From contig NZ_JAGSPA010000002.1 in NCBI RefSeq assembly GCF_019204005.1, forward strand, positions 248,001 through 312,000: 64,000 nucleotides of DNA, given 5' to 3'. Shown here piece by piece: positions 1-64,000 of this stretch. This DNA is from Pacificimonas pallii (lineage in GTDB: Bacteria; Pseudomonadota; Alphaproteobacteria; Sphingomonadales; Sphingomonadaceae). How positions within the stretch are numbered: position 1 is the first letter of the stretch; every line of letters begins with the position of its first letter. Below the pieces are notes generated by a model that ran no database searches, was not told where the DNA came from, and was given only the letters and a program-made list of their open reading frames with translations. The position numbers and the translations under genes were made by a program.

Positions 1-522
1 CGCGTGACCTGCGGGACGACGCCCGCGCATCTTTTGCTGAATGATGCGGAGGCGACCGGGTATCGCAGTTTCGCCCGCCTGTCGCCGCCGCTGCGAAGCG
101 AAGCGGACCGGCTGGCGACCGTTGCTGCGGTACAGGACGGGACCATTGATGTCATCTGTTCCGGCCACGATCCGCGCACACAGGAGGAAAAGCGCCTTCC
201 TTATGCATATGCGTCGCCAGGCATGGCGGGCCTTGAAACCCTGTTTTCGCTATCATTGATGGCGCTTGGCGAAGAGGCTGGCCTGTCCGCTCTGGTCGCG
301 CGGCTGTCGGCGGCCCCGGCGCGCATATTCGGCCTGCCCGGTGGCAAGCTCGATGTGGGGGCGCCCGCGGACGTCGCGCTGTTCGATCCGAAACGCGCGT
401 GGCGCGTCGAGGCAAGCGCGCTGTCCCATGCGGCCGCGAATACCCCCTTCGACCGTCTTCCGGTCCGGGGCAGGGTCGTCACCACCATAAAGGGCGGCGA
501 AATCGTCTATAATGCCAGCTAA
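1..522 (+). CDS. pyrC: Dihydroorotase-like protein, C-terminal part (5' end outside window)
   Basis: The reading frame is open from base 1, so about 173 C-terminal residues of an amidohydrolase are seen. The tail has the class I dihydroorotase layout: a DVICSGHDPRTQEEKRLPYA stretch, then a GMAGLETL block and a C-terminal ADVALFDP/GRVVTTIKGGEIVY beta-sandwich end. Active class I enzymes carry D-H-A-P-H at the first motif, where the Asp is catalytic; here that Asp is replaced by Gly (S-G-H-D-P). The protein may therefore be a non-catalytic partner of aspartate transcarbamoylase, as known for some PyrC-like proteins. The upstream neighbour that would show this (pyrB) is outside the window. Family assignment is firm; activity is uncertain. 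Confidence 0.85.
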   Translation, partial: RVTCGTTPAHLLLNDAEATGYRSFARLSPPLRSEADRLATVAAVQDGTIDVICSGHDPRTQEEKRLPYAYASPGMAGLETLFSLSLMALGEEAGLSALVARLSAAPARIFGLPGGKLDVGAPADVALFDPKRAWRVEASALSHAAANTPFDRLPVRGRVVTTIKGGEIVYNAS

Positions 523-537
523 GGTGGGCGCGCGCGT

Positions 538-1596
538 TCAGCTTCGGCCGATGGCCTCTCGCGCCATGCGGTCGGCCATCAGGTTCGTGGCTTCGCCCTC
601 ACTGTCCGCACGGGCGAGGATTTCGCCGACCCGGTCTTCGATCTTGACGATACGGGCCATGACCGCGTCCGTGTCCCCGTCGCCGAGATATTCGGCCATG
701 ACGTTGATGATCCCGCCCGCATTCACGACATAGTCGGGCGCGTACAGAATATCGCGCGCCTTCAGCCGCTCGCCATCCTCCGGGCGTTGCAGCTGGTTAT
801 TCGCCGCGCCCGCAATGATCTGAACGTTCAGGTCGGGAATGGTCGCTTCATTGAGGACGGCGCCCATGGCGCAGGGTGCCAGCACGTCGGCCTCGACCGC
901 CAGAATTTCTTCTGGCGGGACAACCTGCGCGCGCAGCTCTCCCGCCAGGCGCGCGGCGCGGGCTTCGTCGATGTCGGCCACGGTAAGGCGCGCACCATCG
1001 GCGGCAAGTTTCTGCGCCAGCGCCCGGCCGACACTGCCAAGGCCCTGCACGGCGACGCGAATGCCTTTGAAGCCTTCCCGGCCAAGACGGTGGCGCACGG
1101 CGGCACGCATGCCAAGAAACACGCCTTCCGCTGTCCACGGGCCGGGATTGCCGCCAACCTTTTTCGCGTCGGCATCGCCCGCCACCGGAAGCCCGCTGAC
1201 ATGGCGGGTGCGGCGCGAAATCACGGTCATGTCCTCATCCGTCATGCCGACGTCTTCCGCGGTGACATAGCGCCCGCCAAGACCATTGATCGCGCTTCCC
1301 AAAGCCTCAAGAATCGGCTCTGATTTCGGAAAAGCGTTGCGCTTGATAAGGACCGCCTTGCCGCCGCCAGCTGGCAGGCCGGCCAGTGCGTTCTTGTAAC
1401 TCATGCCGCGCGACAGGCGCAGGGCATCGACGAGCGCCGCTTCACTGTCTGCATATTGGAAATAGCGGCATCCACCGGCGGCGGGGCCCAGATGGGTGGA
1501 ATGGATCGCGATAATGGCGCGCATACCCGTCTTTTCATCATTGAAGATGTGCACTGCCTCGTGATCGTCGAAGGCAGGAAGGTCGAAGACGGACAT
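538..1596 (-). CDS. Leucine (branched-chain amino acid) dehydrogenase
   Basis: Glu/Leu/Phe/Val dehydrogenase family, 352 aa. It should catalyse NAD-dependent oxidative deamination of branched-chain amino acids in the cytoplasm. With the start at MSVFDLPAF, the catalytic residues fall at the numbers known for leucine dehydrogenase: Lys68 (GMSYKNA), Lys80 (LPAGGGKAVL) and Asp115 (TAEDVGM). A GLGSVGRAL dinucleotide-binding loop follows in the C-terminal half. A longer in-frame start at 1662 is rejected because it would run into the tRNA-His gene. The gene lies downstream of that tRNA on the same strand. Substrate choice among Leu, Val and Phe cannot be settled by eye. Confidence 0.9.
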   Translation of the reverse strand: MSVFDLPAFDDHEAVHIFNDEKTGMRAIIAIHSTHLGPAAGGCRYFQYADSEAALVDALRLSRGMSYKNALAGLPAGGGKAVLIKRNAFPKSEPILEALGSAINGLGGRYVTAEDVGMTDEDMTVISRRTRHVSGLPVAGDADAKKVGGNPGPWTAEGVFLGMRAAVRHRLGREGFKGIRVAVQGLGSVGRALAQKLAADGARLTVADIDEARAARLAGELRAQVVPPEEILAVEADVLAPCAMGAVLNEATIPDLNVQIIAGAANNQLQRPEDGERLKARDILYAPDYVVNAGGIINVMAEYLGDGDTDAVMARIVKIEDRVGEILARADSEGEATNLMADRMAREAIGRS

Positions 1597-1617
1597 AAAC
1601 AAGGTCTTTCGATAGGG

Positions 1618-1695
1618 TGGGGCGACCGACGGGTTTTGAACCCGCGACCTCTGGTACCACAAACCAGCGCTCTAACCAGCTGAGCTACGGTCGCC
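1618..1695 (-). tRNA. tRNA-His (GTG anticodon)
   Basis: The minus strand folds as a full cloverleaf. The acceptor GCGACCG pairs with CGGTCGC, the D-arm begins TAGCTC, and the anticodon stem CTGGT/ACCAG closes a 7-base loop TTGTGGT with anticodon GTG. The T-arm is GCGGG/CCCGT around TTCAAAA. An encoded G at position -1 (base 1695) faces discriminator C73 (1621), and the 3' CCA is encoded (1620-1618). G-1:C73 is the classical HisRS identity pair. Its presence argues against Rhizobiales, Rhodobacterales and Caulobacterales, which usually lack it. Confidence 0.97.
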
Positions 1696-1958
1696 ACATA
1701 GGGAGGGGTAAGCCTCCTCCTTTTCCGAAGCAGCGCATCTATGGCGCGTGCGGCAGAGCGTCAAGCGGAGCGGCGCAAAAAGCGGAATGTGCCTGTATAC
1801 GATCATAATCAGATGGCGACATTTTCTAAGCCAGGTATCGCCGCAGCGGCATCTCCCCGATCGGCAGTGCTGCCTGATTTTTGGGCGTGTGCCTGAATCC
1901 TGGGCGGGAACAACAGCGCTGTCCACCTATTGTCTACGTATCTGCCGGTGCGATGCGA
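1696..1958. other. Intergenic region between tRNA-His and the glnB promoter
   Basis: No convincing gene is seen. A short hairpin GGCAG-TG-CTGCC followed by TGATTTTT lies at about 1862-1880 and looks like a weak plus-strand terminator or a stem in the upstream regulatory region. Promoter elements for the divergent tRNA-His should also lie here but are not clear. I see no convincing NtrC operator. Confidence 0.4.
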
Positions 1959-1976
1959 TTGGCACGTTTCGTGCTA
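1959..1976 (+). promoter_or_regulatory. Sigma-54 (RpoN) promoter of glnBA
   Basis: The sequence TTGGCACGTTTCGTGCTA matches the -24/-12 consensus TGGCAC-N5-TTGC. The invariant GG (1961-1962) and GC (1973-1974) are separated by exactly 10 bases. Transcription should start near 1986, about 55 bases upstream of glnB. Nitrogen-regulated glnBA operons are commonly NtrC/RpoN-dependent, so this fits nitrogen control. Confidence 0.8.
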
Positions 1977-1977
1977 G

Positions 1978-2379
<402 letters not shown>

Positions 2380-2448
2380 CGCTCCCGCCGGTTTTCCAGA
2401 AGCCACATTCATGAATCAACATATTTAAAGCCGAGAGGACCACATAAC

Positions 2449-3861
2449 ATGGCCAATAAAGCATCCGACATTCTGAAGATGATCAAGGAAAAGGACATTG
2501 AATGGGTGGATATCCGCTTTACCGATCTGCGCGGCAAGTGGCAGCATCTTGGCATGGTATCGGATGTCGTGGACGAGGATATGCTGTCCGATGGCTTCAT
2601 GTTCGACGGTTCGTCCATTGCCGGCTGGAAGGCCATCAACGAGTCCGACATGATCCTCATGCCGGATCTCGATTCCGTCTATTTTGATCCGTTCAGCGCG
2701 ACGCCGATGATGATCGTGTTCTGCGATGTCGTCGAACCGTCGACGGGCGAGCTTTATGAAAGCGACCCGCGGTCCGTTGCGAAACGCGCCGAAGCCTATG
2801 TGGGTCAGCTGGGCATTGGCGATAAGGTTTTCATCGGTCCCGAGGCTGAGTTCTTCTGCTTCGACGATGTGCGGTTCTCGTCGGGCTATGACCATAGTTT
2901 CTATCACCTCGACGACATCGAGCTGCCAACCAACACCGGCAGGGTCTATGAAGAGGGCAATTACGCTCACCGTCCGCGTGCCAAGGGTGGCTATTTCCCA
3001 GTCGCGCCGGTCGATCCCGCGCATGATCTGCGGTCGGAAATGGTCTCGACCATGATGGAAATGGGCTTGCCGATGGACAAGCATCACCACGAAGTGGGCG
3101 CGGCGCAGCACGAACTTGGCATGATGTTCGGCGAACTCGTCGAAACCGCGGATCGCATGCAGATTTACAAATATGTCGTGCACAATGTCGCCCACGCTTA
3201 TGGCAAGACGGCGACGTTCATGCCGAAGCCGATCGCGGAGGACAATGGCTCGGGAATGCACACGCATATCTCGATCTGGGACGGCAAGAAGAACACCTTT
3301 GCTGGCGACGGCTATGCTGGCCTGTCGGAAACGGCGCTGCATTTCATCGGCGGCGTCCTGAAGCACGCCAAGGCGGTGAATGCGTTCACGAACCCGGCGA
3401 CGAACAGCTATAAGCGTCTCGTCCCTGGTTTCGAAGCGCCCGTACTGCTGGCATATTCCAGCCGCAACCGCTCCGCGTCATGCCGGATTCCCTACGGCAC
3501 GGGCGAGAAAAGCCGCCGCGCGGAATTCCGCTTCCCGGACGCGCTTGCAAACCCCTATCTGGCCTATACGGCGATCCTGATGGCCGGTCTTGATGGTATC
3601 GAGAACCGCATCGACCCGGGTCAGCCGATGGATAAAAACCTGTACGACCTGCCACCAAAGCAGTTGAAGCGCGTGCCGACAGTCGCCAGTTCGCTGCGCG
3701 AAGCCCTCAGCGCGCTCGACAAGAACCGCAAGATTTTCACGCGCGGCGGTGTGTTTTCCGAAACACTTATAGACAGTTACATCAATCTGAAGATGGAAGA
3801 GGTCCTGCGCTGGGAAATGGCACCGGCGCCTGTCGAGTTCGACATGTACTATTCCGGCTGA
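2449..3861 (+). CDS. glnA: Type I glutamine synthetase
   Basis: A 470-aa GSI-beta dodecamer subunit that makes glutamine from glutamate, ammonia and ATP. The normal family length is matched. The N-terminal DIRFTDLRGKWQH, the metal-binding EAEFF, the HHEVGAAQHE and NGSGMHTH blocks, and the NRSASCRIPY substrate region are all seen. The adenylylation site Tyr399 lies in MDKNLYDLPP, so activity should be switched off by GlnE-type adenylylation under PII control. The GAGAGGACC Shine-Dalgarno sequence precedes the ATG. It is the last gene of the glnBA operon and is followed by a strong hairpin. Confidence 0.98.
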   Translation: MANKASDILKMIKEKDIEWVDIRFTDLRGKWQHLGMVSDVVDEDMLSDGFMFDGSSIAGWKAINESDMILMPDLDSVYFDPFSATPMMIVFCDVVEPSTGELYESDPRSVAKRAEAYVGQLGIGDKVFIGPEAEFFCFDDVRFSSGYDHSFYHLDDIELPTNTGRVYEEGNYAHRPRAKGGYFPVAPVDPAHDLRSEMVSTMMEMGLPMDKHHHEVGAAQHELGMMFGELVETADRMQIYKYVVHNVAHAYGKTATFMPKPIAEDNGSGMHTHISIWDGKKNTFAGDGYAGLSETALHFIGGVLKHAKAVNAFTNPATNSYKRLVPGFEAPVLLAYSSRNRSASCRIPYGTGEKSRRAEFRFPDALANPYLAYTAILMAGLDGIENRIDPGQPMDKNLYDLPPKQLKRVPTVASSLREALSALDKNRKIFTRGGVFSETLIDSYINLKMEEVLRWEMAPAPVEFDMYYSG

Positions 3862-3880
3862 TCCATAAGTCAGACAACCC

Positions 3881-3922
3881 GAAAACAGACCGAAGCACCC
3901 GTCGGTGGTTCGGGCTGTTTTC
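3881..3922. terminator. Bidirectional hairpin terminator between glnA and the ExeA-like gene
   Basis: Arms 3881-3899 and 3904-3922 pair over 19 positions with two mismatches around a CGTC loop. The A-rich start and T-rich end of the stem (GAAAACAG / CTGTTTTC) give a U-run in both directions. The two flanking genes are convergent, so it can stop both transcripts. Confidence 0.8.
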
Positions 3923-3996
3923 CATCATGTATCCGCAGGGCTTTGCAGCGCTACGGTCAGCGGCGTGGGCTCCGGCGCGGCCGCAGCGGTCCCGCC

Positions 3997-5040
3997 TCAA
4001 ATTTGCGGAGCCTCTGCCGACCCCGCATCTTCTGGCGGCGCTGCGGCGGTCGGGGTATTTGGTTCGGAAAGGTCTGGCAGCGGAAAATCGGCAATCGTCG
4101 GACCTGGATCGGCGGAAATTGACACATCGGCAGGCGTCGCATCCTCATCGTCTCCCGCCAATGCGATCCATATGCCTAGACATGCGGCCAGGACCAGCAG
4201 CCAAGCTATCACGGCAAGTCGGGGTGTTTTCGGCGGCGCAGTCACCGGATCGTGCGCGTCAGCGGGAAACGGAGATGGTGGCGGTGATACGCGCTCCGGC
4301 ACCGCCGCCTTGGCGGTCTGAGCGATATCAAGCGATACGTCCCTTGCGGACATGCCTGCCTCGCCAGGCTGAGCAGCCGCTATATAGGCGGCAGCCGCAT
4401 CGATGTGGCGCGGCATGAGTTCGGCCGCATTGTCAAGCCTGGCCTCGACGGCGGCGGTACGTAGTAATGAGCGCACGATGCGGGGTCGTCCATGGGCGTA
4501 GGCACAGATTTTCTCGAGGACGTCATTCGATAGCGGTGCCGCCGCCGACAGGCTGGATGCCAGTTGTTTGACTTCGTTTGCGGTGAACGGTGCCAGAACG
4601 ACATTGGGGATCTCGTTACTTTCCGGCAGGTGCTGGATCTCACCGGGCCGGGCCGCCACCAAAATTGTGGGCAGAGCTACCTGACTGGCGCGAAACAGCA
4701 GGATGCCCGCACCCTTTTCGTCCAGCTCCTCCGCTTCGTCGACGATCAGCAGGTCCGCCGCGGTCGCATCTGCGTTCAGTGTGGCCGCGCGGTCGACAAG
4801 CAAAAGGCCGGGAAACATGCCGCGCCATTCACGCGCGATACGCCGCGCGAGTTCCGTTTTCCCGATTCCGGCGACGCCCGTGAGAATGATGATGGGTTCG
4901 CGGCGCTCGATCAGGAACAATAGCGTTTGCAGCGCACCGTTCGCGGCCTGTGACAAATATGTTGACGCATGTCCGTACACCGCCACCGCATCTGGATCCG
5001 GTGCATGATGTGCAGGTGCAAAAGCAGCGTTTTCAGGCAC
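3997..5040 (-). CDS. ExeA/GspA-like AAA ATPase with a C-terminal membrane anchor
   Basis: About 347 aa from a GTG at 5040, chosen because an AGGA lies upstream; a TTG at 5079 is the alternative. The AAA core has a Walker A GVAGIGKT (about 55-62) and a Walker B LLIVDEAE (about 97-103). A helical region follows, then one transmembrane segment at about 275-296, then a Pro/Ala/Asp-rich tail predicted to be periplasmic. This architecture resembles ExeA-type ATPases associated with secretion or cell-wall processes. The C-terminal peptidoglycan-binding domain of classical ExeA is absent, and no secretion genes are nearby. Its substrate and partners are unknown. Confidence 0.65.
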   Translation of the reverse strand: MPENAAFAPAHHAPDPDAVAVYGHASTYLSQAANGALQTLLFLIERREPIIILTGVAGIGKTELARRIAREWRGMFPGLLLVDRAATLNADATAADLLIVDEAEELDEKGAGILLFRASQVALPTILVAARPGEIQHLPESNEIPNVVLAPFTANEVKQLASSLSAAAPLSNDVLEKICAYAHGRPRIVRSLLRTAAVEARLDNAAELMPRHIDAAAAYIAAAQPGEAGMSARDVSLDIAQTAKAAVPERVSPPPSPFPADAHDPVTAPPKTPRLAVIAWLLVLAACLGIWIALAGDDEDATPADVSISADPGPTIADFPLPDLSEPNTPTAAAPPEDAGSAEAPQI

Positions 5041-5247
5041 AGTTGCGGTATTCCTAAAGACGACATGGAAACACAACAAACGGCTTGAACAGGGAAGCCC
5101 TCGATTGATACCTCTAAAGTGGACGCATGACCATGATTCTACCGCGCCTGCCGCTATTGGAATCTGGTTCGATAAAATAGGCCGTGGGCGCGTTGGTTCT
5201 CCAGCCTGCGCTCAGGCGCCGGGCCGACGGGTCGACGTCTTCTGGTG

Positions 5248-7416
5248 TCAGGAAGCCCGGCCGTGCGCAGCCTGACGTGGCGGTACGTCCGGCACCTTAC
5301 CCAGTGACGCGCTTATCGCTTCCAGCAAATGGGAGACGTTCAGGGGCTTTATCAGCGTTTTCTGGAACAGGTGCGCGCGGTCCGCGGAGGGGCCTTCCAG
5401 ATCCGCCGTCAACGCAATGATGGGGATTGAAGCCGTGCGGGGTTCCTGCGCCAGGCGGTAGGCAAGTTCGGTGCCGACACCGTCCGGCAGATGCAGGTCG
5501 GTGATGATAAGAGACGGCCTTTCTCGCAGCGCAGTTTCATAACCCAGCGAAACAGATGTTTCGGTGATCAGCTTCACTGGCAATGTTCGCGCGAGAATTT
5601 CTCGCATCAGAGAGATCGCAGCGCTGTTATCCTCGATATAGAGGATTGAATCTATCGCAGCTTCGCGGCCACTGTCCGGATAAGTCTCAATATGCCGCGC
5701 GGCGTTGTTCTGGACGGCCTGATCGGCAGGCTGAAGAGCCGTTGGCGGCGCCGTTTCGGTGGTTTCCATGGTCCCGCAATAGTCGCAATCCAGCCATATG
5801 CGCGTGCCCTTGCCATTTTCACTTGTAAAACCGATGTCGCAGTTCATGCGTTCCGCGAGCTGATGGGCGAGCGCGAGGCCGATGCCGACACCTTCGACGG
5901 TGCCTCGCTCTTTGCCGAGGCGATTGAAGGGTTCGAAAATTTCCGCCTGTCGATCAGCCGGGATCCCCGGCCCGTCGTCCTCGACGAGCAGACGTACCTT
6001 ATGGGTATCAAAGCGCGCCTCGATAAAGACCTCGCCGCCTGGCCGGTTATATTTGATCGCGTTGGTTCCGAAGTTCAGGAGGATCTGCCGAAGGCGCCGC
6101 CGGTCCCCGAAAATACGAAGGCTTGCCGGTACGGGTTTGACGGTCACTTTCACCTCGGCCGCCGACGCGAACGGTTCCAGAACAGCGGCGAACTCATCCA
6201 CCAGTTCGCTGACGCTGACCGCCTCCATCTTGATGCTGATTTCCTTCCGCTCCATCTGCGAAAGGTCCAGCAGGTCCGTAATCAGGTCGAGCAGCTGGTG
6301 CCCGCTATCCGCGATATGCTTGACGTAAGTGCGCTGTTTATCGTTCAGATGTCCGGGCGATTTGTCGATTTCGATCAGCTGCGCGAAGCCCAGTATGGCG
6401 TTTAAAGGCGTTCGCAGTTCGTGGCTCATTGATGCCAGAAACTGTGCTTTGGCTTCCGCCATTTCGGTTGCATGGATGCGCGCCTCCCGCTCCCGCTCCA
6501 GAGCCTTGCGGCGAGAGCTTACGCTACCACTCGCAGGAACGATGGTAATCGCAAGGCTCGCGACGAATAATTGCAAAAGCAGCGCCGGATCCTGCTCACT
6601 CCATGACGCCAATAGGGCGAAGCTCTCACTTCTCATCAGAAATGCGCTTGCGAGCACGGCAACAATCGCCACGGTCATTGCCCCGCCGAGCGCGCCGAAT
6701 GTGAAGGTCGCGATGAGCGCCAGCAGAGCGATTGCAAACAGGGGAAGCGGTATCAGATCGGTGAAGGTCGCGAAACAGATCGAAGCGATCGCAACGGACA
6801 TGAGACCAAGTCCGGCGAGAAACCGGCCGGGTGACTTCTCCTGCAACAATTCCCCAAAGCCGAAAGCAAAGGGTAGCCAGACCAGCATGCCAAGGGCGTC
6901 GGCGCGGAACCACAGCCACAGGGCGGACGAATAGCCCATGGAGCCCATCAGCGCTATCGCCCCGATGCTCGCGCCTAGCAGCGGCGCGCAGATCGCGGCA
7001 ATGGCCCAGGTTAGCAACAGGTCGTTCCTGCGCTCGAAGATATTCTTGGTGTTGATGTAGCGTCTCAGCACCCAGGCCAGCATGAAAACCTCAATGGCAC
7101 TTGCCAGGCCCATGACGACAAGCTGCCAGACTGGAATTGCCGGGAAATGGATGAGGTTTGCAGTGATATGGGCGATCATCTGGCCGATCAGGATCGCGGA
7201 CCATAATTGACGCGGCAACATAAGCAGGAGCGAAAGGCCGATCGCGTCGCCAAGCCAGATGAGCGGAAATTCGTTCATATCGGCGAGGGCGCCAAGGCTA
7301 AGCATGCAACCGGCAAAAACGAGTGCAAAGCTGACGACGACGATGTTGACGTAGTTTTTCAACCATTCGGCCGCTGGGGACAGCGTCGCCGGGTCGTCTC
7401 CCAATCTGACACTCAC
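5248..7416 (-). CDS. Membrane (MASE1-like) hybrid histidine kinase with receiver domain
   Basis: 722 aa from a GTG start. Residues about 20-300 form a multi-spanning MASE1-like sensor with roughly eight membrane helices. A coiled linker leads to the HisKA domain with phospho-acceptor His332 (SMSHELRTPL). The HATPase domain has the N-box (Asn448/Asn452), the DDGPGIP loop (from about 480) and GVGIGLAL. A C-terminal receiver (about 590-710) keeps Glu595/Asp596, phospho-acceptor Asp640 (IITDLHLPDG) and Lys690. All catalytic residues are present, so it should autophosphorylate and relay internally. No DNA-binding partner lies next to it, so output is unknown. It is monocistronic in appearance. Confidence 0.88.
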   Translation of the reverse strand: MSVRLGDDPATLSPAAEWLKNYVNIVVVSFALVFAGCMLSLGALADMNEFPLIWLGDAIGLSLLLMLPRQLWSAILIGQMIAHITANLIHFPAIPVWQLVVMGLASAIEVFMLAWVLRRYINTKNIFERRNDLLLTWAIAAICAPLLGASIGAIALMGSMGYSSALWLWFRADALGMLVWLPFAFGFGELLQEKSPGRFLAGLGLMSVAIASICFATFTDLIPLPLFAIALLALIATFTFGALGGAMTVAIVAVLASAFLMRSESFALLASWSEQDPALLLQLFVASLAITIVPASGSVSSRRKALEREREARIHATEMAEAKAQFLASMSHELRTPLNAILGFAQLIEIDKSPGHLNDKQRTYVKHIADSGHQLLDLITDLLDLSQMERKEISIKMEAVSVSELVDEFAAVLEPFASAAEVKVTVKPVPASLRIFGDRRRLRQILLNFGTNAIKYNRPGGEVFIEARFDTHKVRLLVEDDGPGIPADRQAEIFEPFNRLGKERGTVEGVGIGLALAHQLAERMNCDIGFTSENGKGTRIWLDCDYCGTMETTETAPPTALQPADQAVQNNAARHIETYPDSGREAAIDSILYIEDNSAAISLMREILARTLPVKLITETSVSLGYETALRERPSLIITDLHLPDGVGTELAYRLAQEPRTASIPIIALTADLEGPSADRAHLFQKTLIKPLNVSHLLEAISASLGKVPDVPPRQAAHGRAS

Positions 7417-7640
7417 GTCCGCATCCCTTATTGCTGCCCCTTAACCAGCCATGATGGGTCGGTATTGCCAGAATAGCGCCGCCCGCTGACAGCTCAGATG
7501 CATCACGCGGCGTAAATTTTTTGTTTACGGCAGCGCCTGTGTATCCCTGTGCCAGGCCGCCGACCGAGATGGGCAGGATATGGCTATGGCCATGGATGCG
7601 ATGACCTTCGCACCCCCTTCAGCAAATGTGCCGAGGCAGT

Positions 7641-8444
7641 TTAGTCGAGCGCGATGTCCGGGGCGTCTTCCTGCTTCATGCCGACGGTATGGTAACCCGC
7701 ATCGACATGATGGGTTTCGCCGGTCACGCCGCTGGCCAGCGAAGAGAGCAAGTACAGACCGGCACCCCCGACATCCTCAATCGTGACGTTGCGCCGTAGC
7801 GGACTATTATATTCATTCCATTTCAAAATATAGCGGAAGTCACCAATGCCCGATGCCGCAAGCGTCTTGATCGGCCCGGCGCTGATCGCGTTGACGCGAA
7901 TGCCCGAGGGGCCGAAATCATTTGCCAGATATTTCACGCTCGTTTCCAGCGCGCTTTTGGCCACGCCCATTACATTGTAGTGCGGAACGACCTTTTCCGC
8001 GCCGTAATAACTAAGTGTCAGAAGGCTGCCGCCGTCCGGCATCATGGCCGCCGCCCGCTGCGCGCAGGCGGTGAAACTGTAAACGGAAATATTCATGGTA
8101 TTCAGGAAATTATCGAGGGTTGTGTCGGCGTATTTCCCACGTAGTTCGTTTTTATCGCTGAAGCCGACCGCGTGAACCAGAAAGTCGATGGTGTCCCAGC
8201 GGTCCTTCAGTTTCGCAAAGGCGTCGTCAAGCGCGTCCATGGACGACACATCGCATTCGATCAGGAAATCGCTACCGACCTTTTCCGCAAGCGGTCCAAC
8301 ACGTTTCTTCAGCGCTTCGCCCTGATAGGAAAATGCCATCTCGGCGCCGTTCGCGTGGAGCGCCTTTGCGATCCCCCAGGCCAGCGAACGATCATTGGCG
8401 AGACCCATGACAAGTCCGCGTTTCCCCCGCATCAGATCTGACAT
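7641..8444 (-). CDS. fabI: Enoyl-[acyl-carrier-protein] reductase (NADH)
   Basis: A 267-aa short-chain reductase that performs the last reduction in each cycle of type II fatty acid synthesis. The FabI-type cofactor loop GLANDRSLAWGIA replaces the usual Rossmann GxxxGxG. The catalytic pair is Tyr156 and Lys163 in HYNVMGVAK, with the FabI spacing of six residues. LRGKYADT and GPIKTLAASGI are also typical. It is the last gene of a minus-strand cluster dnaJ-like/yihY/fabI, 16 bases after yihY. This enzyme is the usual triclosan target. Confidence 0.96.
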   Translation of the reverse strand: MSDLMRGKRGLVMGLANDRSLAWGIAKALHANGAEMAFSYQGEALKKRVGPLAEKVGSDFLIECDVSSMDALDDAFAKLKDRWDTIDFLVHAVGFSDKNELRGKYADTTLDNFLNTMNISVYSFTACAQRAAAMMPDGGSLLTLSYYGAEKVVPHYNVMGVAKSALETSVKYLANDFGPSGIRVNAISAGPIKTLAASGIGDFRYILKWNEYNSPLRRNVTIEDVGGAGLYLLSSLASGVTGETHHVDAGYHTVGMKQEDAPDIALD

Positions 8445-8460
8445 TCACAGGCCCTTTTCA

Positions 8461-9339
8461 TTATTCGTCATCTTCTTCTAGCTTGGCTTTTGCCGTCAAC
8501 GCCAGCGCTGCGTTGAGTTGCGCGCCCAGTACGAATCCGAGGCCAACCACAAAGAAGAAGATCAATGTGACCATAACGCCCGCGAGCGGCCCGTAAAACT
8601 GGTCGGTATTGGAAAAATTCGCAAGCACCCAGGGCAGCAGGTTCGTCGCGCCAATCCAGACGGCAGTGGTTGCGGCAGCGCCCGGCCATTTCGGCCAGCC
8701 GCGGCGATATTCGCGCGGCGTCAGGGTCGTAAACAGAAAATACAGCGCCACGAACAGCGCGAAGATCGGACCAAGGCGCAGGGACGCGACGACGCTCGTA
8801 TCGAGCGCTGGCAGCAACCGCGTTATGAACTCCTGAATGCCCGCAAGGACGAACTGGCTGGCAAACGCCAACAGCATGATGACCACGCTGCCCAGGATAA
8901 TGCCGAAGCTAAGCAATCGCCGCTGCCAGATCGGCCGCACCGCCTTAAATCCGTATGCGCGGTATACGATCAGGCGTATCGTCTCGACATAGCTTGCGGT
9001 GGTCCACAGGGCGACGAGGATGGAAAGCGTGATGAGTCCGCCTGAACTTTCCCTCAACAGGGCAGCGATGGGCTCCGCCAGCAGATCCGCGACCCGTGGC
9101 GGTACCGTTTCCAGAAAGGTCTTCACTGCGCGCAGGCCATCGCCCGAACGGCCAAATGCCCCTGCGATCGTGCCGATCAGAACGAAGAAGGGAAACAGCG
9201 TCAGGAGCGACAGATAGGCCAGATTGCCTGCGTGCAGAAACCCTTCATCGAAGACACCGCCCAGCACGCGCTTCAGCACCTCGACAGGGCGCAGCCCGGA
9301 AGTCAGGAGCGCGCGTGCCGACCGGATGAAGTCGTTCAC
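8461..9339 (-). CDS. YihY/BrkB family inner-membrane protein
   Basis: A 292-aa multi-spanning protein with about six hydrophobic segments. It has family features such as FLHAGNLAYLSLLTLFPF near the N-terminus, a central REYRRGWPKWPGA loop and the FYGPLAGVMVTLIFFF stretch. The C-terminus ends in a cytoplasmic acidic tail (KLEEDDE). The family was once called ribonuclease BN by mistake; its function is unknown, with envelope or transport roles proposed. It sits between a dnaJ-like gene and fabI with short gaps, so co-transcription is likely. Confidence 0.88.
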   Translation of the reverse strand: MNDFIRSARALLTSGLRPVEVLKRVLGGVFDEGFLHAGNLAYLSLLTLFPFFVLIGTIAGAFGRSGDGLRAVKTFLETVPPRVADLLAEPIAALLRESSGGLITLSILVALWTTASYVETIRLIVYRAYGFKAVRPIWQRRLLSFGIILGSVVIMLLAFASQFVLAGIQEFITRLLPALDTSVVASLRLGPIFALFVALYFLFTTLTPREYRRGWPKWPGAAATTAVWIGATNLLPWVLANFSNTDQFYGPLAGVMVTLIFFFVVGLGFVLGAQLNAALALTAKAKLEEDDE

Positions 9340-9364
9340 AAGGAATGCGCCCTGCTAGGGATGG

Positions 9365-10309
9365 CTACAGATCCGCCCGCGGGTCGCGCTGCTGATCGGC
9401 GTCCCAGCCCTTGACGAATGCTTCAAGCTCCGCATCGCCTTTCGGAATGGCAATTTCGATCGTGACGAGCTGATCGCCGCGTCCGGAGGAGGATTTGCTG
9501 AACCCCTTGCCCTTCAGGCGCATGACCGTCCCGCCATTCGTGCCAGGGGGAATGGTCAACATCACGCTGCCGGATGTCGTCGGCACCCTGACCTTTGCAC
9601 CCAGCACGGCCTCTTTCAACCGGACGGGCAGGTCGATGCGGATGTCATCGCCGTCCTTGCGAAAATGTTTGTGCGGCTTGATGGACAGGGTGATGCGTGC
9701 GTCGCCCTTGCCGCCTGCGCCGGTCTCGCCCTGGCCGGTCAGTTTCAGCACCTGACCGTCTTCGAAGCCCCTGGGCAGTTTCACCTCGATGGTTTTGCCG
9801 CCTCTCAGCGTGACCCGCTGCGGCCGAAGCTCGGCCGCATCTTCAAACGGAACGGCGAGATTATACAGCACATCAGCACCCTTTGGCGGGCGTGCCTGCG
9901 GGTGATGAGCGCCGCCGAACGGATTGTCGCCCGGGGCACCGCCGCGCCGCCCGAAAAGCTCGTTCAGCAGATCGTCACTGAAATTCCCCGTGCCTGCGCT
10001 CTGTCCACCGAAACCGCCGCCACGTGCCGCGCCGGGGCGCGGCCGGCCCCCGCCAAAGCCGCCGCCATATCCGAAGGGCGCTTTCTGGTCGCCATTCTCA
10101 TCGATCTCGCCGCGATCATATTTCGCGCGGCTGTCCTTGTCGGCCAGGATGTCATAGGCCTTTGTAACATCGGAAAACCGTTCCGCCGCCTCGGGATTGT
10201 CCTTGTTGCGATCGGGGTGAAGCTCTTTTGCGAGATTTCGATAGGCGGTCTTGATCGCCTTTTCGTCTGCGCCGCGCGCAATCCCCAGTCTGGAATAAAG
10301 GTCTGCCAT
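9365..10309 (-). CDS. CbpA-type DnaJ co-chaperone (no zinc finger)
   Basis: 314 aa from the ATG at 10309; an in-frame upstream extension lacks J-domain character and is rejected. The J-domain covers about residues 3-68 with the HPD motif at 31-33 (KELHPDRN), which stimulates DnaK ATPase. A Gly/Phe-rich linker (about 80-150) follows, then the two beta-sandwich substrate-binding domains (VTLRGGKTIEVKLPRG, LTIPPGTNGGTVMRLKGKG). The cysteine zinc-finger domain of true DnaJ is absent, so this is a class II (CbpA-like) protein. It is the first gene of the minus-strand cluster with yihY and fabI and is divergent from pdxH. Confidence 0.9.
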   Translation of the reverse strand: MADLYSRLGIARGADEKAIKTAYRNLAKELHPDRNKDNPEAAERFSDVTKAYDILADKDSRAKYDRGEIDENGDQKAPFGYGGGFGGGRPRPGAARGGGFGGQSAGTGNFSDDLLNELFGRRGGAPGDNPFGGAHHPQARPPKGADVLYNLAVPFEDAAELRPQRVTLRGGKTIEVKLPRGFEDGQVLKLTGQGETGAGGKGDARITLSIKPHKHFRKDGDDIRIDLPVRLKEAVLGAKVRVPTTSGSVMLTIPPGTNGGTVMRLKGKGFSKSSSGRGDQLVTIEIAIPKGDAELEAFVKGWDADQQRDPRADL

Positions 10310-10528
10310 TCTTGCCCTGTCACCATAGCATTCGGGAAAAATCCACGAATTTGCACATCTTGGCGTTTTAGATAGGCAATACACTGAACGACGCAAGACT
10401 CTTCATCAAGGTCGGTTATGCGGCCGCACCGCCATGTGCCGACAAATATGCGCTTCGCGCTGCGACTGAATTTCACACGCAAAGATCTCGGTTGTGAGCG
10501 CGCGGTAGCGCGCATAGAGCATCTGTCC

Positions 10529-11116
10529 ATGGACCTACCGACCACACCTTTCGACCTTTTCGATGTCTGGATGCGCGAAGCGGAAGCGGCGGAACCGCAT
10601 GATGCCAATGCCATGGCGCTTGCTACGGCGACAGCTGACGGCGCGCCGTCCGTCCGCATGGTGCTGCTGAAGGACGTGTCCGATGGCGGCTTTGTGTTCT
10701 ATAGCAATACGGCCAGCCGCAAGGGCGGCGAACTCGCCGAGAACCAGCGGGTATCGCTGCTGTTTCACTGGAAATCTCTGCGGCGCCAGATTCGAATCAG
10801 GGGAACGGCGCAGCCCGTGTCTGCCGAAGAGGCTGATGCTTATTTTGCAAGCCGTCCGCGCGCATCGCAAATCGGGGCGTGGGCCAGCCTGCAATCGTCA
10901 AAGCTCGACCGCCGCGACACGTTGACGGCACGTGTCGCTGAACATGAAGAGAAACACGATGGTGCCGCCGTTCCCCGGCCGCCATATTGGTCCGGATGGC
11001 GCGTCATGCCGGACGATTTCGAATTCTGGATCGACCGGCGCAGCCGGCTGCACGAGCGTTACATCTACGAGCGCGATGGCCACGGGGCCTGGTCGACGCA
11101 CCTGCTATATCCATGA
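10529..11116 (+). CDS. pdxH: Pyridoxamine/pyridoxine 5'-phosphate oxidase
   Basis: 195 aa from the ATG MDLPTTPFDLF. This FMN enzyme makes pyridoxal 5'-phosphate, the last step of vitamin B6 synthesis and salvage. Visible family blocks are ATADGAPSVRMVLLK, FVFYSNTASRKGGEL, the ASRPRASQIGAWAS substrate region, and the conserved C-terminal RLHERYIYER...LLYP. A longer upstream start would add unrelated residues. It is divergent from the dnaJ-like gene across about 219 bases. Its stop overlaps the next start as ATGA, so it is translationally coupled to the cation transporter. Confidence 0.94.
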   Translation: MDLPTTPFDLFDVWMREAEAAEPHDANAMALATATADGAPSVRMVLLKDVSDGGFVFYSNTASRKGGELAENQRVSLLFHWKSLRRQIRIRGTAQPVSAEEADAYFASRPRASQIGAWASLQSSKLDRRDTLTARVAEHEEKHDGAAVPRPPYWSGWRVMPDDFEFWIDRRSRLHERYIYERDGHGAWSTHLLYP

Positions 11117-12063
11117 CGCCCGGTACCGTTGTTGATCATGACCTGCGCGGCAGACTGATGCGCCGCGCGGCAATTGCATCCATGACGACCGCGCTTGTCC
11201 TGATGATCGCGAAGGTCTGGGCACTGTGGGAGACCGGATCAGTGGCGATCCTCGGCTCGCTTGCGGATACCGGGCTCGACCTGATTGCTTCCGTCATCAC
11301 CTTTATCGCCGTGCGCGTCGCTGCGGAGCCTGCCGACAGGGAACACCGGTTCGGTCACGGCAAGGCCGAAGCGATTGCGGCCCTGTTCCAGACCATGCTG
11401 ATTACGTTGAGCGCCTTCGTGATCGCCGCGCGCGCCGGCATGCGTTTTTCTGATCCGCGACCCGTGACGGTTCCCGAAACGGGCATTGGCGTGTCGGTTT
11501 TCGCCATCGTGCTGACGCTCGCGCTGGTCACATATCAAAAGCGGATCGCGCGAAAGACCAATTCACTCGCGATCGAGACGGACCGCCTGCACTATGTGTC
11601 TGACCTGGCTTTGAACATCGCCGTGATTCTGGCTCTGTTGCTCGCTGCGATTGGTCTTGACGGTGCCGACCCGGTCTTCGGTCTTGCCATTGCGATCTGG
11701 CTGGCCTGGAGCGGATTCAAGTCCGCGCGCAAGTCCATAGACATGCTCATGGACCGGGAATGGCCCGAGCTGAAGCGGCAGAAGCTTCTCAACATGGTCG
11801 CGCTGATGCCGGATGTGCATGGGGTTCACGAGCTGCGCACGCGCCGGGCGGGCGATCAGGATTTTGTTCAGTTCCACATGTGGGTCGATCCCGACCTGAC
11901 CGTGGCGGAAGCGCATGAAATCTCGGACAGGGTGGAACAAGCCGTGCTGGCGGCTTATCCCGGCACCGAACTGCTGATCCATATCGACCCCAAGGGTCAT
12001 ATGGATGATAGCGAGGTTGAGGAGGATCACTTTTGCCCAATACCGTCCGCTTCCGGCATATAG
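11113..12063 (+). CDS. Cation diffusion facilitator (FieF/YiiP-like)
   Basis: 316 aa from the ATG overlapping the pdxH stop. This inner-membrane antiporter exports Zn2+, Fe2+ or a similar metal. Six membrane helices are followed by a cytoplasmic domain. The transport site residues are present: the Asp pair in SLADTGLDLIAS (helix II) and His/Asp in HYVSDLALN (helix V), the D-D/H-D pattern of YiiP/FieF. The REHRFGHGKAEAIA loop and the C-terminal metal-sensing domain (VHELRTRRAG, LIHIDP) are also typical. Its 3' end overlaps the next gene by 31 bases. Confidence 0.92.
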   Translation: MTPGTVVDHDLRGRLMRRAAIASMTTALVLMIAKVWALWETGSVAILGSLADTGLDLIASVITFIAVRVAAEPADREHRFGHGKAEAIAALFQTMLITLSAFVIAARAGMRFSDPRPVTVPETGIGVSVFAIVLTLALVTYQKRIARKTNSLAIETDRLHYVSDLALNIAVILALLLAAIGLDGADPVFGLAIAIWLAWSGFKSARKSIDMLMDREWPELKRQKLLNMVALMPDVHGVHELRTRRAGDQDFVQFHMWVDPDLTVAEAHEISDRVEQAVLAAYPGTELLIHIDPKGHMDDSEVEEDHFCPIPSASGI

Positions 12064-12851
12064 ACGCTTTCGCCGCGCGTCCGTTCGAGGGGAACAGCGC
12101 TGCCGTATACCGCGCTGACGCTTTTCCCCCCGATGATCTTATGCTGAAAATCGCGCGCGAGCATAATCTTAGCGAAACCGCATGGGTCGTTCCCGACGAT
12201 AGCGGTGAGGCGGATTATCAGCTGCGCTGGTTTACCCCCGCCGTCGAGGTCGAGATGTGCGGCCACGCCACGCTCGCCTCTGGCCACGCCGTGTTGACGG
12301 AAGAGCCCGGCCGCGATGAAGTGCGTTTCCGCACGTTGCGAGGTGCGGGCATTTTGTCCGTCGCGCGTGACGGCGACGGCTATGCGATGAACCTGCCAAG
12401 CTGGCCGTGCGAAGTGACCGAGTATCCCGCGTTTGCGGCGTCGCTCGGTCAGGCGCCGGACGAGGTGCGCGTCACGCAAAACGCAGCCGAGGACAGTTTC
12501 CTCGCCATCTATGCCGATGCCGCGCGCGTGCGCGCTCTCGCCCCCGATTTCGCGGCCATGGGAAAGCTCGGCAATTATCTTTTCATCGCGACAGCGCCCG
12601 GCGATGCGCTCAGCGGCAGCGATGTCGTCAGCCGCGTATTCGCGCCTGGCGCCGGTATCGACGAGGATCCGGTTACCGGCTCCGCCCATGCGATCCTGAC
12701 GCCGTACTGGGCCGGGCGGCTCGGCCGTCCCTCATTCACCGCGCATCAGGCAAGTGAACGCGGCGGCCATATTCACTGCACGTTGGAGAGCGACAGGGCG
12801 ATCCTGCGCGGCACCTGCGTCGATGTCATCGAGGGCGTCCTGCTGGTCTGA
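12033..12851 (+). CDS. PhzF-family isomerase
   Basis: A 272-aa diaminopimelate-epimerase-fold protein. The N-terminal RHIDAFAARPFEGNSAAV, the CGHATLASGHAVL block and the DEDPVTGSAHAIL block are the hallmark PhzF motifs, and a Glu in LSETAWV sits at the catalytic position. PhzF of Pseudomonas acts in phenazine synthesis, but most members have no known substrate and no phenazine genes are here. The start is TTG at 12033, supported by an AGGAGG at 12020-12025 inside the preceding gene; no ATG with a better site is seen. It belongs to the pdxH operon by overlap. Confidence 0.87.
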   Translation: MPNTVRFRHIDAFAARPFEGNSAAVYRADAFPPDDLMLKIAREHNLSETAWVVPDDSGEADYQLRWFTPAVEVEMCGHATLASGHAVLTEEPGRDEVRFRTLRGAGILSVARDGDGYAMNLPSWPCEVTEYPAFAASLGQAPDEVRVTQNAAEDSFLAIYADAARVRALAPDFAAMGKLGNYLFIATAPGDALSGSDVVSRVFAPGAGIDEDPVTGSAHAILTPYWAGRLGRPSFTAHQASERGGHIHCTLESDRAILRGTCVDVIEGVLLV

Positions 12852-13553
12852 ATGTTCAAGGTCGCCAGCTATAATATTCACAAGGGCATCGGCCTCGACA
12901 GGCGGCGTGACCCGGAACGCATTCTGGAAGTCATCGCCGAAATCGACGCCGATATCATCGCGCTGCAAGAGGCGGATCGCCGTTTCTTCGAGCGGCGCGC
13001 GATCGTCGATTCGCAGCTGCTGCGGGAAGGTGCGGGCGACTATAAGCATGTCAGCTTCGACATGCGGGAAAAGAGCATAGGCTGGCATGGCAATGCGATC
13101 TTTGTCCGCGACAGCGCGGAAATCCTGCATGCGGAACCGCTCTGGCTGGAAACGCTGGAGCCGCGCGGCGCTGTGCTGGCGGAAGTGGATCTGGGGCAGG
13201 GGCCGCTGCGCATTGTCGGCATGCATCTCGACCTGTCCGGCATGTTCCGCGTCAAGCAGGTGCGGGGGCTGATCGAGCTGATCGAAGGCCGGAGACCGAT
13301 GCCGACCATCCTTATGGGCGACACCAACGACTGGAACCAGGGCAGGCGCGCGGCCATGCCTACGATCCCCGGACAATATCGGCTGGCATCCTGCGGCCCC
13401 AGTTTCCATACCCGCAGGCCAACGCTGGAACTTGACCGTATCATCTATAGTCAGGAACTGGACTGCAATGACTGCGGCGTTCACACGAGTGCACTGTCAA
13501 AGCGTGCAAGCGATCATCTGCCGGTCTGGGCGAAGCTGCGCTACAGGCCGTAG
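12852..13553 (+). CDS. Endonuclease/exonuclease/phosphatase (EEP) family protein
   Basis: 233 aa, starting one base after the PhzF stop. The fold's metal and catalytic motifs are in order: SYNIHKG (Asn), IALQEAD (Glu), GDTNDW (Asp/Asn) and SDHLPV (Asp/His) at the end. The family includes nucleases, lipid phosphatases and sphingomyelinases. No signal peptide is visible, so it is probably cytoplasmic. Substrate is unknown. It is the last gene of the pdxH operon, and its 3' end overlaps the convergent serine hydrolase by 13 bases. Confidence 0.85.
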   Translation: MFKVASYNIHKGIGLDRRRDPERILEVIAEIDADIIALQEADRRFFERRAIVDSQLLREGAGDYKHVSFDMREKSIGWHGNAIFVRDSAEILHAEPLWLETLEPRGAVLAEVDLGQGPLRIVGMHLDLSGMFRVKQVRGLIELIEGRRPMPTILMGDTNDWNQGRRAAMPTIPGQYRLASCGPSFHTRRPTLELDRIIYSQELDCNDCGVHTSALSKRASDHLPVWAKLRYRP

Positions 13554-15499
13554 AAAGAGCCGCCAAGAATATTCCAGCGGATCATCAGGCCGATTGCGAA
13601 TGCCGCGACCAGACCAAAGACCGTAAAGTGAATACGGCGCCAGGCCGTCCACCCCGATTTCGTCCATGCCGGAACGATCCCGATGACATGTATTCCTGTC
13701 TGGATCGCCAGCACCACCGTCATGAAGAACGCGGCTTTCAGGGAAAGGGGCGGGAAACCGGTCTCGTCCACTTTCGAGATATCAAGCTCCGCGACGGCCA
13801 GCGCCACGAGCGCAAGGCAGATGCCGAACGCCAGCCACAGCAATGCCGACATTGCGGCAATCCATTTCAGCTTTCGCCCGGTCACGGTGGTCCGCGTCAT
13901 CCGGCCCCGGCGGTACCACATGCCAAGTAGCGTGGTTAGCGACAGTAGCATCGCGCCCCCGAACCCAAGCGCCAGGGCAGGGGTGCTGGATAGGAAGGAG
14001 ATGCGTTCGAGCGTCGCCGTACCCATTCCGCCATGCAGGCGCACGATCCGGCCGTCTTCGCCGCGCACCACGCGCAGACGAGCGCCCGAGATGTTGACCC
14101 AGATGTCTTTGGCGAGCGGGGCGTACCGCGTTTCCGATCTGCCGGGGACGACCAGATATCCGTCGTCGGTAGCGCGGACATTCATATCGGTGGCCATGCC
14201 CGCGATCGCCGCACCGCTGCCCTGTGGTCGGCGGTTGTTCAAATATGTTCCGGCGACTTCGTTCGCGGCGTCGACATCGCCCTTGCGCCGGTAAAACGCG
14301 CTCGCGGCATCGGTGCCCGCAACTTTGCGCGCGACGGCCCAGGCAAAATCAACGGGATAGGAATTCGCCGAATTCATATTGGCGGAGGCAAACACGCCCA
14401 GGTCGAGTTCAGGAACAATGAATAGCCAGCTCAGAAACTGTGTCGCGCCGCCGTGACCGAAGGTCGACAGACCATCGACATCGTTCAGCATGAAGCCCCA
14501 GCCCATATCGTCGCCGCCTTCGCCATCGGGGAAAGCATGCGCGCCCAGCCTTGCGAACGCCTCCGGCGACAGCAGCCGGCCGCCTTCAACCCGTGTCTCA
14601 TTCAGCAGCAGCCGCATGAACGTGGCCGCATCGCGCGCGTCCATGGCGACCGCGCCGACCGGTTCCTGCGGCCGCACCGCCATATAATCGGCCGTGACTG
14701 CGAGCCCGTCCTCAATCTTGTGCGCGGCGGCCATGCGCGCGTCGAGCGCGTCCGGATTGCGTCCGGTGCCGGGGTCGCTCAACGTGGTGGAGGTCATGCC
14801 CGCAGGCTGAAGAATGCGTGTCCGGACAAAATCATTATAGGGCATGCCGGATACGCGCTCGACGATGTAAGCGGCCATATTCGTACCCGTGTTCGAGTAG
14901 CTGGCAAATTCACCCGCAGGCGCGACCCTGCGCGGAATTTCCCGCGAAACGGCCTCGCGCAGGGACACGTCACGGTCGGGGTCCAGAAAGTCCCGCAGAT
15001 TATCCTCGAAACCGGGACGATGGGCCATCAGGTCCCGAACCGTGACCTGCCGGTCGAAGGCGTCGGGAATGGCAAATCCATCAAAAAAGCTGTTCACCTC
15101 GGCATCAAGGTCAATTTTGCCGTCATCCGCCAGCATGTGCAGCGACATCCAGACGAACAGTTTCGATATCGAGCCGATGCGGAACAGCGTCTGTTCATCG
15201 TTCAGGCGGCCCGCCGAAACGTCGGCCAGGCCGTAGCCCTTCGTGATCTGCCGATCGCCGACTACGATCGCAACGGCCATGCCCGGCGGGTCTAGATCGA
15301 CAAGTTTCGCGGCGATGAAGCCGTCCACAAAGCTTTCCAGCTCCGCCATGTCGACTGTATCGGCGGAAGGAATGGTGCCGGAATTTGTCGCGGTGCCGGT
15401 CCTATCCGTGATGGCAGCAGGCAGGCCCTGCATCGCAGACAGGAACAGCCACAGACACGCTAAGGAAATCAGACGCACCGCATGATGATTCAATTGCAT
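13541..15499 (-). CDS. Beta-lactamase-fold serine hydrolase with C-terminal membrane domain
   Basis: 652 aa from MQLNHHAV; a signal peptide of about 30 residues follows, so the enzyme domain faces the periplasm. The penicillin-binding/class C motifs are present: SxxK in RIGSISKLFVW, YxN in FASYSNTGTNM and HGG in FGHGGATQF. About 200 C-terminal residues follow with roughly four membrane helices. Family members are esterases, D-aminopeptidases or peptidoglycan hydrolases; true beta-lactamases are shorter and lack the membrane part. A GGGGGGA ribosome site precedes the ATG. A start at 15535 is possible but would disrupt the signal peptide. Substrate is unknown. Confidence 0.85.
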   Translation of the reverse strand: MQLNHHAVRLISLACLWLFLSAMQGLPAAITDRTGTATNSGTIPSADTVDMAELESFVDGFIAAKLVDLDPPGMAVAIVVGDRQITKGYGLADVSAGRLNDEQTLFRIGSISKLFVWMSLHMLADDGKIDLDAEVNSFFDGFAIPDAFDRQVTVRDLMAHRPGFEDNLRDFLDPDRDVSLREAVSREIPRRVAPAGEFASYSNTGTNMAAYIVERVSGMPYNDFVRTRILQPAGMTSTTLSDPGTGRNPDALDARMAAAHKIEDGLAVTADYMAVRPQEPVGAVAMDARDAATFMRLLLNETRVEGGRLLSPEAFARLGAHAFPDGEGGDDMGWGFMLNDVDGLSTFGHGGATQFLSWLFIVPELDLGVFASANMNSANSYPVDFAWAVARKVAGTDAASAFYRRKGDVDAANEVAGTYLNNRRPQGSGAAIAGMATDMNVRATDDGYLVVPGRSETRYAPLAKDIWVNISGARLRVVRGEDGRIVRLHGGMGTATLERISFLSSTPALALGFGGAMLLSLTTLLGMWYRRGRMTRTTVTGRKLKWIAAMSALLWLAFGICLALVALAVAELDISKVDETGFPPLSLKAAFFMTVVLAIQTGIHVIGIVPAWTKSGWTAWRRIHFTVFGLVAAFAIGLMIRWNILGGSFYGL

Positions 15500-15558
15500 T
15501 CTTTTGTCCCCCCGGCGGAACATGATTAGGGGCACGGAACGACCCGCGAAAGAAAAAA

Positions 15559-16677
15559 CTACGCGGCCATGGCCTTGTAAGCCGGTTCCGTCGCCGCGAT
15601 CCAGCCGCCGCCCATCACCCGGTCGCCGTCATAGATCACCGCCGCCTGACCCGGTGACACGCCAAATTCAGGTGTCTTGAACCTGAGCGTCTTTCCGTCG
15701 AACCATGCCGATGCCGGTTTCGCCATGGACCGGATCTTGGCGGCAAGCGGCGCCGCGGGATCGGGCACCGCGGCGCCCAGCCAATTCACGCTGGAAAGCG
15801 TCGCCGATGCGACCCCCAGGGCCTCTCTTGGGCCGACGACCAGTGTCTGGCTTTCCGGTTCCAGCCGGACAACATAGAGCGGAGCGGGCTGCCCGCCAAT
15901 GTCGATCCCCTTGCGCTGGCCGACGGTGAAATGCACCAGACCTTCATGACGTCCCAGCGGCTGTCCGGACAGGTCGACGATGTTGCCGGGAATCGCGGTT
16001 TCCGGCCGCAGTTTTTTTACCAGGGCGGCATAGTCGCCTGTGGGAACGAAGCATATATCCTGACTGTCAGGCTTGTTCGCCACGGCAAGATCGAAACGCC
16101 GCGCATGTTCGCGCACCTCGCTCTTCTCCATCCCGCCAAGCGGAAAGCGCAGATAGTCCAGCTGCGCGCTCGTCGTCGCAAACAGGAAATAGCTTTGATC
16201 GCGTGCAGGATCGATCGCGCGATGCAATTCGGCACCCCTATCTCCATTGACGCGGCGGACATAATGACCTGTGGCAAGGGCATCGGCGCCAAGGTCCTTC
16301 GCAACGGTCAGAAGATCGCGAAATTTCACCGTCTGGTTGCAGCGGACGCAGGGAATGGGCGTTTCCCCGCGGGCATAGCTGTCGGCAAAATCATCGATGA
16401 CGCTGTCGCGAAACGCGCTTTCATAATCGAGTACATAATGCGCAATGCCGAGACGATTGGCAACGCGGCGGGCATCGTGGATGTCGCTTCCGGCGCAGCA
16501 CGTCTTTGACGACGCGGCGACGGCGCCGTGATCGTAAAGCTGTAGTGTCACACCAATGGTTTCATAGCCCGCTTCGACGACGAGGGCGGCAACGACGGAC
16601 GAATCGACGCCGCCGGACATGGCGACGACAATGCGCTTGCCCTTTGCCGGGGCGGGAAGCTGAAGATCGACAGGCAT
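15559..16677 (-). CDS. mnmA: tRNA-specific 2-thiouridylase MnmA
   Basis: 372 aa from [13 protein letters not shown]. It installs the 2-thio group on U34 of tRNA-Lys, -Glu and -Gln in the cytoplasm. The PP-loop SGGVDSS starts at residue 21. The two catalytic cysteines are Cys113 (VRCNQTVKF) and Cys209 ([14 protein letters not shown]). The TGHY ATP/tRNA region and the C-terminal beta-barrel (VVGPREAL) are present. A start at 16716 adds 13 unrelated residues. No operon partner is apparent. Confidence 0.96.
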
Positions 16678-16971
16678 GACCGGATAAATAGCGATTATCG
16701 CGCGCGATGCCACCATTGCCGAAAGATCGCGGACATGATGGCGTCCGGGTTGATCCCGGTTGATCCGCGATGAGATATTTTTGAAATAAACCTTTAGCCT
16801 GCGTCAGAAATTTGGCGTTCTCCCGGCCTTTTGAAGACGTATTAACGAAGATCAATATCGCCTTAACCATTGGATATAAAAATGATTTCCGCAAAATTTA
16901 CGATCCGGATTAGCTAATTCTTAGCCAGCCCGGGCGTAAACATTCGGTCATGAAATCTGGCGGGGAAAAAC
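16678..16971. promoter_or_regulatory. Divergent regulatory region of mnmA and sciP with CtrA-like half-sites
   Basis: This region is more AT-rich than the flanking genes. At 16910-16924 the sequence TTAG-CTAATTC-TTAG follows the TTAA-N7-TTAA layout of CtrA boxes, with G for A at the fourth base of both halves. Two further TTAAC half-sites lie at 16842 and 16863 but are 17 bases apart. The box ends about 48 bases before the sciP start, where a promoter-proximal regulator would sit. Confidence 0.45.
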
Positions 16972-17301
16972 ATGCCCTCCCACAAGATGAAGACCGGGAC
17001 CACTATGCTTGAAAATCAGGACTTTAAGCCGGCATCGGTGATTGGCCCTCTTGGGGAGCCCATAACCATGGAGGATCTGCCACCGCCGAGCACGCGGCGC
17101 TGGGTCGTGCGCCGGAAAGCCGAAGTCGTCGCAGCCGTTAAGGGCGAGATGCTGACGATTGACGAGGCGTGCGAGCGCTATGATCTGAGCCTGGAAGAAT
17201 TCAATGGCTGGCAGCGCGCCGTCGATCGTGCGGGCCTGGCCGGCCTTCGCGTCACCCGGACACAGCACTATCGCGCGCTGTTCGAGCGGCAGGACAGCTA
17301 G
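16972..17301 (+). CDS. sciP: CtrA inhibitor SciP (DUF1153)
   Basis: A 109-aa small helix-turn-helix protein. In Caulobacter, SciP binds the cell-cycle regulator CtrA and blocks its recruitment of RNA polymerase. The diagnostic core is intact: VIGPLGEP, DLPPPSTRRWVVRRKAEVVA, LTIDEACERYDLSLEEF, the W of GWQRAVDRAGL and a final TRTQHYR. The N-terminal 15 residues are variable, so an internal ATG (MLENQDF) is a possible start; the one used is preceded by GGCGGGGAAAAAC. Its presence implies a CtrA pathway in this organism. Role here is inferred from the family. Confidence 0.93.
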   Translation: MPSHKMKTGTTMLENQDFKPASVIGPLGEPITMEDLPPPSTRRWVVRRKAEVVAAVKGEMLTIDEACERYDLSLEEFNGWQRAVDRAGLAGLRVTRTQHYRALFERQDS

Positions 17302-17371
17302 GTTCGCAAGCCGGGTCCGGTCACAAGAGCCCCATTGCGCCGAATGATCTCGCGCGCCAATACCCGCATCC

Positions 17372-18442
17372 ATGTCATGGAATAGCTTCGGCCGCCTCTT
17401 TCGATTCACCACGTGGGGCGAATCCCACGGACCAGCCCTTGGCGTGATCGTCGATGGCTGCCCGCCTGGGCTTCCGCTCGGCGAAGGTGATATCCAGCCC
17501 TATCTCGACGCCCGCAAACCGGGCCAGTCGCGTTTCACTACTCAGCGGCGGGAAGCCGACCAGGTCCGCATCCTGTCCGGTGTGTTCGAGGGAAAGACCA
17601 CGGGGACGCCGATCTCGCTGATGATCGAGAATACCGATCAGCGATCGAAAGACTATGGCGATATCGCCGGGAAATACCGGCCCGGCCACGCCGATTATGC
17701 CTATGACGCGAAATATGGCTTTCGCGACTATCGCGGCGGTGGACGTTCGAGCGCGCGTGAAACGGCTGCGCGTGTGGCGGCCGGCGCGATTGCGCGCAAA
17801 GTGATCCCGCACGTCGGTATTTTGGGCCATGTTGTCGAGATGGGCGGCGACAAGGTGTCGGGCTTCGATGCCGCGCAGATCGCCGCCAACCCGTTCTGGT
17901 GCGCAGACGCGGACGCGGCGGCGCGCTGGGAAACAAAGCTGGATGCCGCGCGCAGGTCGGGTTCCTCGCTCGGCGCGGTCGTCGAGGTGCTCGCCGACGG
18001 TGTGCCCGCGGGCTGGGGCAGTCCGGTCTACGCCAAGCTGGACAGTGAACTTGGCTCCGCGATGATGTCGATCAACGCCGTCAAGGGCATGGAAATTGGC
18101 GACGGCTTCGGGGCCGCCAGGCTATCGGGAGAACAGAATGCCGATCCTATGCGGCCCGGCGAGCGTCCCGGCGACCCGCCTCTCTTTGAAGCCAATCATG
18201 CGGGCGGTACGGCGGGCGGCATTTCGACCGGGCAGCAGATTATCTGCCGCATCGCGCTGAAACCCACGTCCTCAATTCTGACGCCGGTCGATACCATCAC
18301 GCGCGATGGTCAGGCGACGGAAATCCAGACGAAGGGCCGTCATGATCCCTGTGTCGGTATTCGCGCCGTTCCTGTCGCGGAGGCCATGATGGCGCTGGTT
18401 TTGGCGGACGCCTTTCTCATGCACCGTGCGCAGGTCGGATGA
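17372..18442 (+). CDS. aroC: Chorismate synthase
   Basis: A 356-aa FMN enzyme that converts EPSP to chorismate, the end of the shikimate pathway. Signature blocks are present: the N-terminal [31 protein letters not shown], the [20 protein letters not shown] motif, and C-terminal [18 protein letters not shown]. The length is normal. The ATG follows sciP by about 70 bases and no operon partner of the shikimate pathway is adjacent. Confidence 0.98.
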
Positions 18443-18491
18443 TGGCATTGCGGCACGGTCGGCGCTAACAGCGCACACCAGATTCCTGTTC

Positions 18492-18506
18492 ATAGGCAGT
18501 GCCTAT
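18492..18506. promoter_or_regulatory. 15-bp perfect palindrome upstream of carbonic anhydrase
   Basis: ATAGGCA-G-TGCCTAT is a perfect palindrome, 85 bases before the carbonic anhydrase start. It has the size of a repressor or activator operator. A small GCGCT-AAC-AGCGC hairpin lies just upstream and may belong to the end of aroC. No regulator can be named. Confidence 0.35.
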
Positions 18507-18590
18507 CAATTCGCGGGCATGAATTCGATTTGAACAATGGCGATGTGCGGCTCAGATGTCGTGCACACATTCAAATCGGAGACGAAACAC

Positions 18591-19349
18591 ATGACCACCA
18601 TCCCGGCATTTTCCAAGCTCGCCCTCACGCCCATTGCGCTCGCCCTCGCAGGTGCCGGAGCCGCGACAGCCGCCGATTGGGGATATGAAGGCCCGGCGGG
18701 CCCGGCAAGCTGGGGCGACCTCTCGGCGGAATATGAGATGTGCAAGATCGGCAGGATGCAGTCGCCCATCGATCTGGCGGCGGCGAACGCCCAGGGCGAT
18801 GTCCATGTGTCCGTCGCCTATGACGCCGGTGCCCTCACCGTTCTGAACAATGGGCATACCGTCCAAGCGAATTTCGACGCCGGATCTACGATGACCAGCG
18901 GCGACATGACGTTCGACTTGGTTCAGGTCCATTTCCACACGCCGTCGGAAGAGGCGATCGCCGGGAAACGCTATCCGATGGTGGGCCATTTCGTACATGC
19001 CGACAGCGAAGGGCGGCTGGCCGTGCTTGGTATTTTATTCGAGGAAGGTGCCGCAAATGCGGAGCTTCAGAAGATCGTGGATGCAGCGCCAGCGGACAAA
19101 ACCCCTGCACACACAATCAGCGGCACAATGATCGATCCAAACGGAATGCTCCCCGGGGATATGGGCGTGTATCGCTTTCAGGGGTCGCTGACGACTCCGC
19201 CGTGCAGCGAAGGCGTCAACTGGCATGTCGTGAAGCAGCCGGTGACCGCCAGCGCGTCGCAACTGGCGGCGATGACGGACATCATGGGAAACAATGCGCG
19301 TCCGCTGCAGCCACTTCATGGCCGGCTGGTCGTCGCCCCCGCTGAGTGA
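18591..19349 (+). CDS. Alpha-class carbonic anhydrase, periplasmic
   Basis: 252 aa from MTTIPAFSKLA, with a signal peptide ending about ALAGAGAATAAD. It interconverts CO2 and bicarbonate. The three zinc ligands of the alpha class are seen: two His in VQVHFHTPSE and one in MVGHFVHAD. RMQSPIDL and the SLTTPPCSEGVNWHV block near the end are also diagnostic. The GGAGACG ribosome site supports this start over one 54 bases upstream. Bacterial alpha enzymes are periplasmic, which the signal peptide confirms. It stands alone between aroC and valS. Confidence 0.95.
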   Translation: MTTIPAFSKLALTPIALALAGAGAATAADWGYEGPAGPASWGDLSAEYEMCKIGRMQSPIDLAAANAQGDVHVSVAYDAGALTVLNNGHTVQANFDAGSTMTSGDMTFDLVQVHFHTPSEEAIAGKRYPMVGHFVHADSEGRLAVLGILFEEGAANAELQKIVDAAPADKTPAHTISGTMIDPNGMLPGDMGVYRFQGSLTTPPCSEGVNWHVVKQPVTASASQLAAMTDIMGNNARPLQPLHGRLVVAPAE

Positions 19350-19575
19350 GCTCAACTCGTCCCGGCGTCCCGGATAAACACGGTTTCAAGTGTAGTCCGC
19401 CCTGGACATCGCGCTGGCTGAGGCCAACGCCCCCGTTCGCCTCCTAAAAACCGGTTCTCGTTCGACCGCGCCTCACGCCTAGCCCCTTTGGCCTGAGGTG
19501 CGGCCGGGCATCATTCTTGGCGCGACTGCCGCTACCACCTTGCCGCACCGCAACATGTTTGGCAGTGAGCGCGCC

Positions 19576-22230
19576 ATGACAGATCGTGAAATTCCGAAGA
19601 CCTTCGACCCCGCCGACATCGAATCCCGCTGGTACGCGCACTGGGAAGAAAGCGGCGCGTTCCGGCCCGACCGTCCGGACGCGGAGCCGTTTACGATCGT
19701 CATCCCGCCGCCCAATGTGACGGGCAGCCTGCACATGGGTCATGCGCTGGACAATACGCTGCAGGATGTTCTCATCCGTTATCAGCGGATGCGGGGTAGG
19801 GACGCGCTGTGGGTGGTCGGTACCGACCATGCGGGTATCGCGACGCAGATGGTGGTGGAACGCCGCCTTGCCGCCGACGGCGTCAAACGCACCGACATGA
19901 TGCGCGCCGAGTTCGAGACGAAGGTCTGGGACTGGAAAGAGGAATCCGGCGGCACCATCACGACGCAGCTGCGCCGTCTGGGGGCCAGCTGCGACTGGTC
20001 CAATGAACGCTTCACGATGGACGATGGGCTGTCAAAGGCCGTCCGCAAGGTGTTCGTCGATCTTTACGACAAAGGTCTGATTTACCGCGACAAGCGCCTT
20101 GTGAACTGGGACCCGAAATTCAAGACCGCCATCTCTGACCTTGAAGTTGAAACACGCGAAGTGAACGGCAGGTTCTGGCACATGACCTACCCGCTCGCTG
20201 ATGGATCGGGCGCGCTGTCGGTGGCCACGACGCGGCCGGAAACCATGCTGGCCGACATGGCCGTGGCCGTGCATCCCGATGATGACCGCTATCGCGCCAT
20301 GGTCGGCAAGATGGTGAAGCTGCCCATAACGGGCCGCGAAATTCCCATCGTCACCGATGAACATGCCGATCCCGAATTGGGGTCGGGCGCGGTCAAGATC
20401 ACGCCGGGGCACGATTTCAACGATTTCGATGTCGGCAAGCGCGCGGGCATTGTCCCTGCGGACATGCTCAACATGTTCGATGATGAGGCGCGCATCGTGC
20501 AGACCAGCGACGGTCTGATCCCGAACGCCTATCTCGGCCTGTCGCGCGAAGATGCGCGGAAGGCGCTGGTCGCGGAACTTGAAGAAACCGGCGCGCTTGA
20601 GCGCGTGGAGGACCGCACAATCCAGGCGCCCTATGGCGACCGGTCCGGCGTGGTCATCGAACCCTGGCTGACCGACCAATGGTATGTCGACGCCGAAACG
20701 CTGGCCAAACCCGCAATGGCGGCCGTGCGCTCCGGCGAGACGAAGTTCGTCCCCGCAACGTGGGAGAAGACCTATTTCAACTGGATGGAAAACATCCAGC
20801 CCTGGTGCATCTCCCGTCAGCTGTGGTGGGGACACCAGATCCCGGCCTGGTACGATGCGGACGGCAATGTGTTTGTCGCCGATGACGCGGAAGCGGCACA
20901 GCGGAAGGCGGGTGAGGGTGCCGCGCTGACGCGCGATCCCGATGTGCTCGACACATGGTTCTCTTCGGGGCTGTGGCCGTTCTCGACGCTCGGCTGGCCG
21001 GATGAGACGGCGATGCTGGAGAAGCACTACCCGACCGACGTGCTCGTCACCGGGTTCGACATCATCTTTTTCTGGGTTGCCCGCATGATGATGCAGGGCA
21101 TTGAGTTCACGGGGAAGGCGCCGTTCCATACGGTTTACTGCCACGGCCTGGTGCGCGCTGCGGACGGTCAGAAAATGTCGAAATCGAAGGGCAATACCGT
21201 CGATCCGCTCGGCATCATCGACAAATATGGCGCGGACGCGCTGCGCTTCACGATGACGGCGATGGAATCGCAGGGGCGCGATATCAAGCTCGATGAAAGG
21301 CGAATCGAAGGCTATCGCAACTTTGCCACGAAGCTGTGGAATGCCGCGCGCTTTGCGCAAGGGTATGGCATCGGTGCCAGCCAGACCTATGCGCCGCCGT
21401 CCGCCACCAGCGCGGTCAACCGCTGGATCATCGGCGAGACCATCCGGACGGCGCAGGCTCTCGATGGGGCGATTGCCGAATATCGTTTCGACAGCTTCGC
21501 GGGCACGGCTTACCATTTTGCCTGGGACCGCTTCTGCGACTGGTATCTCGAACTGATCAAACCCGTCCTGCAGGGCGAGGACGAGGCGGCGAAGGAAGAG
21601 ACGAAGGCCGTCGCGGGCTGGGTGCTCGATCAGATTCTGGTCATGCTGCACCCGGTCATGCCGTTCATCACCGAAGAACTGTGGCACAAGATGGGACCGC
21701 GTCCCTATGACCTGATCCATGCCAAATGGGTTGCCGCGGATGCCCATCATGTCGAGGAGGATGCGGCCAGGGAAGTGGACTGGCTGATCGACCTGATCGG
21801 CGCGATCCGCTCCAGCCGCAGCGAACTCAACGTACCTGCGGGCGCGAAACTGCCTTTGCATGTCCGCGATGCCAGCGCGGAAACGGCGGCCCGTCTGGGC
21901 AGGAACACTGCGATGATCGAGCGCCTGGCCCGCGCCGAGGGCATTTCCACTGCCGCCGCCCCCGAAGGCGGCTCCGCGCAGATCGTACTCGGCGAAGCGA
22001 CCTACATCATCCCGTTGGAGGGTGTCATCGACCTCGCCGCCGAACGCGCGCGCCTGACCAAGAACGCGGAAGCCGCGGAGAAAGAGATCAAGTCGATCGA
22101 GGGCCGCTTGGGCAATCCGAAATTCCGCGAGAAGGCAAAGCCGGAAGTCGTGGTGGAGACCGAAGAGAAGCTCGTCGAACGCAAGGCGGAAGCTGAACGA
22201 CTGCGGGCGGCGCTGACGCGTCTCGGCTGA
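19576..22230 (+). CDS. valS: Valyl-tRNA synthetase
   Basis: An 884-aa class I synthetase that charges tRNA-Val. The HIGH-type motif is in [16 protein letters not shown] near residue 50, and KMSKSKGN is near residue 533. The editing (CP1) domain lies between them with [31 protein letters not shown] and the C-terminal coiled coil (about 810-880) are typical. The start at [12 protein letters not shown] fits the family; an in-frame start 78 bases upstream adds an unconserved segment. The gene is convergent with fabG across an inverted repeat. Confidence 0.98.
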
Positions 22231-22270
22231 GGCGCACGCTGTACGCTTTCACGGCGATACACGGATTCCA

Positions 22271-22346
22271 TCATCCCGAGCGCGGTCGAGGGACGCACCA
22301 TGGCGACGCGGCAACATCGTGCGTCCCTCGACCGCGCTCGGGATGA
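22271..22346. repeat. 28-bp perfect inverted repeat between valS and fabG
   Basis: Arms 22271-22298 and 22319-22346 are exact reverse complements (core GAGCGCGGTCGAGGGACGCA) around a 20-base spacer. It lies between two convergent genes and has no T-run, so it is more like a dispersed palindromic (REP-like) element than a classical terminator, though it could stop transcription. A degenerate relative of one arm occurs near 62976-62993. Confidence 0.85.
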
Positions 22347-22378
22347 GGAAGTGTGGGTGACTGCAAAAAATGCGCCCC

Positions 22379-23116
22379 CTACAGCATCGCCATCCCGCCA
22401 TTCACGTGCATGGTCTGGCCGGTCACATATCCGGCTTCATCGCTTGCCAGATACACCACCGCCGCAGCCACGTCCTCGCCCGACCCCAGCTTGCCCGCCG
22501 GAATGCGGCCGGTCAGTGCCTCTTTCTGCGCGTCGGGCAAATCGTCGGTCATCGCGCTCTGGATGAACCCCGGCGCAACGCAGTTGACGGTGACCCCGCG
22601 GCTGGCGACTTCCTGCGCCAGCGCTTTCGACATGCCGACGAGGCCCGCCTTCGACGCGGCATAGTTTGCCTGCCCGGGATTGCCGGTCGCGCCGACGACG
22701 CTGGTAATGGAAATGATGCGGCCATGGCGCGCCTTCATCATCGGGCGTAGCGATGCGCGGGCAAGGCGGAAGGCGGCCTCCAGATTGACGCGGATAACCG
22801 TGTCCCACTCCTCGTCCTTCATGCGCATGGCGAGATTGTCGCGCGTGACGCCCGCATTGTTGACGAGAATGTCGAGCCCCCCCATCGCGTCGACCGCGCG
22901 GCCCACCAGGCCGTCGACGGCCTCCGCGTCGGAAAGGTTACAGGGCAGGGTGTGCGTATTGCCGCCGATCCCGCCCGCGACCTTTGCCAATCGGTCTTCA
23001 TTGGTACCCGACAGGGCGACGATCGCACCCTGTGCTGACAATGCCCCGGCAATTGCCGATCCGATGCCGCCGGATGCGCCGGTGACAAGTGCACGTTTTC
23101 CGTCAAGGTCGAACAT
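22379..23116 (-). CDS. fabG: 3-oxoacyl-[acyl-carrier-protein] reductase
   Basis: A 245-aa SDR that reduces beta-ketoacyl-ACP in fatty acid synthesis. It has TGASGGIG cofactor loop, NNAGVTRDNL, the catalytic Ser/Tyr/Lys (SITSVVGATG, NYAASKAG) and the C-terminal VTGQTMHVNGGMAML end typical of FabG. An AGGAAG site precedes the ATG at 23116, and the long upstream open frame is not conserved. It follows fabD on the same strand after 180 bases, matching the usual fabD-fabG order, with acpP and fabF outside the window or elsewhere. Confidence 0.96.
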   Translation of the reverse strand: MFDLDGKRALVTGASGGIGSAIAGALSAQGAIVALSGTNEDRLAKVAGGIGGNTHTLPCNLSDAEAVDGLVGRAVDAMGGLDILVNNAGVTRDNLAMRMKDEEWDTVIRVNLEAAFRLARASLRPMMKARHGRIISITSVVGATGNPGQANYAASKAGLVGMSKALAQEVASRGVTVNCVAPGFIQSAMTDDLPDAQKEALTGRIPAGKLGSGEDVAAAVVYLASDEAGYVTGQTMHVNGGMAML

Positions 23117-23296
23117 GTTCAGCTTCCTACCATTCAAGATCATAAATGAAAGTTTGCTCTGCCTCGGCAACCATGCCTTCGTAAAGGGCGCGGGCAGGCG
23201 AATCTTCAGGCTCGGTTCCCGGCCAGCATCCCTTACGTAACACCCGTGCCCGCCGGTCGGCGCGTGCACGGCGTTCATCAATCGTCGGCCAAACGG

Positions 23297-24238
23297 CTAC
23301 CCCTTTGCGAAGGTTTCGATGTCGTCCATCGTCACGATGCTGGCGGCCTCGGCATCGGTAGTGATGCGCTTCACCATCGGTCCGACAACCTTGGCACCAA
23401 GCTCGACGAAGCTGTCGACGCCGCCGTCCGCCATGGCGGAAATGCTCTCGCGCCAGCGCACTGTGCCCGTCACCTGATCCACCAGGAGTTTTTTCAGCGT
23501 GGCAGGCTCCGTTTCGGCGTCTGCTGTGACATTGGTGACGACGGGAATTGTCGGCGCATTCACTTTGGCATTTGCAAGCGCGGCCTGCATGACCTCGGCG
23601 GCGGGCTTCATCAGCGGCGAGTGGAACGGCGCCGAGACGGGCAGCAGCATACCGCGTTTCGCGCCTTTGCCCTTGGCGATTTCGATGGCGCGCTCGACGG
23701 CGGCTTTATGGCCGGAAATCACGACCTGCCCTGGCGCATTGTCGTTGGCGGCGACACATATTTCGTCGGTCGTCGCCGCCTCGTCCGCGCTCGCGACCGC
23801 GTCTTCGAAACTCAGGCCCAGAAGCGCGGCCATCGCACCCTCACCGACGGGTACTGCCGCCTGCATCGCATCGCCGCGCGTCCTCAATAGCCGGGCCGCG
23901 TCGGCAATGTCGATGCTGCCCGCGGCGCAAAGGGCGCTATATTCACCAAGCGAATGGCCCGCGACAAACCGGGCCTGCTCGGACAGGATGAAACCGGCTT
24001 CCGCTTCCAGGATCCTGAGCACGGCGATCGAATTGGCCATGATCGCGGGCTGCGCATTCGCGGTCAGCGTAAGCTCGTCCGCAGGCCCCTCGAACATCAG
24101 TGCCGACAGTTTCTGTCCCAGCGCATCATCGACTTCCTCAAAGACCGCGCGTGCCGCCGCGCTGGCTTCAGCAAGGGCCTTGCCCATGCCGGGGGTCTGG
24201 CTGCCCTGGCCGGGAAACAGGAAAGCGCGGGTTGTCAT
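23297..24238 (-). CDS. fabD: Malonyl-CoA:ACP transacylase
   Basis: A 313-aa enzyme that loads malonate onto acyl carrier protein. The N-terminal FLFPGQGSQTPGMGKAL, the nucleophile Ser in GHSLGEYSAL, a conserved Arg downstream, and the catalytic His in SAPFHSPLM are all present. It is the first gene of a fabD-fabG pair transcribed leftward, and is divergent from the TPR protein gene. Length and motifs are complete. Confidence 0.96.
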   Translation of the reverse strand: MTTRAFLFPGQGSQTPGMGKALAEASAAARAVFEEVDDALGQKLSALMFEGPADELTLTANAQPAIMANSIAVLRILEAEAGFILSEQARFVAGHSLGEYSALCAAGSIDIADAARLLRTRGDAMQAAVPVGEGAMAALLGLSFEDAVASADEAATTDEICVAANDNAPGQVVISGHKAAVERAIEIAKGKGAKRGMLLPVSAPFHSPLMKPAAEVMQAALANAKVNAPTIPVVTNVTADAETEPATLKKLLVDQVTGTVRWRESISAMADGGVDSFVELGAKVVGPMVKRITTDAEAASIVTMDDIETFAKG

Positions 24239-24493
24239 GGTCAGTGCTCCAGATACGGGGACGTTTGGCGAAGTTTCATGACGGCTTATGCCGCGGCGAC
24301 GCCTGCATGCAAGCGCCCCCTTGAACAGGCCGCTGGTTCCGCTAGGGTTCGCTCCTTTGGCAGTGGGCGGCTCTTGAAGAGGCGAATGCTGCCAACCGTT
24401 TTTTGGCGGGCTGGCGACGTGGAGAGTAGGAATGTCTCTGCTGGCACCGTATATTGTTACAGGAACGAAATACTGGGAGTGAGACCGATTACC
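24239..24493. promoter_or_regulatory. Divergent promoter region of fabD and the TPR protein
   Basis: A 255-base gap separates the two starts. An imperfect GGCAG...CTGCC stem lies at about 24360-24394 and AT-richer sequence (TATTGTTACAGGAACGAAATAC) just before the TPR gene, where its promoter should be. No recognised operator or riboswitch is seen. Confidence 0.3.
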
Positions 24494-25633
24494 ATGAAGA
24501 CCATCCGTACCATTGCGCTGGCGACTGCGCTGTCCCTTTCCCTTCCGGCGACCGGCGCGTTCGCACAGGCGCTTGACCGCGATGTCGGCGTGCCGCTGCA
24601 GGAAGCGCGCAGTCTTGCTGGACAGGGAAATATCTCCGCCGCTTTGCAGCGTGTCTCACGCGCGCGTGCGGCGGCGAACACAGCCGCGGAACGGCGCAAG
24701 GTTGCGGAGATGTCGGCTTATGTGAACACGCGCGCCGGGCGCTATTCCGCCGCCGCCAAGGACCTTGAGAGCATTGGCGCAAGCGCGGCGCAGCTGGCAC
24801 CGATGTATTACAGCGCGCGCAACTATGACAAGGCGATCGAAATGGGTCGCCGCATGGGCAATACGAAGGGCCTGACGATCGTCGCGCAGTCGTACCTGAA
24901 ACAGGAAAAGAGCGCTGAAGCCGCGAAAATCTACGAAGATCTGATCGCGCGCAACGGACCGCAGGTGCAGTATCTTGAGAATCTTGCGAACGCACAGTTC
25001 AAAATGGGTGAGAAGCAGCAATATCTTGCCACCATCGAACGTCTGATCAGGCAGGATCCGACACCGACGCGCTGGCGGGCACTGCTCAATAACCTCAAGA
25101 GTGAAAGCCTTACCCGGGACGCGAAGCTGGCGCTGTACAAGCTGCTTGCCGAAACGAACAACATCACGCGCTCGGAAGATTATATCGAATTCGCGAAGCT
25201 GGCGACCGTCGCGCAGGAGCCAGGCGTGGCGCGGCGTATCGTGACACGCGGTATCGAGAATGAACAGCTGTCGAGTGAGGATCCGCAAGTACAGAGCATC
25301 GTCAACGCGGCGGGCAATCGTCATCAGCAGGTCGTTACCCAATTCTCGACGCTGAAGCCCGGCCCAGAGGGTTATTTCCGCGCCGGCAATGCGCTTTTCG
25401 GCGAAGGGAAATACGAAGCTGCCGCTGTCGCCTATTGGAAATCCTACAAGATGCAGCGCGAGATCAAACAGTCGCCGTTCATCAATCAGGCACTGATCGG
25501 TATCGGGATCAGCTCCCTTCGCGCGGGCAAAACCGATATCGCCATGAAGGCGTTCAACATGGTGCAGCAGGACAGTGCCTTCAACGAAGTCGCCGCACTT
25601 TGGAAACTATATGCGGAGACACGCAGCGGCTGA
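24494..25633 (+). CDS. Exported tetratricopeptide-repeat protein
   Basis: 379 aa from [16 protein letters not shown], with a signal peptide cleaved after about residue 26 (GAFAQA), so it is periplasmic or envelope-bound. The rest is helical with TPR-like pairs, for example [46 protein letters not shown] and [20 protein letters not shown]. Such proteins scaffold envelope complexes. No enzymatic motif is visible. It precedes the ribosomal rpsF operon but is separated by a hairpin. Function is unknown. Confidence 0.8.
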
Positions 25634-25691
25634 GTGAACATCACGGGACTCCGCGGTTGATTCTTGGCCGCCGGTGGTGCATATCGGGTTC

Positions 25692-25727
25692 ATACGAGGT
25701 GGAAGCGTACGCGTTTCCGCCTCGTAT
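25692..25727 (+). terminator. Hairpin terminator after the TPR protein gene
   Basis: Arms 25692-25707 and 25712-25727 pair over 16 positions (two G-T pairs) around a TACG tetraloop, and are followed by ATTTTAT. It lies 58 bases after the TPR stop and before the rpsF leader. It could end the first transcript or act as an attenuator of the ribosomal operon. Confidence 0.7.
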
Positions 25728-25740
25728 ATTTTATAGGAAA

Positions 25741-25780
25741 GCCGGAGGGGCGCTGCGATTGCCGCACGTCAGCGATCGGC
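25741..25780 (+). promoter_or_regulatory. Putative rpsF leader (S6:S18-binding RNA motif)
   Basis: Nested stems GCCG (25741-25744)/CGGC (25777-25780) and CGCTG (25751-25755)/CAGCG (25770-25774) enclose a 14-base loop with CCG at 25762-25764. A CCG presented in a loop is the feature of the known S6:S18-binding rpsF leader, which mimics helix 23 of 16S rRNA and gives feedback control. It ends 20 bases before the rpsF start. The match is by eye only. Confidence 0.5.
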
Positions 25781-25800
25781 ACAGACAGAGAGAAAACGCG

Positions 25801-26163
25801 ATGGGGCTCTATGAGCACACCTTCCTGGCGCGCCAGGACCTGTCGACCGCGCAGGTAGATGCGCTGTCGGCGGAATTCACCAAGATCATCGAGGCAGGCG
25901 AAGGTTCGGTCAAGAAAACCGAATATTGGGGTCTGAAATCCCTTGCCTACAAGATCAAGAAGAACCGCAAGGCACATTTTGTCATGCTGAACATCGACGC
26001 GCCGCCCGCGGCCGTCAAGGAGATGGAGCGCAACATTGCCATTTCCGACGATGTCATCCGTCATCTTACCATTGCCGTCGAGGAGTTGGAGGAAGGTCCC
26101 TCCGTCCAGATGCGCAAGGAAACCGAACGTCGCGAGCGCCGTGAGCGCCGCGAGCGCGACTAA
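25801..26163 (+). CDS. rpsF: 30S ribosomal protein S6
   Basis: 120 aa. It binds the central domain of 16S rRNA as a dimer with S18. The N-terminal [15 protein letters not shown], the [21 protein letters not shown] strand and helix, and [13 protein letters not shown] are family features. The tail ends with alternating Arg/Glu ([11 protein letters not shown]), a charged extension common in alphaproteobacteria. It starts the rpsF-rpsR-rplI operon, with rpsR 14 bases downstream, and follows a structured leader that probably mediates autoregulation. Confidence 0.97.
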
Positions 26164-26177
26164 GGGAGTAGTATATT

Positions 26178-26402
26178 ATGGGTCGTCCCTTTTTCCGCCG
26201 CAAGAAATCCTGCCCCTTCAGCCGTCCCGACGCGCCGAAGATCGACTATAAGGATGTGAAACTGCTTGGCGGTTTCCTGTCCGAGCGTGGCAAGATCGTT
26301 CCCAGCCGTATCACGGCTGTCTCCGCAAAGAAGCAGCGTGAGCTGGCGAAGGCGATCAAACGCGCCCGCCACCTCGGCCTTCTGCCGTTCATCGTTCGCT
26401 AG
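26178..26402 (+). CDS. rpsR: 30S ribosomal protein S18
   Basis: A 74-aa partner of S6 in the small subunit platform. The sequence [11 protein letters not shown], the [22 protein letters not shown] core and the C-terminal [13 protein letters not shown] are diagnostic. Cys9 is the only cysteine; the zinc-binding four-cysteine form of S18 is not present. It lies between rpsF and rplI with short gaps. Confidence 0.98.
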
Positions 26403-26415
26403 GAGGAGAGAGACC

Positions 26416-27159
26416 ATGGCACAAATGGACATCATCCTGCTTGAGCGCGTTGAAAAGCTTGGTAATATCGGAGATGTTGTGTCGGTGAAGCCTGGCTTTG
26501 CCCGCAATTTCCTTCTGCCCAAGGGCAAGGCGCTCCGTGCGAACGAAGCCAACCGCGCCCGTTTCGAAGCCGATCGTGAGCGTATCGAAAAGGAAAACGC
26601 CGAAAAGCGTGCGGTCGCCGAAACGGATGGCGAAAAGCTCTCCGGCACACAGGTCATCATGATCCGTCAGTCTTCGGACTCGGGTCAATTGTACGGCTCC
26701 GTCAGCGCCCGCGACATTGCTACGGCGCTGTCCGAGGAAGGCCACAATGTCGACAAGAATCAGGTCACCCTTGGCGAGCCGATCAAGACGCTGGGTATCC
26801 ATCAGGTCGACATTTCCTTGCATCCTGAAGTGACGGTGCAGGTCGAAGCCAATGTAGCCCGCTCCAAGGAAGAGGCCGAAATGCAGGCCGAGGGCATTGA
26901 TATCTTCGCTGGCGACGACGAGGAAGACACGATGTCGGCTTCCGAGCGTGCCGCTGCTGAAGCTCTTGCCCGTGCGGAAGCGCAGGCAGAAGCGGAAGCG
27001 CGCGGTGAAATCTTCGAAGAGGGTGCAGGCCCGGCCGAAGGTGACGAGGGCGCGGACGGCGAAACCGATGCCAGCGACACTGCCGAAGCGGAATCAGACG
27101 CAACGGCCGACGATGCTGCCAAGGCAGAAGATGGTGAAGAGGATAAGACTGGCGCATAG
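26416..27159 (+). CDS. rplI: 50S ribosomal protein L9 with long acidic C-terminal extension
   Basis: 247 aa from the ATG behind AGGAGGAGAG. Residues about 1-148 are a complete L9: the N-domain MDIILLERVEKLGNIGDVVSVKPG with RNFLLPKGKA, the connecting helix, and the C-domain GSVSARDIATAL...HPEVTVQV. About 100 further residues are rich in Glu, Asp and Ala, predicted mostly helical then disordered. Typical L9 is about 150 aa. Shorter acidic extensions occur in alphaproteobacterial L9, but this one is long. It is the last gene of the operon and is followed by a strong terminator. Confidence 0.97.
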   Translation: MAQMDIILLERVEKLGNIGDVVSVKPGFARNFLLPKGKALRANEANRARFEADRERIEKENAEKRAVAETDGEKLSGTQVIMIRQSSDSGQLYGSVSARDIATALSEEGHNVDKNQVTLGEPIKTLGIHQVDISLHPEVTVQVEANVARSKEEAEMQAEGIDIFAGDDEEDTMSASERAAAEALARAEAQAEAEARGEIFEEGAGPAEGDEGADGETDASDTAEAESDATADDAAKAEDGEEDKTGA

Positions 27160-27180
27160 TGCGCTGGCGCATCCAGAAAC

Positions 27181-27220
27181 AAAAGGGGCCGTGTCTGGAT
27201 ATTCAGACACGGCCCCTTTT
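27181..27220. terminator. Rho-independent terminator of the rpsF-rpsR-rplI operon
   Basis: A perfect 17-base-pair stem (27181-27197 with 27204-27220) around the loop GATATT, with an A-run at the start and a T-run at the end. It lies 21 bases after the rplI stop and 12 bases before the end of the convergent GST gene, and can act in both directions. Confidence 0.93.
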
Positions 27221-27232
27221 TCTTGGGCCATA

Positions 27233-27892
27233 TCAGCTTAGCACTGGCGCCATACCCGGTTCCGCTTTTGCCATGGCGCGCTGGTAGGCGTCGCGCGCGC
27301 CAATCCGCTGCAACCAGGCCCGAATATTAGGGAAGTCCGCCACGCTGGTCTTCTCTTCCCGGAATGCCCGTGCGGTGGTCAGCGAGAAGGCGATGTTGAT
27401 GTCGGCCAGAGTAAGGTTGCGGCCGCCGAAATGGTCGGACTCGCCAAGGCGCGTTTCCATCATCGCCCATGCGCGTGCGACCCGCTCCTGGCACGATATA
27501 AGTGCGGGATTGTCCTTCGCGGCGCCGGACATGCTGACCAGCAGCAACATCATGTTTGCCGTCATCAGCGTGCCATTGCACCAGTGGAACCAGAACAGGT
27601 GGTCGGCATAATCGGCGTCGTCAGGTCCGGGGTTCAGGACCGCCTGCTGCTCCGCGCTGCCATATGTCTGGGTAATGTACTGAAGAATGGCACCCGACTC
27701 GCCAAGCGTCAGGTCGCCGTCCTGAATAATCGGCGCTGTCTGAATGGGATGCAGCGCCTTCAGTTCGTCCGGAGCCAGCCGATTGTCCTGACGACGATTA
27801 TAGAGTTTCAGATCATAGTCGAGGCCAAGCTCCTCACAGAGCCAGACAACGCGCTCTGACTGCGAGATACGAAGGTGGTGAACGATCAGCAT
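27233..27892 (-). CDS. Glutathione S-transferase family protein
   Basis: 219 aa. The N-terminal thioredoxin-fold domain has a glutathione-binding pattern (LRISQSERVVWLCEELGLDY, QTAPIIQDGDLTLGESGAILQYI, with Glu-Ser binding the gamma-glutamyl group). An all-helical C-domain follows with FGGRNLTLADINIAF. The catalytic residue near the N-terminus is likely a Ser in the ISQSERV turn. The substrate is unknown; the gene is a lone bacterial GST convergent with the ribosomal operon. Confidence 0.88.
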   Translation of the reverse strand: MLIVHHLRISQSERVVWLCEELGLDYDLKLYNRRQDNRLAPDELKALHPIQTAPIIQDGDLTLGESGAILQYITQTYGSAEQQAVLNPGPDDADYADHLFWFHWCNGTLMTANMMLLLVSMSGAAKDNPALISCQERVARAWAMMETRLGESDHFGGRNLTLADINIAFSLTTARAFREEKTSVADFPNIRAWLQRIGARDAYQRAMAKAEPGMAPVLS

Positions 27893-28004
27893 GGATAACG
27901 GCCTTTTTCATGGTTCACCCGTACGTTCGCAGACCGGTGCCGGCGAAGCCACCCTGTGATTGGATAGCGTGCGGGGATGTCGCCGGGAATGCAAAGGGCC
28001 GCTG

Positions 28005-31000
28005 CTAATAGTCGGTGGATACCCGCACGCCGACAGAACTGCCGCCAAATGTCGCGACACGGCCGAGCACGGAAAAAGCGCGCGTCAGGGCAAATTCAAT
28101 CTGGGTCGCTGTCACGCCGTTGGTGTCCGTTGAGACTTCGACATATGTCCGCCGGCCGAGATATTCGCCCGCTGCGACGCCTGTACCGCGTCCGGTGGCG
28201 CTGTCAGCGGTCTGAATGCGCAGGCGATCGATACCGATGGCGCGGCGCACCGAGCCAATGGGGTCAAGCGCGCTCGACCCGCCGTTCTGGAGCGCAGCGA
28301 CCGCGCCTGCGAGTTGCAGCGCTTCGGGTGCGGAGAGATTGGCAATGCCCGTTCCAAACAGCACACGCGACAGGATTTCGTCCTGCGGCAGGGCAGGGAC
28401 AGAGGACAGGCGGACCTGCGGCTGGCTCGACAGACCGGCGATGTTGATTTGCGCGGTCAGTCCCTCCACCCGCGCTTCGGCCTGAATGTTGAGGACGGGG
28501 TCGGGGGGATAGGCCCCGCCAAAGCGCACCTCGCCGCGTGTTAATTCGAAGCGGCGCCCTGCGAAATCATAATCCCCGCGCACCAGACGGGCCTTACCGG
28601 TCAGACGGGGTTCGGTGATCGGCCCGCCAAGCTTCAGCCGCGCGGACCATTCGCTGTCGAGCCCAAGACCGCGCACATAAAGCCGGTCGTCGGCGGCGGC
28701 GGTGACGTCCAATTGCCAGACGGTCGAACCCTGCGGTGTCTCGCGCGCACGGACGAGGTCCCGGTTCACCTCGCGTACCGTGAGCTGGGGGATGGTTTCC
28801 AGCTGCGCATTGCCCGCGCGGTAGCGCGCCCGGTCCACTGTGAGATCACCGGAGATTTTCGCGCCCGTTTCCGGACTGTTGGAAATGAGTACCGGCCCCG
28901 TGACACGGGTGTCGAGCGTGTCGATATCGACAAGTGCCGCGCGTCTCGTATCCAGCCGGATATTGATTGGGAAGCCTCGGGACAGGGATAGGTCGACCGT
29001 ACCGCGGCCCGATACCTTTCCGCCCTGGCGGTCGCGGCCGTTAAATGTCTCGATGAGGAGTTCCGATCCCGCGAACCTGCCGGAAAATTGGATATCTTCG
29101 ATGACGGTGCCACTCGCCACGCTTTCAACGCCCAGCGACCTGGCCTCCAGATTACCGGTCAGGCGCGGCTCGCCCACGGTTCCCCCAATATCGATGCGCG
29201 CCTGCAAAGGTCCTCTCACGGCAATCGCGTCAATCGCGGCGAGCGGCCAGATGGCCTCGGCGGGACCGCGATAGCGAAGCTGCGCCTGGACGGGGGAGGC
29301 TGCGATCCGTTGAAACGCGGATAAATCCGGTGTGCCTGCGATATGGGGCAGGCGTGCCTGAAACCGCCCGAGCCGCCTGCCGTCAATTTCCAGCGCCGCG
29401 CGCACGGCTCCGACATCGTCATTGAGGACGGCGATTAGCGCAAGATCGACAGGCTCGGACAACAGGTTGCTTTGTCTTGCGAAATCGCGAACGCGCAGGT
29501 TTGCGCGAATTCGCGGCAGTCGCGCGCCGGACGCGGTCAGCTCGATCGCACCGGTGGCGGTGCCGGTCAGCGGGACATCGGGAAAGATCAGTTGCAAAAG
29601 GCCAAGGCCGGCCTCATCCAGACCAGCCCGGATCGTCGTCGCTTCCTTATCCAGGGAACCTGCGAGCCTTGCCGAACCCACTGGGAGCGCGATGCGGGTT
29701 TCCGCCAATCGCCAGGTGCCATCTTCGTCTCGATCGATGCGGGCCGGACGGGCGATGCCCAGCCTCTGGCCGCCCACATCGCCCTCCGCAGACACCAGGA
29801 CGGCGTCCGCGGCAAACGCGGCCGAGATGTCGAATGCAAAGTTCGTACCCCGGCGGCCTTTCACTTTGCTGGTGATCGTACCCACACCATTTGTCAGGTC
29901 GAAGGCACCATCCGCGCTGGCGAGGGTGAGCGTGCCGATGCGCGCGCCAGACAGGTCAAAACTGCCTCTTGTGCGATTGCCGTCTGCGGTCACCAGGATG
30001 TCGGCGGCGACGGTACCCCGCCGTGCGCCGATAACGGGCTCGGTCGCCAGTGCTGCGGCTGTAGCACCGGCGGCCACAACGATCCGCTGGGCTTCGTTTT
30101 CATTGCTGAACCGGGCGGTTCCGTCGACGCCCGAGCCGGATATCGCGAGCGTTCCGTCGACCGGAACGCCTCCAGATGGCGTCAGGACGCCCCGTGCCCG
30201 TACCCCGGCAAGGGAGATCTCGCCAAATTTGTAACGAACGGCACCGGGGGCCGTGTCGATCTGACCCGTGGCCGTTATTTCGCCAAGCAGTGTCGCGCCC
30301 GCGGCGTTGAAAGCATAGCGTTCCGGACCCGGCGTGAAGGTTGCGCTGATATTCTCAATTGGCAGGCCAAGCGTATAGCGATCGACATTCACGACCGCGA
30401 GCGGGCGCGAGATGTCACCCGAAAGGTCGAGCGACAGGGTGCCGAACCGCAGCTGTTCGCCGCGTCCCTGAAAGTCGATTTTCTGACCGAGGCGGTACGT
30501 ACCTTGCCCCGCGACCGAAAATTCGGGCCCGGTGACTTTTGCAGCGCTCAGGCTGATCGTGCCGTCCGGCGTCCGGATGATATCGGCGCGCCCACGCGGC
30601 AGGCCGCCAAAGACGAAGCGCAGGAAATCATTGTCCAGCCGCGTGAGGCGCGCCGATACCGGCCCTGAAATATGCAGCTTGCGCGGCTCAAGGGGATCGG
30701 GCTTCAGCCTGAGATCTCCTTGAACCGCCGCGCGGCCAAGGCCGGGGATGGGGTAGTCCGGGACTTCGGTGGTGCCGACGACATCATAAGCCCCGGTTGC
30801 AAGGTCAAGCATCAAATCGGCGCGCGCGGTCAGCATGCGCGTATCAAGGCGGGTCCCTTGTCCCCGCACGACGAATCCGTCGAGCGATAAAGGCCCGGTA
30901 ACATGTGCGCGCGCGCTCAGCTGCGCGACCAGGTCTCCGGCGCCGGTCAGGCGATCAAAGGTCGCATCGACGGTGAAATCGCCTGGATGGTCCTTGCCGG

Positions 31001-32177
31001 CGATCCTTCCGCTTGCGCTTAGATTGTCGAGCCGCTGGTCACCCAGGGCGAACCAGCTCGCATTGAGTTTATAGGTGATGCGCGGCGCCCTCACACTTCC
31101 GTCGGCGGCGACGGACATCCGAATACGCTCGCCGGTCATGGTGCGGACCAGCGATCGCGGCTCGAGCAGCGCGATACGGGCGGTGGTATCGGTCAGTCTG
31201 CTGATCCTGCGGTCCAGCTCACCCTGCGCATCCAGGCTGAACGCCGGTGCCTTGGCGGATATGATGAACGGCAGACGATCCTGATCCGGCGCAGCGCTCG
31301 CACGGATAACGATACCGCTTGGCGCCAGTCGCGGAATAACGCCGCCGCTCACAAGACGTGCCGGGTCGACACGGCCGTCAAGTCGGAAACGACCATGGGC
31401 CGCATCGATGGCCATGTTTGCGATCGGCACTGGCGGCGAACCTGCCTCGGCGAGCTTGGCGACCAGATTGCCGCGCCACTGCGTCCAGCGCCCTTTGCCG
31501 TCCAGGTCTATATGGAGGGCCCGGTCGAGACCGGTCATACCGGCAAGCAAGCCCCCCCGGGGTGCCTGCAGCGCACCATTCAGCCGGAATCTGTCGGCGT
31601 CCGGTGCGGCGTCGAGAAACAATCGAAATGTGTCGCCGCCTGTCCGGCTGCGGGCCAGCATACCCAGTCTCGCCCGGTCCGGCGTGGTAAGCGCCGTCAG
31701 GGCAAGAGAGGCGTTATGCGGTCGGCCCGCGATACGGGGATCGACCTCCAGATGACCGATAAGGGCCTTACGAATGCTGATGTCGAAATCGGGCAGAAGC
31801 GGGCGCTCATCCTCGCTGGGCCGCAGCCGCGGCAGGCGTACCAGTGAAACCCGTGCCGCGCGCAGCTGATGAATGGACAGCCGGTCCTTGACGATAAAGT
31901 CGTGCGGTTGCCAATCGAGGCGAACCTTGGGACTTGTCAGAAAAACACCGTCCAGATCGCTCAGCTCCAGCTTATGCAGGATGATATCGCCGTAGATTGA
32001 ACCGTCGATCCTGCCGATGGACACTTGCAGACCGCTACCTGGTGCGATCCCCGCGATTTGCCGCGCGATAAGCCTGTGTCCCGGCTGGGTATCGAGCGCC
32101 AGCAGGGCGAGGAGGGCGAACGCCATGAACCCGAGCAACACCAGCGCGCCGACGCCGAATATCCTGCGCAGTCGCAT
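28005..32177 (-). CDS. tamB: Translocation and assembly module protein TamB
   Basis: A 1390-aa periplasm-spanning beta-taco/AsmA-like protein. An N-terminal membrane anchor (about 5-28, GALVLLGFMAFALLALLAL) is followed by long repetitive beta-strand stretches. The C-terminal DUF490 domain covers the last 350 residues, with QINIAGLSSQPQVRLSSVPA and a final beta strand ending GVRVSTDY. It works with TamA in outer-membrane protein assembly or lipid transfer. Its start overlaps the tamA stop as ATGA, so the pair is translationally coupled. Confidence 0.95.
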   Translation of the reverse strand: MRLRRIFGVGALVLLGFMAFALLALLALDTQPGHRLIARQIAGIAPGSGLQVSIGRIDGSIYGDIILHKLELSDLDGVFLTSPKVRLDWQPHDFIVKDRLSIHQLRAARVSLVRLPRLRPSEDERPLLPDFDISIRKALIGHLEVDPRIAGRPHNASLALTALTTPDRARLGMLARSRTGGDTFRLFLDAAPDADRFRLNGALQAPRGGLLAGMTGLDRALHIDLDGKGRWTQWRGNLVAKLAEAGSPPVPIANMAIDAAHGRFRLDGRVDPARLVSGGVIPRLAPSGIVIRASAAPDQDRLPFIISAKAPAFSLDAQGELDRRISRLTDTTARIALLEPRSLVRTMTGERIRMSVAADGSVRAPRITYKLNASWFALGDQRLDNLSASGRIAGKDHPGDFTVDATFDRLTGAGDLVAQLSARAHVTGPLSLDGFVVRGQGTRLDTRMLTARADLMLDLATGAYDVVGTTEVPDYPIPGLGRAAVQGDLRLKPDPLEPRKLHISGPVSARLTRLDNDFLRFVFGGLPRGRADIIRTPDGTISLSAAKVTGPEFSVAGQGTYRLGQKIDFQGRGEQLRFGTLSLDLSGDISRPLAVVNVDRYTLGLPIENISATFTPGPERYAFNAAGATLLGEITATGQIDTAPGAVRYKFGEISLAGVRARGVLTPSGGVPVDGTLAISGSGVDGTARFSNENEAQRIVVAAGATAAALATEPVIGARRGTVAADILVTADGNRTRGSFDLSGARIGTLTLASADGAFDLTNGVGTITSKVKGRRGTNFAFDISAAFAADAVLVSAEGDVGGQRLGIARPARIDRDEDGTWRLAETRIALPVGSARLAGSLDKEATTIRAGLDEAGLGLLQLIFPDVPLTGTATGAIELTASGARLPRIRANLRVRDFARQSNLLSEPVDLALIAVLNDDVGAVRAALEIDGRRLGRFQARLPHIAGTPDLSAFQRIAASPVQAQLRYRGPAEAIWPLAAIDAIAVRGPLQARIDIGGTVGEPRLTGNLEARSLGVESVASGTVIEDIQFSGRFAGSELLIETFNGRDRQGGKVSGRGTVDLSLSRGFPINIRLDTRRAALVDIDTLDTRVTGPVLISNSPETGAKISGDLTVDRARYRAGNAQLETIPQLTVREVNRDLVRARETPQGSTVWQLDVTAAADDRLYVRGLGLDSEWSARLKLGGPITEPRLTGKARLVRGDYDFAGRRFELTRGEVRFGGAYPPDPVLNIQAEARVEGLTAQINIAGLSSQPQVRLSSVPALPQDEILSRVLFGTGIANLSAPEALQLAGAVAALQNGGSSALDPIGSVRRAIGIDRLRIQTADSATGRGTGVAAGEYLGRRTYVEVSTDTNGVTATQIEFALTRAFSVLGRVATFGGSSVGVRVSTDY

Positions 32178-34069
32178 CAGAACGCCTGGCCGATCGACAC
32201 ATAGACGGCGACCGGGGATTCGCCGCTTCGCCGTTTGATTGGCGTGGCGATATCTATGCGTATGGGACCGAAGCGCGTGTAATAGCGCGCGCCGACGCCA
32301 ATGCCGAACCGGAAATCATCAAAGCCTGGTGCGCTTGATGTATAAACCTGGCCTGCGTCCACAAAGGCGACGGCACCAAGGTCACCGAAGCGATGTCGTG
32401 CCTCGATACTGGCTTCGACCTTACTGCGGCCGCCAAGGGGTTCTCCGTCCGCGTCGCGCGGACCGACATCCTGAAATCCGAAGCCGCGTACGGAGGCACC
32501 GCCACCGGCGTAAAAACGCCGCGAAGGGGCGATATTGCGTCGGCCGGAACCAAGGATGCTGCCGACAAGGGCGCGCCCGGCGATCACGGTCTTGCGCTCT
32601 TCGCCGAGCGGCAGGTAGGCGGACGCGCCGACCTCGCTGCGCGCATAGGTGAAGGTGCCGCCCTGAAAGGATATTTCCGGGCTGAGACGACCGAGCAGCC
32701 GAAACCCCTCCGACGGGTCCAGCAGGTCATCGGTACCGTCATAAGTCAGCTGTGCGGGAAACGCGGCGACGTAATAGGTATTCAGCCGCGCAGGGACTCC
32801 CAGCAGCGCCGACCGGTCGCGTTCCTGTGAAAAGATTAGCTCCGGCCCCAGTCTGTAGGTCCAGCGCTTCTGCCAGATCAGATTGGTTTCGCGCTCGATA
32901 AATGCGGAGGCCAGAACGCCGCGCCTGAAAAAGGCATCGCGGTCTTCTCGAAAGGCGGCGACACGCCCGCCGACGATGCGGTCGCGCGCGCCGTAATTCG
33001 AACGCCGAAGATCGAGCGCGAGTAACTGTTCCTCCGTACCCAGAGCCAGCCGTGCCGTGACCGCGCCTTCCGGGCGAAAGAAATTGCGGTGCTGCCAGCT
33101 GCCTTCGACGCGGAATCCGTCTTCCGTATCGTAGGCGAACTGCGCCGCGAGCGTGCGGGCGGGCGCGGAGGTGAGGTCGACGTCCAGATCGACTTCGGCC
33201 TCAACCTCGTTGATCGGCGCCCCTTTGACGGGCGTAATATCGGCACTTCCCACGAGGCCGGTCGCGATCAGCGCGCGGCGCAGATCGTCGATATCCGCCG
33301 CGTCATAGACATCGCCCGCCTCGAAGCGTGCGAGAAGATTGACATGGTCGGCATCAAAGGGCGCGTCCTCGCCAAGGACGCGGATGCTGCCGAACCGTCC
33401 TCGCGGCCCGGTCCGGACATTCAGCGCAAGGCTGGCTCGGCGCGTCTCGTGATCGATAATGATTTCAGGATCGGGTACGTCCGCGAACGGATACCCCTCG
33501 CGCGGCAGGCGTAGCCGAAGTTCGCCGAGCGCACCCAGTACGGCGCCCGCCCTGACGGGATCGCCGTTATTGACGCTCAGACCGGTCGCCGCGATATCGT
33601 CGAACCGGTACAACGGCCCTGCGTCGACTTCAAAAACAACCCGCCGCGCCGCTACGGGTTCGTCCGGGTTAATGATGCTAATGTCGATCAGCGGGTCGTA
33701 ATATCCTTCGGCACGAAGCAGCCGGGAAATAAGATCGCGGTCGACGCGAACACGTCGATTCAGCTCCGCAAGTGAAGGAACGCTCGCGCCGTTTCCCGTA
33801 AGCAGCAAAGACAATTCCCTGAACGGCCCAGCGATTGCCGGCAGTAATTCAGGCAAAAACTCAACCGAGTAGCGGATCGCGGTCACAGGCCTGGCCGCCT
33901 CGGTCTGATCTTCCTCCTCCAGACGCCCGAACAGGTCCTGCCAGTCGGCCTCTATCTCGGGGATCGCTGGCAGGGGGTCGCTGACTGTCCGTGCGGGCGC
34001 GGTGTCCTGTGCCCATGCACGGCTCGACACGACCAGCGCGAGGGTCAGTAAACGGACATAAGCATACAT
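32177..34069 (-). CDS. tamA: Translocation and assembly module protein TamA
   Basis: An Omp85-family outer-membrane protein, 630 aa from MYAYVRLLTLALVV with a signal peptide (cut near WAQ). POTRA domains fill about residues 60-300 (LAELNRRVRVDRDLISRLLR, RFGSIRVLGEDAPFDADHV). The C-terminal 16-strand barrel includes the conserved FYAGGGASVRGFGFQDVGPRD lid motif and ends with VYVSIGQAF, a terminal aromatic signal for BAM recognition. An upstream ATG-less start would break the signal peptide. It is coupled to tamB and lies downstream of the Anbu island on the same strand. Confidence 0.94.
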   Translation of the reverse strand: MYAYVRLLTLALVVSSRAWAQDTAPARTVSDPLPAIPEIEADWQDLFGRLEEEDQTEAARPVTAIRYSVEFLPELLPAIAGPFRELSLLLTGNGASVPSLAELNRRVRVDRDLISRLLRAEGYYDPLIDISIINPDEPVAARRVVFEVDAGPLYRFDDIAATGLSVNNGDPVRAGAVLGALGELRLRLPREGYPFADVPDPEIIIDHETRRASLALNVRTGPRGRFGSIRVLGEDAPFDADHVNLLARFEAGDVYDAADIDDLRRALIATGLVGSADITPVKGAPINEVEAEVDLDVDLTSAPARTLAAQFAYDTEDGFRVEGSWQHRNFFRPEGAVTARLALGTEEQLLALDLRRSNYGARDRIVGGRVAAFREDRDAFFRRGVLASAFIERETNLIWQKRWTYRLGPELIFSQERDRSALLGVPARLNTYYVAAFPAQLTYDGTDDLLDPSEGFRLLGRLSPEISFQGGTFTYARSEVGASAYLPLGEERKTVIAGRALVGSILGSGRRNIAPSRRFYAGGGASVRGFGFQDVGPRDADGEPLGGRSKVEASIEARHRFGDLGAVAFVDAGQVYTSSAPGFDDFRFGIGVGARYYTRFGPIRIDIATPIKRRSGESPVAVYVSIGQAF

Positions 34070-34217
34070 CGCTCCGACATAACGCGGTGCAGCCTGCACG
34101 GAAGCTGAATTTCACGTTCTGCGGCGAAGGAAAAGAATGACGTCGCCATCCCTTTCCAGGCGGCACTGATCCAAAAACCGCATGTCCGTGCGATGCTGAA
34201 GCGCAGCTTTGTGCCCG

Positions 34218-35096
34218 TCACCCCTCCAATTGGGCGTCGCTGCCGGATTCTTCACAGGCCTCTTCGCCGTCGCTGGGCATTTCCGCCTGAGGGCTGCCCA
34301 CGGTCCGCCGCGCGCGCGGCGTCTTCTGGAGCGACTCCTTTTCATCATCCGGCAGCATCGGCACGAAGTCAGGCCGTTCGATGCTTGCGGTCGCGTTTCT
34401 CAGTTTCGTCGACCATGATTTCGACAGGCGCTGGAAATAGCCGTCATTCTCGGTGATCGTATGTTCGACAGGTTCCGAGCCCTCATGGTCGCGTAGCAGC
34501 ACCATATCGATGGGAAGGCCGACAGCGAGGTTCGAACGCATGGTGGAATCGAAGCTGATGAGCCCGATTTTTGCCGCTTCGTTCATGCGCGTCTTGTAAT
34601 TCAGGGCACGGTCGAGGATCGGCTTGCCATATTTGATCTCGCCGATCTGCAGAAACGGATTTTCAGGCCGGCATTCAATGGCGTTGCCCGCATCATAGAC
34701 CCGAAAAAGCTTCACCGGTTCAGCGCCGACACGGCCGCCGACCAGCATGGAGGCACCGGACCGTATCCCGTCGCGTTTCAACGCATCGCGAACCTCGTTG
34801 CGGCTCTCGTGCAGGGCGCGGCCAATCAATTGCGCGATGCGGAAGATGTTCGCCTGATTATCGATCGTCGATCGTTCATCGTCGCCGTTTGCCATCTCCA
34901 GACCTTCGTCCAGATGTGACAGGGCGGCCTGCGTTACCGACAGGCTCCCCGCCGTGCAAATCGCCACAAAGCGGTCCGCGCGATTATATATATGCAATTT
35001 CCGATAGACCGAGATGTTGTCGACGCCCGCATTGGTGCGGCTGTCGGCCATCATCACGAGCCCGGCATGAACACGCATGCCGACACAATATGTCAT
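34218..35096 (-). CDS. Anbu-type bacterial proteasome homologue
   Basis: A 292-aa Ntn-hydrolase of the Anbu group, related to HslV and the 20S beta subunit. Removal of Met exposes Thr1 (MTYCVG). Counting from it, Asp17 (MMADSRTNAG) and Lys32 (SVYRKLH) sit at the catalytic places reported for Anbu. RSGASMLVGGRVG and LNYKTRMNEAAKIGLISFDSTMRSN are family blocks. The typical Anbu is about 240-250 aa; here about 45 extra C-terminal residues are charged and low-complexity. It is the last gene of a block with a transglutaminase, alpha-E protein and ATP-grasp, the context reported for Anbu in other bacteria. The cellular substrate is not known. Confidence 0.92.
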   Translation of the reverse strand: MTYCVGMRVHAGLVMMADSRTNAGVDNISVYRKLHIYNRADRFVAICTAGSLSVTQAALSHLDEGLEMANGDDERSTIDNQANIFRIAQLIGRALHESRNEVRDALKRDGIRSGASMLVGGRVGAEPVKLFRVYDAGNAIECRPENPFLQIGEIKYGKPILDRALNYKTRMNEAAKIGLISFDSTMRSNLAVGLPIDMVLLRDHEGSEPVEHTITENDGYFQRLSKSWSTKLRNATASIERPDFVPMLPDDEKESLQKTPRARRTVGSPQAEMPSDGEEACEESGSDAQLEG

Positions 35097-35112
35097 TTCA
35101 CGGCACCAGCTT

Positions 35113-35973
35113 TTATTGTTGAGACTGGGACATATCGCCCATTGTCTGATTCTGCGACTGCCTAAGTGCGCGGCCGGACGTTGTCGCGGTCACGGCCATG
35201 GTTTCCATGCCGCCGCCCATGCGCGTACCCACCATCGGCGCAGCCTGCCGATAGTCCATTCCTACTGCGATCCGGACATAGTGATCGTCCGCCGAAATGC
35301 CGTGCGCCGGATCAAATGCCACCCAGCCAAGATCCTGCACCCATGCTTCCGCCCATGCGTGCGAGGCTTCCTGGTTATTTTCACCATCGCGGCGGAACAA
35401 ATGCCCTGAGACATAGCGCGCGGGGATATCCTGTGACCGCGCGGCGGCGCAGAACAGATGCGACAGATCCTGGCAAACACCATTGCCATTCGCGAACGCT
35501 TCGGCCGCGCTCGTCGTCACATTGGTGGTGCCTGTCTCGAATTTCATGTGCCCGTATACGGCGGCCAGAAGGGCATGTGCCTTGTCGAGCGGCGACGTCT
35601 TGCTGGCGATGGCGTCCGCGGCAAATTCGGCAATGGCCGCATTGGGCTGGGTCAGCTCGCTGACCTGTAGGTAGGTAAGCGGCGACAGTGTCTCTCGCAC
35701 GCCTCTGACCAGGCCCGCAGAGTCATCGCATTCAACGATTCCGGACGCCGTTATGACCAGTTCCTCCGGTGCGTGATCGACGGTCAGCATGTGCGTGATG
35801 TTGCCGTGCGGGTCGCGCTTCTGGCGCAGTTTCGCGTCGCAGTTCAGGTCGATTGACCAGTCCACGACATTCTGCCCTTCAAAGTCTTCCGGCGTCAGGC
35901 GAAGCAGCTGCATGACACGGCGCGGTCCGGCGTCATAGCGATAGGTCGTTTCATGTTTGACGTTGATACGCAT
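35113..35973 (-). CDS. Transglutaminase-like cysteine protease of the Anbu island
   Basis: 286 aa with no signal peptide. An N-terminal beta-rich domain (MRINVKHETTYRYDAG) is followed by the catalytic core with the triad Cys167 (NGVCQDLSH), His205 (ASHAWAEAW) and Asp221 (AFDPAHG). This family is often called transglutaminase-like in COG1305. It starts one base into the stop of the alpha-E gene, so it is coupled, and ends 16 bases before anbu. In this context it has been predicted to cleave or process peptide products. Confidence 0.88.
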   Translation of the reverse strand: MRINVKHETTYRYDAGPRRVMQLLRLTPEDFEGQNVVDWSIDLNCDAKLRQKRDPHGNITHMLTVDHAPEELVITASGIVECDDSAGLVRGVRETLSPLTYLQVSELTQPNAAIAEFAADAIASKTSPLDKAHALLAAVYGHMKFETGTTNVTTSAAEAFANGNGVCQDLSHLFCAAARSQDIPARYVSGHLFRRDGENNQEASHAWAEAWVQDLGWVAFDPAHGISADDHYVRIAVGMDYRQAAPMVGTRMGGGMETMAVTATTSGRALRQSQNQTMGDMSQSQQ

Positions 35974-36908
35974 CAGAAGCTGAACTGTTCGGAAATATCG
36001 CGATTAAGCTGATTATTATCGGTAATGAACTGCTGCAGAAACTGATGCATCCCGTTCTTGTAGATATCGTCGACGGTCAGTCCCCTGAGCTGGTTTTTCA
36101 TGCGTTTGGCGCGGCGATCGGCGGGACCCACACGGCCATGGGCGACGCTGAGATCCTGCAGATATTCGTCGGCCACGTCCATGCAATGCGACAGGCTACG
36201 CGGCAGGTCGTCTTTCAAAATCAGCAGTTCGGCGATCAGCCAGGGTTTTAGATTCTGGCGATAAATGTGACGGTAGGCGGTCACCGCGCTGACGGAGCGC
36301 AATATTGCCGTCCACTGAGCCTGGTCGAGCGCGCCGCCGACGCCTTCTCCCTCGGGGAGCAGGGTGTGATATTTCACATCCATAAGCCGGGCGGTATTGT
36401 CCGCGCGCTCGATGACATTGCCAAGCCGGATGAACCAGAAATTCTCGCTGCGGGCGAGGGTCCGCCAGACAGCGCCTTCAAAGTTCCGGACCTCCTGTTT
36501 CACACGTTCGACCAGCGAAACCATATCGAGGGGGCGGTCGACCTCCCGGATCCGGCCCGCGAGCTCGATATAGCCCTCGTTCAGCGATTCGAAGGCTTCA
36601 CGCGTCAACGCGGCCCGCACGACCCGGGCGTCATTGCGCGCCTTGGTTACGCAGGACCGAATGGAACTGGGATTGTCGGGATCGAGAGCGAGAAAATCCG
36701 TTACCGCCGCGCGGTTCGGCGGTACGTTCTTTGCGGCAAACAGCTCGCCGGTGCCAGAGGCTTGCGCGGCGCTTTTCCACCCGGCATTCTTATCCGGCGA
36801 TGGCAGTGCCTCGAAGCGGAAGGCGGCGTCCATGAGACGCGCGGTGAAGTCCAGACGCTCGACGTGACGGCCAAGCCAGAATAGCGAGGATGCGTTTCGC
36901 GATAGCAT
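35973..36908 (-). CDS. Alpha-E domain protein of the Anbu island
   Basis: A 311-aa all-helical protein of the COG2307 type. It begins MLSRNASSLFWLGRHVERLD, the family hallmark, and has RLGNVIERADNTARLMDVKYHTL and the C-terminal QFITDNNQLNRDI. No catalytic motif is known. It overlaps the ATP-grasp stop by one base and the transglutaminase start by one base, so all three are translationally coupled. In genome studies it always travels with the circularly permuted ATP-grasp. Confidence 0.86.
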   Translation of the reverse strand: MLSRNASSLFWLGRHVERLDFTARLMDAAFRFEALPSPDKNAGWKSAAQASGTGELFAAKNVPPNRAAVTDFLALDPDNPSSIRSCVTKARNDARVVRAALTREAFESLNEGYIELAGRIREVDRPLDMVSLVERVKQEVRNFEGAVWRTLARSENFWFIRLGNVIERADNTARLMDVKYHTLLPEGEGVGGALDQAQWTAILRSVSAVTAYRHIYRQNLKPWLIAELLILKDDLPRSLSHCMDVADEYLQDLSVAHGRVGPADRRAKRMKNQLRGLTVDDIYKNGMHQFLQQFITDNNQLNRDISEQFSF

Positions 36909-38329
36909 TACGAGGCCAACACCCAGCTGTCCTTTGTCCCGCCACCCTGGGAGGAGTTAACCACGAGCGAACCTTCCTTGAGAGCGACGCGTGTCAAGCC
37001 GCCGGGGACGACTTTCGTCTCCTCCGCTCCCGACACAACAAAGGCGCGCAGATCGACATGGCGCTCGACGATCGAATCGTTCACGACGGTGGGGCAGGTC
37101 GACAGCGCCAATGTCGGCTGCGCGATATATCCGTCCGGATCATCCTTGATCCTGAGCGCAAACTCCTCGATTTCCGCCTCTGTCGCGGCGGGACCGATCA
37201 GCATGCCATATCCACCGGAGGCGTCGACACGCTTAACAACCAGCTCGGCCAGATTGTCGAGCGTATACTTAAGTGCGTCATCCTCGCGGCAGCGATAGGT
37301 TTCCACATTCTTTAGCGCCGCGTCGGACCCGGAATAGAATTTCACGATTTCGGGAACATAGGAGTAGATCGCCTTGTCATCGGCCACGCCCGTTCCCGGC
37401 GCGTTGATAATGGTGACATTTCCTGCCTCATACGCATCCATCATCCCGGCGATGCCAAGAATGCTGTCCGGGCGAAAGGCGAGCGGATCGAGATAATCGT
37501 CATCGATACGGCGGTACACCACATCGACGCGCTCCGGCCCCTTGGTGGTCCGCATGTAAACGCAGCGATCTTCGACGAACAGGTCGCTGCCCTCGACCAG
37601 TTCGATACCGAGACGGTCGGCAAGGAAACTGTGCTCATAATAGGCGCTGTTAAGCGGCCCTGGCGTCAGGATCACGCCCGTTGGATCGCCGCGCGTGGCT
37701 TCGGGTGCGACCGCGCGGATCATGTCCTGCAGATAGTCTATATAGCTTTCGACAGGCCGGATCGAATGTTCCTGAAACAGCATCGGAAACAGACGCAGCA
37801 TCGCCTCGCGGTTTTCCAGCATGTAAGCCACACCCGACGGTGTCCTCAGATTGTCCTCCAGAACATAAAACTCGTCGGCGGTTCGCACCATGTCGATGCC
37901 GCTGATATGCGAGTAGACGCCGCCAGGGGGCTTGATCTGCGTCATGATGGGCTGAAATTGCGGATTGGAGAGAACAAGCTCCTCGGGGATAAGGCCAGCC
38001 TTCAAGATTTCGCGTGGCCCGTAAATGTCCGCGAGGAACATCTGCAGCGCATCGATGCGCTGAACAATTCCCGCCTCAAGCGCATCGAATTCCTCCGCGG
38101 CGACGATGCGCGGCAGGACGTCGAAGGGAATGATTTTTTCATCGCCTTCATTGTCGCCGTAGACCGCGAAGGTGATGCCGAGTTTTCGGAAGGCCAGCTC
38201 GGCGGCGCCGTGGCGCTTTGCCAGTTCATCTACCGAAACCGTCTCCAGCCAGGTTTCGAGGCCCTTGTAGGGCGCGCGGACATCGCTACCAGCACCGTAC
38301 ATCTCACTAAAGCTGTTCGTCCCCGTCAT
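36908..38329 (-). CDS. Circularly permuted ATP-grasp protein of the Anbu island
   Basis: A 473-aa COG2308-type protein. ATP-grasp enzymes form amide bonds via acyl-phosphates. Here the fold is circularly permuted. The N-terminal LGITFAVYGDNEGDEKIIPFDVLPRI, RVDVVYRRIDDDYLDP and VVKRVDASGGYGMLIGP nucleotide-binding blocks are visible. ATP-grasp with an alpha-E helical partner and a protease suggests peptide synthesis followed by release, as proposed by genome-context analyses. It is the first gene of the coupled trio and lies 26 bases after the DUF938 gene. Confidence 0.88.
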   Translation of the reverse strand: MTGTNSFSEMYGAGSDVRAPYKGLETWLETVSVDELAKRHGAAELAFRKLGITFAVYGDNEGDEKIIPFDVLPRIVAAEEFDALEAGIVQRIDALQMFLADIYGPREILKAGLIPEELVLSNPQFQPIMTQIKPPGGVYSHISGIDMVRTADEFYVLEDNLRTPSGVAYMLENREAMLRLFPMLFQEHSIRPVESYIDYLQDMIRAVAPEATRGDPTGVILTPGPLNSAYYEHSFLADRLGIELVEGSDLFVEDRCVYMRTTKGPERVDVVYRRIDDDYLDPLAFRPDSILGIAGMMDAYEAGNVTIINAPGTGVADDKAIYSYVPEIVKFYSGSDAALKNVETYRCREDDALKYTLDNLAELVVKRVDASGGYGMLIGPAATEAEIEEFALRIKDDPDGYIAQPTLALSTCPTVVNDSIVERHVDLRAFVVSGAEETKVVPGGLTRVALKEGSLVVNSSQGGGTKDSWVLAS

Positions 38330-38355
38330 AAGCCAATGAAAGAACGGCTGGCGGA

Positions 38356-38961
38356 TTAGTTCCGGTTGAAGACAACAGATAAATTGTTCGCCGGCATTTC
38401 GATAATGTTCCGCAGAGCGAAATCATTCTGCGCCGCGGCCTGTTCCATCGCACCGAGGGTTCTGAGTCCCCACTCCGGATTGCGCGATCTTAGGCTCTCG
38501 TCAAAGGCCAGATTGCTCGGCGCGGTCATGACACCGTCCCGAACGAACGGACCGTAGATAAAGAGGGGAGCGCCCGCTGTCAGGCATGAGCGCGCGCCGC
38601 GCAGCAGCGCAAGCGTGGCTGACCAGGGCGAAATGTGAACCATGTTGATACAGGTCATCGCCGCGACATGTTCGGTGGGCCAGCTGTCGCTGTATACATT
38701 CAGCAATATCGGTGGACGCATATTCTCCGGGCCTTCGAAACGTTTGCGACGTTCCATATCACCGACAGCGTCCGGGCTGCCGTCGGTTGGCAGCCATTGC
38801 AGGTGCCCAAAGCGCGAGGCGAAATGGACGGCATGCTCTCCTGTCCCTTCCGCAATCATCAGCACGAGGCCATGATCGGGAAGCACGTCCGCAAGCACAT
38901 CGGCAATCGGCTTGCGGTTGCGAAGCGCCGCGGGCGCCGAACGAAGCTCTTCCTCGGACAT
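38356..38961 (-). CDS. DUF938 methyltransferase-like protein
   Basis: 201 aa. The N-terminal Rossmann-like region has IAEGTGEHAVHFASRFGHLQWLPTDGSPD, a SAM-binding pattern of the DUF938 (METTL26-like) family. INMVHISPWSATLALLRGA and LFIYGPFVRDGVMTAPSN complete the fold. The substrate is not known. It lies just upstream of the ATP-grasp gene on the same strand with a 26-base gap, so it may belong to that transcript, though DUF938 genes also occur alone. Confidence 0.85.
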   Translation of the reverse strand: MSEEELRSAPAALRNRKPIADVLADVLPDHGLVLMIAEGTGEHAVHFASRFGHLQWLPTDGSPDAVGDMERRKRFEGPENMRPPILLNVYSDSWPTEHVAAMTCINMVHISPWSATLALLRGARSCLTAGAPLFIYGPFVRDGVMTAPSNLAFDESLRSRNPEWGLRTLGAMEQAAAQNDFALRNIIEMPANNLSVVFNRN

Positions 38962-39041
38962 ATCTGCAAATCCTTCAGGGACACTCGCACTTTGATATTC
39001 GTCCCGCTACAGAAGTTTCCGGGAATAGGAAGGGTTCACAT

Positions 39042-40559
39042 ATGACCGAGCTTAGTCGCCGCCGTTTCATCGAAGCGGCCGCCATGATGTCCATCGCCGC
39101 CCCGCTAGCCGCTTGCGGCGACGACGCTGCCATCTCGCAGACGCCGGTGAAGGTTGAGACGGGACAGTGGCAGGACGCCGTCTCGCAGCTTGCCGCACGT
39201 GAACGCGGCGATGTGACCGCGCTGCAACTTGTCGAGACCGCGATTAGGCGCCTTGAGGCGGTCAACGAGAGGATCAACGCCGTCGCGCTGCCAAACTTCG
39301 AGCGCGCGCGTGCGATGGCGAGGGCTGGCACGACGGGACCGCTCGCCGGTTTGCCGACACTCGTAAAGGACAATCAGCGGCAGGCGGGCTTGCCATATAC
39401 GCAGGGCTCACGGGCTCTAGCCGGTTATATCGCCGACGAGACCGATCCCTATGCAGCGGCGATGGAAGGCGCCGGCTTGATATCGATCGGGCGCTCCACG
39501 CTGCCCGAATACGGCCTGACGGCAACGACCGAACCCCTGCTCACCGGCCCGACGCGCAATCCATGGAATCCGGATCATTCGTCCGGGGGGTCGTCGGGCG
39601 GCAGTGCGGCGGCGGTTGCCGCTGGCGTCGTACCGGTCGCGCACGCCAATGATGGCGGCGGCTCGATCCGCATTCCCGCTGCGGCCTGCGGCCTTGTCGG
39701 TCTGAAGCCGTCACGCGGCCGCATGGCGGGCGACGACGCCTCCGACGACGCGACCGATCTTGGCGTGCAGGGCTGCGTCAGCCGCACGGTGCGCGATACG
39801 GCCATCTGGTTCAACGCGACGCAGGGCGGCCCCGGGTTCGAACCGGCGACGCTTGTCACCGGGCCGATCGCGCGGCGGTTGCGGGTCGTGGGACATCTTC
39901 AGCGTCCGGACGGTTCGCTGCCGGACGCTGATGTTCAGCGTGTTCACGGCGACGCGATCGCGCTGCTGGAAACATTGGGGCACAATATCGGCCGGAATGA
40001 CACCGAAATTTTCGGGCCGGAGCTTGCGGAGGATTTCCTTCACCTCTGGTCGCGCGGCGCCCATCTGCGCCTTGAGGCGACGAAGCAGCTTGCGGGTTTG
40101 CCGGACGATTTTGACCTGAGCCAGGGTTTCGAACCCCTGATGCTGGATATGGCCGCGCGGGGCGGGGCCCTTACCGAAGAGCAGATGACGCAGATTGTCG
40201 GGCGGCTTGAGGCGTTCAAGGCCCGGTATCGGGCAGGGTTTGCGAATATGGATGTCCTTGTGACCCCGGTGCTTGGATCGGCGGCCCTCGCCATCGGTGA
40301 ATTGTCGCCGACGATTCCCTTTGCGGATCAAGCCGATCTTCTGACGGCATATGCAGGGTTCACGGGCGCGGAGAATGTGGCCGGCCTTCCTGCAATTTCG
40401 CTGCCAGTCGGCGAAAGTGCCTCCGGCCTTCCGATCGGTCTGCAATTCGTGGCCGCGCCCGGGAACGAAGCCATGCTCCTCGGCCTTGCATTCGAGCTTG
40501 AAGAGGCGTTGAAATGGTATGAAAGAAAGCCGGGGATCTGGGTGGGAGACATGGTGTGA
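39042..40559 (+). CDS. Tat-exported lipoprotein amidase
   Basis: A 505-aa amidase-signature enzyme. The N-terminus MTELSRRRFIEAAAMMS has a twin-arginine motif, and a lipobox LAAC at about residues 20-23 predicts lipidation of Cys. The Ser-cisSer-Lys triad is seen: Lys in LPTLVKDNQ, Ser in DGGGSIRIPAA, and the GGSSGGSAAAVAAG glycine-rich stretch. It should cleave an amide bond in the periplasm; substrate is unknown. The ATG follows AGGAAGGG. It is divergent from the DUF938 gene and coupled to the next gene by a GTGA overlap. Confidence 0.9.
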   Translation: MTELSRRRFIEAAAMMSIAAPLAACGDDAAISQTPVKVETGQWQDAVSQLAARERGDVTALQLVETAIRRLEAVNERINAVALPNFERARAMARAGTTGPLAGLPTLVKDNQRQAGLPYTQGSRALAGYIADETDPYAAAMEGAGLISIGRSTLPEYGLTATTEPLLTGPTRNPWNPDHSSGGSSGGSAAAVAAGVVPVAHANDGGGSIRIPAAACGLVGLKPSRGRMAGDDASDDATDLGVQGCVSRTVRDTAIWFNATQGGPGFEPATLVTGPIARRLRVVGHLQRPDGSLPDADVQRVHGDAIALLETLGHNIGRNDTEIFGPELAEDFLHLWSRGAHLRLEATKQLAGLPDDFDLSQGFEPLMLDMAARGGALTEEQMTQIVGRLEAFKARYRAGFANMDVLVTPVLGSAALAIGELSPTIPFADQADLLTAYAGFTGAENVAGLPAISLPVGESASGLPIGLQFVAAPGNEAMLLGLAFELEEALKWYERKPGIWVGDMV

Positions 40560-40903
40560 GCATTACCCTGTGGTTCAATAACCGGTGCGGCACGGCACGG
40601 AACGTCCGCAAATGGCTCGATGAAAATGGCCATGATTATGTGGTTCGCGACTATCTGACCGATGTACCCTCCGCCGACGAGATTCGCGATGTCCTGGCGA
40701 AGGGCGATATGCGTGCCGCCGACCTGTTCCGCGCGAAGGAAGCGCTGGCAGAGGAACTCGGTCTGCGCGGCGTTGAGGATGAGGCGGCGCTGGTGGATGC
40801 GATGGCCGCCCACCCGCGTCTCATCAACCGTCCCGTCGTCATCGACGGCGACCGCGCGAAATTATGCCGCCCGGCATCGGAGGTTGAGGCCTTTCTCAGC
40901 TAG
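40556..40903 (+). CDS. ArsC/Spx-family glutaredoxin-fold reductase
   Basis: 115 aa from a GTG that overlaps the amidase stop. The N-terminal SITLWFNNRCGTARNVRKWL carries the single reactive Cys in a CGTxRN setting like glutaredoxin-dependent arsenate reductases. The C-terminal LINRPVVIDGDRAKLCRPAS contains the conserved Arg/Pro arsenate-binding loop. No ars regulator or pump is adjacent, so detoxification is not proved; other ArsC/YffB-like members have different roles. A GGGTGGGAG site supports the GTG start. Confidence 0.85.
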   Translation: MSITLWFNNRCGTARNVRKWLDENGHDYVVRDYLTDVPSADEIRDVLAKGDMRAADLFRAKEALAEELGLRGVEDEAALVDAMAAHPRLINRPVVIDGDRAKLCRPASEVEAFLS

Positions 40904-40912
40904 GGAAACGGC

Positions 40913-41677
40913 CTAGGCAAAAACGTCCCTCAGTGTATCCATCTTGGGGCCCTCGGCGGCATTGCGCAGTTCGATGAACATCGACCCTAGGAGGACGCCG
41001 TACAGGACATAGCTGAGCGTGCTTACGATGGGCGACACGATCTTGAATGTCATCGAAATGTTCAGTTGTTCCTGGAACAGCAGCATATCTGTAAGGCTCA
41101 CCGTAAGGAGTGTATCAATCGCGCTTTGCGCTATCCAGAACACGATGATCAGAACGTAAAGCGCAAAGACTTTCCAGCGTGCGCCTTTCGTAAGTGCCTG
41201 GCTGCGGCCAAAGCTGCCGATAATGCCCCGACGTTCGATAATTAGCGCCGGGAAGCTGACGCTCCACATGCAAGCGATCATGATGCCCGGTACCAGCAGG
41301 AGAAGAAGCCCCGCGTAAAAGCCGAGCATCCAGAGCAACATGTGCACCATTATGGGAAGCAGCGCTGTCAGGCTACGTTTTAGCACGGCGCCCAGGTCGA
41401 TATTGCCGCGATCCGCTGACTGTGCGGTCATTTCAATGCAGGCGATGCCCATGATTGCGGGGCAAAGGGCCGCAAGGAAGCCGAAAATACCGCCGACAAG
41501 GCCGAGCTCTCTAAAATTCGCGCGCATCATATACTCGTATGTGAAAAACATATAGAGAATGAGCGGAAGAGCACCAAGAGCCACGCTGACAATCGCGAAC
41601 GGACCCGGATTGTCACGGATCGTCATGAACATCCGGGTGACGACCCTGCCAATGTCGAAAGTTCGCGCCGCTTCCAT
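40913..41677 (-). CDS. YciC-like multi-spanning membrane protein
   Basis: 254 aa with about six membrane helices. The N-terminus FDIGRVVTRMFMTIRDNPGPF is cytoplasmic, and the central block PGIMIACMWSVSFPALIIERRGIIGSFGRSQAL resembles YciC/UPF0259 and similar proteins. It is divergent from the DUF4129 gene by only 46 bases. Such a membrane protein is a frequent neighbour of MoxR/DUF58 loci, so it may share their function. No catalytic residue can be named. Confidence 0.75.
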   Translation of the reverse strand: MEAARTFDIGRVVTRMFMTIRDNPGPFAIVSVALGALPLILYMFFTYEYMMRANFRELGLVGGIFGFLAALCPAIMGIACIEMTAQSADRGNIDLGAVLKRSLTALLPIMVHMLLWMLGFYAGLLLLLVPGIMIACMWSVSFPALIIERRGIIGSFGRSQALTKGARWKVFALYVLIIVFWIAQSAIDTLLTVSLTDMLLFQEQLNISMTFKIVSPIVSTLSYVLYGVLLGSMFIELRNAAEGPKMDTLRDVFA

Positions 41678-41723
41678 GTTTCGTCCTCATCATTGCCATG
41701 CTGCCGTGGCGGCTTGAAAAGAT

Positions 41724-42395
41724 ATGCGGCTTTCGTCCAGTAGCATTCTCGTGAAGGATGTTTCCAGAACGCAAGGGGCAGTTGAAAAACGGGCACCCGA
41801 TCCAGGTGCGGGCGAAGCGCATGAGGCCGTGCGCGCGAATAAGGACATCCAGTTCGAGCTCCCGGAATATGAACCCGAAGTGCCGGAATTTCCCACATGG
41901 CTGAAACCGCTCTTCGAAGCCCTCGGCGAATTCCTGGCTTTTATCGGTCCGGCCATTCCCTACGTTCTGGGCGCTGTGCTGGTTGGCCTCCTGTGCTATT
42001 TCCTGTGGCCAATTCTGTCGGACTGGTTCGATGGCAGGCGATATGGCGGGGTGCGCACGCTGCCGGACTGGCGGCCTGAGCAGCGCACCGCGCGCATCCT
42101 TCTTGCCGAAGCGGATATGCTCGCCTCCGAAGGCCGCTATGCCGAGGCCGCGCATCTTTTGCTGCACCGGTCCATTGAGGATATTCAGGCGGCGCGGCCA
42201 GATCTCGTCCGTGTCGGCTTCACATCGCGGGAAATCGCGGATCATCGCGAAATGCCGGAGGATGCGCGCGGCGTCTTCGCGCCCATCGCGCAGCTTGTCG
42301 AGCGCGGCCTGTTTGCCGGACGCAGCATCGCCGAGCCGGACTGGCTCGGCGTTCGGTCCGCCTATGACCAGTTCGTGTTTGCGCGGGCATCATGA
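41724..42395 (+). CDS. DUF4129 membrane protein (MoxR cluster)
   Basis: 223 aa. An acidic N-terminal region is followed by one long hydrophobic stretch (about 70-100, FLAFIGPAIPYVLGAVLVGLL). A helical domain follows (ARILLAEADMLASEGRYAEAAHLLLHRSIEDIQA) and a WLGVRSAYDQFV end typical of DUF4129. In other proteins DUF4129 is fused behind transglutaminase-like domains. Here the stop overlaps the next gene as ATGA. Function is unknown, with a membrane scaffold role inferred. Confidence 0.8.
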   Translation: MRLSSSSILVKDVSRTQGAVEKRAPDPGAGEAHEAVRANKDIQFELPEYEPEVPEFPTWLKPLFEALGEFLAFIGPAIPYVLGAVLVGLLCYFLWPILSDWFDGRRYGGVRTLPDWRPEQRTARILLAEADMLASEGRYAEAAHLLLHRSIEDIQAARPDLVRVGFTSREIADHREMPEDARGVFAPIAQLVERGLFAGRSIAEPDWLGVRSAYDQFVFARAS

Positions 42396-43561
42396 GTTCT
42401 GCGGCAAATCCCTTCCGCACACGGACGGTGCTCATCATGGTGACGCTCGGCACATTCGCGTTTCTGGCATTTCTCGTCCTCTACGCCTTTTCCGACGAAT
42501 TGCAGAGCGGCGAGGACGGCGACGCCCATGCGCTCAGCGTATCGGGCACCGGATACCGGGCGATGGTGGAGATCATCGAGCGGACACGCGGCGATGTCAG
42601 GATGGAGCGCCGCCCTGCCGGTGACGATGCCCCGCATTTGCATATCTTCACCCCGCGCGCCTTTACGGACGCCGAGCTGCTGGCGGAGCGGGCGAGGCGT
42701 TACGCGCAGTCGGGTACCGTCCTGATCATTTTGCCTAAATGGCATACAAGGTCGATGCAGGACCGGCCGCAATGGGCGGAATCGCTCGGCAGGATCAATC
42801 CCGCAGCCCTCTCTGCCATGCTTGCCGACTTTGGCGATTTCACCATCGAGAACGCTAGGGATGCGAAAGGGGAAACATCCGGTACCTATAATGGCTTTCG
42901 AACAATTTCCGGCGACGGTCTTGAGCCATTTCTGCAAGATAGCACCGAAGCACTCGTAGGCGCCTGGCTGCCCAACGAGAATATCGCCATCGTCGCGGAT
43001 GCGGATCTTTTCAACAATCTGGCAATGGCTGACCTTGCAAGAGCGGAAATGATGTTGGACGCCATCGACGCCGCGCTGCCTGACGCGAACAGTGAAGTGG
43101 TTTTCGACCTGACACTGAACGGCTTCGAAATCGGCGAGAGCGCCCTCAAGCGCGTATTGCGGCCGCCGCTGCTTGGCGTCACCCTGTCGGCGCTGCTTGC
43201 CGCCATTCTGGCCGGTGTCGCCGCGGCGGTCAGGTTTGGCCCAATGCGCCTTGCGGAGCGCAGTGTCGCCTTCGGCAAGCAGGCGCTGCTCGACAACAGC
43301 GCCGATATGATCCGCCTGACCCGCCGCGAAGAGGCCAGCGCGACGCAGTATATCGACGTCATTCGCAGACAGGCGGCGCGCCGGGTTGGCCTGCCTGCGA
43401 CCGCGCATAGGCAGGATATCGATCGGCAGCTGGATTGCCTTGGCGATGGAAACAGTCGTTTCACAGCGTTAACCGGCGCGCTGTACGCCGCCCGGACAAG
43501 ACCTGAAATCGTCAGTGCGGCCAAAGCGCTGCACCGCTGGAAAGAAGAGAGTTTCTCATGA
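42392..43561 (+). CDS. DUF4350 membrane protein (MoxR cluster)
   Basis: 389 aa. One N-terminal membrane helix (about 13-35) leads to an extracytoplasmic domain resembling a DUF4350/GATase-like fold ([44 protein letters not shown]). A second hydrophobic helix lies at about 255-275, followed by a basic cytoplasmic tail. No enzyme motif is clear. It overlaps both neighbours by four bases (ATGA at each end), so its synthesis is tied to DUF4129 and MoxR. Confidence 0.82.
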
Positions 43562-44514
43562 ACGTAAGCGATGTCGCCGGTCTGGCGAAGACGATCCGCG
43601 CAGAAGTTGGAAAGGCCATTGTCGGCCAGGACGATGCGGTTGAAAAACTGCTTATCGCGCTGTTCTCGCGCGGTCATGTGTTGCTTGAGGGGCCTCCGGG
43701 CACGGCGAAGACCCTGCTTGCGCAGTGTTTCGCGGCGTCGCTCGACCTTGATTTTGGACGTATTCAGTTCACGCCCGACCTGATGCCATCGGACATCCTC
43801 GGCGCGAATCTGTTCAACTTCCAGACGAGCACATTCACGCTGACCCGCGGCCCGATCTTTCACGAGCTGCTTCTGGCTGACGAGATCAACCGCACGCCCC
43901 CAAAGACGCAGGCGGCGCTGCTGGAGGCGATGCAGGAGCGGGCCGTCACCATCGATGGTGAGCGGCATGACCTTGGCGAACGGTTTCAGGTCATTGCGAC
44001 CCAGAATCCGATCGAACAGCAGGGGGTTTATCCCTTGCCAGAGGCGCAGCTGGACCGGTTCCTGTTCAAGATCGACATTGGCTATCCCGCGGAGGAAGAG
44101 GAAATCCGTATCGTGGCCCAGCACGGCGCACGATTCGGAATGCCGAGGCCCGGCGCGTTCGAAATCTCCGCTGTGACAGATGCCGCCACGCTGCGCGCGG
44201 CAAGCGCGGTGGTGGAGGGCATCAAACTGGTCGATGATGTGGTGGATTACGTCGTGCGCCTCGTCCGCCAGACGCGAATGTCGCAGGATATCGAGGCCGG
44301 TGCCAGTCCGCGCGCCGCCGTCCTGCTCGCCGGTGCCGCTCGCGCCCGCGCTGCTCTGGAGGGCCGCGACTACGTCATACCGGACGACGTGAAGGCGCTG
44401 GCACGGCCCGTATTGCGGCACCGGGTGCTGCTGAGCCCGACTGCGGAAATCGAAGGCCGCCGCGTCGACGAAATCGTCGACGGGCTGATCGAACAGACAG
44501 AAGCGCCGCGCTGA
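43558..44514 (+). CDS. MoxR-family AAA+ ATPase
   Basis: A 318-aa chaperone-like ATPase. Walker [11 protein letters not shown] lies near residue 45, Walker B with [23 protein letters not shown] near 110, followed by a sensor in [24 protein letters not shown]. The C-terminal lid ([31 protein letters not shown]) is complete. MoxR proteins mature or gate partners containing von Willebrand-type domains; the next gene, DUF58, is the expected partner. It is in the middle of a coupled operon. Confidence 0.95.
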
Positions 44515-44530
44515 GCCGCGCGCTGCCGAT

Positions 44531-45826
44531 ATGATCTATCCCACACCCCTTGCGATTCTGCTCGCCGCGCTTGGCATACCGGCGGCGCTGATGACGGCTG
44601 CGATATCGCCCGCCTTCTGGTGGGTTGGGATGGCGTGGGCCGGGGCGGTCCTGATCGGGGGCCTTGTCGACGCGCTCATGCTGCGCGACTGGCCAAAGCT
44701 GGAGTTGGCCGCTCCGGCGCTGGTGCCGGTGGGAGAGCCCTTTCCGGTCAGCGTTACCGCAACATTCGCGAGCGCCCGCAAAAGAACGCTGGAATGGGCG
44801 CTTGGTGCCGGTCCGAGAATCGAGCTTGCGGGGGACGCGCGGAGGACCAGCGATACGGGAACCGCAGCGTGGACCGCGCGGGCAAGCCGGCGCGGCCCCG
44901 CCATTATCGGTCCAGCTTGGGCGCGCTGGCGCGGCCCGCTGGGGCTGGCATGGCGGCAGCGCAGGCTGGAACATAAGGAACGTGTCGGAGTCACGCAGAA
45001 TATCGCGCCCCTGTACAGGCCGCCCGTGCAGGCGATGATGCGCGACGCCGCCGTCGGCATGGTCGCGCGGATGCACCAGGGCGAAGGGACGGAGTTTCAA
45101 AGTCTCGTCGAGTTTCGCACCGGCATGGACCGCCGCTCGATTGACTGGAAGCGTTCCGCCAGTCGCCGCGAACTGGTTGCCCGGGAGTACCGGACGGAAC
45201 GTAACAACCAGATCGTCTTCGCACTTGATTGTGGGCGCGCGATGGTGGAACCGATCAAGGGCGTGACGCGGCTTGACCGCGCGGTCACTTCGGCGCTGAC
45301 CGGCGCTTATGTGGCGTTGAAATCAGGTGACAGGGCGGCGATCTATGCCTTTGCATCACAACCGAAAACCGTGAGCGCCTTCGCAAGTGGAACAGGTCAG
45401 TTCCCACGGCTGCAATCGGCCGCTTCAGAGATTGACTACAGTCATGAGGAAACCAATTACACGCTCGGTTTGACGCAGCTTGGCGCGCGGTTGCAGCGGC
45501 GATCCCTGATTGTGGTGTTTACTGAATTCGCCGATCCGACCAGCGCTGAACTGCTGGTCGAGGCGGCGCAGCGCCTGCTGGAACGACATCTCGTCATTTT
45601 TATCCTGCAACGTGACGAGGAACTGGAAGCGGCGACAGAGATCAGACCTGAAACGCCCGAGGATGTCTCGCGCGCCGTCACCGCCGCCGCGTTGCTGAAG
45701 GAACGCCAATTGGTGATCACGCGCCTTCGCCATCTCGGCAGCCACATTGTGGAAAGTCGGCACGGCGAGACGCCCGAGCGCCTGATTGACGCGTATTTCG
45801 CCATCAAGCGCAGAGGTCTTCTGTGA
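44531..45826 (+). CDS. DUF58 (VWA-like) protein, partner of MoxR
   Basis: 431 aa. Two N-terminal membrane helices (about 3-45) are followed by a beta-rich part and the DUF58 block EFRTGMDRRSIDWKRSASRRELVAREY. The von Willebrand-like domain begins IVFALDCGRAM, a reduced metal-site version of DxSxS as in other DUF58 proteins. DUF58 proteins are the usual clients of MoxR ATPases, but the process served is unknown. It ends with a GTGA overlap to the SpoIIM gene. Confidence 0.9.
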   Translation: MIYPTPLAILLAALGIPAALMTAAISPAFWWVGMAWAGAVLIGGLVDALMLRDWPKLELAAPALVPVGEPFPVSVTATFASARKRTLEWALGAGPRIELAGDARRTSDTGTAAWTARASRRGPAIIGPAWARWRGPLGLAWRQRRLEHKERVGVTQNIAPLYRPPVQAMMRDAAVGMVARMHQGEGTEFQSLVEFRTGMDRRSIDWKRSASRRELVAREYRTERNNQIVFALDCGRAMVEPIKGVTRLDRAVTSALTGAYVALKSGDRAAIYAFASQPKTVSAFASGTGQFPRLQSAASEIDYSHEETNYTLGLTQLGARLQRRSLIVVFTEFADPTSAELLVEAAQRLLERHLVIFILQRDEELEAATEIRPETPEDVSRAVTAAALLKERQLVITRLRHLGSHIVESRHGETPERLIDAYFAIKRRGLL

Positions 45827-46839
45827 GAGGGCTGGCAGGATATACGGCAACCCCGCTCGCCCGCAGCGACCGGTTTCGCAGCGAGCGCGAGGCTGACTGG
45901 TGGCGGCTCCAGACAATCATCGAAACGGTGGAAAGCAACTCTGCAAGTGACCTCGATGATGAAGAGCTGCTGCGCCTGCCGATATTGTACCGATCGGCAT
46001 TGTCAGCGCTGTCCGTCGCCCGCGAAACGGCACTCGATGCGAACCTCATCGCGTATCTCGAAAATCTATGTCAGCGCGCCTATCTGATCCTTTACGGCGC
46101 ACGTTCGCCGCTCGGGACATGGCTGAAGGACTTCTTCCGGCGCGGCTGGACCGTCGCGGTTCGCGGCATCTGGCTGGAAACGATGATGGTCGCGGGCCTT
46201 TTCCTTGCCGGCGCGCTCGCGGGTTATCTGCTCGCCAGCGGCGATGACAGCTGGTTTTACGCTTTCATGGACGCCGGGATGGCGGCCGGGCGTGACCCGA
46301 CGGCAACGACGGAGGCGCTTCGCGCGACGCTTTACGGCGGCGACAGTGATGATAGCGGCCTGGAAATCTTCGCCATGTCGCTGTTCACCCACAATTCGCG
46401 TGTGTCGATACTCGCCTTCGCCCTTGGATTCGCGCTTGGCTTGCCAAGCATTCTTGTCATCCTGTCAAACGCGACGGGTCTTGGCGCCTTCGTGTCTGTC
46501 TTCGTCGCGAAGGGGCTTGGTGTCGGGGTCGGCGGCTGGCTGGCGATCCACGGCACGACGGAGATATTCGGCATCATCCTGTCCGGCGCTGCCGGCCTTC
46601 ACTGCGCGCGCGGTGTCGTTTTTCCCGGCGATCTGACGCGGCTGGAGTCCGCCGCCCGCAATGGCCGCCGCGCGGCCATGGTCATGGTCGGGGTCATTGT
46701 CATGATGCTGGTCGCGGGTCTGCTAGAGGGTTTTGGCCGCCAGCTAATCGAGAACGACTATGGGCGCTACGGCATCGGGGCCGCGATGCTGCTGTTCTGG
46801 CTCGGCTATTTCTATCGGCGGGTCGGAAACACGGCATGA
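45823..46839 (+). CDS. SpoIIM-family (stage II sporulation protein M) membrane protein
   Basis: 338 aa from a GTG start that overlaps the DUF58 stop. A cytoplasmic helical N-terminus is followed by membrane helices from about residue 110, with FFRRGWTVAVRGIWLETMMVAGLFLAGALAGYLL and FTHNSRVSILAFALGFALGLPS, the SpoIIM signature. Sporulation is absent in this group; SpoIIM homologues in non-sporulating bacteria are often found with MoxR/DUF58. Envelope remodelling is a reasonable inference. Its stop overlaps the RDD start. Confidence 0.88.
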   Translation: MRGLAGYTATPLARSDRFRSEREADWWRLQTIIETVESNSASDLDDEELLRLPILYRSALSALSVARETALDANLIAYLENLCQRAYLILYGARSPLGTWLKDFFRRGWTVAVRGIWLETMMVAGLFLAGALAGYLLASGDDSWFYAFMDAGMAAGRDPTATTEALRATLYGGDSDDSGLEIFAMSLFTHNSRVSILAFALGFALGLPSILVILSNATGLGAFVSVFVAKGLGVGVGGWLAIHGTTEIFGIILSGAAGLHCARGVVFPGDLTRLESAARNGRRAAMVMVGVIVMMLVAGLLEGFGRQLIENDYGRYGIGAAMLLFWLGYFYRRVGNTA

Positions 46840-47738
46840 CGACCGCCATGTTCCCCTGGGAGCGCGTGCCCACGCTCGAGCGGACCCTCGTGACCCCCGA
46901 AGGCGTCCCGCTGACCATTCGTCTCGCAACTGCGGGCACCCGCACCAGCGCCTTCATTCTCGATCTGGTGTTCATGGGCGTCATCTTGATCCTTATGACC
47001 ATCATTCTGACGATTCTCGGCTTTGCGGCGGGATCGGAGTTCGTTCTGCGAATGCTTTTCATCCTGTGGCTGCTGGGCGCGTTCATATTGCGGATATTCT
47101 ATTTTACCCTGTTTGAACTTCGTACGCGCGCGGCGACGCCGGGGAAGCGCAAGAACAATATCCGTGTGGCGGCCAGAAACGGCGGCAGGCTGACTGCGGA
47201 TGCGATCGTCGCGCGCAATCTGTTTCGTGAAATCGAGGTCTTCCTGCCGCTCGCTTTCCTGTCCACGGCGCTCAGTGAAGGCACATTATCGACGGCGACG
47301 GGCTTTGCCGGCCTCGGCTGGACCAGCATCATGCTATTTTTCCCGCTCTTCAATCGCGATCGTCTGCGCGTTGGGGACTTTCTGGCGGGGACCTGGGTTA
47401 TCGAACAGCCCCAGCAGGAGCTCGGCTTCGCCTTGTCGGCGCGTGATGCCGGCGATCAATATGATTTTACCGAGGAAGAGCTCGCCATTTACGGTGAACG
47501 CGAACTGATGACGCTGGAATATGTGCTCCGGCGTTCAGAGCCCGATGAGGAGGCCACCGTCGCCGCCGCCATCCGCACCAAGATGGGGCGCGAACCCGCC
47601 CATGACGACCGCGCATTTCTCAATGCATATTATGCCGCACTGCGCACCCGCCTTGAAAGCGGCATGCGGTTTGGCAGGCGGCGCGCAAGCAAGGATAGCG
47701 ACGAGGTTCGCCCGGACCACGGCCCGCTTATGCGCTAA
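46836..47738 (+). CDS. RDD-family membrane protein, last gene of the MoxR cluster
   Basis: 300 aa. The N-terminus PLTIRLATAGTRTSAFILDL has the R..A..LD pattern of RDD proteins, with three membrane helices in about residues 40-180 and TPGKRKNNIRVAARNGGRLTADAIVARNLFREIE in the cytoplasmic loop. A hydrophilic C-terminal domain of about 100 residues follows. RDD proteins may act as transporters or membrane scaffolds; no substrate is known here. It overlaps spoIIM by four bases and is convergent with the dehydrogenase, only 11 bases away. Confidence 0.87.
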   Translation: MTTAMFPWERVPTLERTLVTPEGVPLTIRLATAGTRTSAFILDLVFMGVILILMTIILTILGFAAGSEFVLRMLFILWLLGAFILRIFYFTLFELRTRAATPGKRKNNIRVAARNGGRLTADAIVARNLFREIEVFLPLAFLSTALSEGTLSTATGFAGLGWTSIMLFFPLFNRDRLRVGDFLAGTWVIEQPQQELGFALSARDAGDQYDFTEEELAIYGERELMTLEYVLRRSEPDEEATVAAAIRTKMGREPAHDDRAFLNAYYAALRTRLESGMRFGRRRASKDSDEVRPDHGPLMR

Positions 47739-47749
47739 TCGCCGCCCAT

Positions 47750-49876
47750 CTATTCCTTGCTTTCGAATCCGCGGACATGCTGCACAAGCGCGTCCATTTC
47801 CTGATCCGAAAGCACGCCCTCCCACGGCGGCATCATGGGTGATTGCCCGACCGCGAGGCCGCCGCCCACCAGCACCGCCTTCAGCGCTTCGTCCGACCGC
47901 CATTTGTGATAATTGGGATCGCCGAAATCGGGCACATAGGCACCAAGTTCTTCAGAATCCGGACCATCGCCGCGCCCCTCGGCACCATGGCAGCGGGCAC
48001 AATTGACGCCCCACAGGCTCGCTGTCTGCTCGGCCGTCAGGGCGGTGACGGGCGCAGCCTTCTTCTCGGCTGCCGCGATAAGGGCCTGCTCCGCGGCGGC
48101 CTGACCTTCGTCGCTATCGGCGGGCACCAGGCGCAAAAGCTGGCCGGTCGGCTGGTCATTGTCACCCATGACGGTGATCAGGATGTTCCCATCGGGTGCC
48201 TGTATCACGCTGGTCGGGCCGCGCTGCGCGACATCGGACGTCCGCGCGATCGCGGTGACCGTCTCGACGCGTTCCGCGTCGAGCGGCAGGATGAATATCT
48301 CGCCGGAGTAATTGTCCATGAAGACATAATGACCGTCCGCCTGCGGGACGACACTGCCACGATAGGGGGTGCCGCCGATGACGGAGCGCAAAAAGGCGGT
48401 GTGCTGGTAGGTATAGACGGGCTCGCGTTCCTCGCCTGCGATGGTTTCCGGCCTCGTGTAGCGTTCCTGCTCTTCAAAGCCCTCGATGAACGGAAACTGG
48501 TAGTTCCCGCCTTTTTCGATCTTGTTGACCTCTTCCCACACAGTCGAGCCGACTTCGCCAGCCCATAGCTCCCCTGTATATGTGTCAAAGGCGATGCGGA
48601 ACGGGTTCCGCAGGCCGAGCGCCCAATATTCTTCCATCGCGCCCGCGCGGCCGACAAACGGATTGTCGAGGGGAATGAAATAGTTCGCGGTCTGGCCCTT
48701 TTTCGGCTGCGTCTCGATGGGCTTCGATATGTCGCCGCCCTGCATATCGACGTCGATGCGGAACACGCCGCCCATGAACCCGCAATCGATTTTCTGATGA
48801 CAGGCGGTTTCCGAATTTTCACCGACGGCAAGATACAGCATGCCGTCGGGACCGAACTCGACCGAGCCGCCATTATGGTAGCCGTCATTGTTTCGTTCCT
48901 GCGCGATCAGCGGCGTTCGCGTCGCGCGCCGTGCCGCTTCGTCGGCACCGGACAGATCAAACCGCTCCAGCCGGTTCGTCTGGCCGTCCGCGCGATATTC
49001 CGTGAAGTAAATGTAGACAAAGGCATTGCCGTCGTCATCTGCGCCAAACCGTGGGTGCAGGTCGAAACCCAGCGCGCCGTTCTCCATTTCGACATCGCCG
49101 ACATCCGCGCGCAGGTCGACAAGCAGTGTCTTATTCGTGCCCGCCGGATAGTCGGCGCTGTAAAGGCTGCCATTCCGTTCCAGCACATAAACCGTGTTCG
49201 GATCGCTGTCGGCAAACTGCGCCATGATCGGGGTTTCAAAGCGCGTGTCGCCAATCGCGCTGACGAGCGTATAGGGCAGGTCACTTTCCACGTTGGCGGA
49301 CACCCGCAAATTGGTCACCCACGCCGCGAAATCGCGGTCTGTCGTGAACTTCATCGCGATGATGAGGGGGCTGAGCGCGAACAGGACCACCAGCCATGCC
49401 CATGGCGACTTCAACAGGATGAATATATTTGCAAAACCGGCGCCAAAGGCCTGCGGTGCCTTATTCTGCCCGCGCGCCTGCTGCACGATGGCGAAGGTGA
49501 TCAGCAGGATCACGACGCTGGACAGGGTCGCCTGCAGCAGGAATTCCGGTGAGAAATTCACGCTGCTCAGCAGGAACAGATACAGCGACGCCGCAACGAT
49601 GCCCACCAGCAGCGCATATAGTTCCTTTGCGAATCGCCTGGCATTGGCAAAGACGTCCCATCCATTGATCAGGCGGTTGCCAAGCGCCGCGATAAGGGTC
49701 GCGATGAAAACGCTGGTAATCACCGTGCGCATGTCGGCGGCGCTGAAGGATATCTCCGGCAGTTTCAGCAGCGCCTTGGGAATGATGCGCACAGACTGCG
49801 CCATTTCCGCTCCCAGCCGAACTCCGATGATGACGAGCAGCATTTGAAGTGCCAGTATCGCAGCGCGTTTCGCCAT
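47750..49876 (-). CDS. Membrane PQQ-type sugar dehydrogenase fused to cytochrome c
   Basis: 708 aa from MAKRAAIL (a TTG 12 bases upstream is possible). The first 180 residues hold about five membrane helices. A beta-propeller of the soluble glucose/sorbosone dehydrogenase type follows (DSDPNTVYVLERNGSLYSAD, GFDLHPRFGADDDGN, HNGGSVEFGPDGMLYLAVGE, EVGSTVWEEVNKIEKGGNY). The C-terminal 80 residues are a class I cytochrome c with CARCH at about 626-630 and a Met in QSPMMPPW as probable axial ligand. The fusion suggests direct electron transfer from substrate oxidation to the respiratory chain. PQQ binding and the sugar are inferred. It is divergent from a TonB receptor. Confidence 0.87.
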   Translation of the reverse strand: MAKRAAILALQMLLVIIGVRLGAEMAQSVRIIPKALLKLPEISFSAADMRTVITSVFIATLIAALGNRLINGWDVFANARRFAKELYALLVGIVAASLYLFLLSSVNFSPEFLLQATLSSVVILLITFAIVQQARGQNKAPQAFGAGFANIFILLKSPWAWLVVLFALSPLIIAMKFTTDRDFAAWVTNLRVSANVESDLPYTLVSAIGDTRFETPIMAQFADSDPNTVYVLERNGSLYSADYPAGTNKTLLVDLRADVGDVEMENGALGFDLHPRFGADDDGNAFVYIYFTEYRADGQTNRLERFDLSGADEAARRATRTPLIAQERNNDGYHNGGSVEFGPDGMLYLAVGENSETACHQKIDCGFMGGVFRIDVDMQGGDISKPIETQPKKGQTANYFIPLDNPFVGRAGAMEEYWALGLRNPFRIAFDTYTGELWAGEVGSTVWEEVNKIEKGGNYQFPFIEGFEEQERYTRPETIAGEEREPVYTYQHTAFLRSVIGGTPYRGSVVPQADGHYVFMDNYSGEIFILPLDAERVETVTAIARTSDVAQRGPTSVIQAPDGNILITVMGDNDQPTGQLLRLVPADSDEGQAAAEQALIAAAEKKAAPVTALTAEQTASLWGVNCARCHGAEGRGDGPDSEELGAYVPDFGDPNYHKWRSDEALKAVLVGGGLAVGQSPMMPPWEGVLSDQEMDALVQHVRGFESKE

Positions 49877-49948
49877 GAAGCGTTCCAATTTCCATCTTCA
49901 ATCAACCGAATGACGCTGCGCCCATAGGCGATGGAGTCCTGAAAAGAA

Positions 49949-51808
49949 ATGAATATGATGCGCCGTTTAACCGCCTTTTTCGCCCTGCCGCTCATCGCCG
50001 GACCCGTCCTTGCGGAGGATGTCCGCATGGATATCGTCGTCACAGCCGCGCGCACGGCCCCGCCTTCGCCCAGTGCGAATGTTCTCGGCGGAGCGGCATT
50101 GTCCCGGCACGCATCCGAGGATCTGACCGACAGTCTGGCCCGAGTCGCCGGTGTTCGCGCGTTTCGAAAAGGGGGCCTTGGCGGCAGCGCTTACGTCGCG
50201 CTGCGCGGCGGTGAGCCGAACTTCACCGCTGTCCTGATCGAGGGCGCGCTGGTCACGGACCCTACGAATACACAGGGCGGCGGCTTCGACTTCGCGCAGC
50301 TTGCGCCGTCGGTGGTCGAACGCATGACGATCGTCCCTGGGGCCTTGTCCGCGGTGCAGGGGGCAGAGGCGCTGTCCGGTGCGGTCGATATTCGCCTGAA
50401 ACGGCCGACCGAAAGCGTGTCAGCGGCGGGGCAGGGGCGTATTGATACGGATGGCGGCATCGCCTTCGACCTTTCCGCAGGCCTGCCGATAGGGGATGGC
50501 GGCCTTTTGATCGGCGGCAGCCATGCCGACCGGGAAAGCGAGGCGCAGCAATCCTTGCGGCGGCGGACCCAGGCACTGGCCCGTTTCAGCCAGAATGTCG
50601 GCGGCGTCGCTTTTGGTCTGACGGCCCTTCACAGCGATTTTCGGCGTACGGGTTTCCCAGAGGATAGCGGCGGCGTCCTCTTGGCCGCGAACCGCGAGCA
50701 GGAACGCCGGGAGGGCAATTTCACGCTGATCGCCGCCGACATCGTCCGTAGCGAGGGTGCGCTGCGCCCGGAACTCAGATTTAGTTGGTCACGGACCGCC
50801 GCCGATGTCGCGACGCCGGCCATCTTCCCCGGCACCTTCGATGCCGTGCCCGCCATCACCAGCGACACGGTTTTCCAGCGGTATCAGGTGGATGCGGGCA
50901 TTAATTGGGATGCGGTCGAAGCTCTCCGATTCGCCCTGGGCGGAAGTTTCGTACGGGAGGCGGGGGAGAATGTCGGTACGCTCGATATCGACTTCCCGTT
51001 GCCAACGGCCTTCGACATCAGCCGCGAGCGCGTCGGCGCCTATTTGGAGGGCACATTCGCGCCGGTTCCCTCCGTCAGCCTCACCGCCAGTGTCCGCCTG
51101 GACGACCCTGAGGAATTGAGCCCGGAATGGACTGTGCGGACGTCGGGGCGCTGGCGGGTCGCCGAGAATGGCCCGACCTTGTTTGCCTCATATGGAGAGG
51201 GGTATCGCCTGCCGAGCCTCTTTGCGCTCGCCTTTCCGCTGATCGCCAACCCCGACCTCAGGCCGGAACGTAGCCGTAGCTGGGAAGCAGGCGTTTCCCA
51301 GAAGGTCGGCAGCGGCACTGTCACGCTCAGCCTGTTCGACACGCGCTACACGGACCTCATCGACTTCGAGCCCGCGCTGTTCACCAATGTGAATCGCGCC
51401 CGGGTCGACACACGCGGCGCGGAAGCCAGGGGTGACCTGACCCTGGGCGCATGGCGGCTGGGCGCCAGCCTGTCCTATCTTGATATCGACGTGGCGGAAG
51501 GACAGTCACAGCTGCGCAGCCGCCCTGAGTGGCAGGGCAGTCTCGGCGTTTCGCGTGAATGGGACAATGGTCTGGCGGCATCGCTGACGCTCCTTGGCGT
51601 CGCCGACAGTTTCGATGCATCGATCCCGACGGGCCTTGTCGAGCTTGACGGCTTCGTGACGATCGATGCCGCCCTCACCGTGCCGCTGCATAAGGGCGTT
51701 GCCCTCAGGCTCGACGCACGCAACCTGCTGGATGAAGACTATCAGGAAAGTGTCGGCGTTCCCGCGCTCGGGATCACCGGCAGCGCGGGCATCGTGTTCG
51801 GTTTCTAG
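49949..51808 (+). CDS. TonB-dependent outer-membrane receptor
   Basis: 619 aa. A signal peptide (about 1-22, ending VLAED) leads to a TonB-box-like MDIVVTAAR. The plug domain has VAGVRAFRKGGLGGSAYVALRGGEPNFTAVLIEGALV and VERMTIVPGALSAVQGAEALSGAVDI. The 22-strand barrel ends with a terminal Phe (GSAGIVFGF). It imports a large ligand, possibly a metal chelate, B12-like cofactor or oligosaccharide. No cobalamin riboswitch or Fur site is seen upstream. Its start is close to the divergent PQQ dehydrogenase, which may hint at a shared sugar substrate. Confidence 0.93.
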   Translation: MNMMRRLTAFFALPLIAGPVLAEDVRMDIVVTAARTAPPSPSANVLGGAALSRHASEDLTDSLARVAGVRAFRKGGLGGSAYVALRGGEPNFTAVLIEGALVTDPTNTQGGGFDFAQLAPSVVERMTIVPGALSAVQGAEALSGAVDIRLKRPTESVSAAGQGRIDTDGGIAFDLSAGLPIGDGGLLIGGSHADRESEAQQSLRRRTQALARFSQNVGGVAFGLTALHSDFRRTGFPEDSGGVLLAANREQERREGNFTLIAADIVRSEGALRPELRFSWSRTAADVATPAIFPGTFDAVPAITSDTVFQRYQVDAGINWDAVEALRFALGGSFVREAGENVGTLDIDFPLPTAFDISRERVGAYLEGTFAPVPSVSLTASVRLDDPEELSPEWTVRTSGRWRVAENGPTLFASYGEGYRLPSLFALAFPLIANPDLRPERSRSWEAGVSQKVGSGTVTLSLFDTRYTDLIDFEPALFTNVNRARVDTRGAEARGDLTLGAWRLGASLSYLDIDVAEGQSQLRSRPEWQGSLGVSREWDNGLAASLTLLGVADSFDASIPTGLVELDGFVTIDAALTVPLHKGVALRLDARNLLDEDYQESVGVPALGITGSAGIVFGF

Positions 51809-52989
51809 CGGCCTGCCAGACGCTCATAGACTGGGATGTAGTTCTGTACGGAGCGATCCCAGTTTCGCGCCTCGGCGACCCAGGTCTTCGCCGTTCTGAT
51901 GCGTTGCGGCCATGATGCGCGATCTTCGAACATCGCAATCAGCGCTTCGGCCGCCGCATCGACATCGCCTGCGGTGAACAGCGTTCCCGTCACGCCGTCC
52001 TCAATCAGTTCGCGGTGGCCGCCAACGTCGCTCGCGGCGACCATCTTCTCCTGCGCCATGGCCTCCAGCGGCTTTAGCGGCGTCACGAGCTCGGTCAGCC
52101 GCATTGGCTTTCGTGGGTAGGCGAGGATATCTACGAGCGAATAATAGCGCTCGACGTCGCTATGCGGCACGCGGCCGGTGAAGATCACACGGTGCGGCTC
52201 GGGCAGGGCCGCGGCCTGCGCCTTCAGCGCCGCTTCCCTCGGGCCGCCGCCCACCAGCAGCAGCCTCGCCTTCGGTCTTGCGGCGGCGATCTTCGGCATG
52301 GCGGCGATCAGATCGTCCAGCCCTTCATAATCATAGAACGATCCCAGAAATCCGATGGTATCCGCGTCGCTCAGGCCGAGTTCTTCGGCAAGTACATCGT
52401 CGCGCGGCCCCGGCGTGCCGAACTGCGACAGGTCGACCGCATTCGGGATCGAGAATAATTTATCCTCTGAAATACCGCGCGTCTTGAGGTCGTGAAGCAG
52501 CCCCTCGCAGATTGCGCCGACGGCATCCGCCTGGCGGCAGGCGGACGTTTCCATCGCTTTGGTCATGCGAAACTTGAAATCGCCTTCCGTTCCCGTGCCA
52601 TTGCCGACGGCGGCATCCTCCCAGAATGCGCGGATTTCATATACGATGGGCAGACCGGCCTTCCGCGCTGCCTGGCGCGCGCCGAGAAATGTCAGGACGG
52701 GAGAGTGGCAGTGAACGATGTCCGGCCGCTCGCTTTCGATAAGCTGGGCGACCTTGCGTCCTGTCGCGCGGATTTCACCGACCAGCGGGATCGGACCGGC
52801 GGCCCCCGCACGGTGAAATGTCAGTCCCTCCGCCGTCTCCGGATCAGGCCCTTCTTTCATATGCCGCGGGCTCGTGACCATGACAGGTTCCCAGCCCAGC
52901 CGCTTCTGTCCTTCGATGAGCGCGCGCGTGCGAAAGGAATAACCGCTGTGCAGCGGCAGCGAGTGGTCGAGAACGTGGAGGATCTTCAC
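51805..52989 (-). CDS. Exosortase-A-associated glycosyltransferase (GT4)
   Basis: A 394-aa GT-B enzyme. The N-terminal MKILHVLDHSLPLHSGYSFR matches the PEP-CTERM/exosortase A-associated family that makes exopolysaccharide. The C-terminal half has YDYEGLDDLIAAMPKI, LLLVGGGP, and the sugar-binding KPLEAMAQEKMVAASDVGGHRELIEDG. Its start overlaps the wecB stop as ATGA. It ends overlapping the end of the TonB receptor by four bases. The sugar is not known; the exosortase and its other genes are not in the window. Confidence 0.86.
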   Translation of the reverse strand: MKILHVLDHSLPLHSGYSFRTRALIEGQKRLGWEPVMVTSPRHMKEGPDPETAEGLTFHRAGAAGPIPLVGEIRATGRKVAQLIESERPDIVHCHSPVLTFLGARQAARKAGLPIVYEIRAFWEDAAVGNGTGTEGDFKFRMTKAMETSACRQADAVGAICEGLLHDLKTRGISEDKLFSIPNAVDLSQFGTPGPRDDVLAEELGLSDADTIGFLGSFYDYEGLDDLIAAMPKIAAARPKARLLLVGGGPREAALKAQAAALPEPHRVIFTGRVPHSDVERYYSLVDILAYPRKPMRLTELVTPLKPLEAMAQEKMVAASDVGGHRELIEDGVTGTLFTAGDVDAAAEALIAMFEDRASWPQRIRTAKTWVAEARNWDRSVQNYIPVYERLAGR

Positions 52990-54080
52990 GCCTTGGTGCG
53001 GGCCCTCAAGTCATCGACGCAGCGACTGGCGGTTCTGCCGTCCCAGAATTCAGGCTTGCGCGGCGCGGGGGCGTCGGCGGCGATGGCCGTTTCCAGTTCA
53101 TCCAGCAGCGTGTCAGGCGTGATGAGCCGATTTGTGCCCTGTTCAATCGTGATTGGCCGTTCGGTATTGTCGCGCAGGGTCAGGCACGGAATGCCAAGAT
53201 AGGTGGTTTCCTCCTGCAGACCGCCGCTATCGGTAATCACCAGCTGCGAATCCTTCATCAGCGACATGAAGGGCAGGTAGCTTTGCGGCGGCACAATCTG
53301 AATGCCCGCATCGGTCAGTGTCGTTTCCAGGCCGAACTCTTCCATGCGTCCCCTGGTGCGCGGGTGCATCGGGAAAATCAGCGGCAGGTGCTTCGCCGCC
53401 TTGGCCAGTTCGCCGCAAATCTTCGTGAACTTTTCCTTTTCATCCACATTTGACGGGCGGTGCATCGTGATGATGCCATAGCGGCCCGGCGTCAGCCCGA
53501 ATGTCCCGGCACTGTTTTCGGCGTCCAGCTTCGGGCGGATACGCTCCAGGCTGTCGAGCATGATGTTACCGACGCGCGACACGCGGGAAGCGGGAATGCC
53601 CTCCGCGGCAAGATTTTCATCGCCGTCGGGCGACGGTGTCCACATCACGTTGGACAGGACGTCGGTGACCAGTCGGTTAATTTCTTCCGGCATTTCCCGG
53701 TCGCCAGAGCGCAGTCCCGCCTCCAGATGGACGACCGGGATGTGCAGTTTCGCACCGACCATGGCGCAGGCCGCCGTGGAGTTCACGTCGCCGACGACAA
53801 TCAGCCAGTCGGGCCGCTGCTCCATCGCGATTTTCTCATAGGCGATCATGACGCTGCCGGTCTGCTCGGCATGCGTACCCGATCCGACGCCCATATGGTG
53901 ATTCGGACGCGGCAGGCCGAGATCCTCGAAAATGTCATCAGACATGTTCGCGTCATAATGCTGGCCCGTGTGGATCAGCACGGGTTCGAAATCCTGGGCC
54001 GCCGTCAGGGCATGCCACAATGGCGCAACCTTCATGAAATTGGGGCGGGCAGCGGCGATCAGGTGAACGATTGCGGGCAT
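52986..54080 (-). CDS. wecB: UDP-N-acetylglucosamine 2-epimerase (non-hydrolysing)
   Basis: A 364-aa enzyme that makes UDP-ManNAc for surface polysaccharides. Family motifs include AARPNFMKVAPLWHAL, LIHTGQHYDANMS, VVGDVNSTAACAM, HLEAGLRSGDREMPEEINR, ITMHRPSNVDE and TDSGGLQEE with the active-site Ser/Gly pocket. It is coupled to the downstream glycosyltransferase. The upstream side is a divergent promoter region facing the small ORF and the ligase. Confidence 0.95.
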   Translation of the reverse strand: MPAIVHLIAAARPNFMKVAPLWHALTAAQDFEPVLIHTGQHYDANMSDDIFEDLGLPRPNHHMGVGSGTHAEQTGSVMIAYEKIAMEQRPDWLIVVGDVNSTAACAMVGAKLHIPVVHLEAGLRSGDREMPEEINRLVTDVLSNVMWTPSPDGDENLAAEGIPASRVSRVGNIMLDSLERIRPKLDAENSAGTFGLTPGRYGIITMHRPSNVDEKEKFTKICGELAKAAKHLPLIFPMHPRTRGRMEEFGLETTLTDAGIQIVPPQSYLPFMSLMKDSQLVITDSGGLQEETTYLGIPCLTLRDNTERPITIEQGTNRLITPDTLLDELETAIAADAPAPRKPEFWDGRTASRCVDDLRARTKA

Positions 54081-54189
54081 GAAGCGCTAGCTTTCCTCAT
54101 TGAAATCGCGCCCCCTATGCGGGCGCGGATGGATACTGTAAACCTCGTGGCAACATAGCGCGGGTATGACGCCCTCGTCTTAAACTTTT

Positions 54190-54363
54190 GTGGATCAACC
54201 GCTCGTGATCGATAATTTGGCTCTGCTAGGTGCCCATCTCATGATGGGAATCATGCTTTGGAAGATCATTGTCCGTGAGGAAAAGGCCCGCGATGCGGCC
54301 TTTCAGAAGGGTCTGAAGAAGCAGCGCGGCCATGTCAAAGGCCTGCGGAAACGTCCCCGCTGA
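54190..54363 (+). CDS. Small (57 aa) single-helix membrane ORF ahead of the ligase
   Basis: A GTG-initiated frame of 57 residues ends one base before the GTG of the O-glycosylation ligase. It encodes an N-terminal hydrophobic segment (NLALLGAHLMMGIMLWKIIV, about residues 9-28) and a strongly basic C-terminus (KKQRGHVKGLRKRPR), the layout of a small inner-membrane protein with a cytoplasmic tail. No strong Shine-Dalgarno sequence is seen, and internal GTG/ATG starts are possible. The abutment with the next gene and the charge pattern support it as real. I do not recognise the family. Confidence 0.55.
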   Translation: MDQPLVIDNLALLGAHLMMGIMLWKIIVREEKARDAAFQKGLKKQRGHVKGLRKRPR

Positions 54364-55776
54364 GTGCGCGACCTCCTTCTCCTCGGCATCCTCTTCGCGT
54401 TCATTTTCGCCTCCTTCCGCGTGCCCTATTTCATGGCGCTCGGTTATCTCTGGGTCGACTTTCTGCAACCCCAGCGAATTGGCTATTATGTTTTCAACCA
54501 GCTGCCAGTGGCGATGATTTTAGGCGTCGGAGCGTTGATCACATTTCTCCTTTTCGACAAGGAAAAGAAGCTGCGCTTTGGTCTGTTGCAGGCCCTCGTC
54601 ACGTTATTCGTCGTCTATGCCGTGGTAGCGACATATGGGTGGGCGGTCGTACCATCGGGTATTGAAAAGCTCGATTCGATGTCGAAAGCTCTGCTTTTCT
54701 CCGCATTTTTGCCGATGATTTTAACGACGCGCCTGCGTATTGAAGCTGCGCTTGCCGTGATCCTATGCTCTATATCGGCCATAACGCTATCCGCTGGCGG
54801 CAAAGTACTCGTCGGCGGTGGTGGCTACGGTGCGTCCCTGTTCCTCGTAAATAACAACACAGGTCTTTACGAGGCATCAACGCTTTCTACGACGGCACTG
54901 GCGCTGGTGCCGATGTTGTGGTGGTTTTACAAGCATAATAGCTTTGTCAGGGCCAGCAAGTTTACTTTAATTATTACGCTTGGCATCATCCTCTCCATGT
55001 GCCTCGTGACTATTGGCGCGGAGGCCCGTACCGGGCTTCTCTCAATGGGTATGCTCGGCTTTTTGTTATGGCTGCGGAGCAGCAAGAAGATCATTTCGGG
55101 TGTTGCGTTGGGGGTGTTGCTGGTTGGATCAATACCATTTTTGCCAGCTAGCTTCACCGAGCGCATGTCGACGCTTGAGACTTTTAACTCCGATAAATCG
55201 GCGTCTACGCGGATTGCTGTTTGGAAATGGACACTGGATTACGTTTCTGAAAACCCGTTTGGTGGCGGCTTTCATATCTATAAGATAAATAATGTTACGG
55301 TCGAAATGTCCGAGACGACTGTTGAAGGCAATACGACGGATAGGGTTGATTTTTCAGTAAAAGATCGAGCTCGTGCGTTTCATTCAGCCTATTTTGAGGT
55401 GCTCGGTGAACTTGGCATACCAGGGCTGGCAATCTGGCTGAGCATCGTCACCGGGGCTTTATACAAAGCTCGTGCCGTCGTTAAGCGAGAGCGCAAATTG
55501 GTGACTCCCCTCTTAAATACGGAAACCGGTGAAGAACGAGAAATGTCGGACTGGGCACGGGATTTCGGGCGATCCATGTCAATCACCATTCTTGTCTATC
55601 TCACGGGCGCACTTTTTGTCGGCATTGCGACCCAGCCTACGCTGTACACAATGATCTCCTTATTGGTTTCGGTCTGGTACCTAAGAAGCGATCACCTTGC
55701 GAATGTGATCGAAAGAGGGCGCAAGGCATCGTTCAAGAATGCGCACATAGTACGTCCGAGCACAGTGCTCGCTTAG
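54364..55776 (+). CDS. Exosortase-A-associated O-glycosylation ligase (Wzy/WaaL-like)
   Basis: A 470-aa inner-membrane protein with about 11 helices. The N-terminal VPYFMALGYLWVDFLQPQRIGYY and central NNNTGLYEASTLSTTALALVPML match the exosortase-associated Wzy/WaaL-like family. A large periplasmic loop with ARTGLLSMGMLGF precedes SASTRIAVWKWTLDYVSENPFGGG and FHSAYFEVLGELGIPG, the Wzy_C pattern. It should polymerise or attach glycan. It is on the strand opposite to wecB/GT4 and starts with GTG right after the small ORF, so translation is likely coupled. Confidence 0.85.
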   Translation: MRDLLLLGILFAFIFASFRVPYFMALGYLWVDFLQPQRIGYYVFNQLPVAMILGVGALITFLLFDKEKKLRFGLLQALVTLFVVYAVVATYGWAVVPSGIEKLDSMSKALLFSAFLPMILTTRLRIEAALAVILCSISAITLSAGGKVLVGGGGYGASLFLVNNNTGLYEASTLSTTALALVPMLWWFYKHNSFVRASKFTLIITLGIILSMCLVTIGAEARTGLLSMGMLGFLLWLRSSKKIISGVALGVLLVGSIPFLPASFTERMSTLETFNSDKSASTRIAVWKWTLDYVSENPFGGGFHIYKINNVTVEMSETTVEGNTTDRVDFSVKDRARAFHSAYFEVLGELGIPGLAIWLSIVTGALYKARAVVKRERKLVTPLLNTETGEEREMSDWARDFGRSMSITILVYLTGALFVGIATQPTLYTMISLLVSVWYLRSDHLANVIERGRKASFKNAHIVRPSTVLA

Positions 55777-55785
55777 GGTCGCCAT

Positions 55786-56871
55786 TTATGTGCGCGATTC
55801 GCCAGGTCTCGGAATTGCCGACGTGCGGCCATATGATAGCAATTTCGACTGGGCGGGGCGCTCTACAAAATGGTACAATAACACCGAGCTAATTGCTACG
55901 GCAACCAGATAGAAGATAATTTCCATTTCGCTCATTATACCTGAAGCGTCTACGAAAACGAGCTTTGTAAGTGTAAGTAGCAGGTAGTGACTTAGATATG
56001 TTGCGTAGGATACTTCACCAATATAGACGAGTGGTTTCCATTGTAGCCAATTTGTGTGTTGCCATCCGCACATCCACCAGATGATCGCGCACCACAAAAG
56101 AGGCACAACGGGTGTTTCCGGCTGAACACTGAGAGCAAGAACACACGATATCACAAGGACTAATGCGGGAACGCTGCTTTTCGAGGTCATAAGGCCGCGC
56201 CGATAAAATTCACTCAGGCACATCCCTATAGAGAATTGTGTGAGGCAGCGTGGAATTCCGGTCCACGGAATACCTCCGGCAAAATCGGCGTCTAGCCACC
56301 AAAAGCTTAAATATAACAATGTCATCATAAATATAATGAGAGCGAAGATTATGATGTTACTACGGCGATGTAGCGCAAGCATTGCTAGCAAGAACGGAAA
56401 GAGGAGGTAGGCAGCGAATTCTACGGAAATCGACCAAGCCGGGACGTTCCAAGCTAACTGATTTAAAAATCCCCAGTTCTGTACAAGAAATATGGATGCG
56501 ATAAAGTAACCGGGTTGGTACGATGAAGTAAATTCAGATCCATATAAATGTGCCGATAAGCCATATGCGCCATAAATTAATAATATAAATGCATGCAAAG
56601 GATAAATCCGAGCAAATCTTTTTTTCATAAAAGACCGCATGCTCTGAAATGATATGGAAACTCGGTCACAATAGTTTAAGTATATTACAAATCCAGAAAG
56701 AACGAAGAACATATCTACAGCGAGATTGCCGTATGAAACAACATTGATTAGTGTTTCTGGCAGATAGGGTACCAGAAACCGCCGGAGATGGTAGAAAACG
56801 ACGAACCAAGCCGCGATTCCGCGTAAGCTGGTCAACTGATCGATGCTGCTGCGCGCTGCTATACTCGTCAT
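55786..56871 (-). CDS. Acyltransferase family 3 membrane protein
   Basis: A 361-aa protein with about 10 helices. SLRGIAAWFVVFYHLRRFL contains the catalytic His of the acyltransferase-3 fold, followed by GNLAVDMFFVLSGFVIY and the AWSISVEFAAYLLFPF motif. It O-acylates surface sugars in related systems. The gene is clearly AT-richer than its surroundings and sits beside the glycan ligase, so it is a probable horizontally acquired decoration gene. It is convergent with the ligase with nine bases between. Confidence 0.9.
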   Translation of the reverse strand: MTSIAARSSIDQLTSLRGIAAWFVVFYHLRRFLVPYLPETLINVVSYGNLAVDMFFVLSGFVIYLNYCDRVSISFQSMRSFMKKRFARIYPLHAFILLIYGAYGLSAHLYGSEFTSSYQPGYFIASIFLVQNWGFLNQLAWNVPAWSISVEFAAYLLFPFLLAMLALHRRSNIIIFALIIFMMTLLYLSFWWLDADFAGGIPWTGIPRCLTQFSIGMCLSEFYRRGLMTSKSSVPALVLVISCVLALSVQPETPVVPLLWCAIIWWMCGWQHTNWLQWKPLVYIGEVSYATYLSHYLLLTLTKLVFVDASGIMSEMEIIFYLVAVAISSVLLYHFVERPAQSKLLSYGRTSAIPRPGESRT

Positions 56872-57090
56872 GCCGGGCTGCTAGCATGATCGCAGTTAAT
56901 GGTAAATGTAGGCAGGGCCTGCAAGAACCTGTTGGAACTGGCTCACGTATTTCTGAGGTGCAAAGGCTCCAGGCGATTGTTATAGATACAAAATACTGAC
57001 TTTTTCATCGTGTGGACTGTTCATACGGGCAGTGCGTCATTCACTATGCTGTTCCGTGCACGCGCAATTTTCGAGGTGTGATTTTATTGT
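56872..57090. promoter_or_regulatory. AT-rich divergent region of acyltransferase and topoisomerase IB
   Basis: 219 bases with no gene. It keeps the AT-rich character of the acyltransferase gene up to the topoisomerase start, so the compositional break ends here. Promoters for both flanking genes are expected. No operator or RNA structure is recognised. Confidence 0.3.
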
Positions 57091-58083
57091 ATGCGAGCAG
57101 GCTTTCCTTCCCAGCTCCGCTATGTTGATGATGCCCAGCCGGGCATCTCGCGGCGCTGGCGGTACAAGCGCTGGCATTATTTCGATCCCCACGGCGAACG
57201 CATCGCCCGGCAGCGGGATATTAATCGACTGAACGGCCTCGCTGTGCCGCCGGCCTATGAAAATGTCTGGTACTGCCAGTGGCCCGATGGGCATTTGCAG
57301 GCGACGGGCCGCGATGCGAAGGGGCGCAAACAATATCGCTACCACCCGGAATTCCGGGCGCTGCGCGAGGCTGACAAATTTTCCCGCACCGTCGAATTCG
57401 GGCGCGCGCTTCCGGTCCTGCGCGAACAGGTGGAGGCCGATCTACGCCGCCGGAACCTGTCGCGCGAACGTGTCCTCGCGGCGATGGTCCGGCTGCTGGA
57501 TGCCGGCCGCATCCGCGTGGGGAACGATGATTATGCGCGGCGAAACAACACGAAGGGCGCGACGACGCTGACGGATGAGGATGTCGATGTTCGCGGGGAC
57601 AGGCTCTATCTGGAATATACGGCGAAGGGCGGCAAGGCGCGAAAGCTTCACGTGGATGACGGTTCGCTGGCCCGGCTCGCCCGGCGATGCCAGGATCTTC
57701 CGGGTCAGCACCTTTTCGCCTGGGAAGGCGACGACGGCAAAGGCCACCGGGTTTCATCAGATGAAGTGAACGCATATATCCGCGCCGCCACGCAAAGCGA
57801 CTTCACGGCGAAACATTTCCGAACATGGCACGCGAGTGCGATTGCGTTTCGCCAGATCGTGCGGTCCGGGGGTGACCTGACGCTGAAGGACATGCTGGCA
57901 CCGGTCGCGAAGGAACTCGGCAATACGATCGCGATAAGCCGCAAGTCATATGTGCACCCCGCGCTGATCGAATATGCGAAGAATCACGCGTCTACGGATG
58001 TTGCCGGGTTGAAACTGCCCCCGGCGACGGCCTATCTGCGCCCACATGAACGTGGCTTGATTGATTTCCTGGCACGCATTTAG
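57091..58083 (+). CDS. DNA topoisomerase IB (eukaryotic/poxvirus type)
   Basis: A 330-aa type IB enzyme that relaxes supercoils by a 3'-phosphotyrosyl intermediate. The N-terminal GISRRWRYKRWHYFDPHG and LAVPPAYENVWYCQWPDGHLQA match the family. Catalytic Arg/Lys residues lie in MVRLLDAGRIRVGN and TAKGGKARKLHV, the His in FRTWHASAIA, and the nucleophile Tyr in ISRKSYVHPALIE. Bacterial IB enzymes are accessory and patchy in distribution. It precedes an MscS channel by 26 bases on the same strand. Confidence 0.94.
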   Translation: MRAGFPSQLRYVDDAQPGISRRWRYKRWHYFDPHGERIARQRDINRLNGLAVPPAYENVWYCQWPDGHLQATGRDAKGRKQYRYHPEFRALREADKFSRTVEFGRALPVLREQVEADLRRRNLSRERVLAAMVRLLDAGRIRVGNDDYARRNNTKGATTLTDEDVDVRGDRLYLEYTAKGGKARKLHVDDGSLARLARRCQDLPGQHLFAWEGDDGKGHRVSSDEVNAYIRAATQSDFTAKHFRTWHASAIAFRQIVRSGGDLTLKDMLAPVAKELGNTIAISRKSYVHPALIEYAKNHASTDVAGLKLPPATAYLRPHERGLIDFLARI

Positions 58084-58109
58084 AAGCACCACGATCAGGG
58101 GACGAGACC

Positions 58110-59303
58110 GTGCAGGACAGCGCGCAGGATGGGGCACAGGGTGCCGCGGAAAATGTGCAGGATGCCGTCACGCAGCCTGCCGCCAGGGTCATCGACTATG
58201 CCGATCAGGTGCTCGACTGGGTCAGGAACGATTCGGCAGACGTGCTGATTTACTGTGCGGCGGCGTTCGTTCTTTACCTGACCCTCGTTCTGATCCGCGA
58301 AGGTTTCAAGAAACTCGCCGGCGATCCCGAACGGCACGGCGTCTATAGCTGGAAAGGCATTTTTGGCCGTCTCGTGCGCCGCACGCGCAGCTTTTTCCTG
58401 CTCGCCTGCGCGGCCGAAGCGGTCATCCTGACCGTCGATGCCCCCGCCGGTTTTCAGCGTGTCGTCGGCTTTTTCTTTACCGTCGCCGCCGTCATTCAGG
58501 GCGCGATTTGGATCCGCGAGTTCATTCTGGCCGTCATCGCGCGAAAGGCGAACGATCCGAATGAAGACGAATCCACCTTGCAGACGGCCATGGGTATCAT
58601 CCGGCTGCTGGTGTCGATTGTCGTCTGGGCCCTCGCAGTCATCCTCATCCTCGACAATATCGGCGTCGACATCACTGCGCTCGTCGCGGGTCTTGGTGTC
58701 GGCGGCATCGCCATCGGCCTGGCGGCGCAGGGCATCTTCTCCGACCTGTTCGCCGCGCTTTCCATCATTTTCGACGAGCCCTTCAAAAAGGGTGACGTGA
58801 TCAACTATGGGGCCATCACCGGCACGGTCGAGAACATCGGGTTGAAGACAACCCGCGTACGCGCTCTTGATGGCGAGGAAGTCATCGTTTCGAACACGAA
58901 GCTTCTTGATGATAATATTCGCAATCTCGCGCAGTTCCGGCGGCGGCGTGTGGTCCTTCATTTCGGCGTGACCTATCAGACGCCGCCCAAGGTTCTGAAT
59001 TCGCTCCAGGGTGAGCTTGAGGCACTGGTCAGCGATATTCACGGCGCGACATTCGACCGGCTTCACGCCTTTCAGTTCGGGTCAAGCTCGATCGATTGCG
59101 AACTGGTGTTCTATTCCGAGAGCGCGGACTATGGCGAGATGATGCAGCGGCGGCACGATGTGATGCTGGCCCTGATGACCCGCTTCGCTGAGATGGACGT
59201 TGATTTCGCTTATCCGACGCAGGTTGAGTTCATTGCCGGCCCGGATGGAAAGCCAATCGACCCCAGAATCGTACGCGATGAGGATAAGACGGGAACGGAC
59301 TAG
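58110..59303 (+). CDS. MscS-family mechanosensitive channel
   Basis: 397 aa from a GTG start behind AGGGGACG. An N-terminal soluble part is followed by about four membrane helices. The pore helix and beta domain have GLGVGGIAIGLAAQGIFSDLFAALSIIFDEPFKKGD, the MscS signature. The C-terminal vestibule domain is normal (VHFGVTYQTPPKVLNSLQ-like). It opens on membrane tension to release solutes. It may be co-transcribed with topoisomerase IB. A paralogue function such as YbdG/YnaI type cannot be excluded. Confidence 0.93.
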   Translation: MQDSAQDGAQGAAENVQDAVTQPAARVIDYADQVLDWVRNDSADVLIYCAAAFVLYLTLVLIREGFKKLAGDPERHGVYSWKGIFGRLVRRTRSFFLLACAAEAVILTVDAPAGFQRVVGFFFTVAAVIQGAIWIREFILAVIARKANDPNEDESTLQTAMGIIRLLVSIVVWALAVILILDNIGVDITALVAGLGVGGIAIGLAAQGIFSDLFAALSIIFDEPFKKGDVINYGAITGTVENIGLKTTRVRALDGEEVIVSNTKLLDDNIRNLAQFRRRRVVLHFGVTYQTPPKVLNSLQGELEALVSDIHGATFDRLHAFQFGSSSIDCELVFYSESADYGEMMQRRHDVMLALMTRFAEMDVDFAYPTQVEFIAGPDGKPIDPRIVRDEDKTGTD

Positions 59304-59471
59304 CGAATTTGCGGCGTTATTCCGGCGCTTGCCCGGGCACCAGCCGTCGAGGGCTCGCCGCCGCGGCGCGCCTTGTCGATTGCGCCTGAAAACGTCCCTT
59401 ATCGCTGGCCAATTGCGCTCGGTCGCCGTAAGAGAAATGCCATAAATTGACTTTGGCAGGATGCGGAAATC

Positions 59472-62129
<2,658 letters not shown>

Positions 62130-62169
62130 GGTGATTGGGGTGTGGGAGTAGGTCTACTAACGTCCGGAC

Positions 62170-62893
62170 TCATTGGAGCCACCAAGTGACGAATGCTGCG
62201 ATGGCGATGGTGGCCGTGAAGGTTTTGATATTGCGATCGCACCGGCTTGCTATGCGTTGCCAGTCCTAGAAGCGGCAGAACATGCGCTCGATGACATTGC
62301 GCTGGCGATAGATTTGCCGGTGGTGCTCGATCTGAACCTTGCGATTGGATTTTGACGGGATGACAGGAGTAGTTCCGCGCACGATCAATTACGACCGCAA
62401 GGCGTCGCTGTCGTAGCCTCTATGGACAACCGGATAATTCGATAGCGGCATGGCATTGATCGTCTGAATGGCGACCTTGATATCATACGTATTACCTAGC
62501 GTCGGTAGGAGGACGTGTGGGCGGCCTTTCTCGTGGCAAATAGCGTGGAGCTTGGTGTGGCACCCCGCCCCTTCGTCTGCCTGCCAAGGCAGGCGCTTGG
62601 GACAGGCTTTGGCGATGCCGATAGCATGAGCGAAGGCCCGCTTCTTGCACCACCAGCAGTGCGGTGGACCTTGATCCAGCTACCGTCGATAAACAGCCTG
62701 GATAGCACGCCGCCCAACGTGCCTTTGACAATTGTGCCCTGCGCCAGATGCCGATCGCGCGTTGAACTGCGCCAGGAATCCTTCGCGGCCCGCGCCGCAA
62801 ACGACTGCATCCATTCGACCGCGACACGTAGAAGCACGGCAACCTCGTCGAGCGCGCCTTATGCCATCTTAAAGACTTCGGTCGCGTCGCCAT
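62170..62893 (-). pseudogene. Decayed IS5-family (IS427-like) transposase
   Basis: The minus strand shows all parts of a DDE transposase, but in several frames. DGSWIKVH carries the first Asp, HRGYDSDALR the second, and RQRNVIERMF the Glu. The Y-x2-R-x3-E-x6-K signature reads IYRQRNVIERMFCRF and then a TAG stop (62266-62268) where the Lys belongs. A second in-frame stop follows GYDSDALRS. The C-terminus RCDRNIKTFTATIAIAA is typical of the IS427 group. No intact terminal repeats are found, so only a remnant remains between gyrA and the radical SAM gene. Confidence 0.85.
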
Positions 62894-62975
62894 CAGTTGC
62901 GATAAACTCGCCGCAACATGTTAAGCCGTCATCCGCCTCGCCGCCACTATCGCTTGGTGGTTATGAATCTTGGCG

Positions 62976-62993
62976 CTAGCGCAGTCGAGGGAT
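62976..62993 (+). repeat. Degenerate copy of the 28-bp repeat arm
   Basis: CGCAGTCGAGGGATGCGC resembles the core of the arm found at 22281-22298 (15 of 18 bases). A perfect 12-base palindrome ATGCTGCAGCAT follows at about 62999. It hints that the element is dispersed in this genome, but one weak copy is little evidence. Confidence 0.3.
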
Positions 62994-63073
62994 GCGCGAT
63001 GCTGCAGCATGGTATGTTTCTCGACCCTTAGGTGCCGCTCAGGAAAGCCCGCGGCCGCGATTGGGGAATTACA

Positions 63074-64000
63074 TCAAAACAGCTTCAGTTGCTGACCGGG
63101 CGGCGCGAAAAGATCGGTACTGAGATCCAGTCGATTGCCGTCGAGGCCCCATCGCGCGGCGGCCTTTCGGAAGCGGTCCCGCAACATCGCGGCATAGGCG
63201 CCCTTTGGCTGGAAGCGTTTGAAGAAGTCCGCCTCATTGTCTTTCCCGCCGCGCATTTCGGTCAGGTGGCTCATGACCCGAGACGCGCGGTTCGGAAAAT
63301 GCGCGGCCAGCCATTCGCGAAAGATCGGCGACACTTCGTGCGGCAGGCGTACGACAATGGAAAACGCACCCACAGCACCCGCGGTCGCCGCCGCCTCCAC
63401 GATCGCCTCGATCTCATGGTCATTGATGGCCGGAATGACAGGCGACACGGAGACATGGACGGGGATGCCCGCCGCCGTCAGGTCGCGGATTGCCGCGATG
63501 CGCCGCGCCGGATAGGAAGCGCGCGGCTCCATCTTTCCCGCCAGGCGTGGATCGAGAGTTGTCACCGACAGCATCACGGCCGCCAGTCGGCGCTTTGCCA
63601 TGCGTGCCAGGATGTCGATATCCTCGCAGACGCGGGCGGATTTCGTCGTGATGGTGACCGGGTGGCCCGTATTCTCAAGAACCTTCAGAATGCCGCGCGT
63701 GATGCGATAGCGTGCCTCGATAGGTTGATAGGGGTCCGTGTTGGTGCCGAGCGCGATGGGACGGCATTGGTAATTCGGTTTCGAAAGTTCCCGGCGGAGG
63801 AGCGCGGGAATGTCAGGCTTTGCGGTCAGCCTGGTTTCGAAATCCTGCCCCGGCGACAGGCCGAGATAGGCGTGCGTCGGGCGCGCGAAACAATAGACAC
63901 AGCCATGTTCGCAACCGCGATAGGCGTTGATGGACCGGTCGAACGGCACGTCCGGCGACTGATTGCGCGTGATCGCGGTTTTCGGCTTTTCGATGGAAAC
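63074..64000 (-). CDS. PA0069-family radical SAM protein (N-terminus outside window)
   Basis: The frame is open to the window edge, so the N-terminal part is missing; 308 residues are seen. EKPKTAITRNQSPD leads to FDRSINAYRGCEHGCVYCFA, the [4Fe-4S] CxxxCxxC cluster site of this SplB-like family. ALGTNTDPYQPIEARYRITRGIL and HVSVSPVIPAINDHEIEAI complete the TIM barrel. The reaction of the PA0069 family is unknown, although it is related to spore photoproduct lyase-like enzymes. It is convergent with gyrA across the IS remnant. Confidence 0.92.
   Translation of the reverse strand, partial: VSIEKPKTAITRNQSPDVPFDRSINAYRGCEHGCVYCFARPTHAYLGLSPGQDFETRLTAKPDIPALLRRELSKPNYQCRPIALGTNTDPYQPIEARYRITRGILKVLENTGHPVTITTKSARVCEDIDILARMAKRRLAAVMLSVTTLDPRLAGKMEPRASYPARRIAAIRDLTAAGIPVHVSVSPVIPAINDHEIEAIVEAAATAGAVGAFSIVVRLPHEVSPIFREWLAAHFPNRASRVMSHLTEMRGGKDNEADFFKRFQPKGAYAAMLRDRFRKAAARWGLDGNRLDLSTDLFAPPGQQLKLF

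Follow-up and report, generated by a model that had tools for sequence, protein, structure and literature searches.

Genes at the locus

The window analysed here, a 64,000-nucleotide stretch of a Pacificimonas pallii contig, contains a short open reading frame immediately ahead of a gene for an exosortase A-associated ligase (Table 1). An earlier note had placed this frame at 54190-54363, ending right before the ligase, and direct reading of the sequence bore this out. The frame opens with a GTG, runs for 57 codons and closes with a TGA at 54361-54363. The ligase follows directly, its GTG standing at 54364 with zero intervening bases. The single hydrophobic segment described in that note was also found. 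A pattern scan of positions 54000-54500, which other promoter types would escape, revealed no sigma-70-type promoter or terminator.

The ligase matched TIGR03097 (PEP_O_lig_1) over positions 1-405 of 408 with an E-value of 1.1e-47, although its 162.8 bits miss the curated cut-off of 188.1; it exceeded the cut-offs for PF19358 and PF04932. The predicted role of ligases in exosortase systems is either the attachment of sugar chains to sorted proteins or the construction of the matrix polysaccharide, and we know of no established mechanism for them. At 121 of 136 loci a homologue of the glycosyltransferase Stp3 lies divergently within the 1.5 kb upstream, and a WecB-type epimerase occupies the place that it has in the window in 7 of the 136. 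In a few genomes (the window, L294 and L296) an acyltransferase-3 gene stands beside the small gene or the ligase, and its product might modify the same glycan.

Table 1. Features of the window around the small gene, with the corresponding frames of Qipengyuania citrea locus L289 in its own coordinates.
Feature	Position	Strand	Basis or remark
PEP-CTERM/XrtA system glycosyltransferase Stp3	51805..52989	-	TIGR04063; beyond the epimerase
UDP-GlcNAc 2-epimerase, WecB family, divergent	52986..54080	-	TIGR00236 over cut-off
Five extra codons of the mechanical frame	54190..54204	+	unconserved in relatives; conservation begins at codon 54205
Small membrane-protein gene, 52 aa	54205..54363	+	GTG start, TGA stop; most likely true extent; start and residues conserved in 131 homologues, dN/dS in relatives, profile match E 6.0e-12 (same sequence is 1 of the profile's 52 rows)
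Predicted transmembrane part, about residues 4-22	54214..54270	+	sequence read by eye; AlphaFold2 helix supports it
Conserved His, residue 11	54235-54237	+	H in 128/131 aligned rows; within the transmembrane part
Exosortase A-associated ligase, DUF5935 + Wzy_C, WaaL-like fold (modelled)	54364..55776	+	TIGR03097, PF19358, PF04932, 7tpg
Acyltransferase-3 family protein, convergent with the ligase	55786..56871	-	PF01757; homologue adjoins the small gene in G091
Q. citrea L289: listed antisense frame	2742-2897	-	
Q. citrea L289: real small gene	2769-2954	+	

Conservation in the family and order

We refer to ligases with a strong match (E below 1e-70) as the close form. Of 199 Sphingomonadaceae genomes, 136 gave a ligase match, and 132 of these carry the close form. 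A profile of the small protein was built from the frames upstream of close-form ligases (52 rows). By this profile the small gene lies on the right strand and no more than 400 nt from the ligase in 131 of 132 close-form loci; the earlier note had named missing conservation in relatives as a refutation, and this check did not refute the frame. When whole genomes were searched, the small gene was detected in exactly the 132 close-form genomes of the 199, each with an E-value of 4.2e-6 or better, values that are optimistic because the profile was built partly from these sequences. The remaining 67 family genomes gave only two matches (E 6.7e-4 and 0.0058), both in genomes without the close-form ligase, and we read these as chance. 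The small gene and the close-form ligase also agreed exactly, 77/77, across 196 genomes sampled from the order; 39 of the 77 occur only in this second set and were unused in building the profile. Pooling both sets, all 171 distinct close-form genomes have the small gene and, the two chance matches excepted, neither gene occurs alone.

The frame was also recovered by a simple rule that asks for a one-helix open reading frame ending at the ligase start. Such a frame was present at 115 of the 132 loci, whereas Markov shuffles predict 0.33, and a stricter form of the rule found it at 37 of 44 family loci (every third locus sampled). By the one-helix rule, no such frame precedes the family's four weak ligases (G007, G040, G052 and G056). 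These results indicate that the frame is a real, conserved gene.

Start codon, selection and residue pattern

To locate the start, 131 relatives were aligned, anchored on the start codon nearest to the first column of the profile. The 12 preceding codons carry 0.3-0.9 bits of information each, and the first three codons of the aligned frame carry 2.9, 3.7 and 4.2 bits; a start codon at the first position is partly given by construction, and the upstream drop is not. Because conservation sets in abruptly at the start codon, which is the GTG at 54205 in the window, a start at 54190 is probably wrong. The true start is most likely 54205, with the five preceding codons probably forming an untranslated leader. 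The 57-residue extent reported before thus describes the open frame, and the likely protein has 52 residues. At the conserved position the 131 homologues use ATG (70), GTG (31) and TTG (30). A Shine-Dalgarno core lies ahead of the conserved start in 38 of the 131 homologues (13.4 expected); no clear core was found before 54205 in the window.

Selection was measured on non-overlapping pairs. The dN/dS ratio was below 1 in all 37 pairs with a finite value (median 0.25, up to 0.53), while the 38th pair, the window against G099, was saturated and gave no value. Differences at codon positions 1, 2 and 3 numbered 404, 316 and 748 over the 38 pairs, with the saturated pair included. The synonymous-site signal that had been named as a check on the frame is therefore present, and the small gene evolves under purifying selection at the protein level. 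The first 30 residues occupy consecutive alignment columns in the 131 sequences and follow the common pattern [MVL][IV]D-x-[FL]-[AST]-[LI]-x-x-x-H-x-L-x6-R-L-x-x-R-x-D-L-D-x-[DE]. Asp3 and His11 are each retained in 128 of 131, Arg20 in 119 and Asp28 in 117, and His11 falls inside the predicted helix.

The protein of the window is a divergent member of this group, in which His11 is kept, Arg20 is replaced by Lys, the DLD motif is lost and the tail is basic. The strongly basic tail had been reported in the earlier note; it is there in the window (net +9 for residues 24-52 of the 52-residue form), and the net charge is +4 to +9 in four examined members of the genus. It does not extend to the homologues at large, where the charge from residue 27 on has a median of -1 and a range of -8 to +10 (n=131). 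The basic tail is therefore peculiar to the genus of the window.

Position relative to the ligase and unlinked copies

At each of the 131 loci measured, the stop codon of the small gene fell within -18 to +11 relative to the start of the ligase. In 97 of these the two genes overlap, most commonly by 8 nt (78 loci) or 4 nt (14 loci), together 92 of the 131. The small gene adjoins the ligase in 169 of 171 genomes, and in 38 of 39 among the genomes found only in the order set. It is unlinked and intact in the two others, G327 (loci L293 and L294), where it lies 147 kb from the ligase, and G091 (loci L296 and L186), where the distance is 840 kb. The two rearrangements differ in the part that moved. 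In G327 the ligase remained beside Stp3 and the acyltransferase, and the small gene is the part that stands apart. In G091 the small gene remains beside Stp3, overlapping the start of an acyltransferase-3-like gene, and the ligase adjoins a CorA-like gene (sequence read by eye). Both unlinked copies retain His11 and the DLD motif.

Association with the ligase, XrtA and Stp3

Genomes in which the ligase and the exosortase XrtA do not coincide were examined for the small gene. It was absent from all six genomes with XrtA over its cut-off and no close-form ligase; of these, G007, G040, G052 and G056 have a weak ligase that belongs to a different type, and the assemblies of G116 and G143 are fragmented drafts. 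It was present in all nine close-form genomes without XrtA over the cut-off, among which G022, G117 and G135 are less than 90% complete and the XrtA match of G193 is partial. Presence of the small gene thus follows the ligase and not XrtA, in a test limited by genome quality and ligase type. Three members of the window's genus (G031, G114 and G174) have a close-form ligase, are reported as 100% complete and give a best XrtA match far below the cut-off; their exosortase may be of another type.

A mirror-tree analysis of 120 genomes gave a partial correlation of 0.316 between the small protein and the ligase given Stp3, and of 0.017 between the small protein and Stp3 given the ligase. Mutual information did not separate the two pairs, the top z of 8.3 for the small protein with the ligase being hardly above the 7.4 for the small protein with Stp3. 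Presence of the small gene was then mapped on a tree of 80 ligases, which included 16 of the 132 close-form family ligases, the 4 weak family ligases and 22 ligases from the 24 counted non-family alphaproteobacterial loci. The label required 5 changes, against a mean of 24.4 for shuffled labels, and none of 500 shuffles was as low; in this tree G091 was labelled positive despite its unlinked copy, and the labels of G224, G230 and G273, whose frames fail the one-helix rule, were set by eye. The small gene therefore tracks a ligase subtype.

Occurrence outside the family

Some related ligases, in two Vibrionaceae as well as among other Alphaproteobacteria, are preceded by comparable one-helix frames of 29-53 residues. 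The one-helix rule was loosened after some of the sequences had been seen, so the following counts outside the family are not blind. Of 27 non-family genomes of the class with a TIGR03097 match, 25 loci were read and 24 counted; a small frame was found at two (G455 and G549) and none at 22, so the small frame is not a general requirement of such ligases. Other families of the order had such a frame at 2 of 20 loci, taken from 59 genomes with weak ligases. Outside the class it occurred at 5 of 16 loci, against 0.02 expected (16 loci read of 24), and both Vibrionaceae plasmid ligases are preceded by one, which in Vibrio alfacsensis has 29 residues and a 4-nt overlap. The stricter earlier rule, which allowed no D, E, K, R, N or Q in the helix core, gave 2/24, 1/20 and 1/16 loci for the three groups; it missed forms from outside the class and was replaced for that reason.

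The ligases of G455 and G549 group with those of the window's family and with G819 on the tree, and their small frames give weak profile matches (E 1.2e-4 and 0.002). Both frames were missed when 240 genomes of the class were searched with the profile, and surfaced only by inspection upstream of the ligases, so a profile search alone under-counts distant forms. That search returned four non-family matches (G560, G396, G381 and G360; E 0.001-0.004), which we read as chance; in G396 the match and the ligase are on different contigs, and the remaining three genomes gave no match to the ligase. From outside the class, G819 (E 0.025) and G592 (E 0.74) fail the inclusion threshold. With such sub-threshold scores, the forms from outside the class may be homologous to the family's small protein or merely alike. 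Near the place of His11, reading by eye showed Asp, Glu or Asn in five of the out-of-class forms, Gly in both Vibrionaceae forms and Ser in G549; the histidine is therefore not general in the helix. In another family of the order, weak ligases (G251, G273 and G221; loci L271, L272 and L279) are preceded by unrelated-looking one-helix frames of 46-49 residues with a K-E-D tail.

Structural models

AlphaFold2 modelled the small protein alone (52 sequences) as a single helix spanning residues 3-48. When the small protein and the ligase were modelled as one read-through chain, from an alignment that excluded G023 (two stops), the helix spanned residues 2-34 with a pLDDT near 90 over the first 30 residues and under 50 for residues 37-52, and the pTM was 0.89; this model does not in itself show an interface. 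The modelled ligase resembles WaaL (7tpg; Z 22.5, rmsd 4.8 over 369 residues) and, more remotely, FtsW/RodA (Z 10.9-12.5), with all other rows under Z 5. Foldseek alone also ranked WaaL first (E 0.001). Sequence identity to WaaL is 15%, and a sequence search with the ligase profile gave no solved chain at E 1.

WaaL is described as working on its own, with no small subunit. SEDS enzymes depend for their activity on a partner protein, which packs on them through its one transmembrane helix and activates them. The helix bundle of RodA/FtsW (6pl5, 8tj3, 8bh1 and 8p1u) is similar to that of the modelled ligase, and a SEDS enzyme with its partner helix is the closest working analogy for the ligase and the small protein. 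The SEDS partner is a large penicillin-binding protein whose helix has the orientation opposite to the one proposed here for a protein of 52 residues, and the small-protein profile found none of the four SEDS entries at E 10. The best solved-structure match of that profile (54205-54360) was the start of cornichon (9ovv; E 0.0018 over 28 residues). Cornichons are eukaryotic multi-helix proteins which share with the small protein one helix that leads into an acidic stretch (D-E-L in cornichons). None of the 52 small-protein members matched a cornichon family in Pfam at E 0.1, and this short, membrane-biased likeness was set aside as chance or convergence.

Discussion

The small protein is probably a single-helix subunit belonging to this exosortase A-associated, WaaL-like ligase subtype. 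As a single-pass inner-membrane protein of 52 residues it would serve the ligase encoded downstream, and the two would be produced together by translational coupling. By the positive-inside rule, the helix is predicted to insert with its short acidic N-terminus outside and the R..R..DLD.E tail, basic in the window, inside. It may pack on the helix bundle of the ligase with the histidine, in the outer part of the helix, facing the ligase, and the tail could hold the cytoplasmic face of the ligase or upstream sugar-handling enzymes. The small partner of the ligase suggested in the earlier note gains support from the co-occurrence of the two genes, the overlap, the tracking of a ligase subtype and the retention of unlinked copies, from which we infer the physical partnership. 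Because the small gene is in every examined family genome with the close form, it is likely an overlooked working part of the ligase. The loss of Arg20 (to Lys) and of the DLD motif in the window's own protein counts against a subunit.

The small protein could instead act in the XrtA/exopolysaccharide pathway for another component, such as Stp3, chain-length or export proteins, or the acyltransferase, with its coupling to the ligase incidental. The frequent divergent Stp3 homologue upstream is consistent with this, and another partner is possible because the small gene of G091 sits with Stp3 and the acyltransferase and not with the ligase, which moved. In G327, however, it is the small gene that lies away from Stp3 and the acyltransferase, from which the ligase did not part. 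Furthermore, Stp3 adds nothing in the mirror-tree once the ligase is accounted for, and presence follows the ligase rather than XrtA. A role for another component thus appears unlikely.

Less likely still is a membrane chaperone or degradation adaptor that would set the amount or insertion of the ligase and not stay as a lasting subunit. Its small size and conserved charged tail would suit such a role, and since the gene ends at the ligase start both proteins may be made in turn at one place; the conserved histidine within the membrane helix, however, suggests a specific and lasting contact. We regard as improbable a translational leader, whose translation would serve only to free the ligase's ribosome-binding site and adjust the ligase level, and whose peptide would be functionless. 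The overlap of stop and start is the usual geometry of coupling, and the scan of 54000-54500 for sigma-70-type promoter or terminator patterns was negative, yet a leader would not require amino-acid conservation or a low dN/dS, and the intact copies in G091 and G327, far from the ligase, disfavour a purely cis-acting element. Chance frames are plentiful in GC-rich genomes, and an antisense one is listed at this place in Q. citrea, but the third-position excess in frame, conservation that begins at the start codon and presence in every close-form genome make it scarcely credible that the frame is spurious and conserved as a by-product of constraint on another frame or the antisense strand.

Returning to a subunit of the ligase, the idea might be widened, tentatively and by analogy. 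WaaL-like ligases in the exosortase A systems of Alpha- and Gammaproteobacteria could include a class with a dedicated single-helix micro-subunit of 29-88 residues, often with a buried polar residue in the helix and a charged cytoplasmic tail, required for activity as the SEDS partner helix is and unnamed in annotation; we think this extension somewhat doubtful. The small frame is missing before 22 of the 24 non-family alphaproteobacterial members of TIGR03097/DUF5935, the family of the neighbouring ligase. If the tiny subunit is obligate, attempts to express or reconstitute the ligase alone could fail for that reason. With its 52 codons, its conserved membrane histidine and its value as a marker for a ligase subtype, the small gene offers a testable handle.

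The small protein matches no described Pfam or NCBIfam family over its cut-off. Searches with 52 members gave best E-values of 0.042 (Pfam) and 0.017 (NCBIfam), all under the cut-offs and with scattered unrelated names, each in one or two members. Passages from the 2006 PEP-CTERM paper (PMC1569441) and from the 2024 Sphingomonas exopolysaccharide paper (PMC11340318) do not mention a small ligase partner, and among the titles listed by searches of a library of openly licensed papers none was about one. Gene tables were taken from PLSDB, which is derived from RefSeq and is incomplete. The table of a Sphingomonas parapaucimobilis plasmid lists the small gene as a hypothetical protein with an 8-nt overlap with the ligase, and that of Vibrio alfacsensis lists nothing at the small frame. 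The Q. citrea plasmid is an example of a gene table that gives the wrong strand: an antisense 'hypothetical protein' (NCF85_RS16585) is listed over the small gene, and the true frame is unlisted.
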